The notes under the pieces: generated by a model | Database searches by the model: none | Told to the model about the DNA's origin: nothing | Seen by the model: the letters and a program-made list of their open reading frames with translations, nothing else | Position numbers and translations under genes: made by a program | Part shown: piece after piece, positions 1 to 64,000 of the stretch | Layout of the letters: the number at the start of each line of letters is the position of its first letter | Numbering within the stretch: the stretch's first letter is position 1 | Assembly: GCF_017301635.1 (NCBI RefSeq) | Contig: NZ_CP071091.1 | Span: 3,484,001 to 3,548,000, forward strand | DNA from: Myxococcus landrumus | Lineage (GTDB): Bacteria; Myxococcota; Myxococcia; Myxococcales; Myxococcaceae | Length of the DNA: 64,000 nucleotides | Reading direction: 5' to 3'

Positions 1-903
1 TATCGCGGGCTCGCGGGGCAGGTGGCCTCCGGCACGGTGCGAGTGGGTGACGAGGTGCAGGTGTTGCCCTCGGGACGCAGGACCCGCGTGGAAGCCATCG
101 ACACCTTCGATGGTCCCCGGGAGGAAGCCTCCGCCACCGCCTCCATCACCCTGCGTCTGGCGGATGAAGTGGACGCCAGCCGAGGTGACGTGCTGGCGCA
201 TGTGAACCAGCCGCCCCTGGCCCTCCAGCACCTGGACGCGATGCTGGTGTGGTTCGGGGAGCAGCCGCTGGACGCGACGCGCCGCTACCTGGTGAAGCAG
301 GCCACGCGCACCGCGCCCGCGCACATCGAGCGCGTGCTGTGGCGCAAGGAGCTGGAGGACCTGTCGGAAGTCCCGGCGGAGTCGCTCTCGCTCAACGACA
401 TCGGCCGGGTGCGGCTCGTGTGCCGGCGTCCCCTGCTGTGCGACCCGTACCAGGAGAACCGCCGCACCGGCGCCTTCATCGTCATCGACGCGCTCACCCA
501 CGACACCGTGGGCGCGGGCATGGTGCTCGGCCCCGCGGAGACCACGTCGCGCGGCGCGCAATCCCTGGTCAGCCGCGATGAGCGGTGGAAGCACCTGGGC
601 CAGTCCGGCGCCGTCGTCCTGCTCCCCGCCACGCCCGACAGCGAGCACCGCGCCTTCGCGCTGGAGCGCGCGCTGTTCGACCGGGGCTTACATGTGGCCA
701 CCGTCAACGGAGACGTGGAGGTGGCGCAGGCCCTGGCACGCGCGGGGCTGCTCGTGCTGGTGCATGCACACGCGCCCCAGGTCCGCCGCACGCTGCGCGA
801 GGAGACTCGCGACACGGGCACGGGTTGGTGGGAGCTGGAGGAATCCGAATCCGTGGAGCGCTGGACCGAGCGCCTCGCGTCCACGCGGGGGAACAAGTCA
901 TGA
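1..903 (+). CDS. cysN: Sulfate adenylyltransferase large subunit CysN with degenerate APS-kinase-like tail (5' end outside window)
   Basis: The reading frame is open from base 1, so the N-terminal GTPase part lies outside the window. What is visible starts in the EF-Tu-like beta-barrel domain (VASGTVRVGDEVQVLPSG) and continues through the second barrel (RTGAFIVIDALTHDTVGAGM), typical of CysN, the GTP-driven subunit of ATP sulfurylase making adenosine phosphosulfate. After about residue 185 the sequence resembles the APS kinase (CysC) domain of CysNC fusions (SRDERWKHLGQSGAVVL, ALERALFDRGLHVATVNGD). The P-loop expected after the first strand is replaced by LPATPDSEHRAF, and the tail is about 115 residues rather than about 190, so kinase activity is very unlikely. 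It overlaps cysJ by ATGA at 900-903, implying an operon with coupled translation. Confidence 0.88.
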   Translation, partial: YRGLAGQVASGTVRVGDEVQVLPSGRRTRVEAIDTFDGPREEASATASITLRLADEVDASRGDVLAHVNQPPLALQHLDAMLVWFGEQPLDATRRYLVKQATRTAPAHIERVLWRKELEDLSEVPAESLSLNDIGRVRLVCRRPLLCDPYQENRRTGAFIVIDALTHDTVGAGMVLGPAETTSRGAQSLVSRDERWKHLGQSGAVVLLPATPDSEHRAFALERALFDRGLHVATVNGDVEVAQALARAGLLVLVHAHAPQVRRTLREETRDTGTGWWELEESESVERWTERLASTRGNKS

Positions 904-2759
904 GCGCCTCATCCCCCGGGGTCCTCCCCCGGCCGACGTCGCCCTTCGTCGACGCGGTGCTGGGCGCGGAGAAGAGCACGCAACTGCTGCGGCTCGTGGA
1001 GGGACTGGACCCGGCGGCCCTGCACTGGCTCAGCGGCTATGCCGCGGGCCTCGCCGTCCGGACGGGCACGGGCGCCGTGCTCTCCGTCCCCATCACCTCC
1101 GTGGAGTCTCCCGCGCAGGCCACGGAAGCCCCCACCTCGCCGCTCACCATCGTCTACGGCACCCAGACGGGAAACAGCCGTCACCTCGCGGAGCGGCTCA
1201 AGCGACAGACGGAGGGCGCGGGCCTCCCGGTGCGGCTCATCCGGGCCAGCGACTACCCGGTGCGAGAGCTGGCGCGCGAGAAGTTCCTCGCCGTGGTTAT
1301 CAGCACGCAGGGAGATGGAGACCCACCCGACGACTCGCGCGGGTTCTACGAGTACGTGCTCGGCAAGCGTGCCCCGCGATTGGAGGGGCTGCGCTTCACG
1401 GTGCTCGGGCTCGGGGACTCCAGCTACCCGAAGTTCTGCGAAGTGGGGCGGGTGCTCGACGCGCGGCTGGCGGAGCTGGGGGCCACGAGGCTCACGGAGC
1501 GCGCGGACTGCGACCTGGACTTCGAGCCCATCGCCGCGGGCTGGCTGGACCAGACGCTGGCCCGCACGCGCGAGGCGCTGGAGCCTCGTGCGCCCGCTGT
1601 CGCCACCGTCGTCCCGCTGCGAGGAGCACCGGCCCTGCCCACCGTGGGCAAGGAGGCGCCTTTCAGCGCGGCGGTGCTCGTCAACCAGCGCATCACGGGC
1701 CGAGGCGCGCTCAAGGACGTCCGCCACGTCGAGCTCTCGCTCGAAGGTTCCGGCCTGGAGTACCTCCCCGGCGACTCGCTGGGGGTCTGGGCGCCCAATG
1801 CTTCCGAGCTGGTGCAGGCCGTGCTGACGCATCAGCGGTTGGACGGAGCCGAGCCGGTGACTCGCGATGGGAAGACGCTGCCCCTGTCGCGTTGGCTCAC
1901 GGACGAGCTGGAGCTGACCCGGCTGAGCCGTCCCTTCCTGGAGCGCCATGCCACGCTCGCGGCGAGCACCGCGCTCCAGGCGCTGCTGTCACCATCGGGG
2001 GCTGAGTCCTTCCGCGCGCTGCTGAAGAGCCATCAGGTCATCGACGTGCTCCGTCAGCATCCCGCGAAGTGGGGCGCGAAGGAGCTGGTCCTCGCGCTGC
2101 GCAAGCAGACGCCTCGGCTGTACTCGATTGCCTCCAGTCCCAAGCGGGTGGGCGCTGAAGCCCACCTCACGGTGTCGGTGGTCGACTACACCGCCTTCGG
2201 TGAGCGCCACCTGGGCAATGCGTCGTACCACCTGGCCACGCGGGGCACGGAGGAGGACACCGTCCGCGTCTTCGTGGAGAGCAATGACCGCTTCCGGCTC
2301 CCGGAGGACGCCAGCCGCGACGTGGTGATGATTGGCCCAGGCACGGGCGTCGCGCCCTTCCGGGCCTTCGTCCAGGAGCGAGCCGAGGTGGGCGCCAGGG
2401 GCCGCAACTGGCTCTTCTTCGGAGAGCAGCACTTCCGCAGCCAGTTCCTCTACCAGACGGAGTGGCAGGAGGCGTTGAAGAAGAAGACGCTGCACCGGCT
2501 CTCGGTCGCCTTCTCTCGCGACACGGCGGAGAAGGTCTACGTCCAGCACCGCCTGCGTGAGCAGGGCAAGGAGCTCTTCGCGTGGCTGGAGGGCGGTGCC
2601 TCCCTCTACGTGTGCGGCGACGCCCAGCGCATGGCCCCCGATGTCCACGAGGCGCTGATCGACGTCGTCGCCCAGCACGGCGACCGGAGCCGCGAGGCCG
2701 CCGAGGACTGGCTCAAGACCCTGCGTGACGAGCGCCGCTACCTCCGCGACGTCTACTGA
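900..2759 (+). CDS. cysJ: Sulfite reductase [NADPH] flavoprotein alpha subunit
   Basis: A 619-residue protein with the complete CysJ layout. An N-terminal extension of about 80 residues is followed by the FMN-binding flavodoxin domain ([10 protein letters not shown] near residue 83), the FAD-binding ferredoxin-reductase domain (RLYSIASS near 405) and the NADPH-binding domain ([12 protein letters not shown] near 479), ending in the family's characteristic RRYLRDVY. It passes electrons from NADPH through FAD and FMN to CysI, which reduces sulfite to sulfide in the cytoplasm. The start overlaps the cysN stop (ATGA). An in-frame open stretch continues far upstream but lies antisense-like within cysN, so the coupled ATG is preferred. 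Confidence 0.95.
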
Positions 2760-2788
2760 ATGAATCCCCCAGAAACGAGAGCGAAGAC

Positions 2789-4480
2789 ATGAGCACTCAA
2801 CCCAAGCCTCTTTCCGAGGTGGAACACATCAAGGCGAACAGCCGCCTGTTGCGCGGGACGCTGGCGGAGAGCCTCGCGGACCCGGTGACGGGCGCCATCT
2901 CCTCGGCGGACACCAGCCTCATCAAGTTCCACGGCAGCTACCAGCAGGACGACCGGGACTCGCGAGAGGAGCGCAGGCAGCAGAAGCTGGAGCCCGCCTA
3001 CAGCTTCATGCTCCGCACCCGCCTGCCCGGCGGTGTCTGCACTCCCGCCCAGTGGCTCGTCATGGACGGACTTGCGCGGGAGCACGCCAACGGCTCCCTG
3101 CGCATCACCACCCGTCAGGCGTTCCAGCTCCACGGCATCCTCAAGGGAGACCTCAAGCCGACGATTGCCCGCATCAACGCCTCCCTCATCGACACCCTGG
3201 CCGCGTGCGGCGACGTCAACCGCAACGTCCTGTGCAATCCCAACCCCGCGGACACCCGCGTCCATGAGGTGGTGTACGGCTGGGCCGTGCGCCTCTCCGA
3301 GCACCTGCTGCCAAAGACTCGCGCGTACTACGAGCTCTGGCTGGACGAGGAGAAGGTCGCCGGTGGCGAAGAGGAGCCCATGTATGGGGCCACCTACCTG
3401 CCTCGGAAGTTCAAGGTCGCCGTCGCGGTGCCGCCCGAGAACGACGTGGACCTCTTCGCCCACGACCTCGGCTACATCGCCATCATCGAGGAGGGAACCC
3501 TCGTGGGCTTCAACGTCACCGTGGGCGGTGGACTCGGCGCCACGCATGGGGATGCGAACACCTTCCCTCGGCTGGCGGATGTCATCGGCTTCGTCCCGCC
3601 CGAGCGGATGCTCGTGGTGGCCGAGGAGGTGCTCAAGCTGCACCGCGACTTCGGAGACCGGGGCAATCGCAAGCGGGCGCGATTGAAGTACGTCCTGGAG
3701 GACCGGGGCGCCGCGTGGTTCACGCAGGAACTGGAGCGTCGCCTGGGCTTCACCCTGGAGCCCGCGCGGCCCTTCACCTTCGAACACAACGGCGACCGCT
3801 TCGGCTGGCGCGAGGGCCACGACGGACGGTGGCATGTCACGCTGCACCTGGACAGCGGGCGCGTGGCGGACCGGCCCGATGCACCGCACCTCACCGGCCT
3901 GCGGGAGATTGCACGCATCCACACCGGGGACTTCCGGCTGACGCCCAACCAGAACCTGGTCATCGCGGGGATTGCACCCGAGGCCCGGGAGCGAATCGAG
4001 GCGCTCATCCGAGACCACCGGTTGGATGGGTTCAAGAACGCGAGCCCCTTGCGGCGCAATGCCCTGGCCTGCGTGGCCCTGCCCACGTGCGGACTCGCCA
4101 TGGCCGAAGCCGAGCGCTACCTGCCCACCTTCGTGGAGCGCGTGGAGGACCGGCTCACCGCGCACGGACTCCAGGACGCGAACATCCTGCTGCGCATCAC
4201 CGGCTGCCCCAACGGGTGCGCCCGTCCGTACCTCGCGGAGATTGCGCTCGTGGGCAAGGCGCCCGGCCGCTACAACCTCCACCTGGGAGGAGACATCCGA
4301 GGCCAGCGACTCAACCGTCTCTACCGGGAGAACGTGGACGAGGCGACCATCCTCGCGGTGCTCGACCCGCTGTTCGCGGCCTATGCGCGGGAGCGCCTGC
4401 GTGGAGAGGGCTTCGGCGACTACGTGGTGAGGGCGGGCCACGTCCCCGCCGCCCCCAGCCGCTCATCCCAAGCCGCCTGA
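2789..4480 (+). CDS. cysI: Sulfite reductase [NADPH] hemoprotein beta subunit
   Basis: A 563-residue siroheme/4Fe-4S sulfite reductase. The N-terminal part contains [14 protein letters not shown] and [10 protein letters not shown], and the cofactor cysteines are intact as C-X5-C (CVALPTC near residue 428) and C-X3-C (GCPNGC near 473). It catalyses six-electron reduction of sulfite to sulfide using electrons from CysJ. It follows cysJ after 29 bases with a GAGCGAAGA-type ribosome site. Length and motifs match active bacterial CysI, which differs from ferredoxin-dependent Sir by partnering the flavoprotein encoded immediately upstream. Confidence 0.95.
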
Positions 4481-4493
4481 CGCCCCTCAGGCG
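4474..4493. terminator. Short hairpin spanning the convergent stop codons of cysI and the HD gene
   Basis: CGCCTGA (4474-4480), a six-base loop and TCAGGCG (4487-4493) form a perfect 7-bp stem that contains both stop codons. There is no T tract. Part of the symmetry is automatic, because two convergent TGA stops are complementary, so only four of the seven pairs are informative. Confidence 0.35.
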
Positions 4494-5104
4494 CCGAACC
4501 AGCCGCGCTGACGGGCCTCCGTCAGCCGGCTTTCCAAGTACGCCCACAAGGCGGGACACCCCGCCTGGATGGGCGGGGCGATGCGTGCCACCACCCGCTC
4601 GTGGCTGATGCCGTTCTCCCGCCAGCTCTGACCTTCGTTGGCCAGGTTCAGCAGCACGGGCATCGCGCGGTCCACCGCATTCGCATAGCGCGCCTCCGCC
4701 GTCTCGCCCTGCTCGAACTCCTTCCACAGCGAGAGGAACTGCTCACCGTGGGGCGCGGGGAGCAGGCCGAAGATTCGCTCCACCGCCGCGAGCTCGGCGG
4801 CCTTGCGCTCCTTCCAGCCGCCCTCCACGAACGCCAGCGTGTCACCGGTGTCGATTTCGCCGACGTCGTGCACGAGCAGCATCCGGACCACGCGGTCCAG
4901 GTCAATGCCAGACGGTGCATGGTGTGACAGCGACAGGGCCAGCATGGCGAGCTGCCAGCTGTGCTCCGCCGAGTTCTCGTAGCGGGAGAGCCCCAGGGGT
5001 TTGACCTTGCGGGTCACCCCCTTCAGCTTGTCCAGCTCCAGGATGAAGCCAATGATGCGCTGAATCCCCTCGGCCTGAAGTGTCACGGGACTGTCGCCCA
5101 TCAC
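4487..5104 (-). CDS. HD-domain phosphohydrolase, YfbR/HDDC2-like
   Basis: A 205-residue HD-superfamily protein. Metal ligands are visible as SAEHSW (about residue 48), the HD doublet in LLVHDVGEIDTGD (about residue 80) and a later Asp in AVDRAMP. The spacing and the ENSAEHSW start of the fold match the YfbR/HDDC2 group, whose characterised members are 5'-deoxynucleotidases; substrate specificity here is inferred only. The start is GTG at 5104 or ATG at 5101. Convergent with cysI and followed upstream by the exporter gene on the same strand after 115 bases. Confidence 0.82.
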   Translation of the reverse strand: MMGDSPVTLQAEGIQRIIGFILELDKLKGVTRKVKPLGLSRYENSAEHSWQLAMLALSLSHHAPSGIDLDRVVRMLLVHDVGEIDTGDTLAFVEGGWKERKAAELAAVERIFGLLPAPHGEQFLSLWKEFEQGETAEARYANAVDRAMPVLLNLANEGQSWRENGISHERVVARIAPPIQAGCPALWAYLESRLTEARQRGWFGA

Positions 5105-5219
5105 GATGTCTCCCAGGGCGCGTGCGTCGCGCGGCGGCCACTATGTCAGCCGCGTTTCGACCCTCGCAAGCAGTCCCGTGGGTGAGGATTGTCACCTCCT
5201 CCATCGAGGAGCACTCGAG

Positions 5220-6398
5220 CTACTTCGGCACAGGCAAGCAGGGAGCCGAGTCGCTGGCGTCCAGGCGCTGGGACATCAGGACGATGAGGATGGCGGACAA
5301 CGGCACCAGCGCGGCCACCCAGGTGACGGCCCCCAGTCCCGGGCCTCGGTCGATGATGAGCCCACCGAACCAAGCACCCAGCGCGTTGCCCAGGTTGAAG
5401 GCGCCGATGTTGAGGCTCGACGCGAGGCTCTGTCCCGCGCCTTGTGCCTTCTCCAGCACCCACATCTGAAGCGGCGGCACCGTGGCGAAGGCCGCCGCGC
5501 CAAACAGTCCCACCGCGATGACCGCGAGGACCTGGCTGTGCAGCACGAAGGTCATCCCGAACAACACCAGGGACAGCACCGCGAGCGTGCCCAGGATGGC
5601 CGGAAGAAGTTGACGGTCCGCGAGCTTTCCTCCCACCAGGTTGCCCACCAGCATGCCGCCTCCGAAGACCAGCAGGATGGGAGACACCGCCGCCTGCGAG
5701 AAGCCGCTGAGCCGCGTGAGGATGGGCGCGATGAAGGTGAACACGGCGAACACTCCGGCATAGCCGAGCGCCGTCGTGAGCAGGCCCAGCAACACCGGCC
5801 GCCGCCCGAGGGCTCGCATGTCCACACGCCAGTCCGTGGACTTCCGCTCCGTCGTGTCGCGAGGGACGAAGACGGCGAGCACCACCACCGCGGCCAGGCC
5901 AATCAGCGCCACGGCCCAGAACGTCGCGCGCCACCCGAGCCACTGCCCCAACCACGTGCCCAGCGGCACGCCCAGGATGGTGGCCACCGTGAGGCCCGTG
6001 AACATGATGGCGATGGCGGACGCGCGTCGGTCCGCGGGCACGAGCCCCGTGGCCACGACGGAGCCCACGCCGAAGAACGTGCCGTGTGAGAGGGACGTGA
6101 GCACTCGCGCGGCCATCAGCGTGCCGTACGTGGGCGCGAGCGCGCAGGCCACGTTGCCCACGGTGAAGATGACCATCAGCCCGAGCAGCACGTGCTTGCG
6201 GGACCAGCGTCCCGTCAACACCGTCAGCACGGGGGCTCCCGCCATGACGCCCAGGGCATATCCGGAGATGAGCAGCCCCGCCGAGGAGATGGAGACACCC
6301 AGGTCGGCGCCCACCTCCATCAACAGGCCCATGATGACGAACTCCGTGACGCCAATTCCAAAGGCGCCCGCGGTCAATGCGAACAAGGCCCACGGCAT
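5220..6398 (-). CDS. MFS transporter, DHA1/AraJ-like drug or sugar efflux permease
   Basis: A 392-residue protein with twelve predicted hydrophobic segments, beginning MPWALFALTAGAFGIGVTEF, a start typical of the AraJ/YdhP/PbuE branch of the major facilitator superfamily. The loop 2-3 signature is seen as GRWSRKHVLLGLM, and GVPLGTWLGQWLGWRATF is the family's motif C region at the end of segment 5. It probably exports a small molecule through the inner membrane by proton antiport. It is transcribed divergently from a LysR regulator across a 105-base gap, the usual arrangement of an exporter controlled by its neighbour. The substrate cannot be read from the sequence. Confidence 0.88.
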   Translation of the reverse strand: MPWALFALTAGAFGIGVTEFVIMGLLMEVGADLGVSISSAGLLISGYALGVMAGAPVLTVLTGRWSRKHVLLGLMVIFTVGNVACALAPTYGTLMAARVLTSLSHGTFFGVGSVVATGLVPADRRASAIAIMFTGLTVATILGVPLGTWLGQWLGWRATFWAVALIGLAAVVVLAVFVPRDTTERKSTDWRVDMRALGRRPVLLGLLTTALGYAGVFAVFTFIAPILTRLSGFSQAAVSPILLVFGGGMLVGNLVGGKLADRQLLPAILGTLAVLSLVLFGMTFVLHSQVLAVIAVGLFGAAAFATVPPLQMWVLEKAQGAGQSLASSLNIGAFNLGNALGAWFGGLIIDRGPGLGAVTWVAALVPLSAILIVLMSQRLDASDSAPCLPVPK

Positions 6399-6503
6399 GT
6401 GATGCGGCCTCCCATGTCGAAGTTGGATGGGGCCTTGTATGGACGGCGCGATTTTCCTGCGGTAGGGCAGCGCGCGGACTAGGACTTATGAATTGGGTTC
6501 ACC
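6399..6503. promoter_or_regulatory. Divergent promoter region between the MFS exporter and the LysR regulator
   Basis: This 105-base gap must hold the 5' signals of both genes and is the expected site for LysR-type operator binding. The stretch nearest the regulator (6478-6500) is more AT-rich than its surroundings. I could not identify a convincing interrupted palindrome or consensus promoter, so only the regional assignment is offered. Confidence 0.4.
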
Positions 6504-7409
6504 ATGGCGCGCCTTGACGTCAATCGCTCTGGGGAGATGGAAGTCTTCGTGAAGGTGGTGGAGCTGGGTGGCTTCTCCGCCGCCGCGCGGGCCTTCCGGA
6601 TGACGCCCTCGGCGGTGAGCAAGCTGGTGGCGCGATTGGAAGAGCGACTGGGAGCCCGCCTGCTCAACCGCTCGACTCGCGCGCTCAAGCTCACTCCAGA
6701 GGGCTGCGGCTTCTACGAGCGGAGCGTGCGCATCCTCGAGGAGCTCGATGAGGCGGAGCGCCATGCCGCCGCGAGCGACGCGCCGAGCGGAAGGCTGCGC
6801 ATCAACACGAACCCGGCCTTCAGCCGCTGCATCCTCATCCCGCTGCTCCCCTCCTTCCTCGCTCGATATCCGTCGGTCACGGTGGAGCTCAACCTGACCG
6901 ACAAGCTCATCGACCTGCTCGATGAGCGGACCGACGTGGCCATTCGTGCCGGGCCCCTCAAGAACTCGCAGCTCACCGCGCGCAAGCTCGGTGAGACGCG
7001 GCTGGTCATCGTGGGCTCTCCGGACTACCTCAAACGGCACGGCACGCCCAAGTCCCCCACGGACCTGGCGACGCACAACCGGCTCAGCTTCAGCTATGCG
7101 CGGGCCAGTGTGAGCTGGCCGCTGATGGACGGCGCGACGGAGCTCGCCGTGGCCCCGGTGGGCAGCGTCGAGGCGAGCGATGGCGAAGCCCTGCGGCAGA
7201 TGGCGCTCGCGGGCGTGGGACTGGCGCGGCTCGCCGTCTTCCAGGTGAAGGAGGACCTGGACGCGGGCCGTCTCGTGCCGGTGCTGGAGGAGCACAACCC
7301 GGGAGACACCGAGGCCATCCACGCGCTCTACCTGAGCCAGGGACAGCACATGCCGGCGCGCATCCGGGCCTTCATCGACTACCTCGCCGCCCACGTGCGC
7401 ATGCCCTGA
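6504..7409 (+). CDS. LysR-family transcriptional regulator
   Basis: A 301-residue regulator. Residues about 8-65 form the winged helix-turn-helix of the LysR family (FVKVVELGGFSAAARAFRMTPSAVSKLVARLEERLGARL, with LNRSTRALKLTPEG as the wing). The rest is the periplasmic-binding-protein-like effector domain. It belongs to the large CrgA/DmlR-like branch with typical length near 300. Transcribed divergently from the MFS exporter, which it probably controls in response to an exported or related small molecule; the effector is unknown. Confidence 0.9.
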   Translation: MARLDVNRSGEMEVFVKVVELGGFSAAARAFRMTPSAVSKLVARLEERLGARLLNRSTRALKLTPEGCGFYERSVRILEELDEAERHAAASDAPSGRLRINTNPAFSRCILIPLLPSFLARYPSVTVELNLTDKLIDLLDERTDVAIRAGPLKNSQLTARKLGETRLVIVGSPDYLKRHGTPKSPTDLATHNRLSFSYARASVSWPLMDGATELAVAPVGSVEASDGEALRQMALAGVGLARLAVFQVKEDLDAGRLVPVLEEHNPGDTEAIHALYLSQGQHMPARIRAFIDYLAAHVRMP

Positions 7410-7413
7410 GGGC

Positions 7414-8289
7414 TCAGCCGCGCACCAGCGCTTGGGCGAGTCGTGGCAGCACATCTCCGGCGCTGGCCTCGATGCGCAGGTCCGCCAGCTCCACGCCACG
7501 ACACTCCCCCAGGTTGAGGATGGCGATGGGGAGGTGGCGCTCGGCGGCACGCGTGAGGAAGCGGTAGCCGGAGTAGATGGCCAGCGAGGAGCCCACCACC
7601 AGCAGCGCGTCCCCCGCCTCCAGCAAGGAGAAGGCGTCCGCCACCGTGGGCGCGGGCACGTTGTCTCCGAAGAACACGACGTCCGGCTTCAGCGTCCCAC
7701 CACAGCGCTCACACGCGGGCACCCGGAAGGATTGGAGCGCCTCCGAGGACAGCTCCGCGTCTCCGTCCGGCCGCAGCTCCAACACCTGATGATTGAAGTC
7801 CGGGTTGAGCGCGAGCAGGCGCTCCTGGAGCACGGCGCGCGCCTCATTCCCCCCACAGTCCAGACAGCGCACACGCTCCAGCGCGCCATGCAGCTCGATG
7901 ACACGCGAGCTGCCAGCGGCATGGTGCAGCCGGTCCACGTTCTGGGTGATGAGGCCGGGCACATGCCCCGCGCGCTCCAGCTCCGCCAGCGCCTGGTGCG
8001 CGGCGTTGGGACGGGCGGAGGAGAACCGGGGCCAGCCAAGCAGACTGCGCGCCCAGTAACGCGCCCGGACCTCGGGCCGCTGGAGGAACTCCCGGTGCTG
8101 GATGGGATTGCGAGCCCGAGCCCGGGTGCCAGGGCCGCGATAGTCGGGGATGCCGGACTCGGTACTGCAACCCGCGCCCGTCAGCACCACGGTGCGCCGG
8201 CCCCGCAGCAGCGAGGCCAGCGAGTCCACGTCCTCGGAGTCTCCGGGAACAAGCGGGGTCGGCGACGGTAGCGTCATGGCGGCCTTCAT
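7414..8289 (-). CDS. NAD-dependent protein deacylase, Sir2 family
   Basis: A 291-residue sirtuin. Visible are the NAD-binding GAGCSTESGIPDYRG, the catalytic ITQNVDRLHHAAG and ELHGALERVRC, a zinc ribbon with two CxxC pairs (CLDC and CERC), and the later LLVVGSSLAIYSG. The GIPDYRG form points to the class II (SIRT4-like) branch. The open frame runs further upstream, but that part overlaps the divergent acetyltransferase; ATG at 8289 has a GGGGAAGAGG ribosome site just before it, and ATG at 8277 is an alternative. It removes acetyl or other acyl groups from lysines using NAD. It is head-to-head with an acetyltransferase gene 84 bases away. Confidence 0.92.
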   Translation of the reverse strand: MKAAMTLPSPTPLVPGDSEDVDSLASLLRGRRTVVLTGAGCSTESGIPDYRGPGTRARARNPIQHREFLQRPEVRARYWARSLLGWPRFSSARPNAAHQALAELERAGHVPGLITQNVDRLHHAAGSSRVIELHGALERVRCLDCGGNEARAVLQERLLALNPDFNHQVLELRPDGDAELSSEALQSFRVPACERCGGTLKPDVVFFGDNVPAPTVADAFSLLEAGDALLVVGSSLAIYSGYRFLTRAAERHLPIAILNLGECRGVELADLRIEASAGDVLPRLAQALVRG

Positions 8290-8373
8290 ATAATGGCCTC
8301 TTCCCCGCATTGCCCAGAGGCCCACCCCTCCAGGGTCAGCCAGGCGGCGAGGCGCCGTGATAAACGCCCCTTC

Positions 8374-8841
8374 ATGCTGAGCTGGCAATGGAAGGCGTTC
8401 CAGGAGTTGACCGTGGACGAGCTGTACGCGGTGCTCGCCCTGCGGCAGGAGGTCTTCGTCGTGGAGCAGCGCTCGCTGTACCTGGACGCGGACGGGCTGG
8501 ACCCCAAGGCCGGCCACCTCCTCGCGTTCGAGGGCACGGGCCCGGAGTCCTTCCTCGCCGCGTACCTGCGCATCCTCCCGCCGGGCGTGAAACACGTGGA
8601 AGAGGCCAGCCTGGGCCGCGTGGTGACGTCTCCCCGCGCGCGGGGACGCGGCCTGGGACGCGAGCTCACCGAGCGGGGGCTCGCACGGCTCGAGGCCCTC
8701 TACCCTCGCGCGGACATCCGCATCTCCGCGCAGGAGTACCTCATCGCCTTCTACTCGAGCCTCGGCTTCGTCACGCAGGGGGACGTCTACGACGAGGACG
8801 GCATCCCCCACATCGAGATGCTCCGCCGCGCCCGCGGCTGA
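8374..8841 (+). CDS. GNAT-family N-acetyltransferase, ElaA type
   Basis: A 155-residue protein matching E. coli ElaA along its length: LYAVLALRQEVFVVEQ near the start, YLDADGLD, LGRVVTSPRARGRGLGRELTERGL as the acetyl-CoA pyrophosphate-binding loop (R-G-x-G-L-G-R), and the closing YDEDGIPHIEM. It should transfer acetyl groups from acetyl-CoA; the acceptor is not established for the family. ATG at 8374 is chosen because the family begins at LSWQ. Divergent from the sirtuin gene and convergent with pantothenate kinase, whose stop is three bases beyond its own. Confidence 0.9.
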   Translation: MLSWQWKAFQELTVDELYAVLALRQEVFVVEQRSLYLDADGLDPKAGHLLAFEGTGPESFLAAYLRILPPGVKHVEEASLGRVVTSPRARGRGLGRELTERGLARLEALYPRADIRISAQEYLIAFYSSLGFVTQGDVYDEDGIPHIEMLRRARG

Positions 8842-8844
8842 CGA

Positions 8845-9795
8845 CTACAGCTTGCGCAGCCGAACGCGCTTCACCTTGTGGTCCGGCCCCTTGAGCAGGA
8901 TGAGCCGGGCACGAGAGCGCGTGGGCGCGATGTTCTGCGCCAGGTTGGGGCCGTTGATGTCGCCCCACACGGACTCGGCCATGGCCACCGCCTGCTCGTG
9001 GGTCAGCTCGGAGAAGCGGCGGAAGTAGCTGCGCTCGTCGCGGAACGCCGTCTGCTGGAGCCGGAGGAACCGCTCCACGTACCAGCGGCGGATGTCCTGC
9101 TCCGTCGCGTCCACGTAGATGGAGAAGTCGAAGAAGTCCGACAGGAACGTGTGCGGAATCCGCTGCCCGGTGGCTCCGGACTGGAGGACGTTGAGCCCTT
9201 CCAGGATGAGGATGTCGGGCTGGCGGATGACCTTCGCCTCGTCGGGCACCACGTCGTAGACGAGGTGTGAATAGACGGGCGCGGTGACCTCGGCACGCCC
9301 CGCCTTCAGCTCCGCGAGCATCCGCACCAGCGCGCGCCGGTCATAGCTCTCCGGGAACCCCTTGCGCTTCATCAACCCGCGCTCGGTGAGGACGCCGTTG
9401 GGGAAGAGGAAGCCATCCGTGGTGACCAGCTCCACGCGAGGATGGTCCGGCCACCGCGCGAGCAGCGCCTGGAGGATGCGCGCCGTGGTGCTCTTGCCCA
9501 CCGCGACGCTGCCAGCGATGGCGATGATGAAGGGCACCTTGCGTGCGCTGCCCCCCAGGAACGCCTGCTGCTCGGCCCACAGTCGCTGCGCGGCGGCGAC
9601 CTGGAGGTTGAGCAACCGGGACAGGGGCAGATACACATCCGCCACTTCGTTCAGGTCCATTTGCTCGCCCAACCCTCGCAGGCCGTCGAGGTCCTCCGCC
9701 GTGAGTGTCATCGGCGTGGAGGCACGAAGCGCGCGCCAGGCATCGCGCTCCAACTCGACGAACATGGACACCGAGGGCGCAACGGACACAGTCAT
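8845..9795 (-). CDS. coaA: Pantothenate kinase, type I
   Basis: A 316-residue CoaA, the usual length for the bacterial P-loop type. The Walker A motif is [10 protein letters not shown], followed by [13 protein letters not shown], the pantothenate-binding [12 protein letters not shown] and the ILEGLNVLQ segment. It phosphorylates pantothenate with ATP in the first, feedback-regulated step of coenzyme A synthesis. It lies next to an acetyl-CoA-using acetyltransferase and a deacylase, a suggestive but unproven functional grouping. Confidence 0.95.
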
Positions 9796-9862
9796 GCAGG
9801 GGCTCTCCTCAGGAGGCTGCTCGATACGGCGCGTACCACAGCACGGGGCGCGATGCTCGGGC

Positions 9863-10594
9863 TCAAGTGCCCGAAGCGGGGTCCCAGCCGTAGAAACGCT
9901 TCAGTTCCTCATACAAATCAGGGGTCTTTTCACGCATCTGAACCGGCCGCTCGAAGAAGGCCTCGGAGGCCACCGCGAAGAACTCCGCCTCGTTGACGGC
10001 GCCGTAGTCATCCAGCACCCTGCGCTCCACGGCCCGTCCCTCCTGGAGCCCGTGGAAGTGCTCGCTCATCACCGAGGCCCAGGCCCGGTAGTGCGAATAG
10101 CTGCGCAGCCGGGGCGTTCCATCGAAGGCGCCGTCCGCCCGGTCCAGGACATGCGCGAACTCGTGCGTGGCCGTGTCATGTCCGTCCGTGGGATTGCGCA
10201 GCCCGGAGAGCACCGCCGCCCAGGAGAGGATGACGCTGCCCCAGTTCTTCGCCTCGCCCAGCACCACGCCCGTGCGGTCCGGCAACAGGAAGGCATCCGG
10301 GTAGACGATGATCTCCCGCAGCCGGTCGTAATAGGCCAGGTCCAGGTGCACCACGAGCTGCACCGCGGTGGCGGACACCACGACGCGAATCTCGTCGGTG
10401 ATTTCCAGCCCGCCCGCCCCGATGAACTCCTTCTCCCAGGCGAAGACCTTCAGCTTGTCGAGGAAGGTCTGTCGCAGCGCGGGCGACAGCGTGGCGAAGA
10501 AGGGGACTCGCGCGTCGAGATGGCCGAGCCACTCGGGTGGGAAGGGCCGGCGAAGCAGTCGCCGACGACGGAGCAGACGAAACAGACCAGGCAT
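9863..10594 (-). CDS. mtfA: MtfA-like zinc peptidase (M90 family)
   Basis: A 243-residue homologue of MtfA. The N-terminal region [25 protein letters not shown] is followed by YPDAFLLPD and [13 protein letters not shown], and the zinc site is HEFAHVLD with downstream ASEAFFERP supplying the third ligand. In E. coli MtfA is a metallopeptidase that interacts with the glucose regulator Mlc; whether a Mlc-like partner exists here is unknown. The Arg-rich N-terminus lacks a signal peptide, so it is probably cytoplasmic. On the minus strand downstream of an unrelated divergent barrel gene. Confidence 0.9.
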
Positions 10595-10762
10595 GAGAGC
10601 GGTCCCCCGGAGCCGGCCGGGGCCTTCCGCAGTGAGGCATAGCAGATGTTCCGAGGGGATGCCCTCTCGTGCCAGGTCCCCACCGAGGCCCCGGGAAGGT
10701 AGGGTGGGTCTCCGAGAGCCCTGGCCGGGGGCTCCAGCATGGTCATGGAAGCGCGAAGAGAC

Positions 10763-12127
10763 ATGAGCGGACGGATGGCGAAGTGGTGCGCGGGCCTGGC
10801 CCTCACCCTGCTGGCGGGGCGAGCAGCCGCACAGGCTCCAGGCACCATCGTGGATGAAGTCGTGGTGCGAGGCCCGGAGAAGACGCTCCCGGCGACGGTG
10901 CAGGCGTACTCACGCATCGATCCCGGAGATGAACTCTCCTTCGAGGAGCTGGACAAGGTGGAGCGCCGCCTGGTGGCCACCGGACTGTTCCAGGAAGTGA
11001 AGGTGCGCACCGAGCCCACGGGCCCCAACCGCGTGCGCCTCATCCTGGAAGTGGAGGACAAGGCGTCCTGGGTGGTGGCCCCCACCTTCGCGCTGTCCTC
11101 GGCGAACGTGGGCGGCGGCCTGCTGTATGCGGAGAACAATCTCTGGGGCCGGTCCAAGAAGTTCGGCACCGCGGTGCAGGTGAGCACGGCGGACAGCGGC
11201 GTGTTCGCGGGCTACCTGGACCCGAACCTCTTCGGGCTCCCCCAGCTCCGGCTGAGTGTGGAGGGACAGCTCCGCAGCGACCGCGTGGACGAGTACGACC
11301 CAGGCGCGGGCCAGAAGGACCCGGAGGTGGTGCGCCGCACGCGGCTCAACTCGGCCTCCATCGCCACGGAGTTCGGAGTGATGCTCTTCGAGCGCGTGCG
11401 CGCGGCGGTGAAGTACCGGCTGATGAGCGTCGACGCGAAGTCACCGGACCCCAAGGAGGAGGTCACCACGCCCGCGTTCTCCCTGGGCCCCTCGCAGCGC
11501 GATGCCTCGCTGCGGTTGATGGTTGGCATCGACACGCGGCAGAACCTGCACGCGGTGATGGAGGGCCTCAACCTGGAGGCGTCCTACGAGGTGTCCAATC
11601 CCGGTGTGTGGAGCGACTTCCGCTACCGCCGCTATGGCTTGCTGTACCGCCATGGCCTGCGGCTGTTCGACGAGCACAACCTGGTGCTGCGCGCGGAGGC
11701 CTCGGCGGGCGTGGACCTGCCCTTCCATCAGGAGCTCGTGCTGGGCGGCAACTCGCTGCGCGGCTTCATCCACCGGCAGTTCCGGGGCGACACGCGCCTG
11801 TCCTTCACCGCCGAGTATCACTTCCCCCTCTTCACCATCCGCTCGCTGTCCTTCCGGGGCGTGGGCTTCTCCGACACCGGGTTGATGGCGTGGAGGGACC
11901 TGCCCGACGACGGAGTCCTGCGGGACGTCAACGGGCGCGTGGTGCGCGGCTATCTGCCCGACAGCCAGAGCGGGCTGAAGGGCTCCACGCTGGCCCAGGG
12001 CCTGGGCGCGGGGCTGCGCTTGTATCTGCGCAACATCGTCCTGCCGCTGGTGGGAGTGGACGCGGCCTACGGGGTCAACTCGGGGGAGTTCCGCTTCTAC
12101 CTGGTGGCGGGCGTCAGCCCTTCTTGA
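10763..12127 (+). CDS. Omp85/BamA-TamA-type outer membrane protein with one POTRA domain
   Basis: A 454-residue protein when started at ATG 10763, preceded by GAAGAG; ATG 10739 or 10745 would add up to eight residues. It begins with a signal peptide ending near AGRAAAQ. One POTRA domain follows (VDEVVVRGPEKTLPATVQAYSRI, ELDKVERRLVATGLFQEVKV). The rest is a beta barrel with alternating strands, including GGGLLYAENNLWGRSKKFG and the family's essential loop-6 motif as GNSLRGF. Such proteins insert or secrete other proteins across the outer membrane. One POTRA and short length distinguish it from BamA itself; no TamB or secreted partner gene is adjacent. Confidence 0.85.
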   Translation: MSGRMAKWCAGLALTLLAGRAAAQAPGTIVDEVVVRGPEKTLPATVQAYSRIDPGDELSFEELDKVERRLVATGLFQEVKVRTEPTGPNRVRLILEVEDKASWVVAPTFALSSANVGGGLLYAENNLWGRSKKFGTAVQVSTADSGVFAGYLDPNLFGLPQLRLSVEGQLRSDRVDEYDPGAGQKDPEVVRRTRLNSASIATEFGVMLFERVRAAVKYRLMSVDAKSPDPKEEVTTPAFSLGPSQRDASLRLMVGIDTRQNLHAVMEGLNLEASYEVSNPGVWSDFRYRRYGLLYRHGLRLFDEHNLVLRAEASAGVDLPFHQELVLGGNSLRGFIHRQFRGDTRLSFTAEYHFPLFTIRSLSFRGVGFSDTGLMAWRDLPDDGVLRDVNGRVVRGYLPDSQSGLKGSTLAQGLGAGLRLYLRNIVLPLVGVDAAYGVNSGEFRFYLVAGVSPS

Positions 12128-12256
12128 CGCGCGCGGCATGTCAGCCGCCCTGGCGGTGCGGCGTCAGGTGCGCCGCCCGTCACGCATGGGCCCGTCCGGT
12201 TACGCTGGGTGGGCTGGCGTGAGGTTTCCTTCCCTCTTCATCCGCGAGTCGCCGCC

Positions 12257-15200
12257 ATGTCCCACGAACGCTTCACGACGAGCCGCGAGGTGTACCACCG
12301 CATCCGGTGGGACCCTCGCCTGGATGCGCGTGAGTTTGTCATTGGCTACGACGCCCACGGAGAGACCCTGGAAGAGATACCCTTCGAGGCCTTTGTCCCC
12401 GATGGGGAGCTTCCGTGGCACCGCGTCTGGTACTTCAAGCGCGGGCGCGAGGTGATGTGGGACCGAAAGGAGCGCATCGACCGGCTGAGCCACCCCGCTG
12501 CCTCCGAGGACGCTCCCATCCCCGCCCCACGCCGCGCTCCCGCAGCCTTCACCTCGCTTCCCGCCCACCGCTTCGACGCACGCGCCGAAGCGTGGGTGAC
12601 GGCCGTGGCCCCGAGCACGAAACCTCCGGCGCTCCAGCACCTCACGGTCGTCACGCTCAACGTGCTGTTCGACCTGTATGACGCGGAGCTGCTCGACACG
12701 GCCCGCCGGATTCCCGCCGCGCTGGCCTTGCTCCGTGAGACCGACGCGGACGTCATCGCGCTCCAGGAGGTCACCGCGCCCTTCCTCCGGGCATTGCTCG
12801 CCGAGCCCTGGGTTCGCGAACACTACTGGCTGTCCGACGGGCCCGAGGCGAACACCGTGGCGACCTACGGACAGGTGCTCCTGTCGCGTGTCCCCTTCTC
12901 CTCGCTGGTCCAGCGGGTGTTCTCCCGCGACAAGCGCCTCATCGCGGGCGAGGTGCGCGTGGCGGATGGGACGCTGTGGGTGGCGACGCCGCACCTGACG
13001 AGCAATCGGGATGCGGCGGGCGCCGCGGCCCGGGCTGTCCAAGTGCAGGCGATTCTCGACTGGGCGCTCGCGCTCGGAGCCTCGGAAGAAGGCCGTCCCC
13101 CCGACCTCGTGCTGGCGGGCGACTTCAACCTGGGTGAGCCCTCCACGGAAGCCGAGGCCTTCACACGCGTCGGGTTCGTGGATGCCTGGCCGACGTTGCG
13201 CCCCATGGAGATGGGGGAGACCTACAATCCCCAGCTCAACTCCCTGGCCGCCCTCACGACCACGTCCGGCAAGCTTCAGCGGCTGGACCGGGTGCTGGTG
13301 AAGTCTTCCTCTGGACGACTCGCACCACAGGCCATCGAGCTCTTCGGCGAAGCACCCCTCCCGGGAGCACCTGGGCCGTCGGGCGAGCCTCTCTTCGTCT
13401 CGGACCACTTCGGGATTCGCTGCGTGCTGCGCCATGACACAAACGCACTGGCCGATTCAGCCAGGAGCGCGGCACGACTCGTTCACCAGACAGCCGTGGT
13501 GCTCATCCCACCCGAAGCCGCGTGGCCTCCCATCCAGGCCCTGCGCAAGAAGCACGACGCGAAGTTCGAGCGGTGGATGCCACATGTCACGCTGCTCTAC
13601 CCCTTCCTCCCGGAAGAGGACTTCGACACCGTCGCGACGCTCTTCGAGGAAGCCCTCCGGGACATCGAACCCTTCGAGGTGACGCTCTCCGCGTTCGGGC
13701 ACTTCGAGCATCGCGCCAACGCAACGGCCTGGCTTCGCCCCGATGACAAGCCCCAGGGCACACTGGCCGCCCTGCACGCGAAGCTCGCGGCGGTGGTCCC
13801 CGAATGTGCCACTTCCGAGCACGGCTTCTCGCCCCACCTCTCGGTGGGGCAACTGCCTCGCTCGAAGGACGTGGACCTCGAGCAGACCCTGTCTGCCTGG
13901 GCCCGAACATGGCGCGCGCTGTCTTTCAACATCGTCGAGGTGTGTCTCATCCGACGCAAGGGAGACACCCCGTTCGAGGTCATCCGGCGAATCCCCCTGG
14001 GCCGTGCGCCGCGCCAGCAGACACCAGGCTCGGACACCACGACCGCCTCGAAGGGAGACAGCACCCTTCGCGCGGCACTCGCCAGCACGAGTACGCCTTC
14101 ATCGAGGGAGAGTCGCACCGCGGCTGTGGAGCGATTGCGTAAGCTCTGTGAGCGCATCGGGACGTCCCTGCATCCCTACGGTTCGTACCTGCTCGGCACG
14201 GACGAAGCGGGAAGCGACGTGGACGCGGTCGCCATCGGACCGTCGAGTCTCTCTCGCGACGACTTCGCGCAAGCCCTGCTGCGTGAGGTGGCGACGTCCG
14301 CTCCCGAGGCCGCGAGCTCCGCGCGCTTCGTGGCCGATGCCGCCATTCCACTGGTGAAGCTGTCACTCGGGGGCGTGAGCTTCGACGTGTCCTACGCGAG
14401 CCGCCCCGAAGGCGTGGCCCCCTGTGAGCCGATGACGTTGCTCGCGCTGCATGGCGCCCAGCTCGACCCCTCGGGGCTTCGCTCCGTGCTGGGTGTCGCG
14501 GACTCGCAAGGCATCCTCGATGCACTTGGCTCCGACGAAGCCACCCACGCGCGCTTCCGGAACCTGCTTCGCGCGGTGAAGCGCTGGGCCAAGGCACGCG
14601 GCATCTACTCGCATGCGCTCGGATACATTGGAGGACTGTCCTGGACGGTGCTCGCCGCCTGGGCCTGCACGCGCGCGGCTCCAGACGCCGTGAAGTCCGA
14701 CGCGGAGCTGCTCGCGCACTTCTTCCACACCTTCGCCACCTGGCCCTGGCCTCAGCCCGTGGCCCTCACCCAGGAGACCGCCCGGTATCGCCCGGATGGC
14801 AAGCGCGACCTGATGCCCGTCATCGCGCCCGCCGCGGAGCCCCTGCGAAACACGGCGCGCAATGTGTCGCGCTCCACATTCCGCACCGTGCGCGACGAGC
14901 TGACCCGCGCCCGGGAGCTCGTGGCCGAAGCGCGAGCCTCGAGCTCACCGCTCGCGTGGGAGCCGCTGTTCCAGCCGGTCGACGCCACGCGCGACCTCCC
15001 TGCCCGGCTGCGGCTCTCCGTCGATGCGCCCACACCTGAAGCCCACGAGGCCGCCATGGGCTGGGTCCTCGGTCATCTCACCGCCCTGGTGTACCGACTG
15101 GAGGGAGACCGCCGACTCAGTGTGCGTCCACTCCAGGGTCCCCAGATGCTCTTCATCGGACTGGACACGCGACAGGCCCAGGGCTCGGGTGCGCTGTCGT

Positions 15201-15325
15201 GGACTCCCGGAAGCCCGCTGTCCGAGGCGGTGGCGACGTTCCAGACATCCTTCCAGGAATGGACAAACCGCCCCGAGAACACCGTCCTCCACGTGGAGCT
15301 GCTCCGCGGGGACAATGAGGCGTGA
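12257..15325 (+). CDS. Multidomain RNA-end processing protein: MJ1316 - EEP nuclease - 2H phosphoesterase - eukaryotic-type poly(A) polymerase
   Basis: A 1022-residue fusion. Residues about 8-75 match the MJ1316/DUF504 domain (YHRIRWDPRLDAREFVIGY, LPWHRVWYF). Residues about 125-395 are an endonuclease/exonuclease/phosphatase fold with TLNVLF, ALQEV, AGDFNLGEP, LDRVLV and SDHFGI. Residues about 410-600 are a 2H phosphoesterase with HVTLLYPF and HLSVGQL. From about 620 comes a poly(A) polymerase: GSYLLGTDEAGSDVDAVAIG with a third Asp in VSFDVSYA, then LRAVKRWAKARGIYSHALGY and GGLSWTVLAAWAC, then HFFHTFATWPWPQPVAL and DLMPVIAP. These follow the nuclear eukaryotic enzyme, including its central and C-terminal RNA-binding domains. 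All catalytic motifs look intact. I infer RNA 3'-end healing, trimming and tailing in the cytoplasm. ATG 12257 is preferred; an in-frame GTG-type start at 12209 would add 16 residues. Confidence 0.85.
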   Translation: MSHERFTTSREVYHRIRWDPRLDAREFVIGYDAHGETLEEIPFEAFVPDGELPWHRVWYFKRGREVMWDRKERIDRLSHPAASEDAPIPAPRRAPAAFTSLPAHRFDARAEAWVTAVAPSTKPPALQHLTVVTLNVLFDLYDAELLDTARRIPAALALLRETDADVIALQEVTAPFLRALLAEPWVREHYWLSDGPEANTVATYGQVLLSRVPFSSLVQRVFSRDKRLIAGEVRVADGTLWVATPHLTSNRDAAGAAARAVQVQAILDWALALGASEEGRPPDLVLAGDFNLGEPSTEAEAFTRVGFVDAWPTLRPMEMGETYNPQLNSLAALTTTSGKLQRLDRVLVKSSSGRLAPQAIELFGEAPLPGAPGPSGEPLFVSDHFGIRCVLRHDTNALADSARSAARLVHQTAVVLIPPEAAWPPIQALRKKHDAKFERWMPHVTLLYPFLPEEDFDTVATLFEEALRDIEPFEVTLSAFGHFEHRANATAWLRPDDKPQGTLAALHAKLAAVVPECATSEHGFSPHLSVGQLPRSKDVDLEQTLSAWARTWRALSFNIVEVCLIRRKGDTPFEVIRRIPLGRAPRQQTPGSDTTTASKGDSTLRAALASTSTPSSRESRTAAVERLRKLCERIGTSLHPYGSYLLGTDEAGSDVDAVAIGPSSLSRDDFAQALLREVATSAPEAASSARFVADAAIPLVKLSLGGVSFDVSYASRPEGVAPCEPMTLLALHGAQLDPSGLRSVLGVADSQGILDALGSDEATHARFRNLLRAVKRWAKARGIYSHALGYIGGLSWTVLAAWACTRAAPDAVKSDAELLAHFFHTFATWPWPQPVALTQETARYRPDGKRDLMPVIAPAAEPLRNTARNVSRSTFRTVRDELTRARELVAEARASSSPLAWEPLFQPVDATRDLPARLRLSVDAPTPEAHEAAMGWVLGHLTALVYRLEGDRRLSVRPLQGPQMLFIGLDTRQAQGSGALSWTPGSPLSEAVATFQTSFQEWTNRPENTVLHVELLRGDNEA

Positions 15326-15339
15326 GCCCATTGTTGGGC
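15326..15339 (+). terminator. Small hairpin directly after the RNA-processing gene
   Basis: GCCCA (15326-15330), loop TTGT and TGGGC (15335-15339) follow the stop codon without a gap. Five pairs and no T tract make it a weak candidate terminator. The remaining bases to 15457 show no gene. Confidence 0.3.
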
Positions 15340-15457
15340 GCTCGCGAGTGAAGACCAGGAAGGACACACACGCCACGCCATCCTCGGCACGTCCTGCCAG
15401 CATTCTCCGCAGGTGAGATAGACTTCACTCCAAGTCAACACCTCTGGAGGTCACAGC

Positions 15458-16378
15458 GTGGCCGAGACCTATCGTGTCGCGAAGCTCCCCATCCGCATGC
15501 GTGGGTTCGTGGACCCCGACACGAATGCGCAGTTCGAGGGCTACGTCGAGCCGGGCACCTACTTCGTGCTCGAGGAGCGCCCGGGCCCCGCGGGCTCCGA
15601 CAGCGACTACGCGCGGCTGGAGGTCCCCACGCTGGGCGCGCTGGACACCTGGGTTTGTGTTCGCTGGCGTACCCAGCAGTACGCCACGCTCTCGCACCAG
15701 GAGAGGCCGCCGCCCGCGGTGAGGCTGCCCTTCAGCGACGAGCCGATGGCCGTGCCCGAGGAGAAGCTGGTGTCGCTGCTCGAGGGCCTGCGCGACTACC
15801 GCTACGACCTGGACCAGGCGTACTACCCCTGGACGCTGCCCGGCATCCGGGTTCCCCTGGGGCCGCCGAGCTTCAACAACTGCTGCACGTTCGTCGAAGC
15901 CCTCATCGTCAGGGCCTTCGCCGACGTCCACGGCGACAGCTTCAGTTGGGACGCGCGCCTGCACCGGCAGATGATGATTGCTTCCTCGGAGGACTTGTTC
16001 TCACCCGTCACGGCGGTCGTCGAGAATGGCATGGCCGTCCTCGCGCCATCGCCGGATGTCTCGCCTCATCCCTGGACCCTCATCCAGGGATGGCGCGCCC
16101 CGTGGCGCTCCGGCCATACCTTCCTCATCGTGGACCACCATCCCTCGACGGATAAGGTCCTCGTGCTGGAGTCCAACTGCGCGCATGGACTCGACGGCGT
16201 CGGCTTCCGGGGTATCGGCAACCTGCGCGACAAGGGACTCCAGCCGCCCGTGGAGTGGTGGAAGCAACCGTCGGTGTGGACGTGGCGTCAGCTCTGCGCC
16301 ACCTATCTCCACCGGCAACAGGCGTGGCTCAAGGTCAAGAACCGCTCCTGGTCACGCCTGTCGCCCGCCGCGCCCTGA
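15458..16378 (+). CDS. Unrecognised protein with papain-fold (NlpC/P60-like) signature
   Basis: A 306-residue protein I cannot assign to a named family. The first 80 residues look like a small beta domain (FEGYVEPGTYFVLEERPG, SDYARLEVPTL). The middle contains NNCCTFVEALIVRAF, where a Cys opens a helix, and later GHTFLIVDHHPSTDKVLVLESN, where a His begins a strand and is followed by an acidic/polar residue. This Cys...His...Glu/Asn order is that of circularly normal NlpC/P60 and CHAP-like papain-fold enzymes. No signal peptide is present. The start is GTG with an upstream GGAGG (15443-15447). It sits between the poly(A) polymerase fusion and the nucleotidyltransferase pair, so a shared role is possible but unsupported by motifs. 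Confidence 0.6.
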   Translation: MAETYRVAKLPIRMRGFVDPDTNAQFEGYVEPGTYFVLEERPGPAGSDSDYARLEVPTLGALDTWVCVRWRTQQYATLSHQERPPPAVRLPFSDEPMAVPEEKLVSLLEGLRDYRYDLDQAYYPWTLPGIRVPLGPPSFNNCCTFVEALIVRAFADVHGDSFSWDARLHRQMMIASSEDLFSPVTAVVENGMAVLAPSPDVSPHPWTLIQGWRAPWRSGHTFLIVDHHPSTDKVLVLESNCAHGLDGVGFRGIGNLRDKGLQPPVEWWKQPSVWTWRQLCATYLHRQQAWLKVKNRSWSRLSPAAP

Positions 16379-16387
16379 GGCTCCTGC

Positions 16388-17179
16388 TCAGGACGGGTCG
16401 AACCTCCGCCGCCGGAGGTCCAACATCCACGCCTCCAGCGCCTCCACCGCGGCAGAGGGAGGCTCCTCGGGCAACACGGACGCCCCCAGCGCGGCATCCA
16501 GCACCTCGAAGGAGCGCGTCACCTCGGCACGCCACTTCTCGCTGAGCGCATCGGGAAGCTCGCTCTTCTCGCCGCGCTGCTTCTGCGCCACCAACTCGTG
16601 GGCCTCCGCGAAGCCATTCGCATCCAGCAGCGCGGTGACGTCCGTCTCCACCTCACCGGTGCGCAGCAGATGCGTCCCGGTCAGCGTGGTGCGCAGCACA
16701 TAGAGCAGCTTCTTCGCCGAGCGGAAGCCACTCTTCTCCCACTCTCGAAGCTGTCCATGGGCAAAGCCCCGGTAGTGCCGGTGCATCCGCTGGGACATCA
16801 CGGCTCTCACCAGCGGCTGGAGGGGCGCCAGCTCCGGAGACACCCGCACGGGGATGGCCCCCACCAACCGCTCCAGGTAGTTGCCATTGCCCTGCAAGAG
16901 TCCCTGGAGTACGGGTTGGAGTTCGTTGGACGAGTAGTCCACCTCCACGCCGTCCACCACCTGGAGCCGCTCGGCGTTGAGCTGCCGGGGTTGCAGGCCC
17001 AGGAGCAGGGCCGTGGGCGCCACGTGGATGGACTTCAAGTCCAGGTCGCTGTCCGGCGAGGGAAACCCATACGCATGGGCGCCCGACAAGGCCACCACCA
17101 GGTGCTCGCGCTTCGCGGACTCCTCGTCGAGCACGCGGTCCGCGACCCGCTGCTCATGCTCCTTCAGGGTGCCCTTCAT
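16388..17179 (-). CDS. COG3541 (YcgL/RlaP-like) nucleotidyltransferase, second of pair
   Basis: A 263-residue member of the DNA polymerase beta nucleotidyltransferase superfamily. The active site reads LSGAHAYGFPSPDSDLDLK, with S-D-x-D metal ligands and the G-S/A-x-x-Y/W-G-F signature of the YcgL/RlaP group. The C-terminal half is helical (HRHYRGFAHGQLREWEK, KKLLYVLRTTLTG), as in relatives. RlaP was named for its association with RNA ligases in predicted RNA repair operons; its acceptor is unknown. Start ATG 17179 overlaps the preceding gene's stop as ATGA, indicating translational coupling; a GTG at 17194 is less likely. Confidence 0.82.
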   Translation of the reverse strand: MKGTLKEHEQRVADRVLDEESAKREHLVVALSGAHAYGFPSPDSDLDLKSIHVAPTALLLGLQPRQLNAERLQVVDGVEVDYSSNELQPVLQGLLQGNGNYLERLVGAIPVRVSPELAPLQPLVRAVMSQRMHRHYRGFAHGQLREWEKSGFRSAKKLLYVLRTTLTGTHLLRTGEVETDVTALLDANGFAEAHELVAQKQRGEKSELPDALSEKWRAEVTRSFEVLDAALGASVLPEEPPSAAVEALEAWMLDLRRRRFDPS

Positions 17180-18441
17180 TCCGAGTCCCTCCACTCCGTC
17201 TCCGGGGCCGGGGGTGCCTCGCGTCCCAACGCACCTGGCACCTTCAGCACCCAGCGCCGCGCCACTTCCTCACCCACGCGCCGCAAGAGCCGGTCCGCCC
17301 GAGGATAGTCGGGATGCTCCGGCAACTTGCTCTCCCGTCGCGCCGCCTCCAGCTCCGGCGCCATGGCCTCCGCGTCTCGCAAGACGTCCTCGAGAGGCAC
17401 CTGCCCGGCCTTGATGTCCAGCAGCCGCGCCTTCAAGGCCCCCGTCGCCTCGAACACGGGCTCGCCGTGGCGCAGCCACCCCGTGGCGGTCGCAATCAGG
17501 CGCAGCAGGTTGTAGGCGTTCTTTGGCCGCAGCTCGCGAGCGGACGGCGGACGCTGGCCACCGCCCCGCGCATAGGCGGTGAGCGCCGCGAAGTCGTTGG
17601 CCGACAGCAACCCCTGGTCCCAGAGCGAGCGGTAGAGCTGCTTCACATACGTCTTCGCCGCCAGCAGCGAGTCCTGCTCCGTGGGCGACTGCCGGGGCGA
17701 CACCGCCGCGAGCCGCTTCGCCACCTCGTCCAGGTCTGGAGCCGGGTCCTCACACAGCCACTCCAGGAGCAGGTCACGGTGCTCGGCCAGCCGCTGGCTG
17801 CGCGTGAGCTTGTCGAGCTGGCTCATCGCATACCGGCCGAAGCTGCCGAAGATGGCCTGCGAGACGAAAGCCTCGCGCTCCGCCAGGAGCCACTCTCCCA
17901 GCTCATCCAGCGCCTTCGCGCCCGGGACGAACAGCGTCTCCAGCGTGTTCGGGTCGGCGCGCAGCGCCTGCTCCACCGTCTTGCGCACCTCCCAGTAGGT
18001 CGTGCTGCCGTCGGCGCTCACCAGGTCCATCGGCGGGTCCACCAACCCCAGCGTCCACGGGAGCGGCAGCGCGAAGACACCTCGCACATCCACGTCCGAC
18101 TGCGCGTTCGCCAGGCCCCAGGCGTGGCTCCCCACGCGCGTCTCCAGCACCACGCACGGCCCCAGCGCCTGCCAGGCGGCCTCGCGGCGCCGCGCGAACT
18201 GGACCTGCCCCGGGCGCCGAGGCACCAGCTCCTCGCGTGCGAACCACACCTCCCCCACGCCCACAATCTGGATGTCGAGCCCCCCATCCCGGGCCCGCAC
18301 CACGCGCCCCACCACCCCTTGAGGGATGCGCCGGCCACCCGTGGTGAGCCGCTCCACGCGGGTCGTCACTTCCGTGCCATGAGGCAGGGGCACCGACAGA
18401 CGGTCCACCTCCTCCAGCCCTCGAATCCGAGCGTCACTCAT
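17176..18441 (-). CDS. COG3541 (YcgL/RlaP-like) nucleotidyltransferase with N-terminal beta-domain, first of pair
   Basis: A 421-residue protein. Residues 1-90 appear to be a small beta-barrel-like domain (VSVPLPHGTEVTTRVERLTTGG is not exact; visible are LPHGTEVTTRVERL and GRVVRARDGGLDIQIVGVG). Next comes the nucleotidyltransferase core with VGSHAWGLANAQSDVDVRG, containing the S-D-x-D ligands, then long helices (TYVKQLYRSLWDQGLLS, KNAYNLLRLIATATGWLRHG). Same superfamily as the next gene but much larger and only distantly alike in the core, so the two may form a heteromer. Start at ATG 18441 follows GAGG at a normal distance; ATG 18444 is immediately before it. Confidence 0.82.
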   Translation of the reverse strand: MSDARIRGLEEVDRLSVPLPHGTEVTTRVERLTTGGRRIPQGVVGRVVRARDGGLDIQIVGVGEVWFAREELVPRRPGQVQFARRREAAWQALGPCVVLETRVGSHAWGLANAQSDVDVRGVFALPLPWTLGLVDPPMDLVSADGSTTYWEVRKTVEQALRADPNTLETLFVPGAKALDELGEWLLAEREAFVSQAIFGSFGRYAMSQLDKLTRSQRLAEHRDLLLEWLCEDPAPDLDEVAKRLAAVSPRQSPTEQDSLLAAKTYVKQLYRSLWDQGLLSANDFAALTAYARGGGQRPPSARELRPKNAYNLLRLIATATGWLRHGEPVFEATGALKARLLDIKAGQVPLEDVLRDAEAMAPELEAARRESKLPEHPDYPRADRLLRRVGEEVARRWVLKVPGALGREAPPAPETEWRDSE

Positions 18442-18522
18442 CATCCACCTCAAAGGGATACCGCGGCCGGCCAGGGACGGGACGTCGTCCGGACGGCTGA
18501 CCGCGCGCATCGCGGCAAGGGT

Positions 18523-21300
18523 TCAGCTCCGGGGCTCGCTCGCGCTCATGCTGTCGCGCAGACGGGACAACATCTCCCGAGCCGTCTCCAGCTCCACCCG
18601 GCAGCGCTCCAGTCGTTCCCGCAGGCCGTTGAGCTCGCCCGCGTCCGCGCGCAGCTCGATGTCCCGGCACACCGCCTCCAGCGCCGAGACACCAAACCAC
18701 GCCGCGTTGGACTTGAGCGTGTGCGCGGCCCGGCTCACATCGTCCAGCACGCCCTGGCGCAGCGCCGTGAAGGCGTCATCCAGCAGCCCGGGCATGCTGA
18801 GCAGCGCGGTGTCGATGAGCTCGGGGAGGATGTTCGACGCCTGCGCGCCCAGCTCCCGCCACAGCCGCGCCAGCGCCGTGGGATTCAACCCCGGGATGCG
18901 CGCCGACAGCGGCACCAGGTCCTCGTCGAGCGGGGACTCCTCGAGGTCGACGCGCGAGGGTCGCGCCTGCGTGCCTCCCAACGGACGCGGTGTCTGGCAA
19001 CGCACCAGCGCGGCGGCCAGCGCCTCCACGCGAATGGGCTTGGCGAGGAAGTCGTCCATCCCCGCCTCGAAGCACTGCTCCCGGTCCGAGTCCATCGCGT
19101 TGGCCGTCATCGCGATGACCCACGGCTGCACCTTGGGCGGCAGCTCCCGGCGAAGCCTCCGCGTCGCCTCCAGTCCGTCCATCTCCGGCATCTGCAGGTC
19201 CATGAGCACCACGTCGAAGCGCTGACGCATGGACCACTCGAGCGCCTCGCGCCCGTTGGAAGCCGCCTGCACCTGATAGCCCAGCCGGTCCAACATCAGG
19301 CTCGCGAGGCGCTGGTTGGTGGGGTTGTCCTCCACCAGCAGGATGCGCAGCGGGACGCGGTCTCCCGGACGGTCCCTCGGCGCGAGCGCCCCCTGCGGCG
19401 GCGGCTCCACGCTCACCGGAGCCACATCCTGGGAGAAGCAGGACACCAAGGTGTCGTGGAGGTGGGAGGCTTTCATGGGGCGCGAGAGGACCGCGGAGAA
19501 TAACCCCGGCGGTGGCACCGCGCGACGTCCTGTCGACGTCAGGAGCAGCAGCGGAATCTTCCGGAGATCCTCTCGTTCCCGGATGCGGGACGCCAACGAC
19601 GGCCCATCCAGCCCGGGCATCTGCTGGTCGATGAGCACCAGGTCGAACCGCGCGCCGGGCTGAAGCTTCGCCAGGGCCTCCATCCCCGAACCCGCCTCCA
19701 CCGGCTCCGCGCCCCAGGTCTGCAACTGCCGCCCCAGCAACCGGCGATTGATGGCGTTGTCGTCGACGATGAGCACCCGCCGGCCCTGCAACGCCGGCTG
19801 GTCCGCGCGCAGATAGCCCGCCGTCGTTTGCGGCGCGGCCTGCAAGGTGAGCGCGAAGTGGAACGTGGTGCCCTTCCCGGGAACACCTTCGCTCTCCACC
19901 CAGATGCGTCCACCCATCGCCTCCACCAACCGCTTGGAGATGGCCAACCCCAGACCCGTGCCGCCAAACCGGCGCGTCACCGACACGTCCAACTGGTTGA
20001 ACGGCTGGAACAACCCCTGCTGCTTGGCGACGGGGATGCCCGGCCCCGAGTCCTGCACGGCGAAGGAGAGCACCCAAGGCGCGTCCGGCGCATCACCACG
20101 GCGCGTGCCATCCACGGACACCACCGCGCCTCCGGACTCGGTGAACTTGAGCGCGTTGCCCACCAGGTTGAGCAGCACCTGACGCAGCCGCGACGCATCC
20201 CCCATCACCACCTGAGGCACGTCCGGCGAGATGTCCGCCCCCAGGTCCAGCCCCTTCTCGCTGGCGCGCACCGCCAACAAGTCGAGCACCGACTCCACGC
20301 ACTGCCGCAGGTCGAACGGGTGGAGGTCCGCTTCGAGCCGCCCCGCTTCAATCTTGGAGAAGTCCAGCACGTCGTTGAGCAGCGTCAGCAGGGCCTCGCT
20401 GCTCTGGCGGATGGTGGAGATGAACTCGCGCTGTTCCTCGGACAGGTGCGTCTCCAGCATCAGCCCCGTCATGCCGATGATGGCGTTCATCGGCGTGCGA
20501 ATCTCGTGGCTCATCGTCGCCAGGAACAGGCTCTTGGCCTGATTGGCGGCCTCGGCCGCCTGGCGCGCGCGCTGAAGGTCGGTGATGTCGTGATAGATGG
20601 CGATGAAGCCCAACTGCCGGCCGCCCACGGACACGGGCAGCGCGAGCAGCTCCACGTCGACGATGGTGCGGTCCTTCCGCAGCCGCCGCGTGACGGAGTG
20701 GACGCGCCCGCGCTGGTTGACGTCGCGCTGGGCCTTCTTCGCGTCGGGGAGGATGGTCTCCTCGGTGGCCACCAGGTCGAAGATGTGTTTGCCCAGCGCC
20801 TCCTGCGGCGTGTAGCCGAAGAGCCGCTCCGCCGCGGGGTTCCACGAGAGCACGATGAACTGGCGGGAGATGGTGACGATGGCGACGGGGCTGTTGCGCA
20901 CCACCGCCTCGAAGAACTCCTTCTGCTGGCGGATGGAGGCCTCCACCTCCAGGCTGCCGCGCATGTCCTGGAGCTGGAGCACCCAGCCCAGCACCTCGCC
21001 TCGCGCATCCACCTGCGACAGCGTCTGCACCCGCAGGTAGTACGCCACGCCCACGACGCCCGGGCGCTGGCCCGCAAGCTCCGTCTCGTGAGGCGAATCC
21101 TGTGAGCCGCGCGCATCCGGCGGACGCCACCCGGGGAGCAGGCGCACCACCGCCGTGCCCACCAGCTCCGCGCGCGGCCCGAAGATGCGCTCCGCGGCGC
21201 GGTTGACCTCCAGGATGTTTTGCGCAGCATCGAGCACGAGCACCGCGTCGCGCGCGTGCTCGAAGACGGTGGAGTGTGCTCGTGACGCCAGGTCGGACAC
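18523..21300 (-). CDS. Hybrid histidine kinase PAS-PAS-HisKA-HATPase-REC-REC-HPt
   Basis: A 925-residue phosphorelay protein with no transmembrane segment. Order: a PAS domain (VFEHARDAVLVLDAAQNILEV), a second PAS (ILSWNPAAERLFGYTPQEAL is seen as LSWNPAAERLFGYTPQEAL), HisKA with MSHEIRTPMNAIIGMTG (phospho-His), HATPase with N-box LVGNALKFT and G-box GTGLGLAISKRL. Then come a receiver (VLIVDDNAINRRLLG, LVLIDQQMPGLDG), a second receiver (ILLVEDNPTNQRLAS, VVLMDLQMPEMDG, phospho-Asp) and a C-terminal HPt (AHTLKSNAAWFG). It senses a cytoplasmic signal, probably redox or ligand via PAS, and should pass phosphate on to an unlinked response regulator. The start is GTG preceded by GGGGGA. Confidence 0.93.
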   Translation of the reverse strand: MSDLASRAHSTVFEHARDAVLVLDAAQNILEVNRAAERIFGPRAELVGTAVVRLLPGWRPPDARGSQDSPHETELAGQRPGVVGVAYYLRVQTLSQVDARGEVLGWVLQLQDMRGSLEVEASIRQQKEFFEAVVRNSPVAIVTISRQFIVLSWNPAAERLFGYTPQEALGKHIFDLVATEETILPDAKKAQRDVNQRGRVHSVTRRLRKDRTIVDVELLALPVSVGGRQLGFIAIYHDITDLQRARQAAEAANQAKSLFLATMSHEIRTPMNAIIGMTGLMLETHLSEEQREFISTIRQSSEALLTLLNDVLDFSKIEAGRLEADLHPFDLRQCVESVLDLLAVRASEKGLDLGADISPDVPQVVMGDASRLRQVLLNLVGNALKFTESGGAVVSVDGTRRGDAPDAPWVLSFAVQDSGPGIPVAKQQGLFQPFNQLDVSVTRRFGGTGLGLAISKRLVEAMGGRIWVESEGVPGKGTTFHFALTLQAAPQTTAGYLRADQPALQGRRVLIVDDNAINRRLLGRQLQTWGAEPVEAGSGMEALAKLQPGARFDLVLIDQQMPGLDGPSLASRIREREDLRKIPLLLLTSTGRRAVPPPGLFSAVLSRPMKASHLHDTLVSCFSQDVAPVSVEPPPQGALAPRDRPGDRVPLRILLVEDNPTNQRLASLMLDRLGYQVQAASNGREALEWSMRQRFDVVLMDLQMPEMDGLEATRRLRRELPPKVQPWVIAMTANAMDSDREQCFEAGMDDFLAKPIRVEALAAALVRCQTPRPLGGTQARPSRVDLEESPLDEDLVPLSARIPGLNPTALARLWRELGAQASNILPELIDTALLSMPGLLDDAFTALRQGVLDDVSRAAHTLKSNAAWFGVSALEAVCRDIELRADAGELNGLRERLERCRVELETAREMLSRLRDSMSASEPRS

Positions 21301-21503
21301 CGTTCCCCCTACCCTCCCGAGTGTAGGTCAGCTCGGGTCCCCTCACCATTCAGCGACACCCGAACACGGGACTTCCACCGCTCTTCCCGAGGACTTGTGC
21401 CCTGGGCCCCCGGCCTTGGGCGGGAGCCTTCCAGCCATGACGGCACACCACGGCCCTTCCGTCCCCGGAAAGGCCTCGCGCCCGCCTGTCCGGCGTCACC
21501 GCG

Positions 21504-22178
21504 CTAGCGGCTGTTCCACCAGACCTTGAACTCGCTCCAGGAGATCCGCCCCGTGTTGTCCGTGTCGACGATGTCGAGGGCGATCTCCAGCTCCTCGTCC
21601 GTGACGTTCTGCCCGAGCGCCTCCAGCAGCCGCGCGAACTCCCCGCGCTCGATGGCGCCGGTCCGGTTGCGGTCATAGCGCTGGAAGATGTCGAGCAGCT
21701 CGTTGCCGGAGCTGGTCAGCTCATCCACCGCCGCGTGCTCGGGGGCGAGGGGCTGGAGGCCCGCGGACGAGGTCTCCACCTGCTCCTCGAACGCAGTGTC
21801 CTCCTCCACTGGCTCCGCCCACGCCACGATGGAGACCTCCACGGGAGCGGGTGTCTCCCGAGGGGGGGACAGCCTGGCGGTGCGTGGCGTGGACGCACTC
21901 GCGGCCTTCTTGCCACCTCGCACGCTGGTGCCGGTCTTCTTCTTCGCGGTGGTGCTCTTGCGAGCCGCGCCCTTCTTCGCGGCGCTCTTGCGAGCTGCTC
22001 CCTTCTTCGCCGGCGAGCTCTTCTTCGCCGAGCCCTTCTTCGCGGCGCTCTTTCGCGTCGCGGGCTTCTTCGCGGTCGCCTTTCGTGCCGCGGACTTCTT
22101 CGTCGCGGGCTTCTTCGCGGTGGAGGCGCGCCGGGATGACTTCTTCGCAGCACTCGACTTGCGTTTCTTCGTCGCCAT
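21504..22178 (-). CDS. Histone H1-like Lys/Ala-rich tail fused to a pair of EF-hands
   Basis: A 224-residue protein with two unlike halves. Residues 1-88 are built of KKSAA, AKKPATKKS and KKGAARKS units, a basic tail of the histone H1/AlgP/HupB type expected to bind DNA. An acidic linker (VEEDTAFEEQVETS) leads to two canonical EF-hands with loops DRNRTGAIERGE (about 169-180) and DTDNTGRISWSE (about 205-216). All six calcium-coordinating positions of both loops are suitable, including the position-12 Glu. I infer a calcium-responsive nucleoid or DNA-binding protein. ATG 22178 is preceded by AGGAGGGG at an ideal distance, which fixes the start. Confidence 0.85.
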   Translation of the reverse strand: MATKKRKSSAAKKSSRRASTAKKPATKKSAARKATAKKPATRKSAAKKGSAKKSSPAKKGAARKSAAKKGAARKSTTAKKKTGTSVRGGKKAASASTPRTARLSPPRETPAPVEVSIVAWAEPVEEDTAFEEQVETSSAGLQPLAPEHAAVDELTSSGNELLDIFQRYDRNRTGAIERGEFARLLEALGQNVTDEELEIALDIVDTDNTGRISWSEFKVWWNSR

Positions 22179-22633
22179 GAGTGAGCCCCTCCTGGGCGGC
22201 GCGCATCGTAGCGCTCTCATGGTGCGGGTCGGCAGTCCCCTGCGTGCAGGTCGCCCTCTGCCCGACCTCCCGCCCCCTCCTCCCCCCACCTGCCCTGCCC
22301 CGCAATACGCCCGCACCCCGTGCCCGCCTGCCCACCGACCTCGACTGCGGGCTTCCCTCTGGAGGGCCTCCCACCGTCCTGGGGACGACATCCACCAGCC
22401 CTCTGGGACACGGTCATGCGTGACCCACCCCCTCCGTTGGCCGATTGATACCCTGGAACGCCGACAGACAAACTGTTAGCAGGCCGAGCGTTGGGTCTTC
22501 CGGAAGCTCCCGGCGTCAAGGCGGTAGCAAGAGGGCCTTCCGCGATGTTCACATGCCATTGCGCGGTGCGAGCAGGGCCGCCCGCGCGCATCCGCGTACA
22601 CCCGCCCGAGCCCCTCAGGACTTCCGCCTCGGA
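22179..22633. promoter_or_regulatory. Divergent intergenic region upstream of the histone-like and RIO kinase genes
   Basis: A 455-base gap with no convincing gene. It holds the 5' regions of two divergent genes, a cytosine-run tract at 22269-22301 and a slightly AT-richer patch at 22440-22485 where the kinase promoter may lie. The frame upstream of the kinase is open back to 22445, but its residues are low in similarity to any domain. Confidence 0.45.
22269..22301 (-). other. Potential G-quadruplex tract upstream of the histone/EF-hand gene
   Basis: On the minus strand there are five G runs of 4, 3, 6, 5 and 3 within 33 bases, separated by 2, 5, 4 and 1 bases. This satisfies the standard four-run quadruplex pattern several times over. 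It lies about 90-125 bases before the ATG on the non-template strand, so it could fold in the DNA or in the leader RNA. Confidence 0.55.
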
Positions 22634-25183
22634 ATGAATGACTCGCTAGAGACCCTCCTCGCCGACGGAATCATCGAGGCCGTTATCGGCCAGTTGAAGA
22701 CGGGAAAGGAGGCGGAGGTGTGGCTTGTCCAGCACGCCGGGCAGGTGGTGGCCGCCAAGCTGTACAAGGAACGCCACGAGCGCAACTTCCGCAACAATGT
22801 GGGCTATCGGGAAGGGCGCGAAGTGCGCAACTCCCGGACCCGCCGCGCCATGGAGAAGGGCAGCCGCTTCGGGCAGGCCGCCGCCGAGGAGGCGTGGAAG
22901 AGCGCCGAATCGGATTCGCTGTACAAGCTGCACGCCCAAGGCGTCCGGGTACCGACGCCGGTGATGTTCTACGAGGGCATCCTCCTGATGGAGGTGGTGG
23001 TCGACGCGGAGGGCCATCCGGCGCCTCGGCTGGTGGAGGCTCCGCCGGCGACCCCCGAGGACGCGCAGACCATGTACCTGGACCTGCGAGCGCAGGTCAT
23101 CAGCATGCTGTGCGCGGACCTCATCCATGGGGACCTGTCGCCGTACAACATCCTGATGAGTTGGGCGGGCCCCACCATCATCGACTTCCCGCAGACCATC
23201 GCCGCCGCGCGCAACAACCGCGCGGAGTTCTACTTCCGTCGAGACCTGGACAACGTGCGCGAGTTCCTGGCGGCGTTCGCGCCATGGCTGCACGGGATGT
23301 CGGGGGACACGGGCGAAATCTGGAGCGCGTATGTGCGGCGTGAGCTCACGCCGGACTTCGTGCCGTCGGGGAACTTCCGTGAGGCGCCTCGCCGGCAGGG
23401 AGGCAAGGGGGCTCGGGATGGGCGTCCGGAGCCACGGCCTCAAGGTGGCCCGCGGCGCGACTTCCGCGCGCAACCCGAAGAGGTGGTCCCCGAGCTGCCC
23501 AAGGCCGCGATGACGCCGGAGGAGGCCGAAGAGGCCGAGCTGCGTGAGCTGGAGGCGTTGGTCCTTCGGCAGGGAGGTGGCGAGCGTGGCAAGCCGCCCG
23601 CGTCTCCTCCGCAGCGAGGTGGGCGCCGGGGTGGAGGTCGTCCTCCTCCGCGACAGGGGAACAACCGGCCCGCGACGCCCGCGGCACAGCGGAGTGGTGC
23701 ACCGTCGGCTTCGCGCAATGGCGCGGCACCGGCGAATGGAGCTCAACGCGGAGCAGCGGCGCATCCGCCTCCTCGGGGTGATGCCCGCAACGGGGGACAA
23801 GGTCCCGCCCAGGGTGAGCAGCGCAACGGCGGTCCGCGTTCCTTCCAGGGTGACGCGCGCAATGGGGGGCAAGGCTCCTCGCAGGGTGATGCGCGCAACG
23901 GCGGTCCTCGCTCCTTCCAGGGCGATGCACGCAACGGGGGTCCTCGCTCCTTCCAGGGCGATGCACGCAATGGGGGGCAAGGCCCCTCGCAGGGCGATGC
24001 ACGCAACGGCGGTCCTCGGTCCTTCCAGGGCGATGCACTCAGCGGGGGGCAAAGTCCATCCCAGGGCGGGCGTCGTGACGGAGGCCCGGGCGCCTTCCAG
24101 GGCGACACGCGCAACGGAGGACAATCCTCCTCGCAGGGTGGGCGTCGCAATGGGGGACCTCGGTCCTTCCAGGGCGATGCACTCAACGGGGGGCAAGCGC
24201 CCTCTCAGGGTGAGCAGCGCAACGGGGGTCCCCGCTCCTTCCAGGGCGATGCGTCCAACGAAGGGCAAGGTCCGTCTCAGGGTGAGCGGCGTAACGGGGG
24301 TCCTCGCTCCTTCCAGGGTGATGCGTCCAACGAAGGACAAGGTCCTTCGCAGGGCGAGCGGCGCAGCGGCGGTCCTCGTTCCTTCCAGGGCGATGCGTCC
24401 AACGAAGGACAAGGTCCTTCGCAGGGCGAGCGGCGCAACGGCGGTCCTCGTTCCTTCCAGGGCGACACTCGCAACGGCGGTCCGCGCGGCTCTCCCCAGG
24501 GCGGGCGCCGCAATGGAGGACCTCGTTCCTTCCAGGGCGATGCACGCAACGATGGAGCAGCGCCCCCGTCGGACAACGCGCACCTTGGTGAGCAGGGTTC
24601 TTACTCGGGCAACGCGCATCCCAGCGAGCAGCACTCGTCCGCGGGCGACTCACGCAATGGAGCCTCGGGGTCCTTCGCCGGTGAGCCGCGCAACAACGGC
24701 CAGCGGTCCTACCAGGGCTCCTCGCGCAACGGCACGCCTCGCTCTGGCCCAGAGGACACTCGCAACGGTTCGCCTCGTCCTCCCATGGGTGGACGTCGCA
24801 ACGAGCGACATGAGCGCCAGGCCAATGGCCAGCCCTCGGAGCAGAACGCCCGCTACGACAACGGCAATGGCGAGCAGGGTGATACCAACGGTTCGGCCCG
24901 GCAGAACGACTCGCGGCCTCCTCGCAACGAGCAGCGCCGAGGAGGCCCCGGCCGAGGAGCACAACCCATCGTCGAGAGCCGTCCCGCCGTCAGCACGGCA
25001 CCGGCCTCCGCTCCGAGTGGCAACGTGATGCGCGAGCCTCGGCAGAACGGCAATGGGGCTCGGCCGCAGCACCCCAACTCGAACCGGGGTGGACCTCGCG
25101 GACCTCGCGGCGGGCCTCAGGTGAGCTACGTGGCTCGCTCCTCCACACCGTCCGACTCGGGGCCCACCGAAACGGGCTCCTGA
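22634..25183 (+). CDS. RIO-family serine kinase with long repetitive Gly/Asn/Gln/Arg-rich tail
   Basis: An 849-residue protein. The first 245 residues form a RIO kinase: GKEAEVWLVQHAGQVVAAKLY (nucleotide loop and Lys), LIHGDLSPYNILM (catalytic Asp and Asn) and IIDFPQT in place of DFG, typical for RIO1-like proteins. RIO kinases act as atypical kinases/ATPases, best known in ribosome maturation. Residues about 250-849 are low complexity: about twenty 12-residue units alternating NGGPRSFQGDAR-like and NGGQGPSQGERR-like sequences, then GNG-rich and PRGPRGGP segments. The tail is basic, disordered in appearance and resembles RNA-binding RGG/prion-like regions. ATG 22634 is chosen because the kinase fold starts at once. 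Confidence 0.85.
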   Translation: MNDSLETLLADGIIEAVIGQLKTGKEAEVWLVQHAGQVVAAKLYKERHERNFRNNVGYREGREVRNSRTRRAMEKGSRFGQAAAEEAWKSAESDSLYKLHAQGVRVPTPVMFYEGILLMEVVVDAEGHPAPRLVEAPPATPEDAQTMYLDLRAQVISMLCADLIHGDLSPYNILMSWAGPTIIDFPQTIAAARNNRAEFYFRRDLDNVREFLAAFAPWLHGMSGDTGEIWSAYVRRELTPDFVPSGNFREAPRRQGGKGARDGRPEPRPQGGPRRDFRAQPEEVVPELPKAAMTPEEAEEAELRELEALVLRQGGGERGKPPASPPQRGGRRGGGRPPPRQGNNRPATPAAQRSGAPSASRNGAAPANGAQRGAAAHPPPRGDARNGGQGPAQGEQRNGGPRSFQGDARNGGQGSSQGDARNGGPRSFQGDARNGGPRSFQGDARNGGQGPSQGDARNGGPRSFQGDALSGGQSPSQGGRRDGGPGAFQGDTRNGGQSSSQGGRRNGGPRSFQGDALNGGQAPSQGEQRNGGPRSFQGDASNEGQGPSQGERRNGGPRSFQGDASNEGQGPSQGERRSGGPRSFQGDASNEGQGPSQGERRNGGPRSFQGDTRNGGPRGSPQGGRRNGGPRSFQGDARNDGAAPPSDNAHLGEQGSYSGNAHPSEQHSSAGDSRNGASGSFAGEPRNNGQRSYQGSSRNGTPRSGPEDTRNGSPRPPMGGRRNERHERQANGQPSEQNARYDNGNGEQGDTNGSARQNDSRPPRNEQRRGGPGRGAQPIVESRPAVSTAPASAPSGNVMREPRQNGNGARPQHPNSNRGGPRGPRGGPQVSYVARSSTPSDSGPTETGS
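23788..24555 (+). repeat. In-frame 36-bp tandem repeats encoding the RIO kinase tail
   Basis: About twenty-one degenerate copies of a 36-bp unit, in two alternating versions giving a 72-bp higher-order period in much of the array. One 34-residue stretch near 24260-24440 repeats the NEGQGPSQGERR-type unit three times nearly unchanged, suggesting recent expansion. One unit carries a 3-bp insertion (GGPRGSPQGGRR). All copies stay in frame. Confidence 0.85.
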
Positions 25184-25218
25184 GCCTTCACGACTTGCGC
25201 CGGCCCCTGTGAGCACAC

Positions 25219-25402
25219 CTCGCCACCGGGCCGGCTGCGCAGCCCACTCGCACCACAACCGTCCCAAAGTGCGCGCCACGCTTGAGGTGGTGGAACACCA
25301 CCACCACTTCCTCGCCACCGGGCCGGCCGCTCAGCCCACGCGAACCACGACCTTCCCGAAGTGGGCGCCACTCTTGAGGTGGTGGAACGCCGCCACCGCC
25401 TC
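25219..25402. repeat. 92-bp imperfect tandem duplication of the oxidoreductase 3' end
   Basis: Bases 25219-25310 and 25311-25402 are diverged copies in direct orientation. The second contains the true end of the oxidoreductase gene (stop at 25331). The first, just downstream on the minus strand, still reads FHHLKRGAHFGTVVVRVG but has lost the stop codon (TCA to GCA on the plus strand). Several substitutions are scattered along the unit, so the event is not recent. Confidence 0.75.
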
Positions 25403-26344
25403 CTCGAACGGGAAGACGCGGTCCACCACCGGACGCACCGAATGCTGCGTGAAGGCGCGCACGAGCGCCTCGAAGCTCTCGCGATGCCCCACGACAACCC
25501 CCTGCACCCGCAGGTTCTGCATGAGAATCGGCGTCAGCGGCGCCGTCGCCGCACCACCACTCAGCACGCCGATGACGGACACCGTGCCTCCCGGCCGCAC
25601 CGCGCGCAGTGACTTCTCGAACGTCCCGGCCCCTCCGACCTCCACGACGTGATCCACCCCCACGTTCTTCGTGAGGCCGCGCGCCACCTTCTCCCAGTCC
25701 GGCGTCGTGACGTAGTTGATGACGTCATGCGCACCGAGCGCACGCGCCCTCTCCAACTTCTCGTCCCGGCTGGAAGTGATGATGATGCGCGCCCCCATCA
25801 GCTTCGCGATCTGCAGCGCGAAGATGGAGACCCCACCCGTCCCCTGGAGCAACACCACATCCCCGGCCTTCAGCGCACCGTGCGTCACCAGCGCGCTCCA
25901 CGCCGTCACCGCCGCGCAAGGGAGCGTGGCCGCTTCTTCATCGGTCAGATAGTCCGGCGTCGCCACCACGCCCTCTTCCCGGAGCACCATCGTGTCCGCC
26001 AACGCACCATCCAGCGGCCCACCCAGCGCGTTCTGATGCACCGCACGCGAGGGCTCTCCCGCAACCCACGCCTGGGAGAAGGTGCCCATCACCCGGTCCC
26101 CCGGCTTCACGCGCGTCACCCCCGGCCCCACCTCGTCCACCACTCCCGCGCCATCCGAGTTCGGAATCAACGGCAGCTTCAGCGAGGGGTTGTAGCGGCC
26201 CTCCACCATCATCAAGTCGCGGGAGTTGAGGCTCGTGGCCTTCACGCGCACCCGCACCTGAAACGGTCCCGGCGTGGGGTCCGGCCGCTCACACGCCACC
26301 AGGTTCTCCAGCCCGAACTTCCCGCGAATCTCGTAGGCCTTCAT
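25331..26344 (-). CDS. Zinc-independent NAD(P)-dependent alcohol dehydrogenase/quinone oxidoreductase (MDR family)
   Basis: A 337-residue medium-chain reductase. It has the GroES-like N-terminus (MKAYEIRGKFGLENLVACE, RVKATSLNSRDLMMVEGRY) and the nucleotide-binding fold with LLQGTGGVSIFALQIAKLMGARI. The cysteine cluster of structural-zinc dehydrogenases is absent, so it is closest to quinone oxidoreductase/zeta-crystallin-like and 'zinc-type' NAD-dependent members lacking zinc. It ends FHHLKSGAHFGKVVVRVG. ATG 26344 is chosen over an upstream in-frame start because the family begins at MKAYE. The physiological substrate is unknown. Confidence 0.88.
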   Translation of the reverse strand: MKAYEIRGKFGLENLVACERPDPTPGPFQVRVRVKATSLNSRDLMMVEGRYNPSLKLPLIPNSDGAGVVDEVGPGVTRVKPGDRVMGTFSQAWVAGEPSRAVHQNALGGPLDGALADTMVLREEGVVATPDYLTDEEAATLPCAAVTAWSALVTHGALKAGDVVLLQGTGGVSIFALQIAKLMGARIIITSSRDEKLERARALGAHDVINYVTTPDWEKVARGLTKNVGVDHVVEVGGAGTFEKSLRAVRPGGTVSVIGVLSGGAATAPLTPILMQNLRVQGVVVGHRESFEALVRAFTQHSVRPVVDRVFPFEEAVAAFHHLKSGAHFGKVVVRVG

Positions 26345-26420
26345 GAGGCGCGTTCTATCGCGCCCCCTGTCCACGCGGGAGTCTCCTCCTCCACCCCTCA
26401 TCCACTGAACAGAGCACGCG

Positions 26421-26882
26421 TCAGCCGCGCTCGGCTTCGAGCCGCGCCACCGCCTGCCGCAGCGTGAGGATGGTGAAGGGCAGCTCGCGCCGGTCCGCCA
26501 TCGAGAGGACGCGCTTGTCCTTGCTCACCAGCCAACTCGCCCGGGCCCGCGCGGCCAACACCAGGAACCGCTGGTCATCCCGGTCCTTGCACCGAGGCAG
26601 CTCCGGCGCGGGCGCCCCCTCCCCCTCGCGAAGCAACCGCGCCCGGGCCCGATAGCGCTCGAGCGCCGTCCGCCGCGCCTCCACCTCCCGCCCCGGCAGG
26701 AAGTTGCGCGAGGCGAGCACGAAGCCCAGCTCCGCCAGCATCCCCTCCTCCACCCACGCCACCACCCGCCCCTCCTCCAGCGCCTCCCTCAACACCCCCG
26801 TGGCGGGGTCCTCGAAGACGTAGAGGTCCAGGACCACATTGGTGTCGAGCACCACGGACAGGGGCGGCATCGCGGGAGTCAT
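26421..26882 (-). CDS. PIN-domain protein of the toxin-associated COG1569 group
   Basis: A 153-residue PIN-fold protein. Acidic active-site residues are visible in VVLDTNVVLDLY, EGMLAELGFVL, CKDRDDQRFLVLA and LVSKDKRVL, the set needed for metal-dependent RNase activity. Relatives are annotated as toxin components of toxin-antitoxin pairs, but no small antitoxin gene is adjacent: the flanking genes are an oxidoreductase on the same strand and a divergent helicase. It may act alone or with an unlinked partner. Alternative start at 26870. Confidence 0.8.
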   Translation of the reverse strand: MTPAMPPLSVVLDTNVVLDLYVFEDPATGVLREALEEGRVVAWVEEGMLAELGFVLASRNFLPGREVEARRTALERYRARARLLREGEGAPAPELPRCKDRDDQRFLVLAARARASWLVSKDKRVLSMADRRELPFTILTLRQAVARLEAERG

Positions 26883-26961
26883 TCACGGCACAACCTACCG
26901 GACGACAGTGCCCCCCGAGGCTCTTTCCCATCGCACCGTCCGCCGTGATACCCCCAAAGCC

Positions 26962-28215
26962 GTGAGTGAATCCTTCGAACGGCTCGGACTGTCTCAAGCC
27001 ACCCTCGGCGCACTGCGCCGGGTGCGCTTCACCCAGCCCACGCCCATCCAGGCCCAGGCCATCCCCCCCGCCCTCGCCGGCAAGGACGTCATCGGCTGCG
27101 CGGCCACGGGCACCGGCAAGACGGCCGCCTATGTGCTCCCCCTCGTGGAGCGCTTCGCGAGCAAGAAGGGCACGCTCGCACTGGTCCTCGCGCCCACCCG
27201 CGAGCTCGTGCAGCAGATCTCCGAACCCGTCCAGGTCTTCGCCGAGGCCCGAGGCCTCACCCAGACGGTCATCATCGGCGGCGAGGACATGGGCGCCCAG
27301 GTCGAGGCCCTCCAAGCCCACCCCACCTTCGTCCTCGCCACCCCCGGCCGGCTGGTGGACCTGCTCGACACCGGAGCCGCCCGCTTCCCCAAGCTGGAGG
27401 CCCTGGTCCTCGATGAAGCGGACCGGATGCTCGACATGGGCTTCCTGCCGCAGCTCCAGCGCATCCTCTCCGCGCTGCCTCGCAAGCGACAGACGCTGCT
27501 GTTCTCCGCGACGCTGGGCGCGGACGTGGGGCGCTTCGCCCGCGAGCAGCTCGTCCGTCCGGTGCGCGTGGCCGTCACCCGCAGCGGCACGCCCGCCGAG
27601 CGCGCCGAGCAGCGGCTCTACATCGTCAAGCCCGAGGAGAAGTCCGCGCTCCTGCTCTCCCTCCTGGCCCAGGACAGCACCACGGCGCTCGTCTTCACGA
27701 AGTCGAAGGAGCGCGCGGACAAGGTCCTCCGCACCCTCCAGCGCGCGGGCCACAAGAGCGCGGTGCTGCACGCGGACCGGACGCAGAACCAGCGCCGGCA
27801 GGCACTCGAGGGCTTCCGCAAGGGGACGTACCGGTGCCTCGTGGCCACGGACATCGCCGCGCGCGGGCTCGACGTGGAGGACGTGGGCCAGGTCATCAAC
27901 TTCGACCTGCCCCACTCCCCCGAGGACTACGTCCACCGCATCGGCCGCACCGCGCGCGCGCAGGCCAGCGGCGTGGCCTCCACGTTCGCCACCTCGCGCG
28001 ACAAGGACGTCGTGGAGCGCATCGAGCGCATCATGCGGGGACAGATTCCCCGCGTCCCCGTGCCCCGCGAGGACCCCGTGTTCCAGGAGGCCTGGACCCA
28101 CTTCCTCGCCTCGCAGAAGGACCCGGGCCCGCCGCAGCAGGACCCCGCGCGGCGCGCACCGGAACAACCCGAGGGACGCCACGCCCGCACGCACCGCAAG
28201 CCCCGCCGCGATTGA
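26962..28215 (+). CDS. DEAD-box ATP-dependent RNA helicase, RhlE-like
   Basis: A 417-residue helicase starting at GTG 26962 (VSESFERLGL). Motifs in order: Q motif (FTQPTPIQAQAIP), I (ATGTGKT), Ia (PTRELVQQI), Ib/GG, II (VLDEADRMLDMGF), III (SATLG), then IV-VI in the second RecA domain (LVFTKSKERADK, ARGLDVEDVGQVINFDLP, HRIGRTARA). A basic, proline-rich tail (QQDPARRAPEQPEGRHA) ends the protein, typical of RhlE-type enzymes that remodel structured RNA and ribosome precursors. No ATG in this frame fits, since upstream ones would overlap the divergent PIN gene; the ribosome site is weak. Confidence 0.9.
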   Translation: MSESFERLGLSQATLGALRRVRFTQPTPIQAQAIPPALAGKDVIGCAATGTGKTAAYVLPLVERFASKKGTLALVLAPTRELVQQISEPVQVFAEARGLTQTVIIGGEDMGAQVEALQAHPTFVLATPGRLVDLLDTGAARFPKLEALVLDEADRMLDMGFLPQLQRILSALPRKRQTLLFSATLGADVGRFAREQLVRPVRVAVTRSGTPAERAEQRLYIVKPEEKSALLLSLLAQDSTTALVFTKSKERADKVLRTLQRAGHKSAVLHADRTQNQRRQALEGFRKGTYRCLVATDIAARGLDVEDVGQVINFDLPHSPEDYVHRIGRTARAQASGVASTFATSRDKDVVERIERIMRGQIPRVPVPREDPVFQEAWTHFLASQKDPGPPQQDPARRAPEQPEGRHARTHRKPRRD

Positions 28216-28237
28216 GCGCCCGGCCGCGCGCCAGACA

Positions 28238-29119
28238 TCAGGGCGCTGACGGCCGAGGCTCCCGCGCGAGCTCCCCGCGGAAGAAGGCACTGCCCTTCGC
28301 GAGCTGCTCCATGTAGCCGCGCACGTCCTCGCGCGCCTCGGCGGACAGCTCCGCGAACGGCGTCACGTGGACGTCCGGCACGTAGCGGAACGTGAGGTTG
28401 ATGCGGCGCGTCCGGAAGTCCGGCAGCTTCGGCGCCAGGTCATGGCCGCCGCGCGTGTCCACCCGCTGCACCCGGTGGAAGGTCTCCTCCTTCCACTGCT
28501 TGCCGCCAAACAGCTCCAGCGAGCCGTCATCCAGCCACTGCTCCAGCACCACCGCGTCGCGCTCCCCCGGGCGGCTCGACGTGACGAACTGGATGAGCGC
28601 CCGCTCGCCGAAGGACAGCGAGGCCACCGGCCCCGGCTCGAAGTCCTTGTGCTCGCCCACCCGGGCCGTGTCCACCCAGCGGTCTTCCTCCAGGCGGCTG
28701 CCGTAGAAGTTCACCAGGCAGGTGTTGAGGTGCCAGCCCTTGGGCAGGTCCGGGCCGCGGAACATGCGCCGCGCCAGCTCCTCCACCTTCGCCACCTGCC
28801 GCTGGAGCACCGCCGGGAAGGGCTCCGCCTTCACGCACCGGTTGAGCACGCCCTTCGGGGGGCGGTAGTAGTCCAGACAGGCGAACTGCCAGTTGCCCAG
28901 CCAGTACACGGGCCGCAGGAGGCGCCGCTGCTGCTGCCCCGGAGGCGGCGGGAAGTGCTTGGAGTAGCGCTCCTCCCAGAGCGGGTGGAGCCCTCCCAGC
29001 CAGGTCAGGATGTCCGCCCGGTCCACCGAGGACAGGAAGCTCGCGTTGTAGTGGTGGCCGGGGCTGCGCTGACGGGCCTTGTGGGCCAGCGAGGGGCCTC
29101 GGCGGGGGGGTAGGGCCAT
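28238..29119 (-). CDS. AlkB-like 2-oxoglutarate/Fe(II) dioxygenase
   Basis: A 293-residue protein. The jelly-roll core shows LNTCLVNFYGS, the Fe ligands HKD in VGEHKDFEPGPVASLSFG, a distal His in ETFHRVQRV and the 2-oxoglutarate-binding Arg pair RRINLTFR. These follow the AlkB family order, including the SLSFG strand. An N-terminal extension of about 110 residues (YNASFLSSVDRADILTW, PVYWLGNWQFACLDYY) is found in AlkB-like proteins of this size. It likely oxidises alkyl or other modifications on nucleic acid or protein. Convergent with the helicase gene, 22 bases apart. Confidence 0.82.
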   Translation of the reverse strand: MALPPRRGPSLAHKARQRSPGHHYNASFLSSVDRADILTWLGGLHPLWEERYSKHFPPPPGQQQRRLLRPVYWLGNWQFACLDYYRPPKGVLNRCVKAEPFPAVLQRQVAKVEELARRMFRGPDLPKGWHLNTCLVNFYGSRLEEDRWVDTARVGEHKDFEPGPVASLSFGERALIQFVTSSRPGERDAVVLEQWLDDGSLELFGGKQWKEETFHRVQRVDTRGGHDLAPKLPDFRTRRINLTFRYVPDVHVTPFAELSAEAREDVRGYMEQLAKGSAFFRGELAREPRPSAP

Positions 29120-29217
29120 GGGCGCCCCGTGCTACCACAGCACCCCGTTCCGCTGGAGCCCTTGCGCAATCCCAGGACCCCGGGTGTTCGTTGGGTTGGC
29201 CGGAACTCGAAAACACC

Positions 29218-29703
29218 ATGTCCGAAGATCGCCTCCACACGCTGTACCGCACCTACGGGCCCTCGCTCTACGCACGGTGCCGGCAGATTCTGGGTGATGA
29301 CGCCGCGGCGGCGGACGCGACCCAGGAGACCTTCCTTCGCCTCCACCGGCAACTGGACCGCGCGCCGGATGTCCCCCATGCGTTGGCGTGGATCTACCGC
29401 GTCGCCACCAACTACTGCCTCAACCAGGCGAGGGACCGGCACCGCCGCGCCCTGCCCGTCGCCGAAGTACCGGATGTCCCAGGTCTTGATTCCGAGCGAC
29501 TTCTGGAGGACCGGGACCTGGCCCGGCGCCTCATCGCCACGGCCCCCCCGAAAGTGGCGGAAGTCGCCTGGCTCCACCTCGCCGATGGAATGACGCAGGA
29601 CGAGGTGGCCCAGGTGCTCGGAATCTCCCGCCGCACCGTCGTCAACCGCCTCGCTGACTTCCACCGGCATGCGCACGCGCTCGCCGGGAGGCCGCCCGCA
29701 TGA
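29218..29703 (+). CDS. RNA polymerase sigma factor, ECF (sigma-70 family)
   Basis: A 161-residue ECF sigma factor. Region 2 is seen in LYRTYGPSLYARCRQILGDDAAAADATQETFLRLH and ALAWIYRVATNYCLNQARD; region 4 is the helix-turn-helix GMTQDEVAQVLGISRRTVVNRLADF. It should direct transcription from its own promoter class. The stop overlaps the next gene by ATGA, placing it first in a three-gene operon with a zinc-finger membrane protein and a caspase. ATG 29218 is chosen; an in-frame upstream start at 29191 adds nine residues. Confidence 0.92.
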   Translation: MSEDRLHTLYRTYGPSLYARCRQILGDDAAAADATQETFLRLHRQLDRAPDVPHALAWIYRVATNYCLNQARDRHRRALPVAEVPDVPGLDSERLLEDRDLARRLIATAPPKVAEVAWLHLADGMTQDEVAQVLGISRRTVVNRLADFHRHAHALAGRPPA

Positions 29704-30452
29704 ACGCCCCCTCACATGTCTCCAACCTCAAGTTGGAGGCCCTCTCGATGGATGCGCTCCCCCCTCAGGAGCGCGATGCCACCCAGGCCCACCTGGACGC
29801 GTGCCTCACCTGCCGCGCCCGCGCCGAGGAGCTCGCCTCGTACCGGCGGCACTTCGTGGCCTACGTACTTCCCCGCGCCGACGCGCTCCCCTCGCGGGCG
29901 GCGACCTGGGGCACCCGCTTGCGCTGGTGGACTCCCGCGCTGGCCGCGTGTTCGGCCGTGGTGCTCGCGGTGGCGCTCATCTGGGTGCCCATGCCCCATG
30001 AGCCCGATTTCTCCCCCAAGGGAGGCACCGTCTTCCAACTCTTCGCGCACCGCGGCGAGCGCACGTGGAAGGTGGAGGAAGGCGAGGCCCTGGCGCCCGG
30101 CGACCAGGTGCGCTTCGTGGTGGAGGGCGAGGGCCTGCCCTTCGTCCTCGTGGTGTCGGTGGATGGCGCCGGGCAGGTGAATACGTACTACCCCTTTGGT
30201 GGAACCCAGAGCGGGCTGCTGCCGTCGAAGGGCCTGCCCGTGGAGATTCCCGGGAGCGTGGTACTCGACAACGCCCCGGGCCCCGAGCGACTGTTCGCCC
30301 TTTTCTCCCGACAGCCACTGACTTTCGAGTCCGTGGCACCAGCGCTTAAGGAGCTCTCGGCCGGGGGGCCCGACGTCATCCGCGACCGCACGCGGCTGGC
30401 GGTACCCGCTGGAGCCCAAGTCACCTTTCTCTTCGAGAAATCCCAGCCGTGA
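29700..30452 (+). CDS. Putative anti-sigma factor with zinc-finger N-terminus and DUF4384-like extracytoplasmic domain
   Basis: A 250-residue single-span membrane protein. The N-terminus has H-X3-C-X2-C (HLDACLTC), the ZAS motif of zinc-binding anti-sigma factors. A hydrophobic segment follows at about residues 80-100 (WWTPALAACSAVVLAVALIW). The outer part (VEEGEALAPGDQVRFVVEGEG, VLVVSVDGAGQVNTYYPFGG) resembles DUF4384 domains. Overlaps with both neighbours support a functional set: it would hold the ECF sigma factor at the membrane until an envelope signal arrives. Confidence 0.78.
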   Translation: MNAPSHVSNLKLEALSMDALPPQERDATQAHLDACLTCRARAEELASYRRHFVAYVLPRADALPSRAATWGTRLRWWTPALAACSAVVLAVALIWVPMPHEPDFSPKGGTVFQLFAHRGERTWKVEEGEALAPGDQVRFVVEGEGLPFVLVVSVDGAGQVNTYYPFGGTQSGLLPSKGLPVEIPGSVVLDNAPGPERLFALFSRQPLTFESVAPALKELSAGGPDVIRDRTRLAVPAGAQVTFLFEKSQP

Positions 30453-32251
30453 TGACCGTCCTCCGCTGCCTCGTGCTCGCCGCCGTGTTGTGCGCCACCT
30501 TGCCGGCCCAGGCCGGCACCCGTCGCATCGCCGTGCTGGTGGGACACAACGTGGGCAGCGGAGCGCGTCCTCCCTTGCGCTATGCCGAAGCGGACGCCGT
30601 GAAGCTCGCGGGAGTCCTCTCGGAGCTGGGAGACGTGGCGACCTCGGACCTCATCGTCCTGCAGGGCAAGGACCTGGCCACGGTGCGTCTGGCATTGGCG
30701 GCCGCGGCGCGGAAGGTCGACGCCATGCGGGCCGTGCCGGACACGCGGGTGGTGCTGCTCTTCTACTTCTCCGGTCACTCGGACGGCGTGGCGTTGGAGC
30801 TGGGCACGGAGCGATTGCCCTACTCGGACCTGCGCGACTGGTTGAAGGACACTCGCGCGGATGTGCGGCTGGCCATCGTCGACAGCTGTCGCAGCGGCGC
30901 GTTGTTGCGGTTCAAGGGTGGGCGGCCCGGGCCCTCGTTCGAGCTGCGGCTGACGGACGAAGTCCATAGCAAGGGCCATGCGCTGCTGACCTCCAGCGCG
31001 GAGGATGAGCTGGCGTTGGAGTCGCGCGAGGTGGGCGGCTCGCTCTTCACGCACCATCTCGTCTCGGGCCTGCGAGGCGCCGCGGATGCGTCGGGGGACG
31101 GCCTGGTGACATTGGCGGAGGCGTACCAGTACGCGTATGTCCATACCGTCTCCGCGACGGCGGACGTGCTCACGGGCGCACAGCATCCGGCGTATGACTA
31201 TCGGCTGTCGGGCAAGGGCGAGCTGGTGCTCACGCAGCTGCCGAGTCCCGGCACGGCGCTGGAGCTGCCGCCGGACTTCGAGCGCGCGTTGTTGCTGCGC
31301 GCGGGCCGAGGCCCCGTGCTCGCGGAGCTGGGGCCTGGAGCGGTGCCTCGGCTCGCGGTGCCGCCGGGAGAGTACGAGTTGCGCGCGTGGCGCGGGGGCC
31401 AGCAGTACCTCGGCACCGTGAACGCGTCCTGGGGACAGGTGCTCAAGGTGGGTTGGGAGGACCTCCAGCCAGTGGGACAGAAGCCCCTTGCGGGACTGGC
31501 GAAGGGAGCACTCACCACCGAGGAAGGCGCGGCCGAGACGTCATCACACGAGGCGCCGTCGAGCGGGTATGTGCCTTCGATGGCCGCGCTCATGGCGCTG
31601 TCCGCGCGGCCCATGAACCCGGAGTCGGAGTCCCAGTCCTGGGAGATGGCCCTGGTGGGTGATGCGGTCCCCAGTGAACAGGCGTTGTCTCCGGCGCCGC
31701 TGAGCGCGGCCCCCGATACCGTGGTGGCGAGTCCAGCCGCGGGGGGCGGAGTCACGCGGCTGCCCACCCCTCCCGAGGACTTCTTCCCGCAGTCGCCCAA
31801 CGTCAAGCGGGAGCTGAGCATGTCGATGGGCGTGCGCCACACCGTGATTGAACCGGCGGGAGCCCTGCTGACCCTTCGCCTGGAGGTGTCGCAAGCCAAG
31901 GCCCGGGGCCTGACGTTCTCGCTGGAGATGGGCAAGGGTGCCCGCGAGAACAACGGGGAGTTCATCAGCGGCGTGGGGATGGGCTATGCGTGGAAGAAGC
32001 GGGGGCGCCACACGGAGCTCTCGCTGGGGCTCGAGGCGAGCTTGCAGCTCGTGGTGCAGTCCACTCCGGGGAAGACCTTCTGGACGGTCGGCCCGGCCGC
32101 GGTGCCCGTGGCATCCTTCGGGGTGTACCTCATGCCGGAGCTGGCGCTGCTCATCGGCGGCCGCGTGCCGGTCGTCTACATGCGCGTCGACGGCAAGAAC
32201 GACCTTCGGGTCCTCCCCGCGCTGGACCTGGGGCTGAGGCTGCCCCTCTAG
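30452..32251 (+). CDS. Secreted caspase-family protease (C14) with C-terminal beta-rich domain
   Basis: A 599-residue protein beginning with a signal peptide (VLRCLVLAAVLCATLPAQAG). The caspase fold starts at RRIAVLVGHNVGSG; the catalytic His is in LLFYFSGHSDG (about residue 108) and the Cys in AIVDSCRSGAL (about 144), followed by HALLTSSAEDELA and GSLFTHHLVSGLRG. Beyond residue 280 is a beta-rich and proline-rich extension of unknown function whose last 150 residues look like an outer-membrane-type or lipocalin-like sheet. The export signal sets it apart from cytoplasmic metacaspases. Start ATG 30452 overlaps the preceding stop as TGATG; a GTG at 30449 is in frame. Confidence 0.85.
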   Translation: MTVLRCLVLAAVLCATLPAQAGTRRIAVLVGHNVGSGARPPLRYAEADAVKLAGVLSELGDVATSDLIVLQGKDLATVRLALAAAARKVDAMRAVPDTRVVLLFYFSGHSDGVALELGTERLPYSDLRDWLKDTRADVRLAIVDSCRSGALLRFKGGRPGPSFELRLTDEVHSKGHALLTSSAEDELALESREVGGSLFTHHLVSGLRGAADASGDGLVTLAEAYQYAYVHTVSATADVLTGAQHPAYDYRLSGKGELVLTQLPSPGTALELPPDFERALLLRAGRGPVLAELGPGAVPRLAVPPGEYELRAWRGGQQYLGTVNASWGQVLKVGWEDLQPVGQKPLAGLAKGALTTEEGAAETSSHEAPSSGYVPSMAALMALSARPMNPESESQSWEMALVGDAVPSEQALSPAPLSAAPDTVVASPAAGGGVTRLPTPPEDFFPQSPNVKRELSMSMGVRHTVIEPAGALLTLRLEVSQAKARGLTFSLEMGKGARENNGEFISGVGMGYAWKKRGRHTELSLGLEASLQLVVQSTPGKTFWTVGPAAVPVASFGVYLMPELALLIGGRVPVVYMRVDGKNDLRVLPALDLGLRLPL

Positions 32252-32260
32252 CGAAGGCCA

Positions 32261-32286
32261 GTAGCGCGCTCGCGAGCGAGGGCTAC
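32261..32286. terminator. Bidirectional hairpin between caspase and MepA genes
   Basis: GTAGC (32261-32265) pairs with GCTAC (32282-32286) around a 12-base perfect palindrome CGCTCGCGAGCG. It lies between convergent genes (stops at 32251 and 32336), consistent with transcription stop in both directions. Confidence 0.5.
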
Positions 32287-32335
32287 CGGCGCCTTCCCCA
32301 CCCGGCCGAGACGTCCGTCAGGGCGGGAGCGGGGG

Positions 32336-33850
32336 TTACGGCACCGGAACCGGCACCACCCCCGTCGAGGGCGGCGCGGCGACTCCATTCACATCCATGG
32401 CCGCTGGCGCCGGTTGGACAGGCATCGCGGCCGCGGAGGGCGGGGCGCTGTCGACCAGCGTCGACGACGGCTGGGCAGGCGCCGTGAGCGCGGAGGCGGG
32501 AGTCACCGCACCGGACGCGGCGGCCGCGGCGGTGGTCGCATGGTGCACCGGCGCCGAGGGCTTCGCGCAGTTCGAGGCCACCGGGGCCTGCTCGGCGCTC
32601 GCGGCGGAGGCCACCAGGGGCGCCTTCGGCTCGGGCGGCAGGTTGCGCGCTGGCAGCACCACGGGCGGCGGCACGGGGCAGTGGGTGCACGGCCCGCGCA
32701 GGGGCACGGACAGCCGCTGGCCCGCGCGCAGGAAGGTGTTGCGCATGCGGTTCGCCTTGCGAATCAGCGTCACCGTCGACCCATAGCGCAGCGCGATGCC
32801 CCCCAACGTGTCTCCCGAGCGCACGCGGTGCGTCGTCACGTTGTGCTCGGGCTGGAGCGCCAGGAGCGGCTGCACCCGCCGCCCCAGCTCCTGGGCGCGC
32901 GGATTGTGGAAGCGCATGTGGAAATGGTCGCGGTGGCGGCGCGCGTGCCGGATGATGCCCACGGGGCTGAACAGCGAATCCAGCCACGCCTTGTCCTCGC
33001 CCACCGACAGCGCGTAGTCGTACAGCACCTTCTGCACGCGCTTGTCGACGAGGATGAGCTGGATGTCCGTCTTCGTCACCACCGCGCGGACCAGCGCCCA
33101 GTTGAGCGGCACGTTGATGTACTTCTCGCGCTCGCGCTCCCGGATGGGGTCCACCGTCGGGTAGTAGAAGCCGACGTCCACGTCGCGGCCATTCTGGTGG
33201 CTCTTGTGCGGACGCTTGTGGCCCCCGTCCTTGTTGCTGATGCCGTTGACGCGCAGGAGCGGCGCGAAGGGGTAGCGCGCACGCACCTCCTTAATCGCGG
33301 CCACCATGTAGTCGATGCTCTCCTGCGTGCCCCACGCAATCTCCGGCGAGACGACAATCCAGTCGTCGCCCTTGGGGAACTGCACGCCATTCACCAGCCG
33401 GCCGCTGTGCGCGAAGCCCACCGCCATGGAGCCCAGCGCCGCGACGTCGCCCTTCCACCGCCGCGCCAGCTCCTCGTCGGAGATGTCCGCCGTGTACAGC
33501 GGCCCCGTGGGGACCTCACCGCCCACGACGGGCGTCTCGCCCTCGCCGACGTCGCCCTCCGCGTCACCTGCCTCCGCGGTGTCGTCGTCGCCTTCGAGGT
33601 CCTCCGCCGACAGCGCGCAGCTCTCATCGGACAGCGGAGCCTGCGCGCCGGGGGCCGTGCCTTCCACGGCCACCACGGGCACGGCGGCCGTCGGCGCCGG
33701 GGCTTCAGCGGGTGCCGGAGGTGCTTGCTCGGGCGCCGCCGTCAGCCCTGGCGAGCGAACGGACGCAAGGGCGGCATCGCCGCCCGAAGGAGGAACCATG
33801 CGCCCGGCACAGCCTGCGCAGACCAAGAGGAGCCAGATGGGGTAACGCAC
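32336..33850 (-). CDS. Penicillin-insensitive murein endopeptidase-like (MepA) lipoprotein with LysM domain
   Basis: A 504-residue protein. The N-terminus WLLLVCAGCAG is a probable lipoprotein signal. After an Ala/Pro/acidic linker comes a MepA-type domain: PHKSHQNGRDVDVGFYY supplies H-X6-D metal ligands, and RRHRDHFHMRF supplies the second His pair. This is followed by a LysM domain (HRVRSGDTLGGIALRYGSTV, IRKANRM) that binds peptidoglycan, and a proline/alanine-rich tail. It should cleave D-Ala-DAP cross-links in the periplasm. The acidic linker near EGDDDTAEAGDAEGDVGE is unusually long. Confidence 0.85.
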   Translation of the reverse strand: MRYPIWLLLVCAGCAGRMVPPSGGDAALASVRSPGLTAAPEQAPPAPAEAPAPTAAVPVVAVEGTAPGAQAPLSDESCALSAEDLEGDDDTAEAGDAEGDVGEGETPVVGGEVPTGPLYTADISDEELARRWKGDVAALGSMAVGFAHSGRLVNGVQFPKGDDWIVVSPEIAWGTQESIDYMVAAIKEVRARYPFAPLLRVNGISNKDGGHKRPHKSHQNGRDVDVGFYYPTVDPIREREREKYINVPLNWALVRAVVTKTDIQLILVDKRVQKVLYDYALSVGEDKAWLDSLFSPVGIIRHARRHRDHFHMRFHNPRAQELGRRVQPLLALQPEHNVTTHRVRSGDTLGGIALRYGSTVTLIRKANRMRNTFLRAGQRLSVPLRGPCTHCPVPPPVVLPARNLPPEPKAPLVASAASAEQAPVASNCAKPSAPVHHATTAAAAASGAVTPASALTAPAQPSSTLVDSAPPSAAAMPVQPAPAAMDVNGVAAPPSTGVVPVPVP

Positions 33851-33918
33851 CGGGCCGCAGAATTGCCCGAGAATCGTTCGAGCACAAAGCCCCTCCCTGA
33901 CTTTTTACGCCTCCCTGC

Positions 33919-33936
33919 CCTGGAGGGCGCTCCAGG
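33919..33936 (-). terminator. Hairpin downstream of deoD
   Basis: CCTGGAG (33919-33925), loop GGCG and CTCCAGG (33930-33936) form a perfect 7-bp stem 40 bases past the deoD stop and 69 bases before the MepA gene on the same strand. No T run follows on the minus strand, so partial termination is as likely as full. Confidence 0.4.
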
Positions 33937-33975
33937 AGTGCCCCCTACCGCACATCGGGCGCGGGAGTTTCGCGC

Positions 33976-34701
33976 TCAGGGCGTCGTCGCCGGCACCTTG
34001 AGCGCGACGTCGAGCGCCAGCTCAATCATCTCGTCGAACGAGGTCTGCCGGTCCTGAGGGGACAGGGCCTCGCCCGTCTTGAGGTGGTCCGACACGGTGA
34101 GCAGGCCCAGCGCCCGGGCACCGAACTCCGCCGCCACGCCGTAGAGGCCGGCGACTTCCATCTCGATGGCGAGGACACCCATCTTCTCGAGCACCGAGTT
34201 GAGCTCCTGCTGCGGGTGGTAGAACAGGTCCGAGGTGAAGACGGAGCCGGCGCGCACGGCCTTGCCGCGACGCTCGGCCGACTCCATGGCCCACCGCGCG
34301 AGCTGGAAGTCCGCCACGGCCGGGAAGTCGTGCCCCATCAGCCGCATCCGGTTCACCTTCGAGTCGGTCCCCGCACCCGTGGCCACGATGACGTCCCGCA
34401 GCTTCACGTCCGTGCGAAGCGCGCCGCAGCTCCCCACGCGGATGAGCACCTTCGAGCCGTAGACCTTGATGAGCTCGGTGGCGTAGATGGAGATGGACGG
34501 CACGCCCATGCCATGTCCCATCACCGACAGGCGGCGCCCCTGATAGGTGCCGGTGAAGCCAAACATGTTGCGCACGGACGTGACGCCGCGGGCGTCAGTC
34601 AGGAAGCGCTCGGAGATGTAACGAGCCCGGAGGGGGTCACCGGGCATCAGCACCACGTCGGCGAAGTCGCCGGGTGCGGCGGAGATATGAGGGGTTGCCA
34701 T
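33976..34701 (-). CDS. deoD: Purine-nucleoside phosphorylase, DeoD type
   Basis: A 241-residue hexameric-type phosphorylase. [17 protein letters not shown] begins the phosphate-binding region, RVGSCGALR carries phosphate-binding Arg, and [15 protein letters not shown] holds the ribose-binding Glu-Met-Glu; VSDHLKTGE closes the active site. It splits purine (deoxy)nucleosides to base and sugar-1-phosphate with phosphate. ATG 34701 fits the family start (MATPHISA); the frame is open 15 codons further. Confidence 0.94.
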
Positions 34702-34762
34702 GGGGGCGCACCATATACGCTCCGTGCGCTTCCCCGCGATGGACAAACCGAGCCCGCCTGTT

Positions 34763-35164
34763 TCAGGGAGAAGACACCCACGCGACGTGAAAGTGCGCGT
34801 CCAACGTGGCGAGGGGATAGTCCTTGGGCAGCGGCGCGAAGGGCGCGGCCTTCTGCACGGCGGACAGCGCCGCCGCGTCCCAGCTCTTGGAGCCGGACTC
34901 CGTCGTCACCACCGCCGAGAGGAGCTTGCCGTCGCGGCCCAGCACCGCCTGGACCACCGTCTTGCCCCCCACGGCCGGCAGCCCCTTCTTCCCAGGCTGC
35001 TTCCACTTGCCGGCGACCTGCGCGTAGACGCGCTGCTGGTACGCGGTGCTCTTCAGCTCGGGTGAGAAGAAGGCCTGGAGCTGGGGCCCCGCGGCGGCCA
35101 GCGCCAGGGGGGCCACGGCCAGCGAGAGCAGGACGACCAGGGGCAGCGAGCGGGAGCGGAGCAT
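34763..35164 (-). CDS. Small periplasmic protein with TonB C-terminal-like domain
   Basis: A 133-residue protein with a signal peptide ([20 protein letters not shown]) and a TonB_C-like fold: [40 protein letters not shown], then HFHVAW as the last strand. It lacks the Pro-rich spanning region of a working TonB, so it probably shares only the fold. It lies 61 bases upstream of deoD on the same strand. Confidence 0.75.
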
Positions 35165-35236
35165 GGCGCGCCATCGTAGTCGCGGCGGGAGGGGCCGCAC
35201 AGCGCGCCGCGCCCAGTCCCTTGCCGGAGGGAGACC

Positions 35237-36154
35237 TCACCGCCGCCGGGCCAGGGTGAACGCGGTGAGCGCGAGCGCGCCCCCCACGCCCGTCATCACG
35301 GCCAGCGGCCGCAGCAGGCGGTCCGACAGCGCCGAGAGCACCCCCAACGTCACCTCGCGGCTGGCCGAGCGCAACGACGGCACGTGCCCCGCCTCGCGCG
35401 TCACCCGGACCTGGCGGCGCAGCTCCTCGGAGGCTCCGCGCACCGTCGCCCCCGCGGTGCGCTCCGCCATCGACGCGACGGCGCCTCCCACGTCCAGGTC
35501 CGCGCGTGAGCGCAGGGCCCGCAGCTCCAGGTCCAACTGCTCCACCACCGCATGGACGAGCCGCCGTCCGGCTTCATCCAGCACCTCGTCGAACTTCTCG
35601 GAGCGGGACTCCAGCGCCTCACCCAGTCCCTGGATGAATCCGCGCCCCGCCTGGGACGCCACCTCCGCGCCCATGGGTGACAGCGCGGGCAGCGCGTTCT
35701 CCAGCTCCGTCACCACGCCCTTCACCGCGCCCGTGGCCAGCTCCCGGGCGCGGGCCCCGGGCTCGCGGAGCTCGTGGTTGCGCAGGGTCGCCGCCTCGGA
35801 CGAGCGCTCCAGCCACCCGTTCACCCGCTCGACGAGCTCTCGCGACAGCGCATCCACGCCCGGCATCGAGCGCCGCAGCTCATCCACCGCTCCCGACACG
35901 GCGCTCTCCGCCATCGAACGCGTCCACGCGCCCGGGGGCCGCTCGGCGGCGTCCTGGACGATGCGGGCCAAGAGCGCCACACCGTCCTCGATGAGCGCGC
36001 GAAGCTGACCGTCGAGCGCTGGCAGCTCCGCCTGGAGTCCTTCCGAGGCGCCTCGCACCGCGCCGCTCGCCAGCCCCTGCACCGCGAGCTGCTCCAACGA
36101 GAGGGTGACCCTCCTCAGCAGCTCGACTGGCGACATCCGTCCTTCGTGGCGCAT
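35237..36154 (-). CDS. Unrecognised helical protein with internal repeats and C-terminal membrane segment
   Basis: A 305-residue protein that I do not recognise. Almost entirely helical, it repeats a loose pattern of SGAV-x-G-x-x-E-L-x-x-x-LP-x-L (for example ASGAVRGASEGLQAELPAL, VSGAVDELRRSMPGV, ATGAVKGVVTELENALPAL, GATVRGASEELRRQV). It ends in a hydrophobic helix and Arg anchor (MTGVGGALALTAFTLARRR), suggesting a tail-anchored inner membrane protein. ATG 36154 has GGGGGAG before it. Divergent from the AbiGi-like gene. Confidence 0.65.
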   Translation of the reverse strand: MRHEGRMSPVELLRRVTLSLEQLAVQGLASGAVRGASEGLQAELPALDGQLRALIEDGVALLARIVQDAAERPPGAWTRSMAESAVSGAVDELRRSMPGVDALSRELVERVNGWLERSSEAATLRNHELREPGARARELATGAVKGVVTELENALPALSPMGAEVASQAGRGFIQGLGEALESRSEKFDEVLDEAGRRLVHAVVEQLDLELRALRSRADLDVGGAVASMAERTAGATVRGASEELRRQVRVTREAGHVPSLRSASREVTLGVLSALSDRLLRPLAVMTGVGGALALTAFTLARRR

Positions 36155-36376
36155 CACACGCTCCCCCCGGGCGAAGACACACTTCTCGACAAAGCTGGGC
36201 TCCCTCCTCGTCGACTGGCACCCGGCCAGGCCGATGAAGCAGGCGCTCGGAGCGCTGGCCGGCCTTCGCCACCAGGCCGCCGGCTCCCTGCTCGCGTCCC
36301 GGCCATGCACCTGGATGACGAATGCACGTCGGTTGCACCACCCATCGTGCTCCGGAACAGTAGGCGCGGCGGGACG

Positions 36377-37084
36377 ATGCTCGGCTACCAGACCCATTCC
36401 CAGTGGCGAGACATGTCTGACTTCGTGGTGCACTTCACGAAGCCCGGACCACCGTTTCGCGACGCCTACCAGAACATGATGAACATCCTGGGGACGCGGA
36501 CGCTCATTCCCGGCGCCCAGGGCTTTGGCCTCGCGCGCAAGGAGCCCCAGGTCGCGGAGCGCCACCGCGCGGTCTGCTTCAGCGAGATTCCACTCGACCA
36601 GCTCGGCAGGCTGGTCCATCGCCGCAGCCTCTACGGCATCGGCTTCAGCAAGAGCTTCATCCTCTCCCAGGGCGGAGGCCCCGTCTGGTACGTCCAATAC
36701 GCCTCCCCCGCGCACCTCGCGCTCAAGCACCAGGTGGACGGAGCCCTCGCCACCCCTGACTCCCGGGGCCATCCGCTCTGGTCCATGACGCCCTTCGTGG
36801 ACATCCAGGGGGACTCGAGCAACGCGCCCTATCAGTACCGCTTCGACTGGGAGCGGGAGTGGCGCGTGCCGGGCCTGCTGCGCTTCACCGAGTACGACGT
36901 GGCGGTGCTCTTCCTCCCCGAGGAGCTGCACTCCACCGCGCGCGGCTTCTTCGAGTGGGCCGTCCGGGAGAAGGCGGGCCCGGGCTACTTCTGCCCCTGT
37001 CTGGACCCGCTGTGGTCGGCCTCCCAGATTGCCCAGGCACTGGAGAGACACGCCCAGGACTCCGTGCGGCTCAAGGCGGGATGA
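36377..37084 (+). CDS. AbiGi-like (abortive infection, PF10899-type) protein
   Basis: A 235-residue protein from ATG 36377; in-frame starts at 36305 and 36413 are possible. The layout FVVHFTK, MNILGTRTLIP, AVCFSEIPLDQLGRL, YGIGFSKSFILSQGGGPVWYV and REWRVPG matches what I recall of the AbiGi/DUF2971-like group, named from a two-gene lactococcal phage-exclusion system. The recurrent CFSEIPL and REWR motifs suggest a nucleic-acid or nucleotide-related enzyme fold, but activity is undefined. No AbiGii-like partner is adjacent: neighbours are a divergent helical membrane protein and a CotH lipoprotein. Confidence 0.55.
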   Translation: MLGYQTHSQWRDMSDFVVHFTKPGPPFRDAYQNMMNILGTRTLIPGAQGFGLARKEPQVAERHRAVCFSEIPLDQLGRLVHRRSLYGIGFSKSFILSQGGGPVWYVQYASPAHLALKHQVDGALATPDSRGHPLWSMTPFVDIQGDSSNAPYQYRFDWEREWRVPGLLRFTEYDVAVLFLPEELHSTARGFFEWAVREKAGPGYFCPCLDPLWSASQIAQALERHAQDSVRLKAG

Positions 37085-37113
37085 CCCCGCCGCACACCTC
37101 CTGAGTCCATGAG

Positions 37114-37146
37114 CTGACAGCCGTGCGGGGATGGGGGGACTGTCAG
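37114..37146. repeat. 7-bp inverted repeat after the AbiGi-like gene
   Basis: CTGACAG (37114-37120) and CTGTCAG (37140-37146) are perfect inverted copies 19 bases apart. It lies 30 bases after the AbiGi-like stop and 35 before the CotH gene, so it may be a terminator or an operator for the latter. Confidence 0.35.
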
Positions 37147-37180
37147 CGCGGCCTGGAGTGCCTATTCCTTCGAGCCGGAC

Positions 37181-38893
37181 ATGGACTCGGGGGGTTGCAC
37201 GGTGGCCAGGAGGAGCTTGTCGCGAGGCGTGCTGGCATGTGTCGTGGTTCTGACGCTGGCGTGTGGAGGAAGCCCGCCCCCGGATGCGCCGCCTCCCGTC
37301 GACCCTCAAGAGGAACTCCCTGACTCGGGCCCACCGGAGCCGCAGGAGACACCCGACTCGGGCACGCCGGAGCCGCAGGAGACACCCGACGCCGGGCCCC
37401 GGTGCAGCCCCACCGCGGGCGCGCCTCGCTGGCTCACCGAGGGCCAGTCATTGACGGTCACCGTGACGTGCTCCACCGGGAGCACTCCGGCGGGTGTTCG
37501 CTTCACCGTGGAGAATCTGCCTCCTGGCGCCACCTTCGACACGGGCACGGCCACGCTGCGTTGGACTCCGGGCAGGGACCAGGCCGCGGTGTGGAACCTG
37601 GTCGTCCGTGAGCAGGGCTCCGGCGAGACGACCACCCTCAAGGTGGGCGTGGCGGAGAACGACGGCGCCCCGGGCAACGTGCGCATCGTCGACCCGGTGG
37701 CCTACAGCGAAGAGTACGGCCTCCCCGTCTTCCACATCACCTATCCCGTCCCACCGGGCCTCACCGGCGGCGGCTACCGGCCCGCGCAGCTCACCTACAG
37801 GGGACACACCTACGCCATCGAGGCCAAGTTCCGAGGCGCCACCTCCGGCGCCTTCCCCAAGCGCAGCCTCACGCTGAAGTTCCCCGACGAGGACCTCTTC
37901 AACGAGCCGGTCTTCGGCGACGGCTTCCTCGCGCGAAAGCGCGTGGCGCTCATCTCCACGTTCAACGACAACTCCTACGTGCGCACGCGGCTGGCGTTCG
38001 ACCTGTGGAACCGCATGTCGCCCGAGCACATCCGCATCCCCGTCTTCAGCGCCGTCGTCTACGCCAACAACCGCTTCATGGGGCTCTTCACCGTGGCGGA
38101 CCTGCCGCACAAGAGAGTCATGGCCCAGAGCGGCATGGACAAGGACTCGGACCTCTTCAAGGCCGTGGAGAAGGAGGCCAACTTCTCCCGCCTGCGCCGG
38201 GACGGACAGCCCAAGGCGTCCCTGCGCGAGGGCTTCGAGAAGAAGGTCGGCGAGCCCCCCATGGGACAGGCCCACGCCTGGGACCACCTGGAGGCCTTCG
38301 TCGCCTTCATCGCGGACTCCGACGACGCGACGTTCCGCTCGGAGTTCCCCAAGCGCGCCAACCTGCGCGACTACCAGGACTGGTGGATCTTCAACACGCT
38401 CATCCTCGGGACGGACTCCCAGGCGAAGAACGCCTACCACGCCTATGACCCGGGCACGAAAGGCCCCTGGCGCTTCATCCCCTGGGACGTGGACGCGAGC
38501 CTGGGCCAGAACTTCGACACCACGCGCACCTGGCCCACCACCCGGATGAACTTCGCCTCGCAGAACCGCATCTTCGAGCGGCTGCTGGAGGACCCCACCT
38601 TCGCGAAGCCCATGCGCGAGCGCTACCAGGCGCTCCTGCGCAACGAGCTGAAGCTGGAGAACGTGCTCGCGCTCATCGACCGCTACGAGAAGGAGACCTC
38701 GGCCGTGGCGAAGCGGGACTGGGCGCGGTGGCAACTGGAGTACCGCGCGTTCGGCGAGCCCGGGAGCATCGGCGCGGGCAACTTCCCCAACTGGTACCTG
38801 CGCACCGACTTCAACACCTACGAGCAGGAACTGGAGTACGTGCGCCAGTGGGTGCGCACCCGCTGGCCCGCGCTCCAGTCCCAGCTCCCGTGA
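37181..38893 (+). CDS. CotH-kinase-family lipoprotein with Ig-like N-terminal domain
   Basis: A 570-residue protein. LACVVVLTLACGGSP is a lipoprotein signal, followed by a short Pro-rich linker with two copies of PEPQETPDSG/AG. Residues about 80-165 form a putative immunoglobulin-like domain (GVRFTVENLPPGATFDTGTATLRWTPG). The remainder is the CotH fold: RGATSGAFPKRSLTLKF, FNDNSYVRTRLAFDLWNRM, GLFTVADLPHKR and PWRFIPWDVDASLG with the metal-binding WDVD. In Bacillus CotH phosphorylates spore-coat proteins; here a surface or spore role is plausible. A GTG at 37202 is an alternative start. Confidence 0.85.
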   Translation: MDSGGCTVARRSLSRGVLACVVVLTLACGGSPPPDAPPPVDPQEELPDSGPPEPQETPDSGTPEPQETPDAGPRCSPTAGAPRWLTEGQSLTVTVTCSTGSTPAGVRFTVENLPPGATFDTGTATLRWTPGRDQAAVWNLVVREQGSGETTTLKVGVAENDGAPGNVRIVDPVAYSEEYGLPVFHITYPVPPGLTGGGYRPAQLTYRGHTYAIEAKFRGATSGAFPKRSLTLKFPDEDLFNEPVFGDGFLARKRVALISTFNDNSYVRTRLAFDLWNRMSPEHIRIPVFSAVVYANNRFMGLFTVADLPHKRVMAQSGMDKDSDLFKAVEKEANFSRLRRDGQPKASLREGFEKKVGEPPMGQAHAWDHLEAFVAFIADSDDATFRSEFPKRANLRDYQDWWIFNTLILGTDSQAKNAYHAYDPGTKGPWRFIPWDVDASLGQNFDTTRTWPTTRMNFASQNRIFERLLEDPTFAKPMRERYQALLRNELKLENVLALIDRYEKETSAVAKRDWARWQLEYRAFGEPGSIGAGNFPNWYLRTDFNTYEQELEYVRQWVRTRWPALQSQLP

Positions 38894-38908
38894 GGCAGAG
38901 CGTCCGGC

Positions 38909-40309
<1,401 letters not shown>

Positions 40310-40569
40310 TGACGCTCTCCCTTGAGCGGATTCAGGGCCGCGAGTTAGCCGTGCGGCGGCCCCGAGGACAAGTCCGGTGTGCCCCCCAGGCCCCCGAAAG
40401 GCCCGATTTCAGGCCCCGCCGCATGCCTGGAACCCGGCCAACCGTGTCAGACCCCCTAGGTATTCTTCTCCCATGGTCGCCCGAGAAGGGGACCAGGAAT
40501 CTCACGAAACCCTCACGCCATTCGCGGGTCCACTGGACCCGGATGGCCGTGCCCTACCTGGAGAGTCAC

Positions 40570-41598
40570 ATGGCCACGCGCAAGTCCAACGCCCGCAAGT
40601 CCACCCCCCGCAACCGCTCCTCGGAGTCCACCAAGGCCGCCTTCGAGGACCTGGCGCGCAAGGCGCGCAGCAAGCCCGTTGTCCCGGCCAAGGAGCAGGA
40701 GGCCCGCGACAGCCACGCCAAGAACGTGCTGGCGGACGTCTCCACCCTCTCCGCCGAGTCCGCGGTGAAGAAGGTCACCGAGGCGGGCCTCACCATCAAC
40801 AAGACGCTGGCGGGCATCAACGAGCAGGTCATCGCGCTGGTGGAGGAGATGAAGCAGTTGGACGAGGCCATCCACCTCAAGACGGAGGAGCTGTCGGAGC
40901 TGCACGGCCGCGACGTGGCCGCCAGCGCCGTGGACGTGCTCGTCGCGGAGTATGACAAGCGCAAGGCGGAGCTCCACGAGGAGATGACCACCCTCCAGAA
41001 GGACATCGCGGACACGCGCGCCAAGGCGGCGGCGGACCTGGCGACGGAGAAGGAGTCCGCGCAGGTGGCGCGTCAGCGGGCGGAGGAGCAGTACACGTAC
41101 GACGTGCAGATTCAGCGCAAGAAGGAGCAGGACACCTTCGCCGAGGGGCTGCGCGTGCAGGCCGCCACCGAGCGGGACCGCAAGGAGAAGCTGGAGAAGG
41201 AGTGGGCCACGCGTGACGAGGCCCTGAAGCTGCGGGAGAAGGAGCTGGAGGACCTGCGCAAGCAGGTGGCCGACTTCCCCGCCGTGCTGAAGAAGGAAGC
41301 GGACACGGCGGCGGCCATCGTCGGCAACCGCGTGAAGTCCGACTGGGAGCTGAAGCTCACCCTCGCCACGAAGGACGCGGAGACGGCGCAGCGCGTGGCC
41401 AGCATGGAGATTGCCTCGCTCAAGGACACGAGCACCAAGCAGGCCCAGGCCATCCAGACGCTCCAGACGGAGCTCGCCGAGGCCAAGCGTCAGGTGCAGG
41501 CCATCGCGGAGAAGGCCCTCGAGTCCGCGTCCGGCGCTCGGGCCCTCGCCGAGGTGCAGGGCGTCATCGCGAGCCGCGAGTACAGCAAGGCGAAGTAG
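40570..41598 (+). CDS. Coiled-coil protein of unknown function
   Basis: A 342-residue protein starting at ATG 40570 behind GGAGAG. Residues 1-30 are basic (MATRKSNARKSTPRNRSS). From about 60 to 330 the sequence is a near-continuous heptad-type coiled coil (KADLATEKESAQVARQRAE-like; LRVQAATERDRKEKLEKEW, LREKELEDLRKQVADF). No enzyme motif is present. Coiled-coil proteins of this type often act as scaffolds in myxobacteria, but I do not recognise an orthologue. The 260-base gap to asnS holds both divergent promoters and no gene. Confidence 0.75.
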   Translation: MATRKSNARKSTPRNRSSESTKAAFEDLARKARSKPVVPAKEQEARDSHAKNVLADVSTLSAESAVKKVTEAGLTINKTLAGINEQVIALVEEMKQLDEAIHLKTEELSELHGRDVAASAVDVLVAEYDKRKAELHEEMTTLQKDIADTRAKAAADLATEKESAQVARQRAEEQYTYDVQIQRKKEQDTFAEGLRVQAATERDRKEKLEKEWATRDEALKLREKELEDLRKQVADFPAVLKKEADTAAAIVGNRVKSDWELKLTLATKDAETAQRVASMEIASLKDTSTKQAQAIQTLQTELAEAKRQVQAIAEKALESASGARALAEVQGVIASREYSKAK

Positions 41599-41616
41599 TC
41601 CGCCCAGCGCCCCCCA

Positions 41617-41640
41617 GGACACGGCCCGAGCGCCGTGTCC
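41617..41640. terminator. Strong hairpin between convergent coiled-coil and RCC1 genes
   Basis: GGACACGGC (41617-41625), loop CCGAGC and GCCGTGTCC (41632-41640) form a perfect 9-bp stem. Flanking C6 and G7 runs extend it further after a small internal loop. It lies between stops at 41598 and 41657, consistent with a bidirectional terminator. Confidence 0.6.
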
Positions 41641-41656
41641 CGAGGGGGGGCTCGCG

Positions 41657-44600
41657 CTACCAGACCTGCACGGGGCTCACGCGGAGGTTCGACATGCCCG
41701 TGCCGAGCTGGCCCATGTCGCCGTGGCCCCAGGCCCAGACGCTCCGGTCCGAGAGCATTGCCAGGGAGTGCTCACCTCCGCCCGCCACCGCGACGGCGCC
41801 GGTGAGTCCTGGCACCTGCACCGGCAGGAGCTGCCAGTTCGACTTCACGCCCTTGCCCACCTGGCCGTACTGGTTGCGGCCCCAGCCCCACACCTTGCCT
41901 CCCGACGTCACCGCGAGGCTGTGGTGGTCTCCCGCGTCCAGGGCCCCCACGCCCGTCAGGGAGGTCACCTGCACGGGCGCGAGCTTGCGGGCCTGCGTGC
42001 CGTCTCCCAGCTCGCCGTAGGTGTTGGAGCCCCAGGACCAGAGCGTCCCGTCGCCCTTCAACGCCAGCGCGTGGTTGCGCCCGGCGGCCACGGCCGTGAC
42101 ACCGGTGAGCCCTTGCGTCCGCACCGGCACCAGGCCGCGCAAGGTGGTGCCGTCGCCCAGTTGTCCCGAGGTGTTGCCGCCCCAGGCCCACACCGTCCCG
42201 TCATGCTTGAGCGCGAGGGAGAACCCATCTCCCGCCGCGATGGCGGCCACGCCCGTCAGACCCTGGACGCGCACGGGCAGCACGCGGGACACCGTCGTCC
42301 CATCCCCCAACTGCCCCTGGATGTTGGAGCCCCACGCCTGCACGGAGCCGTCTCCCAGGAGCGCCAGGGAGTGACGCGCCCCCACGGCGATGGACAGCAC
42401 GCCCGCCAGGGACCCCACCACCGCGGGCGCGCGGCGGGGCGCGGTGGAGCCATCCCCCAGCTCGCCTTCCGAGTTCGCGCCCCAGGAGAGGACCCGGCCG
42501 TCGGTCTTCAGCGCCAGGCCATGGGTTGCTCCCCCCGCGATGGCCCGGCACTCCGCGAGGCCGATGACGGGCACGGGCTCCGCGCGGGGAAACAGCGTCC
42601 CGTCACCCAGTTGCCCCGAGCCATTCGCCCCCGTCGCCTGGACGCTGCCGTCCAGCGCCACGCCCATGGAGTACTGCGTCGCGGCGGCCATGCCTCGGGA
42701 CGCGGCGAGTCCGGAGCGGACCGGCACCGCCTGCCAATCCAAGGCGCCGTCCCCCACCTGCCCCTCCGCGTTGCTGCCCCACGCCCAGAGCGTCATGTCG
42801 TCCTTCAGGGCCAGCGCATGCACCGCCCCCATCGCCACCGTCCGGACGTCGGTGAGCGTGGGCACCTGCGCGGGCCTCGTGCGCGGCACCGAGAGCCCTC
42901 CGCCGAGCTGGCCGTAGGCATTGGGTCCCCAGGCCCACGAGGTGCCATCCGCCTTGAGCGCCAGGGTCTGCTCGGCGCCCACCGAGAAGGAGATGACGCC
43001 CGTGAGGCCATCCACCCTCGCCGGCGTCAGGCGGTCGGTGAACGTGCCATCTCCGAGCTGCCCCTCGGCATTGCGGCCCCACGCCCAGAGGGTGCCATCG
43101 GCGCGCAGCACCACGGAGTGACAGCGCCCGGCCCTCACCGCCACCACGTCCGTCAGGCCCTGCACCTGCTCGGGCACTCGCAGCACCCGGCCCACGTTCT
43201 CCGGGTCCGCGCACGTGTCCTGCCGGCCCCAGACCCAGACGGTGCCATCCGCCTTCAAGGCCAGCGAGTGCTCCGCGCCCGCGGCCAGCGAGACGACGCC
43301 CTCCAGGTTCGGCACGCGGAAGGGCGCATTTCGCGAAGGGGTGATGGTCCCATCCCCCAACTGCCCCACGTTGTTGTCCCCCCAGGCCCACACCGAGCCA
43401 TCCACGCTCAAGGCCAGGGAGTGGAAGTTCCCCGCGGCCACGGTCATCGCCACCAGCGTGCCGCTCACCTTGACGGGCTGGCTGCGATTGAGCGCCGTCC
43501 CATCACCAATCGCGCCCCAGTAGTTGGCGCCCCAGCCCCACACGGAGCCGTCCTCCTTGAGCGCCAGCGAGTGGTACGTGCCCGCGGAGACCGCCGCCAC
43601 GCGCGTCAGGTTGAGCACCTGCACAGGCAAGGGACGGGCCGTCGTCGTTCCGTCACCCAGTTGCGACTGCGCATTCAGGCCCCAACCCCACGCGGTGCCG
43701 TCCGGCTTGAGGGCCAGCGTATGCCCGCCTCCCGCGGAGACGTCCGCCCGCTCCACCAGCACCCGCGCCGTCGTGGGCACCAGCTTCATCAGGTACGTCC
43801 CGTCCCCCACCTGCCCTTCGCTGTTGGAGCCCCAGGCCCACACCTCGCCATTGCCCTTCACCGCCACCGAGTGCAGCCCGCCTCCCGCGGCGACGCCCTT
43901 CACCTGGGTGAGTCCCGGCACCTGGAAGGGAGACAAGCGCTGCGTCTGCGTTCCATCGCCCAGCTGGGCGCGGGCATTGCTGCCCCACGCCCACACGGAG
44001 CCGTCCACCCTCAGCGCCACCGAGTGCTGGCCTCCGCCCGTCACCGCCACCATCTCCGTCAGGCCGGGCACTTGAGTGGGCGTGGGGGTCGACACGACGG
44101 AGCCCAGCCCCAGTTGGCCCGCGTCGTTCTTCCCCCAGCTCCACACCGAGCCGTCCATCTTGATGATCAGCGAGTGCGAGCCTCCGCCCGACAGCGCCAC
44201 CACACCCGTCATCCCCGGCAACGCGCCCGGAAGCGAACGGCCCACGAGGTCGCCCGTGCCGAGCTGCCCGTCCACGTTGCCGCCCCACGTCCACAGTCGC
44301 CCGTCGGCCGTCAGCGCCAGCGAGTGCACGTTGCCCGCGGCGATGTCCTTCACCCCCGTCAGCCCCTGCACCTGCACGGGGGTCAGCCGCCGCGTCGGCG
44401 TCCCGTCGCCCAACTGCCCCGCCGCGTTGAGGCCCCAGGCCCACACCGTGCCGTCGGCCTTCAGCACCATCGAGTGGGAGAAGCCCGCGGCGATGGACAC
44501 CACGTTCGTCAGCCCCGGCACTGGCGCGGGCACCGAGCGGGAAATCGTGGTGCCATCCCCGAGCTGTCCATTCGTGTTGGCGCCCCAGCTCCACACCGTC

Positions 44601-44947
44601 CCGTCCGACTTGAGCGCCAGCGAGTGCAGCTCCCCGGCGCCAATGGCGGTGATGCTGAACAAGCGCCACACGCGCGCGGGCATCGGGTTCTGCCGCGTCG
44701 AGCCCGTGCCGAGCTGGCCATAGTTGTTGCCCCCCCAGCTCCACACCGTCCCGTCCGCCTTCAGCACCAGCGAGTGGTGACGCCCGGCCAGCACGGAGCC
44801 CTGTCGAGAAGTTCCCTCTGCGGCGCGGGTTGAGCCGGGCTCCTCGTACGGGGCGAACTCTTCGGGCCCCGCGCAGGCCGACAGGAACACCACACACAGC
44901 AACCCGCGCCAGACAGCCACGGCGGACTGACTTCGCACACGGTTCAT
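41657..44947 (-). CDS. RCC1-repeat lipoprotein with 21 repeats
   Basis: A 1096-residue protein with a lipoprotein signal (LLCVVFLSACAGPEE). After a short spacer, 21 RCC1 repeats of about 50 residues run to the C-terminus. Each has the pattern A-A/G-G-x-x-H-S-L-A-L-K-x-D-G-T-V-W-x-W-G-x-N-x-x-G-Q-L-G-D-G. Twenty-one is three times seven, the number of blades in one RCC1 propeller. Repeat 11 has a variant inner loop (GRQDTCADPENVG) with an extra Cys. The protein is probably surface-exposed; RCC1-family proteins mostly mediate protein binding. The gene is divergent from a kelch-propeller gene, 171 bases away. Confidence 0.88.
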   Translation of the reverse strand: MNRVRSQSAVAVWRGLLCVVFLSACAGPEEFAPYEEPGSTRAAEGTSRQGSVLAGRHHSLVLKADGTVWSWGGNNYGQLGTGSTRQNPMPARVWRLFSITAIGAGELHSLALKSDGTVWSWGANTNGQLGDGTTISRSVPAPVPGLTNVVSIAAGFSHSMVLKADGTVWAWGLNAAGQLGDGTPTRRLTPVQVQGLTGVKDIAAGNVHSLALTADGRLWTWGGNVDGQLGTGDLVGRSLPGALPGMTGVVALSGGGSHSLIIKMDGSVWSWGKNDAGQLGLGSVVSTPTPTQVPGLTEMVAVTGGGQHSVALRVDGSVWAWGSNARAQLGDGTQTQRLSPFQVPGLTQVKGVAAGGGLHSVAVKGNGEVWAWGSNSEGQVGDGTYLMKLVPTTARVLVERADVSAGGGHTLALKPDGTAWGWGLNAQSQLGDGTTTARPLPVQVLNLTRVAAVSAGTYHSLALKEDGSVWGWGANYWGAIGDGTALNRSQPVKVSGTLVAMTVAAGNFHSLALSVDGSVWAWGDNNVGQLGDGTITPSRNAPFRVPNLEGVVSLAAGAEHSLALKADGTVWVWGRQDTCADPENVGRVLRVPEQVQGLTDVVAVRAGRCHSVVLRADGTLWAWGRNAEGQLGDGTFTDRLTPARVDGLTGVISFSVGAEQTLALKADGTSWAWGPNAYGQLGGGLSVPRTRPAQVPTLTDVRTVAMGAVHALALKDDMTLWAWGSNAEGQVGDGALDWQAVPVRSGLAASRGMAAATQYSMGVALDGSVQATGANGSGQLGDGTLFPRAEPVPVIGLAECRAIAGGATHGLALKTDGRVLSWGANSEGELGDGSTAPRRAPAVVGSLAGVLSIAVGARHSLALLGDGSVQAWGSNIQGQLGDGTTVSRVLPVRVQGLTGVAAIAAGDGFSLALKHDGTVWAWGGNTSGQLGDGTTLRGLVPVRTQGLTGVTAVAAGRNHALALKGDGTLWSWGSNTYGELGDGTQARKLAPVQVTSLTGVGALDAGDHHSLAVTSGGKVWGWGRNQYGQVGKGVKSNWQLLPVQVPGLTGAVAVAGGGEHSLAMLSDRSVWAWGHGDMGQLGTGMSNLRVSPVQVW

Positions 44948-45118
44948 GTTTCCCCCCTCGGTTCAGCTCGAGGGCGACAGAGAATCACCAGACACATGCG
45001 ACAGACAAGCCGCGCCCCGGCACGTCTGGCTTCAACCCGCACGCTCCGAACCCAGGTCAGCGCGGACCTCATCCCGGTGTGAGGCACGACGCGACGCAAC
45101 GACATACGATGGCGGGGA

Positions 45119-46228
45119 ATGACATCCAGCCCGTCCTCCACCGCGCGCAGGCGCGTCCCCTACTCCGGACTCTGGCTCGAGGGCTTCCGAGTGACGCCGG
45201 TCGCCGGAGGCGCGCTGCTCACGGGGGGAATGGGCTCACATCCCGACGGGCGTGGCGTCAGGTCTCGCACCTCGACGAGCGCCGCGCTCTGGGACACCAC
45301 CCGGGAAGAGTGGCTGGAGGTGCCCGCCCTGCCCGAGCCCCGGCAGGACCATGCCGCGGTGCCGCTCCCGGATGGACGGGTGTTGCTCATCGGTGGAAGG
45401 GACGACCAGACGACGGAGCTGGCCTCCACGCGGTTCTGGGAGCCGGCCTCGCGGCGATACGTCCCGGGGCCTCCGCTGTTGACGGCGCGCTCGCGTCCCA
45501 CGGCCGTGGTGCTGCGCGATGGCGCGGTGCTGGTGCTGGGCTCGGACCATGACCATGACATCGAGCGAGGCACCCGCGCGGAGCTGCTGCGCCCCGGTGC
45601 CGAGGCATGGGAGCCCGCGGGCCAGACGGTGCGCCTCTTCCACGTCGGACCGGTGTGTGTGAGCGGAGAGCACGTCGTCATCGCGGGCGGACGCGACAAC
45701 GGCATGGGGTTCGCCATCATCGACGGGCAGCACCTGGCGCCGCCGCTCGACCGGAACACGGAGATCTGGGAGCCTCAGGGTCGCACGTGGAGCACCTCGC
45801 CCCATCCGCTCATGGAGTCGCGGGACGAGCCCTCCGGCGTCACCCTCTCCGACGGCCGCATCCTCGTGGTCGGAGGATGGCTGGGCGGAGAGCCGCTCGC
45901 GACCGCCGAAGTCTTCGACCCGAGGACCCGGCAATGGAGCGCGACGGGGAGCCTCGACGTCGCCCGCTCCGGCTCCGCGCTCATCGCGCTGCCCGACGGA
46001 CGCGCCGCGGTGCTGGGCGGGCTTCGCTCGAACCCCTACGAAGAGACCAGCGCCGTGGAATTGTGGAACCCGGCCACGGACACCTGGACCCCGGGCATGC
46101 CGCTGGCGATGGCTCGCGCGGGGCACACCGTCGTCCCGCTGGGCAACGGAGCGTTTCTGGTGGTGGGCACGTCGCGCGTGGCGCACGACGGCTCGCTGGA
46201 GACGACCTCCGAGGTCTGGCGCCCCTGA
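45119..46228 (+). CDS. Kelch-repeat beta-propeller protein
   Basis: A 369-residue protein of about six kelch repeats. They carry the GG doublet and aromatic spacing: VPLPDGRVLLIGGRDD, TRFWEPASRRYVPGPPL, VTLSDGRILVVGGWLGG, AEVFDPRTRQWSATGSL, ELWNPATDTWTPG. No signal peptide is obvious, although the first 15 residues are basic and Ser-rich. Such proteins bind partners or sugars. Forty bases before the methyltransferase gene on the same strand, so possibly cotranscribed. Confidence 0.85.
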   Translation: MTSSPSSTARRRVPYSGLWLEGFRVTPVAGGALLTGGMGSHPDGRGVRSRTSTSAALWDTTREEWLEVPALPEPRQDHAAVPLPDGRVLLIGGRDDQTTELASTRFWEPASRRYVPGPPLLTARSRPTAVVLRDGAVLVLGSDHDHDIERGTRAELLRPGAEAWEPAGQTVRLFHVGPVCVSGEHVVIAGGRDNGMGFAIIDGQHLAPPLDRNTEIWEPQGRTWSTSPHPLMESRDEPSGVTLSDGRILVVGGWLGGEPLATAEVFDPRTRQWSATGSLDVARSGSALIALPDGRAAVLGGLRSNPYEETSAVELWNPATDTWTPGMPLAMARAGHTVVPLGNGAFLVVGTSRVAHDGSLETTSEVWRP

Positions 46229-46268
46229 ACTTCCCCCGACACTCGCCTTCCCCCGACGGAGAAACCGG

Positions 46269-47078
46269 ATGGACAACCCGGAGCTGGCTCGCATTCCAGG
46301 CGTCAACCCTCACATTCCCGATGCCGCCCGCATCTACGACTACACCCTGGGCGGGACGCACCACTTCGAAGTGGACCGCCAGGCCGCCGAGTTCATGTTC
46401 TCGCTGGTGCCTTCCACGCCCAAGTGGGTGCGCATGTTGAGAGCGTGCCTGCGCACCGCGGCCCGGCGCCTGTCCGCGGACGGCTACCACCACTGGGTGG
46501 ACTTCGCGTCGGGCCTGCCCACCAGTGACCATGTCCACTCGGTGCTGCCGAACGCCAAGGTGCTCTACAGCGACATCAACCCGCTCACCATCACCACGGG
46601 CAAGCACCTGCTGGGAGGCAACCCCCACACGCGCTACCTGGAATGTGACATCCGCAACGCGGGGGAGTTCCTCCACCGGCCCGATGTCCGCGAGTTCCTG
46701 GACGGAGAGCGGCGCGTGGCCTTCGGCGCCAACGCCATCACCGTGTTCCTCCCCGCGGAGGAGAACCGCAAGTTCTTCGCGGACCTCTACGAGTGGGCCG
46801 CGCCGGGCTCCAAGCTCTTCGCCACCTTCGAGACCAAGGCCCCGGGACTGAGCACGCCCAAGTGGGAGCAGTTCGTCGGCATGTTCCAGCGGATGGGGGA
46901 GTCCTTCCACCTCTACTCGCTGCGCGAGTACCTGGACATGTGCGGCCCCTGGACGCCCGGCCCCGGTGGCGTGATGACGGTGCGCGAGTTCCTGGGCCTG
47001 CCCCTGAGCCACATCACCGAGGAGGACCGCGAGGGCGTCGGCATCGAGTTCTACGCCGTCATCCTCGAGAAGCGCTGA
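46269..47078 (+). CDS. SAM-dependent methyltransferase, SAV2177/DUF574 family
   Basis: A 269-residue Rossmann methyltransferase. IPDAARIYDYTLGGTHHFEVDR is the hallmark opening of the SAV2177 (Methyltransf_19) family, and VDFASGLPTSDHVH, LYSDINPLTITTG and NAITVFLPAEEN follow the family's SAM-binding strands. The family is abundant in actinomycetes and sparse elsewhere, hinting at gene transfer; acceptors are unknown. GACGGAGAAA precedes the ATG. Confidence 0.85.
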   Translation: MDNPELARIPGVNPHIPDAARIYDYTLGGTHHFEVDRQAAEFMFSLVPSTPKWVRMLRACLRTAARRLSADGYHHWVDFASGLPTSDHVHSVLPNAKVLYSDINPLTITTGKHLLGGNPHTRYLECDIRNAGEFLHRPDVREFLDGERRVAFGANAITVFLPAEENRKFFADLYEWAAPGSKLFATFETKAPGLSTPKWEQFVGMFQRMGESFHLYSLREYLDMCGPWTPGPGGVMTVREFLGLPLSHITEEDREGVGIEFYAVILEKR

Positions 47079-47100
47079 GCCGCGCGCGTCTTCCGGCCTC

Positions 47101-48555
47101 CTACTTGGGCGGCCGGAAGACGTACTGGAAGATGGGCTGGTCCACGGCCGGCGGGTACTCCGCGTCCATGAACGCGAAGTAGGCATGGCCCGCGATGAGC
47201 GGGTCCTGAAGGCTGTCGTAGAGCACGCTCACCTGCGTGGCCCGGCCCGTCGCGTCCACCTGGACCTGCATCTTGAGGTTGCCCTTCAGGTCCGGCTTCT
47301 CCTTGAGCCGCTCCATGTAGAGCGCCACCAGGCCCAGCGACACGCGGTTGTAGATTTTGTCCGACGCGCCCTTGGCCGCCGTCGCGGGGAGACGGAAGCG
47401 GCGCACCAGCTCCGCTGTCTCGACTTCCGCCTCGGCCACCTTCTGCTCCGGCGCCGCCGCCGCCGCGCGATAGGACACGAGCGCATCCTTCCAGCGCTCC
47501 TGCTTCAGGCACAGCCGCGCGCGGCGCACGTGGATGTCGGAGCGCTCCGGCGCCCGCTCCGAGGCGCGCACCAGGAAACCCTCGCTGGCGGCGGCGTCAC
47601 CGCGCGCTTCGGCCAGCTCCGAGAGCCGGAGCACGGGCTTCGCGTCCTTCAGCTCCACGTCGATGAGGCGGACCAGCGCCTTCTCCTCCTCCGCCGCGCG
47701 GCCCAGCTCCGCGTAGACACGCGCCAACAAGGCCAGGGGCACGGGGTCTGTGCCTCCAAGCTCCACGTACCGCTCCAGCGAGCGCGTGGCCTTGTCCTTC
47801 TCCGAGGCCGCGAGCCACAGGTCCGCCTGGAGACGATGGGCCTCGCGGTCCGCGGGCTTGAGCGCCACCAGCTTCTCGCCCGCGACGGCGGCCGCGCCCA
47901 CGTCCTTGGCGGCCTGGGCCAGGGAGGCCAGCTTGCGCAGGGCCTCCGGCTGCTCCGGCCACACATCCACCGAGCGCACCAGCTCCGCGCGGGCCTCCGC
48001 CTCGCGCCCGGGCAGGCTGGAAAGCAACAAGCCCAGCGCGGTGCGCGTCTGCGGCGCGTCCAGCTTCGCGAGGGACTCGCGCAGCCGAGCCTCCGAGTCC
48101 CCCAGCTTGCCCTCCGCCTGCAACAGCAGCCCTTCGCCCCAGAGCGCGGGAGCGAAGTCGGGCGACACGCGCCGCGCGGTGGCCAGCGGGCCGCGCGCCT
48201 CCGCGAGCAGTCCCCAGCGGATGTAGATGAGCCCCATGCCCAGGTGCGGCCAGGGATTCTCCGGCTCCAGGGTGGACAGGGCCTTGAGCTCGTTCCAGCA
48301 CGCATCCGCGGGGAACGTAAGCCACGCGCGATAGATGCGCGGCATCAGGTCCTTGGGCCTCGCACGCCCCTGCTCCTCCAGCTCGCTGTCGAGCACGCGC
48401 AACGTGCCGCGCACGCGGGCGGTCTCCACCCGCCGCAGCATGCCCATGACCTCGGAGGTGGGAGGCAGCGCGGCCCTGCCAGTTCCCGCGCCGGCCGGAA
48501 CGGCCCACGTCAGGAAGAGCAGCAGCAGCACACGCGGCAGGAGGTGGGGCGCCAT
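47101..48555 (-). CDS. TPR-repeat protein with TonB-like C-terminal domain
   Basis: A 484-residue protein from ATG 48555, beginning with a signal peptide (LLPRVLLLLFLTWAVPAGAG). About nine TPR-like helical pairs follow (for example PHLGMGLIYIRWGLLAEARG, DFAPALWGEGLLLQAEGKL, DREAHRLQADLWLAASE). The last 60 residues match a TonB/AgmX-type domain (LKMQVQVDATGRATQVSVLYDSLQDPLI, QYVFRPPK). Likely periplasmic scaffolding. Convergent with the methyltransferase, 22 bases apart. Confidence 0.8.
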   Translation of the reverse strand: MAPHLLPRVLLLLFLTWAVPAGAGTGRAALPPTSEVMGMLRRVETARVRGTLRVLDSELEEQGRARPKDLMPRIYRAWLTFPADACWNELKALSTLEPENPWPHLGMGLIYIRWGLLAEARGPLATARRVSPDFAPALWGEGLLLQAEGKLGDSEARLRESLAKLDAPQTRTALGLLLSSLPGREAEARAELVRSVDVWPEQPEALRKLASLAQAAKDVGAAAVAGEKLVALKPADREAHRLQADLWLAASEKDKATRSLERYVELGGTDPVPLALLARVYAELGRAAEEEKALVRLIDVELKDAKPVLRLSELAEARGDAAASEGFLVRASERAPERSDIHVRRARLCLKQERWKDALVSYRAAAAAPEQKVAEAEVETAELVRRFRLPATAAKGASDKIYNRVSLGLVALYMERLKEKPDLKGNLKMQVQVDATGRATQVSVLYDSLQDPLIAGHAYFAFMDAEYPPAVDQPIFQYVFRPPK

Positions 48556-48664
48556 GGAGTCGCGCGGAAGATACCCCGACGCCCTCGCGAGGACAGCCTC
48601 GGGAACAGGCCCTACCTGCCTGCTCCCCTGGCCTCCGTCGCGGTCACACTTGCCCCAGGGGGCA

Positions 48665-48725
48665 CCCGCTCCGTGTCGCGGAGCGGGCCACGAGCCGCCC
48701 CGGGGTATCAAACCCGGAGCGGCTC
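48665..48725 (-). terminator. Tandem hairpins downstream of the fibro-slime gene
   Basis: CCCGCTCCG/CGGAGCGGG (48665-48673/48679-48687) form a perfect 9-bp stem with loop TGTCG. GAGCCGC/GCGGCTC (48692-48698/48719-48725) form a second stem enclosing an inner CCGGG/CCCGG pair. Both lie within 80 bases of the minus-strand gene's stop at 48743 and before the next gene. Confidence 0.55.
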
Positions 48726-48742
48726 TTCACGATGACTCGGGC

Positions 48743-50524
48743 TCAGTTGATTTCGATGCGGCACGTCGAGCTGCAGCCGTCGTTGTTGACGGTGTTGCCG
48801 TCGTCGCACTCCTCGTTGGCGGGAGCCTCCGACTGCTCCTTGCCGTCGCCGCAGCGCGGGCCCCAGACGCAGCCACGGCTGCACTGGCCGTAGCCACCCG
48901 CGTTGATGCCGTCGTCGCACTCCTCACCCTCGTCAATCACGCTGTTGCCGCAGGTGGCGCGGCACTCGGTGCGCTTGGTGGTGAAGTTGTTGAGCGTCAG
49001 GCGGTACGAGGACTGCGTCGTGTGGCGCTCGGCCTGGAACACGACGACCTCGTAGATACGACCGACCTGGAGGCCCAGCTCCGCCGCCTTCGTCGACAGC
49101 GTGAGGGTCGCGCTCTCGGCGCCGTGGACGCCGCCCAGGTCGACCGCGAGCTTGCTGTTGATGAACACCCAGACGTCGTCGTCACCGCGGAAGGAGAGCA
49201 CCTCGGTGCCCTTGTACTCGAACCAGTAGCGGGCCTCGCTGGTGAAGTGGAAGTTGCGCGGCGTGCCGTTGTTGTCGTTGCGCTTGGTCTCCTTGTTCTC
49301 GGCCACCCAGGTTCCCGGCACGCTGTCGAGCGGGAAGAAGTCCTGGTCGTCGAACACGTACGAGCCATTGGACTGGCGCAGCAGGTCCAGCGTCCCGACG
49401 ACCGTGCGGTTGACGGTCGGCGCATCGGTGTACCACTGCTCGAACAAGGCCCGGCCGTTCGTGGTCGAGAGCGACAGGTCGGTCCCGTCCTTCGCGTAGT
49501 CGGGCTTGCCACCCGGGAACGTCTTGCCATTGATGGTCTTCGTCAGGTCCGTCTTGACGATGCCGCGCTCGGACTGCCCGTTCTTGTTCTGGAAGTCCGC
49601 GTGGCCTCCCGTCCAGGGGAACCCGATGAAGTCCCGGTACACGACGGGGATGACCACGCGAGGCGGGGGGTCGGTGCCGACGAGCTCGCACACGAAGCCT
49701 TCCTCGAGCTTGCACGTCGACGAGCAGCCGTCGTTGGAGCGCACGTTGCCGTCATCGCACTCCTCGCTCGTGTCGTTCGGCAGCATCACGCCGTCGCCGC
49801 AGGTGGCCGCGCAGGTGCCGTTGGTGCACTTGGGCTCGCGCTTGCACAGCGGCGAGCAGCCATCGCCCATGTCCTTGTTGCCGTCGTCGCACTCCTCGGT
49901 GCCTTCGACGATGCTGTCACCGCAGGTCGTCTTCGTGCACTGCGCGCCCACCGTCGGGCACTTCCAGCCTTCCTCCAGCCGGCAGATGGAGCTGCAGCCA
50001 TCGCCGTTGTTGAGGTTGCCGTCCTCGCACTCCTCTTCGCCCACCTTGATGCCGTCGTTGCACTTGGCCGCGTGGCAGCGCCCGCCCGAGGCCGGGCAGT
50101 TCCACCCGGGCTCCTGCTTGCACGTCTCGCTGCAGCCGTCGCCCGACGTCACGTTGCGGTCATCGCACTCCTCGTCGGCTTCCTTGCGGCCGTTGCCACA
50201 GCCCACCAGCTTCACGCAGGGACGACCCACGACCTCGCAGGACCAGCCGGTCTCCACCGTCTTGCAGTCCGCCGAGCACCCATCGCCGTTCACCTTGTTG
50301 CCGTCATCACACGCTTCAGCCGTCTGACGAAGGCTGTCGCCACACGTGTCCGTGGAGCAAGGACCGCCGTCACACAACACCGAACCATCGGGGCCATCGC
50401 CACCACCGTCCGGCTTTCCAGCACCACCTCCGCCGTCTCCGCAAGAGAACGACATGATCGAGAAGAGAAGAGATGCGAGTACGAGACTCGCGAGCCGCTT
50501 TCCAAGCAAGGGGACGGTCGCCAT
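48743..50524 (-). CDS. Lipoprotein with Cys-rich (DUF4215) repeats and a fibro-slime domain
   Basis: A 593-residue protein. VLASLLFSIMSFSCGDGG is a lipoprotein signal. Five Cys-rich repeats of the myxobacterial DUF4215 type (CGDxxxEGxEECDDGNxxxGDGCSxxC) come first, then a central fibro-slime/PA14-like domain (VIPVVYRDFIGFPW, DDVWVFINSKLAVDLGGVHG, YEVVVFQAERHTTQSSYRL), then two more repeats. The layout recalls the Myxococcus kin-recognition protein TraA, but no C-terminal MYXO-CTERM anchor is present. Likely a cell-surface adhesin or matrix protein. Confidence 0.85.
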   Translation of the reverse strand: MATVPLLGKRLASLVLASLLFSIMSFSCGDGGGGAGKPDGGGDGPDGSVLCDGGPCSTDTCGDSLRQTAEACDDGNKVNGDGCSADCKTVETGWSCEVVGRPCVKLVGCGNGRKEADEECDDRNVTSGDGCSETCKQEPGWNCPASGGRCHAAKCNDGIKVGEEECEDGNLNNGDGCSSICRLEEGWKCPTVGAQCTKTTCGDSIVEGTEECDDGNKDMGDGCSPLCKREPKCTNGTCAATCGDGVMLPNDTSEECDDGNVRSNDGCSSTCKLEEGFVCELVGTDPPPRVVIPVVYRDFIGFPWTGGHADFQNKNGQSERGIVKTDLTKTINGKTFPGGKPDYAKDGTDLSLSTTNGRALFEQWYTDAPTVNRTVVGTLDLLRQSNGSYVFDDQDFFPLDSVPGTWVAENKETKRNDNNGTPRNFHFTSEARYWFEYKGTEVLSFRGDDDVWVFINSKLAVDLGGVHGAESATLTLSTKAAELGLQVGRIYEVVVFQAERHTTQSSYRLTLNNFTTKRTECRATCGNSVIDEGEECDDGINAGGYGQCSRGCVWGPRCGDGKEQSEAPANEECDDGNTVNNDGCSSTCRIEIN

Positions 50525-50532
50525 GATCTCGA

Positions 50533-50561
50533 ATGCTGGAATTGCTCGCGGTGCGTGTCAA
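50533..50561 (-). promoter_or_regulatory. Possible sigma-70-type promoter of the fibro-slime gene
   Basis: On the minus strand, an exact TTGACA (50561-50556) is followed after 17 bases by CAGCAT (50538-50533), which matches the -10 consensus at three of six positions. The ATG lies only 8 bases beyond the -10, so the transcript would be nearly leaderless. The weak -10 makes this tentative. Confidence 0.3.
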
Positions 50562-50750
50562 CGCAGTTGCGCATTGCTCTGTTCGTACCCCCCGTGAAAG
50601 TCCAGGGGACACGCAGATGTGAAGGAAGGGTGGACTGAATCAGCTCATTACGTATCGCGGGCCCACATCCGCACCCATGTGTGCCGCACTCGAAGCCCGG
50701 GGCCTTGGAAGCCCGGAACCCACCCGGTCCTGGACTGTTATCAAGATGTC

Positions 50751-52211
50751 TCAGCGGGCGGTGTTGCGCAGATACGCCGCGTAAAACCGGACAGCGTCGC
50801 GATAGCCCGACACGGAGATGCGTTCGTCCTGGCCGTGGATCCGCGCCAGGTCCTCGCGCTGCAGATGCACGGGAAAGAAGCGATAGACGTTGTCGCTCAG
50901 CCCCACGAAGTGGCGTGAATCCGTGGCCGCCACGTTGAGGTAGGGCGACACGACCGCCTGCGGGAACACCTGGCGCACCGACCGCTCCAGGTGGCGCCAG
51001 GAGTCGGCGTCGGTGGGAGACACGGGCGAGGGCTCGCTCTGGAAGGCCAGCGTGCCCAGCTCCACGCGGGCGTCATCCACCGTCTCCCGCACGTGCTCCA
51101 GCACCCCCGCGACGCTGTCGCCGGGAAGGATGCGGAAGTTCACCACCGCCCGCGCGCCCGATGGCAGGACGTTGTCCTTCACGCCGCCCTCGAACACCGT
51201 GACGGCGGTGGTGGTGCGCACCGCGGCGTTGGTGGTGGGCTTGGCGGCGAGCTGCTTCACCACCAGCGGCTCGGTGAGCCACAGGTTGGCGAAGAGCAGC
51301 TTCATGCCGAAGCCCATCTCCGGCCCCACCCGTTCGAACAGCTCGCGGCTTCCGCCCGCGAGCCGCGTCGGCATGGGTGTGGCCTCCAGCTTCGCCACGG
51401 CCCGGGCGAGCACGCCCACCGCGGTGCTCGGCGGAGGCATGGACGAGTGTCCTCCCTCGCCCTTCACCTTCAGCTCCACGCTGACGAAGCCCTTCTCGGA
51501 CGTCCCGACGAGCGCCACCGGCGCGCTCACCCCCGGCACCGTCCCGGACATGATGACGCCGCCTTCATCCAGCACGGACTCCAGCCGGACGCCCCGCTCC
51601 TTCAGCAGCGCGGCGATGGCCACCGCGCCCTGCGTGCCTCCCACCTCCTCATCCGCGCCAAAGGCAAACAGCACCGTCCGCCGGGGCTGCTCCCCCGCGG
51701 CCAGCAACGCCTCCACCGCTTCGAGCTGCGCGAGCACGCTGCCCTTGTCATCCAGCGCGCCCCGTCCCCACACATACCCATCCACCACCACACCCGAGAA
51801 CGGCGGATGGACCCACGCGGACTCCGTCCCGTCCGCCACCGGCACCACGTCCAGGTGCCCCATCAGCAGCACGGGCCGCAGCGACGCGTCCGTCCCCTGC
51901 CACGTGTAGAGCACCGAGTGGGCGCCCACGGGCTCCCGCTTCAGCGCGGCATGGACGCGGGGAAAGTGCTCTCGCAGGTAGGCGTGCAGCGCCTCGAAGG
52001 CCGCGTCGTCCGCGGGCTGCCCCTCCGAGGCGGCCACGGTCTTCAGTCGCAGCGCCCCGGCGAGCCTCGTCGAGGCCGCTTCCGCGTCCACCACCAGCGG
52101 AGTCCCCTCCTCCGCCGCCACCTGGCGGGACGTGAAGGTCAGCGTCCGGACCACCAACACCACCGCGACGACAATGACCCCGAGGGTCAGGGACAAGAAC
52201 AATCGTTTCAT
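50751..52211 (-). CDS. M20-family metallopeptidase, membrane-anchored (PM20D1-like)
   Basis: A 486-residue enzyme with an N-terminal membrane anchor (RLFLSLTLGVIVVAVVLVVRTL). Metal ligands: VLLMGHLDVVPV, WGRGALDDKGSV, FGADEEVGGTQG and a late SRHFVGLSDNVYRFFPV. The dimerisation domain contains GGHSSMPPPSTA. Most like PM20D1 carboxypeptidases and N-acyl-amino-acid hydrolases, so it probably cleaves short peptides or N-acyl amino acids in the periplasm. ATG 52211 gives a good anchor; upstream frame is open but basic-poor. Confidence 0.9.
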   Translation of the reverse strand: MKRLFLSLTLGVIVVAVVLVVRTLTFTSRQVAAEEGTPLVVDAEAASTRLAGALRLKTVAASEGQPADDAAFEALHAYLREHFPRVHAALKREPVGAHSVLYTWQGTDASLRPVLLMGHLDVVPVADGTESAWVHPPFSGVVVDGYVWGRGALDDKGSVLAQLEAVEALLAAGEQPRRTVLFAFGADEEVGGTQGAVAIAALLKERGVRLESVLDEGGVIMSGTVPGVSAPVALVGTSEKGFVSVELKVKGEGGHSSMPPPSTAVGVLARAVAKLEATPMPTRLAGGSRELFERVGPEMGFGMKLLFANLWLTEPLVVKQLAAKPTTNAAVRTTTAVTVFEGGVKDNVLPSGARAVVNFRILPGDSVAGVLEHVRETVDDARVELGTLAFQSEPSPVSPTDADSWRHLERSVRQVFPQAVVSPYLNVAATDSRHFVGLSDNVYRFFPVHLQREDLARIHGQDERISVSGYRDAVRFYAAYLRNTAR

Positions 52212-52318
52212 TGGCAAGTGCGCCCACGGTACCAAAGGCGCACCCCGCAGCGCTCGAAACGTCCACTCCTCATCCGCCGGATTCTCGGACTGTGAGATGT
52301 TCCAGCCGGCCTTGTTGC

Positions 52319-52347
52319 CTGACAATCACATCCACCGCCGTTATACA
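52319..52347 (+). promoter_or_regulatory. Sigma-70-type promoter of the GH18 lipoprotein gene
   Basis: CTGACA (52319-52324), a 17-base spacer and TATACA (52342-52347) match the consensus at five of six positions in each box. Transcription would start near 52354, leaving a leader of about 60 bases ahead of the GTG at 52413, which has AAGAGG six bases before it. The divergent M20 gene's -35 (TTGTCA on the minus strand) would overlap this box. Confidence 0.5.
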
Positions 52348-52412
52348 TTTCCAACACAGGTTTGTCAGACTTTCCCGTATAGTCTTAAGTAGCTAGTTCC
52401 AAGAGGTGTGCA

Positions 52413-54173
52413 GTGAAGACTCGACTCATGACGCAGTGGCAGCTTGTCCTCGCGGTGGGTGTGGGGACGCTGCTTGGGGGATGCGGCAAGGGGGACGAAG
52501 GCCCGGGGCTCCCGGGGCAACCGTCCACCGTGGAAGCGCAGGCGGCGGATGCGCAAGCCCTGGTGACGTGGAGGCCTCCCAGCAGCGACGGAGGCCACCC
52601 CTTGCTCTATTACATCGTGAAATGTGAGCCCACCTGTGGGGGCGCCATCGTCAGCGCGGGCGACCATCAGGCCATGGTGATGGGGCTCAACAACGGGTTT
52701 CGATATCTCTTCAAGGTCTCCGCGGTGAACGCGCGAGGCGAGGGCGAGGCCTCCGTCCCATCGGAATCGGTGACGCCCCTGGCGGGCCTGTCCATCCGCA
52801 ACCCCACGGTGCCGGGCCAGCCGCGCTCGGTCCGCGTGACGCCGGGCAATGGGCAGGTGTACGTGAGCTGGCTGGCGCCGGCCAGCTTCGGCGGGCGCCC
52901 GTTGCAGCACTACGTCGTCACCGCGGAGCCGGGGGGCAGGTCCGTGACGGTGAGCGCGCCGGCGGCGAGCGTGAGCATCATGGACCTGCCCAACAACAAG
53001 CCGCACACCGTCACGGTGAAGGCCATCAACGAGATGGGCGAGGGGCCCACCGTGTCCGCCGGCTCCGTGACGCCTCGGGCGGGAGGGGCGCCCTCCCAAT
53101 GGGTGTCCGGCTACTACGTGGGCTATCAGCGCGGCCTGCTGCCGGTGGAGTCGGTGGACTTCTCCGGCATGACGCACCTGATGGTGGGCCGCGTGCGCCC
53201 CCGGTACGACGGGACGCTGTACTCGGACTTCGACGTCACCACCTACGAAGGCCCCATCATGGCGAAGGCGCTGGCGACGCGGGCCCACGAGGCGGGACGC
53301 AAGGCGCTGCTGATGATTGGCGGCTTCGGTGAGCACGACGGCTTCGTGCTGGCGTCCACGGGCGACAGCCGCATCGTCTTCGTGCGCGAGCTCCTCAAGC
53401 TCATGGACGAGCTGGGCTACGACGGCCTGGACCTGGACTGGGAGCCCATCAACCTGCCGCCCGCGGGCAACGACGGCGAGCTGCTGCTGGCGCTCCTCGA
53501 CGACCTGCGCGCGGCGCGCCCCGACATCATCCTCACGGTGCCGGTGAACTGGATCAACGCCAACTTCGGAATGCCCGAGGTGGAGGCCCGCTTCATGGCC
53601 CAGCTCGCCGAGCGCGTCGACCAGCTCAACATCATGTCCTACAAGATGAGCGGCAACTGGGGCAGTTGGGAGAGCTGGCACTCCAGCCCGCTCATGGACG
53701 ACTCCCCGGGCCGCCCCAGCTCCGTCGCCAACTCCGTGGAGGGCTACCTGAAGGCGGGCGTTCCCCCGGGCCGGCTGGGCATCGGCATCGGCTTCTTCGG
53801 CACCTGCTGGCAGGGCGTCACCGAGCCCCGCACCCCGCTGGACGGGCGGCAACACGTCTCCGAGGGACAGAGCGACAACGCGATGAGCTACAGCAACATC
53901 ATGCAGGCGTACTACGACCCGCATGCGCGCCGATGGGACGAGAAGGCCGCCTCGCCCTACCTCTCGTTCCCCACCGTGAGCGGCCCCGGCCACTGCAACT
54001 ACATCTCGTACGAGGATGGCCAGTCGGTCGCCGTCAAGGGTCAGTGGGCGCGCTCCCAGGGCCTGGGCGGCACCATCATCTGGACCATCAACCAGGGCCA
54101 CATCGCCAACGCGCCCGAGGGCCGCAAGGACGAGCTGCTGCACCAGGTGAAGCGCTCGTTCCTGGACCCGTGA
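52413..54173 (+). CDS. Lipoprotein with two fibronectin III domains and a GH18 (chitinase-like) domain
   Basis: A 586-residue protein starting at GTG 52413. LAVGVGTLLGGCGKG is the lipoprotein signal. Two fibronectin type III domains follow (QALVTWRPPSSDGGHPLLYY, QVYVSWLAPASFGGRPLQHYVV). The rest is a family 18 glycosidase with the catalytic DGLDLDWEP (DxxDxDxE) and VDQLNIMSYKMSGNW as the MxY region. It should hydrolyse chitin or other beta-1,4-GlcNAc polymers at the cell surface, in keeping with a predatory or chitin-degrading lifestyle. Confidence 0.9.
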   Translation: MKTRLMTQWQLVLAVGVGTLLGGCGKGDEGPGLPGQPSTVEAQAADAQALVTWRPPSSDGGHPLLYYIVKCEPTCGGAIVSAGDHQAMVMGLNNGFRYLFKVSAVNARGEGEASVPSESVTPLAGLSIRNPTVPGQPRSVRVTPGNGQVYVSWLAPASFGGRPLQHYVVTAEPGGRSVTVSAPAASVSIMDLPNNKPHTVTVKAINEMGEGPTVSAGSVTPRAGGAPSQWVSGYYVGYQRGLLPVESVDFSGMTHLMVGRVRPRYDGTLYSDFDVTTYEGPIMAKALATRAHEAGRKALLMIGGFGEHDGFVLASTGDSRIVFVRELLKLMDELGYDGLDLDWEPINLPPAGNDGELLLALLDDLRAARPDIILTVPVNWINANFGMPEVEARFMAQLAERVDQLNIMSYKMSGNWGSWESWHSSPLMDDSPGRPSSVANSVEGYLKAGVPPGRLGIGIGFFGTCWQGVTEPRTPLDGRQHVSEGQSDNAMSYSNIMQAYYDPHARRWDEKAASPYLSFPTVSGPGHCNYISYEDGQSVAVKGQWARSQGLGGTIIWTINQGHIANAPEGRKDELLHQVKRSFLDP

Positions 54174-54193
54174 GCCGTCCGTGAGTCACGTCC

Positions 54194-54259
54194 GGGGCGC
54201 GGAAGTCCACCTCTCCGCGCCCCGAAGCCGCCGTCACCGCAAGCCCCCGGTGACGGCGG
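54194..54259. terminator. Two strong tandem hairpins between convergent GH18 and M3 genes
   Basis: GGGGCGCGGA/TCCGCGCCCC (54194-54203/54214-54223) pair perfectly over ten bases, extended by one outer C-G pair. CCGCCGTCACCG/CGGTGACGGCGG (54228-54239/54248-54259) pair over twelve with an 8-base loop. They fill the 95-base gap between stops at 54173 and 54269 and act in both directions by symmetry. Confidence 0.65.
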
Positions 54260-54268
54260 TCACTCCCC

Positions 54269-56482
54269 TCAACGCGTCGACTTCGACTGCGCGCCCGCGG
54301 CGGCGGGCACGGGGAAGCCGCGCTTGCGCATCAGCGCGTTGATGCCGGCGTCCCGGCCGCGGAAGGAGCGGTAGCCGTCCGCCGGGTCCACCGTGTTGCC
54401 CACGGAGAACACGCTCTTGCGCAGGCGCTCCGCCACCGACTTGTCGTAGGCGCCCTTGCCCTCGGTGAAGGTCTCGAAGGCGTCCGCCGTCAGCGTGTCG
54501 GACCACAGGTAGCTGTAGTAGCCCGCCGAGTAGCCGTCGCCCGCGAAGACGTGGCCGAACTGCGGCGTGCGGTGGCGCATGACGATTTCCTTCGGCATGC
54601 CCAGCGCCTTGAGCGTGTCGCGCTCGAAGGCGTCCGCGTCGATGGTGACGTCACCGGCCAGGTGCAGCTTCATGTCCACCAGCGCGGACGACAGGTACTC
54701 CACCGTGGCGAAGCCGTTGTTGAACGTGGCGGCCTTCTCGATGCGCGTCACCAGCGCCTGGGGGATGGGCTTGCCCGTCTGGAAGTGCAGCGCGAAGGTG
54801 TTGAGCACCTCGGGCGTGGACAGCCAGTGCTCCAAGAGCTGCGAGGGGAACTCCACGTAGTCGCGCGCCACGTTGGTCCCCGCCAGCGACGGGTACGTCA
54901 CCGACGAGCTCAGGCCGTGCAGCGCGTGGCCGAACTCGTGGAACAGCGTGGTGGCGTCCTCCCACGAGATGAGCACCGCCTCGCCCGCCGCGCCCTTCAC
55001 GAAGTTGGAGTTGTTGGAGACGATGGTCGTCACCTCACCCCGGAAGCGCTCCTGCGAACGGTACGCGTTCATCCACGCCCCCGAGCGCTTGCCCGGGCGC
55101 GCGTACGGGTCGAAGTACCACAGGCCCACGTGACGGCCGGAGTCGCGGTCCTTCACCTCCCAGACGCGCACGTCGGGGTGGAAGACGGGCACGTCCGACA
55201 CCTGCGTGAAGGTGAAGCCGAACAGCTCTCCGGCCACCCAGAACATGCCCTCGCGCAGCTTCTCCAGCTGCAGGTAGGGCTTCACCTCGTTCTGGTCCAG
55301 GTCGTACTTCGCCTTGCGGACCTTCTCCGCGTAGTAGCGGTAGTCCCAGGGCTCAATCTTCAGCTTCGCGCGCTCCTTGTCGGCCACCTTCTGCATGTCC
55401 GCCACCTCCTCGCGGACGCGGGCCACGGCGGGCTTCCACACCGCCTCCATCAGCTCCATGGCGCGCTCGGGGTTGCGGGCCATGGCGTTCTCCAGCCGCC
55501 AGTGCGCGTGCGTGGGATAGCCCAAGAGCTTCGCGCGCTCGGCGCGCAGCTTCAGCACCTCCGAGATGATGGCGTTGTTGTCGCGCGCGTCCCCGTTGTC
55601 GCCCCGGTTGACGTAGTTGCGCCAGACCTTCTCGCGCAAGTCGCGGCGCGACGAGTACGTGAGGAACGGCTCCATGGAGGAGCGCGTGTTGGTGATGACC
55701 CACTTGCCCTTCAGGCTCCGGGCCTCGGCCGCGGCGGCGGCGCCCGCGCGCACGGAGTCCGGCAGGCCCGCCAGGTCCGCCTCCGACTCCAGGACGACGG
55801 TGTAGCCCTCCTCGTCGCCCAGCACGTTCTGGCCGAAGGACGTGTAGAGCGAGGCAAGGCGCTGGTTGATGGCGCCCAGGCGCTGCTTCGCCGCGGCGTC
55901 CAGCTTCGCGCCGGAGCGCACGAAGCGCGTGTAGTGCACCCACGCCAGCCGCTGCTGCTCGGCCGTCAGCTTCGCCTTGTCCGGGGAGTTGTAGACGGCC
56001 TCGATGCGGCGGAAGAGGGCCTCGTTCTGGGCGATTTCGTCATCGAAGGCCGCGAACCGGGGCGCCATCTCCCGCTCCACCACCTGGAACTCCGGGCTGC
56101 TCAGCGACGAGCCCCAGATGCCGTAGAGCGTCTCCACGTTGGCGTACGCGCGGCCCGCGTCCTCCATGGCGGCCAGCGTGTTCTCGAACGTGGGCGCGTC
56201 GGGGTTGTTCGCGATGGCGGCCAGCTCCCGGCGCATCGCGTCCATGGCGGCCTCGATGGCGGGCTTGAAGTCGGCGACCTTCACCTGGTCGAACGGAGGC
56301 ACGCCGCCGTGCGCGCCGGCCCACTTCGCCAGCAGGGGGTTCGCCGGAGCCACCGGCGTCGCGGGGGCCTCCGGAGCGGGCGCCGCCGCGGCGGCTTCGG
56401 GACGGGGCTCGGGGGACGTCGTCGCACAACCGGAGGTGACAAGGGCGGCCACGCCAGCTCCGGCGATGAAGAGGTTGCGCAT
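54269..56482 (-). CDS. M3-family oligopeptidase lipoprotein (peptidyl-dipeptidase Dcp-like)
   Basis: A 737-residue metallopeptidase. AGVAALVTSGCATTSP is the lipoprotein signal, followed by an Ala/Pro linker. The M3 body has the zinc motif TLFHEFGHALHGL and downstream DYVEFPSQLLEHW with the third Glu ligand; GDGYSAGYYSYLWSDTLTADAF is a family signature near the C-terminus. It degrades short peptides, here outside the cytoplasm, which is unusual because Dcp and oligopeptidase A are mostly soluble. The lipidated form is common in myxobacteria and xanthomonads. Confidence 0.92.
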   Translation of the reverse strand: MRNLFIAGAGVAALVTSGCATTSPEPRPEAAAAAPAPEAPATPVAPANPLLAKWAGAHGGVPPFDQVKVADFKPAIEAAMDAMRRELAAIANNPDAPTFENTLAAMEDAGRAYANVETLYGIWGSSLSSPEFQVVEREMAPRFAAFDDEIAQNEALFRRIEAVYNSPDKAKLTAEQQRLAWVHYTRFVRSGAKLDAAAKQRLGAINQRLASLYTSFGQNVLGDEEGYTVVLESEADLAGLPDSVRAGAAAAAEARSLKGKWVITNTRSSMEPFLTYSSRRDLREKVWRNYVNRGDNGDARDNNAIISEVLKLRAERAKLLGYPTHAHWRLENAMARNPERAMELMEAVWKPAVARVREEVADMQKVADKERAKLKIEPWDYRYYAEKVRKAKYDLDQNEVKPYLQLEKLREGMFWVAGELFGFTFTQVSDVPVFHPDVRVWEVKDRDSGRHVGLWYFDPYARPGKRSGAWMNAYRSQERFRGEVTTIVSNNSNFVKGAAGEAVLISWEDATTLFHEFGHALHGLSSSVTYPSLAGTNVARDYVEFPSQLLEHWLSTPEVLNTFALHFQTGKPIPQALVTRIEKAATFNNGFATVEYLSSALVDMKLHLAGDVTIDADAFERDTLKALGMPKEIVMRHRTPQFGHVFAGDGYSAGYYSYLWSDTLTADAFETFTEGKGAYDKSVAERLRKSVFSVGNTVDPADGYRSFRGRDAGINALMRKRGFPVPAAAGAQSKSTR

Positions 56483-56675
56483 GAAAAGTGGTTCTCCCGA
56501 CGAAAGGGGGTGTGCACCAAAGCACGGAATCGCGGCGCCCAACACGTTCGGCGGGCCGGCTCTTCCCGACCGCGGACAGACGCCCCGGGGGCCGGGTGAG
56601 CGCCCCTTGCAATGGGGGTAGAGCACGGCCTCATCGCCGGGCGACTCCCGGCCCGCGAGCGAGGAGAAGAGCCCC

Positions 56676-57740
56676 ATGTGGAACGCCCCAAGCAGGCGCC
56701 TGGCCAGACCTTGGCTGCTGGCGCTACGGCTCCTCATGCTCCTGCTGTCACCGGGCGCGGGGGCGGACTGGAAGCTGGAGTACAGCGCCCCCACCCCGCT
56801 CTTCCTGGACCGCAGCTACCTCTTCGTCTCGCCCAACCGCATCCACCGCGTGGGCGACCCCGAGTCCCCCGAGCGCCTGCTCTTCGAGGGACAGATTGCC
56901 CCCAACCTGTTCTTCCCCCAGCTCCACACCGGCGGCCTGAAGGCCCCTCATGGGGAGTGGTTCCTCTCGGCGGTCTTCACCCCGTATATCCGGCTACGCC
57001 TGCTGGACCTGGAAAGCAGACCCGTCATCCCGCCGTCCTACATCCCCAAGCTCACGTTCCAGGTGGCTCACCTGCGGCGGCTGAAGGAAGCGGAGGGCCG
57101 GGCACACAACGGGCGAGGGCTGGTGCTCGCGGCCAACTTCATCCTGGGGCACCACTCGAACGGGCAGAACGGGTGCTTCTTCGCGAACCAGACGGGCGTG
57201 GACCCCCACTGCGAACCCAAGGAGGGCGAGCCACCGCTCAACGAGGTGACGGGCAGCTTCTCCACCAACTTCCTGCGCGGGGAGCTGCATGGGCAGTACG
57301 CGTTCTCGGTGGACCCGAGGCTGGACAACGCGTGGCTCGTGGGCGGCGGCTCGTTCCTGGAGTTCAACGTCAGCCTGGGCCCGGGGGGAATCACGGACGA
57401 GCAGCGGCGCGTCTATGGCGATGGGAACGCGGGCTTCAACGCGCGCGTCGAGCGCATCTGGAAGCAGCACCGCTTCCGAGGCGAAGTCGCGCTGTCGATG
57501 CCCTTCGGAGAGATGCCGGGCCAGCGGGCCACGGTGAGCGCGGAGGTGGCCGCGCACCCCTATTGGGGCGCGGGCTTCGGCGTCTTCGCGCGCTACCTCC
57601 ACGGCCAGGACTACTACAACATCCTCTTCCTGGAGAAGGTGAGCCTCTGGCACTTCGGCCTCGTGTTCGAGGTGTCACCCGCCGCTCGGCTGAGGCTCGA
57701 GGGAGTGGAGGAGGACTGCGACCAGGCCGAGCCACGCTGA
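56676..57740 (+). CDS. OMPLA-like outer membrane phospholipase A1 (PldA-type)
   Basis: A 354-residue secreted protein with an N-terminal signal (RPWLLALRLLMLLLSPGAGADW). The sequence alternates in beta-barrel fashion, and LGHHSNGQNG matches the H-x-S-N-G catalytic motif of outer membrane phospholipase A, with the paired Asn expected further on (NEVTGSFSTNF). Final residues are not the usual Phe. The overall similarity is limited to the core, so the phospholipase call is moderate. Divergent from the M3 gene, 194 bases away. Confidence 0.55.
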   Translation: MWNAPSRRLARPWLLALRLLMLLLSPGAGADWKLEYSAPTPLFLDRSYLFVSPNRIHRVGDPESPERLLFEGQIAPNLFFPQLHTGGLKAPHGEWFLSAVFTPYIRLRLLDLESRPVIPPSYIPKLTFQVAHLRRLKEAEGRAHNGRGLVLAANFILGHHSNGQNGCFFANQTGVDPHCEPKEGEPPLNEVTGSFSTNFLRGELHGQYAFSVDPRLDNAWLVGGGSFLEFNVSLGPGGITDEQRRVYGDGNAGFNARVERIWKQHRFRGEVALSMPFGEMPGQRATVSAEVAAHPYWGAGFGVFARYLHGQDYYNILFLEKVSLWHFGLVFEVSPAARLRLEGVEEDCDQAEPR

Positions 57741-57773
57741 GGGCCCCAGGTGTGCCATCCTCCGGGCCCGACC

Positions 57774-59312
57774 ATGAACGCACCCAGCCCGCTGAAGGAA
57801 CGCATCCAGAACGCCGACCTGCTCGCCAAGGTGGTCCCCGTCGAGGAGGCCGTGAAGCACGTCGTCGACGGGAACACGGTGGCCATCAGCGGCTTCACCA
57901 AGTCCGGAGAACCCAAGACGTTCTTCCCCGCCCTCGCGGCGCACCTGGCCCGGTCGGCGCCCCAGACGCGCCTGACGCTCCTGTCGGGGGCCTCGCTCTC
58001 CGAGGACGTGGAGGGGCCCATGGCGCCCTTCATCCGCAAGCGCGGGCCGTACATGTCCTCGTCCGCGTCGCGCCGGCGCATCCACGCGGGGGAGATGGAC
58101 TTCACGGACGTCCACCTGTCCGCCTTCGCGCGCAACCTGATGTACGGCTTCTATGGCGACATCGACGTGGCGGTGGTGGAGGTGTCGCGCATCCGGCCCA
58201 ACGGCAGCGTCATCCTCACGTCGTCGGTGGGCATCAGCGCGGAGGCGCTGTCCCGCGCGAAGAAAATCATCCTCGAGGTGAACACCTCGGTGCCGGACTA
58301 CACGGGCTACCACGACATCGTCCTGCCCACGGTGCATCCGCATGTCGGGTGGCCGTTGCCGCTGCTGAACGTGAGAGATCGCATCGGCAATCCGTATGTG
58401 GAGATTGACCTGAGCCGGGTGGTGGCGGTGGTGGAGTCACGGACGCCCGACCATCCGGTGCCGTTCAAGGCGGCGAATGCCACGGACCGGCGCATCGCGC
58501 AGAACGTGGTGGACTTCCTGCTGCGCTGCAGGGAGGAGTTCAACTGGGGCAAGCGCCTGCCGCCCATCCAGTCCGGCGTGGGCAACGTGGCCAACGCCAT
58601 CATCGGCGAGCTGTATGCGTCGCCCTTCCAGAAGATTCGATTCTGGACCGAGGTGTTCCAGGACGGAATGCTGCGCTACGTGGAGGACGACGCGAAGTTC
58701 GAGTACGCGTCCGCCACGGCGGTGTCGTTCTCCGCCGAGGGGCGAAAGAAGTTCCTGGAGATGTTCGAGCGGTGCCGGGAGCGGCTGGTGCTGCGGCCCA
58801 TGTGGCTGTCGAACAGCCCTGAAATCATCTCGCGCCTCTTCGTCATCGCGATGAACACGCCCATCGAGGTGGACATCTACGGGCACGTCAACTCGACGCA
58901 CATCGACGGCTCGCGCATCGTCAACGGGCTGGGAGGCTCGGGGGACTTCTTCCGGAACGCGTACCTGAGCATCGTGCACACGCCTTCGGTGCGGAAGCTG
59001 AAGGATGGCCGCACGGTGAGCTGTGTCATGCCGTACGTGCGGCACATCGACCACACGGAGCACGACATCAAGTGCGTCGTGACGGAGCACGGGTACGCGC
59101 GGAACATGGACATCCGCTCACCCCGGCGGCGCGCGGTGGACATCATCGACCAGTGCGCGCATCCGTACTTCCGGCCGCTCCTGCACGCGTACCTCGACAT
59201 GGCGGGCCCGGGGGATGAGCCGCAGGCCACGGACATGAAGGTGCTCGAGGCCTGGTGGCGTGACTACGACGCCGCGTGCCGCAGCTTCCCCAGCGAGCCC
59301 GGCGCGGAATGA
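57774..59312 (+). CDS. Acetyl-CoA hydrolase/transferase family (SucC:acetate CoA-transferase-like)
   Basis: A 512-residue class I-type CoA-transferase with VAISGFTKSGEPKTFFPAL, GVGNVANAIIGELYA and a candidate catalytic Glu in FWTEVFQDGM. The C-terminal HIDGSRIVNGLGGSGDFFRNA and FRPLLHAYLDMA match acetyl-CoA hydrolase/transferases. It would move CoA between acetyl and another acid such as succinate. ATG 57774 is used; an in-frame GTG-type start at 57750 adds eight residues. The stop overlaps the next gene's ATG. Confidence 0.9.
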   Translation: MNAPSPLKERIQNADLLAKVVPVEEAVKHVVDGNTVAISGFTKSGEPKTFFPALAAHLARSAPQTRLTLLSGASLSEDVEGPMAPFIRKRGPYMSSSASRRRIHAGEMDFTDVHLSAFARNLMYGFYGDIDVAVVEVSRIRPNGSVILTSSVGISAEALSRAKKIILEVNTSVPDYTGYHDIVLPTVHPHVGWPLPLLNVRDRIGNPYVEIDLSRVVAVVESRTPDHPVPFKAANATDRRIAQNVVDFLLRCREEFNWGKRLPPIQSGVGNVANAIIGELYASPFQKIRFWTEVFQDGMLRYVEDDAKFEYASATAVSFSAEGRKKFLEMFERCRERLVLRPMWLSNSPEIISRLFVIAMNTPIEVDIYGHVNSTHIDGSRIVNGLGGSGDFFRNAYLSIVHTPSVRKLKDGRTVSCVMPYVRHIDHTEHDIKCVVTEHGYARNMDIRSPRRRAVDIIDQCAHPYFRPLLHAYLDMAGPGDEPQATDMKVLEAWWRDYDAACRSFPSEPGAE

Positions 59313-60145
59313 CGAAGGACGGCGACAAGGTGGCGCCGCGAGCGAGCGCCGAGGCCGCGTCGAAGGGCGGGCACGAGACAGCGACACTTCGGAAGCCAAC
59401 GCGGCCTGATACGGGCGAGCGCAACGGGCGGGAGCCGTGTCCTCCACAGGTCGCCGAGCAGCTTCGCGAGCTGGACCATCTGCGCAGGACGGGCCGCTAT
59501 GCGTCGGCGTGGGCGCTCGCGCTGTCGCTCGCCACGGCACATCCCCGGCTGGCGCGCGTGTTGATGGAAGTGGCGATGACGGTCGGCATCTGGGGCGGTG
59601 CGCCCGCGGAGGCCCTGCCCTGGTTCGAGCGTGCGCTGGAGCTGGCGCCGGGACACCGCACGACCCGGCTCCATCGTGCGCTGTGTCTGGCCCGGCTCGG
59701 TCGCCATGGGGAGGCAGTGGCGGAGTTCGACGCGCTGGTGGACGGTGGCTACCGCAAGGCGCTCGTGCTCCACATGAAGCGGGCCGAGTCATTGGAGGCG
59801 CTGGGGCGTCACGCGGAGGCGGAGCGGGACTGGACGCTCGCGCTCGCGGAGGACGCAGACAACCCGTGGCTCCTCCAGCAGCGGGCCACCGCGCGCACCC
59901 GGTTGGGTCGGCGGGAAGAGGCACTCCGGGACCTGACGGACGCGCTGGCGCTCCAGCGGGGCGACGGGGTGGACCCGGAGCTGCTCCACGAGCGAGGACT
60001 GCTGCGCGCCCAGTCGGGCGATATCGAGGGCGCCCGCGTGGACTTCCAGACCGGGCTGGCCGCGCTGCGCCGGGGAGACCCACCCGCGCTTCCCGAGGCA
60101 CTTCGCGCGGCGCTTCAGGCGCTCCCGACGGCTCGGGAGGCGTGA
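59309..60145 (+). CDS. TPR-repeat protein
   Basis: A 278-residue soluble protein of about five TPR motifs (EALPWFERALELAPGHRTTRLHRALCLARLG, AEAERDWTLALAEDADN, EALRDLTDALALQRGDG). The ATG overlaps the CoA-transferase stop (ATGA), so it is translated with that enzyme and may support or regulate it. No enzyme motif; the first 50 residues are unstructured. Confidence 0.82.
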   Translation: MTKDGDKVAPRASAEAASKGGHETATLRKPTRPDTGERNGREPCPPQVAEQLRELDHLRRTGRYASAWALALSLATAHPRLARVLMEVAMTVGIWGGAPAEALPWFERALELAPGHRTTRLHRALCLARLGRHGEAVAEFDALVDGGYRKALVLHMKRAESLEALGRHAEAERDWTLALAEDADNPWLLQQRATARTRLGRREEALRDLTDALALQRGDGVDPELLHERGLLRAQSGDIEGARVDFQTGLAALRRGDPPALPEALRAALQALPTAREA

Positions 60146-60156
60146 GGAGGAAGCAA

Positions 60157-60190
60157 CGCGCCGGGACGGCTGAGGCCGCTTCCCGGCGCG
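60157..60190. terminator. Bidirectional hairpin between the TPR gene and the convergent hypothetical gene
   Basis: CGCGCCGGGA (60157-60166) pairs with TCCCGGCGCG (60181-60190), and the loop holds a further CGGC/GCCG pair around TGAG. The two perfect stems, ten and four bases, are separated by a two-base bulge. The gene stops are at 60145 and 60205. Confidence 0.65.
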
Positions 60191-60204
60191 GAGTCCGCCA
60201 GTGG

Positions 60205-60729
60205 CTAGCCGGGCAGCTGCATGGCGTTCGACCAGTGCGTGGGGAGCACCGCGTCGAAGAACGCATTCAGCTCGTTCTGGATGGCCACGCTGCTCATGAG
60301 GTCGCCCGGGAGGTGGCTGCGAACAGACCGGCCGTCGAACTCCTCGCGCTTGAGCGTCGGGTTCATCTTGTCCTTGAGCGAGAAGCTCGAGATGAAGGTC
60401 ACCACGCGCCCAGTGACGTCGGGGATGAACGAGATGGCGGCGCCCCGCGCGGTGAGCGTGTCGGACTCGTCAGAGCCGGTCCGGGTGAGCCCCGTCGACG
60501 CCTCCGCGAACCGGATGATGAGGAGGGGCATGTTTCCCCAGTCGGTCTGGAACGTGTGGACGGTGAGCAGCTCGCCCAGGCCCGCATCCTTGTTGACACC
60601 TTCGACGACCGACTTCGCGAGCCGCTCGAACTCCGAGAACTTCTCCGTCCAGAGCTTGCGCCGAGCAGCGCACTCCGTGATGTTGTCCTGCAGCTTGACG
60701 AGCTTGGATGCGAGGGAGCCAGCAGCCAC
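60205..60729 (-). CDS. Hypothetical protein
   Basis: A 174-residue protein I do not recognise. GTG 60729 is preceded by GGAGG at an ideal distance; an in-frame ATG at 60762 lacks this. It is a mixed alpha/beta sequence with an N-terminal helix (ASKLVKLQDNITECAARRKLW), a central sheet (LLIIRFAEASTG, GRVVTFISSFSL) and no signal peptide. The conserved-looking EFDGRSVRSHLPGDLMSSV may be a loop. No neighbouring gene points to a role. Confidence 0.6.
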   Translation of the reverse strand: MAAGSLASKLVKLQDNITECAARRKLWTEKFSEFERLAKSVVEGVNKDAGLGELLTVHTFQTDWGNMPLLIIRFAEASTGLTRTGSDESDTLTARGAAISFIPDVTGRVVTFISSFSLKDKMNPTLKREEFDGRSVRSHLPGDLMSSVAIQNELNAFFDAVLPTHWSNAMQLPG

Positions 60730-60945
60730 GATTGAACCTCCGGTTTGACGGTACAGGCCCATGCTCCCAGGGCCCTTGGCCCCTGTCGAGATCCTGAGCG
60801 CCCCCTGTCCCGGTCGCCGGAGACCCGCTCCCCTTCGTCGGAAACCACCGAATAACGATGACCGGTTGCACCTCTTGGGCCGAGGCATTACCTTCTCGAC
60901 ACCACTCAAGTCGATATGAAGGTTACATCTCACTCCGGAGCCCGC

Positions 60946-61875
60946 ATGCCATCGCCCATCGCCGTTGTTGCCGCGCCCTCGAGCCTGGGGCTCAGTCGCC
61001 CTGAGGGACGGGTGCCTCGAGTGGACCTGCTTCCGGAGGTGCTCATGGAAGCGGGGCTCGGGAGTCGACTGGGGGCTCGGGTGGAGCACACGGTGTTGCC
61101 CGGGCCGTATGAGCCGGAGCGGGACGCGGAGCTGCGGGTCCGAAACCCTCGAGGCATCGCGGCGATGAGCCTCCAGCTCGCGGACGTGGTGGAGCGTGTC
61201 GTGCGGGCGAAGCGCTTCCCGTTGGTGCTCGGTGGAGATTGCAGCATCCTGCTGGGTTGTCTGCTGGGGCTGAAGCGCACGGGTGGACACCATGGGCTCG
61301 CCTTCATGGACGGCCACACCGACTTCTGGCCTCCGGAAGCGTCGTTGTCCGGAGGAGTCGCGGGGATGGACCTGTGGTTCGCCTCGGGCCGTGGTCCCTC
61401 GGTGCTGTCGAACCTGGAAGGGCGAGGCCCTCTGGTCCGGGACGCGGACGTGGCGGTGCTCGGCGTCAGGGACCCGGAGCATTGGGGAGCGAAGGCCTCC
61501 GCCGAGCACGTTCGCGACACGGCCATGGCGTGGTTGGACCTGAACACCCTTCGCCGGGAGGGCATCGCGGCGGGGGTGGAGCAGGCGCTCGAGCGATTCC
61601 GTTCCACGGGTGTCCACGGGTTCTGGATGCATCTGGACGCGGACGTGATGGACGACGCGGTGATGCCCGCTGTGGATTCGCGGCAGCCGGATGGGCTGCG
61701 CGTGGACGAGTTGGGTGAGTTGGTGGCGCGGCTCGTGGATTCAGGGATGGCGGTGGGGATGGACGTCACCATCTACGACCCGAGCCTGGACCCGGAGCGC
61801 CATGCGGCTCGGGCGCTGGTGGACACGCTGGTCAAGGGATTGGGGGCGCTGGTGCCCGCGAGTCAGACGCGGTAG
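60946..61875 (+). CDS. Arginase-family (ureohydrolase) protein with a Cys in place of a metal-ligand His
   Basis: A 309-residue protein from ATG 60946 behind GGAG; ATG 60916 is a less likely start. Ureohydrolase motifs are visible: LVLGGDCSILLG, AFMDGHTDF and WMHLDADVMD. Arginases have GGDHS at the first site, where His binds manganese; here it is Cys. The D-x-H-x-D site is DGHTD and the final D-x-D site is intact. Related genes are called arginase, agmatinase or formiminoglutamase; the Cys suggests altered metal binding. Nine bases before the CGNR gene. Confidence 0.82.
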   Translation: MPSPIAVVAAPSSLGLSRPEGRVPRVDLLPEVLMEAGLGSRLGARVEHTVLPGPYEPERDAELRVRNPRGIAAMSLQLADVVERVVRAKRFPLVLGGDCSILLGCLLGLKRTGGHHGLAFMDGHTDFWPPEASLSGGVAGMDLWFASGRGPSVLSNLEGRGPLVRDADVAVLGVRDPEHWGAKASAEHVRDTAMAWLDLNTLRREGIAAGVEQALERFRSTGVHGFWMHLDADVMDDAVMPAVDSRQPDGLRVDELGELVARLVDSGMAVGMDVTIYDPSLDPERHAARALVDTLVKGLGALVPASQTR

Positions 61876-61884
61876 GCCCTGGCC

Positions 61885-62439
61885 ATGGCGGATGCAAACA
61901 GCCCCGGGCTCCCCACGGATGTCGTGCTGTTGCTCGACTTCGTCAACACGTTGGACGTGGAGAAGCTGACCGACGCGGTGCCCACCGCGGAGTCCTTCGC
62001 GTCCTGGTGTCGCGCTCGGGGACTGTTGTCGAATGCCGACACAGTCACGTCGGAGGCGTTCAAGGCGGCCATCGAAGCGCGCGAGGCGTTGCGGGCGGTG
62101 CTGCTCTCGCACACGGGAGAGCCGCTGCCTGCGTCAGAGCTGCGCACGCTGGAGCGAGTGGCCTCCAGCAGTCCGCTCACGGTGGGCTTCAGCGAGGATG
62201 AAGTCGTGTTGCGTCCCGCGGGCCATGGCGGCTGGAAGGTGTTGGGGCACCTGTTCGCCGCCATCGTCTCCACGCAGCGCGAGGGGTCCTGGCTCCGGAT
62301 GAAGGTCTGCGCGGCGGGGGCGTGCCAGGAAGCCTTCTACGACACGTCGAAGAACCGCTCCGGACGCTGGTGCTCCATGGCCGTGTGCGGCAACCGCACC
62401 AAGCTCCAGCGCTTCCGCTCCGGCGCGCCCAAGCCATGA
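61885..62439 (+). CDS. CGNR zinc-finger (ABATE-domain) transcription regulator
   Basis: A 184-residue protein with an N-terminal ABATE domain (LLLDFVNTLDVEKLTDAVPT, AIEAREALRAVLLSH) and a C-terminal CGNR treble-clef zinc finger (VCAAGACQEAFYDTSKN, WCSMAVCGNRTKLQRF). Such proteins are thought to be stress- or metabolite-linked regulators. It is closely spaced after the arginase-family gene, so probably cotranscribed and possibly controlling it. Confidence 0.88.
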   Translation: MADANSPGLPTDVVLLLDFVNTLDVEKLTDAVPTAESFASWCRARGLLSNADTVTSEAFKAAIEAREALRAVLLSHTGEPLPASELRTLERVASSSPLTVGFSEDEVVLRPAGHGGWKVLGHLFAAIVSTQREGSWLRMKVCAAGACQEAFYDTSKNRSGRWCSMAVCGNRTKLQRFRSGAPKP

Positions 62440-62516
62440 CTTGTTGGCCCTCGGCTCCTTCGGCCAGTTCTGGATTGACCTCCCAGCGACTGGGTCACTT
62501 GCTGGGGGGACACTGG

Positions 62517-63854
62517 ATGTTGCTTCGCTGGCTGGCGCTGCTACTCGTGCTCTCTGCTGTCACTGGGTGCGCGACGAGTCGGGTCGTGCGGTTGGAAGCC
62601 GGACATTCCTCCTTGGTCGTCACCCCGCGCGAGGAGCCAGGCGAGGAGGTATCGGAGGCAGAACTCGACGACGACGAGTTCGAAGAAGCCGTCACGGAGC
62701 TTGCTCGGGACGTGCGCCCACTTCGCAATCCCATGCAGCAAGCTCGAGACCTCTTCGGCGTTCCGTCCCGCAGCGGGGTGTACGGCTACGAGAACCATCC
62801 CCCTCGGCTGACAGCCCAGCGTCGCGAGGACGCAGATGGCCCCCATCTGCTGGAGTCCTATGCCGACGAGGAACTGACGCACGCCTATGGTCATTGGTGC
62901 ACGCGCAAGGACCGACCAGGAGACTGCCTGCGCCTGCTGGAGGAGGGCCCGCTGCTGGCCAGCGAGGGCAAGTTCACGTGGGCCTTTGCCATCGCGATGG
63001 ACTCGGTGTGGGAGGAGACCACTGAAGCCCTGGAGGACATGGCAGACCCCGTCGCGGTCATGTCCACCATCACCGCTGGCGCGACCATGTACCTCATGCT
63101 CTGGGCGCTACCTGAGCCCCTCTCGAAGGGCGTCGCCGCGACGCTGACGGCCCTTGCCATCGCATACCTCGGCGTGGACACGGTGTGGCGACTGCTGGAC
63201 GGGTGGCGGACCTTGGTACGAGAGGTGGAGCGGGCCAGGACCTTCGAGCAGCTCAACGCCGCGAGCGAGGCGTACGGAGAGGTGCTGGGAGAGAACGCGG
63301 CGCGCGTTTTCGTGATGCTGGCCACGGCCGCCGTTGGCAGCACCGCGGGACTGGCCGCGAAGGCCGGAAGGCTGCCGGGCTCGGCTCAGGCGGCACTTGC
63401 CGTGGAGTCCCAGGCGGGCATCCAGTTCTCGGCCGTAGGTGCGGTGCGGTCCGTCGCGGTGTCGACGGAGGGATTCACCATCGCGCTTGCCCCCAACGCC
63501 TTGGCCATGGCGAGCCAGGGAATGGGCGGTGGACACCGCCACCACATCGCCACGAACAAGAATGACCTCTCAGCCGCGAGAGGTGGCCCTTGGACTCCGC
63601 GATTCAGGCGCCTGTTCGCGCGAGCTGGCATGGAGCGCAAGGACCCTGAGAACATCGTCAGGATTGCGGGACACAAGGGGCCACATCCCAAGAAGTATCA
63701 CGACATGATTTTCTTGCGGCTTCAGGATGCGCTGGGGAGCTGTCGGACTGTCGTCGCGTGCCGCGAGGCCCTCACAAAACAGCTTCGCAGTCTCGCGGTG
63801 GAAGCACAGACCCCAGGAACGACACTCCACCGACTCTTGACGCAGGGCCAATAG
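62517..63854 (+). CDS. SitA-type lipoprotein polymorphic toxin with C-terminal AHH nuclease domain
   Basis: A 445-residue protein behind GGGGGGA. LLLVLSAVTGCATSRVVRLE is a lipoprotein signal and start typical of the SitA5-like family. A conserved N-terminal half follows (AYGHWCTRKDRPGDCLRLLEE, FAIAMDSVWEETTEALEDM) with hydrophobic segments near residues 180-225 (ITAGATMYLMLWALPEP). The last 110 residues are an AHH-type nuclease (HRHHIATNKND, then FARAGMERKDPENIVRIAGHKGPHP). SitA lipoproteins are passed between Myxococcus cells by outer membrane exchange and kill recipients lacking the cognate immunity protein. Codon use is less strict than in neighbours, consistent with a mobile locus. Confidence 0.85.
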   Translation: MLLRWLALLLVLSAVTGCATSRVVRLEAGHSSLVVTPREEPGEEVSEAELDDDEFEEAVTELARDVRPLRNPMQQARDLFGVPSRSGVYGYENHPPRLTAQRREDADGPHLLESYADEELTHAYGHWCTRKDRPGDCLRLLEEGPLLASEGKFTWAFAIAMDSVWEETTEALEDMADPVAVMSTITAGATMYLMLWALPEPLSKGVAATLTALAIAYLGVDTVWRLLDGWRTLVREVERARTFEQLNAASEAYGEVLGENAARVFVMLATAAVGSTAGLAAKAGRLPGSAQAALAVESQAGIQFSAVGAVRSVAVSTEGFTIALAPNALAMASQGMGGGHRHHIATNKNDLSAARGGPWTPRFRRLFARAGMERKDPENIVRIAGHKGPHPKKYHDMIFLRLQDALGSCRTVVACREALTKQLRSLAVEAQTPGTTLHRLLTQGQ

Positions 63855-63874
63855 ACGACGGATTGAGTCATCCC

Positions 63875-64000
63875 ATGCCGAACCCCTCCCGATATTTCAG
63901 GCTCACGGAGAACGTCCAGGCGGGAAACTGGTACCTGGGTGATCCGTTGACGAGCGAGGGTCATGAGGTGGAGGACTTCAGGGAGTTCTCATCCGGTCGG
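63875..64000 (+). CDS. Cognate immunity protein of Imm11 type (3' end outside window)
   Basis: ATG 63875 opens a frame that continues past the window end, giving 42 codons. MPNPSRYFRLTENVQAGNWY and then LGDPLTSEGHEVEDFREF match the opening of Imm11 family proteins, which follow SitA-like toxins and neutralise them. It begins 20 bases after the toxin stop. Rare-for-this-genome codons (AGG twice, CGA, TTG, TCA) appear in this short stretch, as in the toxin's end. Function is inferred from position and opening sequence only. Confidence 0.7.
   Translation, partial: MPNPSRYFRLTENVQAGNWYLGDPLTSEGHEVEDFREFSSGR

Follow-up and report, generated by a model that had tools for sequence, protein, structure and literature searches.

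A Lys/Ala-rich, histone-like arm joined to a calmodulin-like EF-hand pair in a conserved myxobacterial protein

The window, the whole stretch of 64,000 nucleotides of Myxococcus landrumus DNA that was analysed, carries on the minus strand at 21504-22178 a gene of 224 codons plus a stop. ORF calling, Pfam matching and homologue comparison divide the 224-residue product, referred to here as the arm-EF protein, into three parts, all encoded on the minus strand: a Lys/Ala-rich basic arm (residues 1-107; 21858-22178), defined by composition and predicted disorder; an acidic linker (residues 108-151; 21726-21857), defined by composition and alignment; and an EF-hand pair of predicted calmodulin N-lobe fold (residues 152-224; 21507-21725), defined by Pfam and a structure model. 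The sequence-only reading had noticed a Lys/Ala-rich basic region and an EF-hand pair in one bacterial protein, and this is exact at 21504-22178, where Pfam EF-hand_7 scores 52.9 bits against a curated cut-off of 30 (55.6 bits in the genome search). A ribosome-binding site, AGGAGG, lies upstream of the ATG at 22188-22193 on the minus strand, preceded at 22205-22210 by TACGAT, which is conserved upstream of the ATG and is a probable −10 promoter box. An alternative open reading frame of 295 residues in the same frame starts further upstream than this box, and the frame 5' of the ATG varies among homologues; 224 residues is therefore the likely product. The occurrence of homologues in 53 of 96 genomes of the family, together with the low nonsynonymous divergence of the lobe, indicates that the gene is real. 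With a maximum 19-residue Kyte-Doolittle mean of 0.34 and no hydrophobic stretch, the protein shows no sign of export.

The first 92 residues of the arm comprise 28 lysines, 8 arginines and 23 alanines with no Asp or Glu, and the arm as a whole (residues 1-107) has a net charge of +39, acidic residues being absent. It is encoded by imperfect tandem repeats of 15-45 bases. This stretch had been described as a basic tail of about 88 residues; the Lys/Ala-rich stretch is real, but it lies at the N-terminus and does not form a C-terminal tail. AlphaFold2, supplied with 14 sequences (the window's protein and 13 named loci), returned pLDDT values of 40-53 per ten-residue block for residues 1-150; the arm is thus predicted to be disordered, which accounts for the low mean of 59.7 over the whole chain. 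The linker has a net charge of −10 and keeps the motifs VET[ST]SAG and LAPxHAAVD[ED]LTS in the 11 long-form rows of a 14-row alignment. All 70 loci compared, encoding 50 distinct proteins, have a basic N-terminal start, as did all 45 loci of an earlier set. Of 38 distinct proteins, 37 were measured, with arms of 40 to 138 residues and net charges of +11 to +45; the arm of the remaining one, L031, which lacks the scripted EF pattern, was read by eye, and the figure for L008 includes ten surplus residues. Sequence and length have drifted but composition has not, which fits an electrostatic arm. The window's protein falls below the cut-offs of the Hc2 models PF07382 (32.3 bits against 40) and NF038052 (26.7 against 135) and of the Burkholderia-type H1-like model NF038053, hist_H1_lk_Burk (36.9 against 80); its homologue in genome G023 reaches 52.0 bits with PF07382. 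The arm resembles histone H1 tails, Hc2 and AlgP in composition only.

The EF-hand pair, with a net charge of −8, is predicted to fold as two helix-loop-helix hands with paired short strands (helices 152-168, 178-187, 194-204 and 214-223; strands 175-177 and 211-213), at a pLDDT of 62 for residues 151-160 and 81-90 from residue 161 onward. Foldseek and VIA-align comparisons were informative for the lobe and uninformative on residues 1-148. The nearest structures to the lobe model are the calmodulin N-lobe and troponin C; it superimposes on the former, 3uct_B, with a Z of 13.5 (1.1 Å over 72 residues, 28% identity), a value that small helical models may reach by chance, although sequence and fold matches agree. 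A phmmer search returned troponin C at an E of about 3e-17 and calmodulin at 3e-14, the best summed score being that of the multi-hand EFCAB6 (5.3e-25). Searching the 10.4-Mb genome of the window with PF13499 (E up to 0.001) gave one EF-hand pair, that of the arm-EF protein, and none beyond it; the same model matched in 1 of 14 named control genomes. The short model PF13202 had no match in the window's genome, missing the arm-EF protein itself as well.

Across 38 sequences the lobe alignment has 18 invariant columns, and the lobe residues F10, W59, F62, W65 and W66 are invariant in all 38 distinct proteins. In 12 closely related pairs, dN is 0-0.056 for the lobe and 0.028-0.286 for the arm. 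The lobe value is below that of the arm in 12 of 12 pairs and is the lowest of the three parts in 11, the exception being L005/L007, where the linker is lower. For L001/L064, lobe dN (0.032) is near dS (0.044), so constraint on the lobe is unclear in that pair. In L025/L026, which have lost the position-12 ligand from both loops, lobe dN is still 0.006 at a dS of 0.248.

Both calcium-binding loops of the window's protein, loop 1 (DRNRTGAIERGE, residues 169-180, 21639-21674, minus strand) and loop 2 (DTDNTGRISWSE, residues 205-216, 21531-21566, minus strand), were placed by their ligand pattern and carry D1, N/D3, T5, E/S9 and E12; positions 1, 3, 5, 9 and 12 of each 12-residue loop are complete, as the sequence-only reading had stated. 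Position 5 is Thr in both loops, a residue less usual there than Asp, Ser or Asn. Among 50 distinct homologues, D1 is kept in both loops without exception, while position 12 varies: in loop 1 it is Glu in 47 and Gly in 3, and in loop 2 it is Glu in 33, Gln in 12, Ala in 4 and Lys in 1. Homologues lacking EF-hand ligands had been named in advance as a result that would count against calcium control, and such homologues do exist, the acid being gone from loop 2 only in 14 of the 50 and from both loops in 3; the other 33 have it in both, as do the window's protein and the relatives closest to it, L063, L064 and L017. On the tree found, built from 117 columns with both position-12 residues masked and with many forks open, loop 2 requires at least 4 changes at position 12 and loop 1 at least 2; if well-supported branches alone are counted, no more than 1 to 2 are forced. 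E12 is present in both loops of all 15 short-form proteins, and its loss would thus be derived should the tree be rooted among the short forms. Changing E12 to Gln cripples calcium binding by an EF-hand, and the structure search with the lobe listed a PDB entry titled as a calmodulin E32Q/E68Q mutant. The position-12 losses in 17 of 50 homologues indicate that several lineages can do without calcium binding. Judged by the ligands, the window's protein and the 33 homologues with E12 in both loops could plausibly be under calcium control.

The sequence-only reading had suggested looking for the fusion in other myxobacteria. A profile of the lobe matches in the 53 genomes mentioned above, which fall in 10 of the 26 genera scanned (some single-genome genera being incomplete), and every one of the loci examined has the basic arm. 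All 27 genomes of the window's genus match, and the well-sampled genera g26 (0 of 16), g8 (0 of 6) and g12 (0 of 4) have no match. No match came from 16 of the 26 genera, so the arm-EF protein is not shared by the whole family as a chromosome component. The RIO locus was searched on one side, over some 5 kb, in three genomes of g26 and one of g12, and shows no remnant of the fusion there. The 50 distinct proteins fall into 15 short forms (115-178 residues) and 35 long forms (197-255 residues). A scan with short exact peptide patterns, a method suited to close relatives, gave 14 loci, each under a myxobacterial title; plasmids gave no match, and PHROGs none at E up to 0.001. Across the phylum, with at most 30 candidates scored per genome, 55 of 195 genomes match, and two of these lie outside the family; open frames were read for 5 of the 8 stretches fetched. 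One of the two, G108, has a weak match in a frame with several hands. The other, G189, which belongs to a distant family of the phylum, has two open frames of 85 and 116 residues (L078 and L079) with an EF-hand pair and the same WW ending; one has a short basic leader, neither has a Lys/Ala arm, and they are possible relatives of the lobe before fusion. Two genomes of genus g16 encode four-EF-hand calmodulin-like proteins (L080 in G053, L081 in G072) that are separate from the arm-EF fusion.

Lys/Ala-rich arms are found elsewhere in these bacteria. The HC2 model has matches in 10 of the 12 family genomes inspected and in 1 of 14 control genomes. Within the family but outside the window's genus, it rises above its cut-off in frames of L090 and L100, which we take to be an Obg-like GTPase, and of L092, presumably a valyl-tRNA synthetase-like frame. 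Since the model also passes on such frames, a match to it here reports composition; the same loci suggest that Lys/Ala arms have been added to several core proteins in the family. Genome G036 (genus g5) has 52 HC2 matches against 0 to 7 in 11 other genomes, and for many of these chance composition is likely because some lie in open frames with internal stops. The window's own genome, G000, also encodes an arm-only protein, a Lys/Ala-rich, lobe-less chain of 64 residues (L106:1202-1396, near C1:8393095) with no Pfam match at E up to 0.01; two further genomes that lack the fusion have such proteins as well (L097, L098). The arm-only gene adjoins an NFACT gene at 10 of the 16 loci examined, the window's own genome included. 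The idea that this gene substitutes for the fusion in genera without it was rejected, since both coexist in 7 of 16 genomes (G000, G023, G056, G038, G014, G017 and G024); five have the fusion without an arm-only gene at NFACT (G018, whose NFACT match is partial, G036, G013, G040 and G001), three the arm-only gene without the fusion (G062, G029 and G008) and one neither (G010). Lys/Ala arms are thus a common tool in these bacteria, and what sets this protein apart is that the arm is fused to an EF-hand lobe.

The sequence TACGATG is present upstream of all 35 long-form homologues (24 of 24 aligned in a smaller set), rows that are related and hence not independent; TACGAT is found upstream of none of the 15 short-form homologues. 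It looks like a sigma-70-type −10 box, so that the arm-EF gene is probably transcribed from its own promoter, and its retention amid several unrelated neighbourhoods suggests that the gene functions on its own. Divergent from it in the window lies a RIO-domain kinase gene (22634-25180), with a long C-terminal tail derived from 36/72-base tandem repeats at 23768-24551 (units such as NGGPRSFQGDA) that may be a disordered tail of RNA-binding type. Both a histidine kinase and the RIO kinase flank the gene at 6 of 7 named Myxococcus/Pyxidicoccus loci (L002-L005, L007 and L011; L006, which starts at the edge of its contig, has just the kinase) and at most short loci of the window's genus. Within flanks of about 1.5 kb, L050 and L053 have neither kinase, and L056 and L067 the histidine kinase only. 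The RIO neighbour was seen only at loci of the window's genus and of the named Myxococcus/Pyxidicoccus. At seven loci elsewhere, L008 and L009 have one downstream gene in common and L012-L015 have other neighbours in common, no neighbour being common to all seven. Inference of an operon or a partner from these neighbours was dropped, as they change between groups and none is constant. The link to motility and development drawn in the sequence-only reading finds no support in the gene context examined.

Each half of the protein has known relatives. The lobe is like those of calmodulin and troponin C (PF13499) in fold and loops, and differs in being bacterial, in consisting of one lobe only fused to a polycationic arm, and in having a degenerate loop 2, or two degenerate loops, in 17 of 50 homologues. 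Proteins of the Hc2 and hist_H1_lk_Burk families have a Lys/Ala-rich, variable-length arm of short repeats like that of the window's protein, and to our knowledge they are without EF-hands. The length of Hc2 is reported to vary by lysine-rich pentamers (PMC2848022). AlgP and PhaF of Pseudomonas likewise join a disordered H1-like arm to a folded domain. AlgP, whose arm is rich in Lys, Pro and Ala, is reported to sit on polyphosphate granules, and the arm to bind DNA and to position and space the granules (PMC9239181). Their layout is different, a helical N-terminal domain being followed by C-terminal KPAA repeats, whereas the window's protein has an N-terminal arm and an EF-hand pair, and KPAA is absent from all 224 of its residues. 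CSE of filamentous cyanobacteria and other small bacterial EF-hand proteins, compared here by description only, have no histone-like arm mentioned in the portions available. The arm of CarD of Myxococcus xanthus is HMGA-like, and CarD differs from the window's protein in its RNA-polymerase-binding domain; CarD_CdnL_TRCF is absent among the nine Pfam matches of the latter at E up to 1. As a myxobacterial protein with a eukaryote-like DNA-binding arm, CarD nevertheless offers a parallel (PMC4374960). Nucleic-acid binding and two EF-hands also meet in the nucleobindins NUCB1/2 (PMC10093973, PMC8361300); these are animal proteins, and the EF-hands of Nucb2 are split by an acidic stretch and accompanied by a leucine zipper, while the hands of the window's protein form an adjacent pair. 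Both halves are thus already known, and no title or abstract listed in searches of an open-access library describes their conserved union in bacteria; the statement that the fusion has no described counterpart holds within those listings.

On this basis we propose, with a probability of roughly 0.45, that the arm-EF protein may be a cytoplasmic polyanion binder whose lobe docks a partner, with calcium acting as a modulator in most homologues, the protein of the window's species among them; polyanion binding, calcium binding and the coupling of the two are all inferred from sequence features. The polycationic arm, predicted to be disordered, would bind some polyanion of the cell. Nucleoid DNA is the likeliest candidate and RNA the next. 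The arm would thereby bring the EF-hand pair, which resembles the calmodulin N-lobe, to that polyanion, with the acidic linker and the lobe lying beside the arm. The invariant hydrophobics (the F of helix 1 and ISWxxFxxWW of the second hand) would hold either a partner or the protein's own arm. Where the ligands remain, a rise in calcium would open the lobe and lower its negative charge, and these changes would alter release of the arm or recruitment of the partner; in lineages that have lost the ligands, docking would have survived while the switch was abandoned. Calcium is cast as a modulator atop a more constant docking role because the key ligand has been lost from loop 2 in several lineages and from both loops in two. 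The calcium-controlled nucleoid protein suggested at the outset thus keeps its plausibility for calcium where E12 is retained, but not DNA as the settled target, since Lys/Ala arms on the Obg-like GTPase and the tRNA-synthetase-like frame make RNA as much a candidate; the arm of AlgP speaks for a nucleoid role by analogy only. In a more specific version, the protein would be of chromatin type and carry its own calmodulin-like switch, by which cytosolic calcium in myxobacteria directly sets the hold of the H1-like arm on chromosome or RNA, the switch having been dismantled more than once in sister lineages; this is conceivable, and we regard it as doubtful.

Other arrangements would account for parts of these data. 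If the lobe were a constitutive docking module, as are other EF-hand lobes that have lost calcium binding, with the arm tethering the partner to nucleic acid independently of calcium, then repeated loss of the position-12 acid on the tree found (17 of 50 in loop 2, 3 of 50 in loop 1), the five hydrophobic residues invariant in 38 of 38 proteins and the continued constraint on the ligand-less lobes of L025/L026 would fit; a pure scaffold, however, needs neither an acidic position 12 in loop 1 of 47 of 50 homologues nor D1 in both loops of all 50, and the window's protein and its nearest relatives retain both ligands, which leads us to consider such an adaptor rather unlikely. A factor of RNA or the ribosome, whose arm binds rRNA or tRNA while the lobe regulates or recruits a translation-related partner, is suggested by the Lys/Ala stretches in the Obg-like (L090, L100) and valyl-tRNA synthetase-like (L092) frames, by the arm-only gene beside NFACT at 10 of 16 loci and by the RIO-domain kinase gene next door. 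Neighbourhood is weak evidence, though, the RIO neighbour having been seen only in the window's genus and the named Myxococcus/Pyxidicoccus, and the fused protein carries nothing RNA-specific, so this role appears unlikely. The arm might instead link polyphosphate or polyhydroxyalkanoate granules to the nucleoid, with the lobe sensing polyphosphate-bound calcium, on the model of AlgP and PhaF; AlgP, with its K/P/A-rich disordered arm, occupies and spaces polyphosphate granules (PMC9239181); given that the AlgP arm is C-terminal, built of KPAA repeats and attached to a helical domain, and that the window's arm is N-terminal and free of KPAA, we think a granule tether very improbable. That the arm alone matters, the lobe decaying or merely buffering calcium, would fit the ligand losses in 17 of 50 homologues and the lobe-less 64-residue protein of the same genome, yet in 11 of 12 pairs no other part has a dN as low as the lobe's, which is below that of the arm in all 12, and the 18 invariant columns kept in 38 sequences speak against decay; this is the least credible of these explanations.

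The polyanion-binding, calcium-modulated docking protein proposed here would bear on a process for which few intracellular targets are recognised, and those debated: calcium action inside bacteria. The sole PF13499 EF-hand pair in the 10.4-Mb genome of the window (E up to 0.001) sits on a histone-like arm. The arm-only protein of the same genome and the relatives without ligands, which would be calcium-blind if the switch is true, are natural controls for such a function. If calcium changes the protein's grip on nucleic acid, it would constitute a direct link from calcium to the nucleoid, or to RNA, in a bacterium with a multicellular life cycle.
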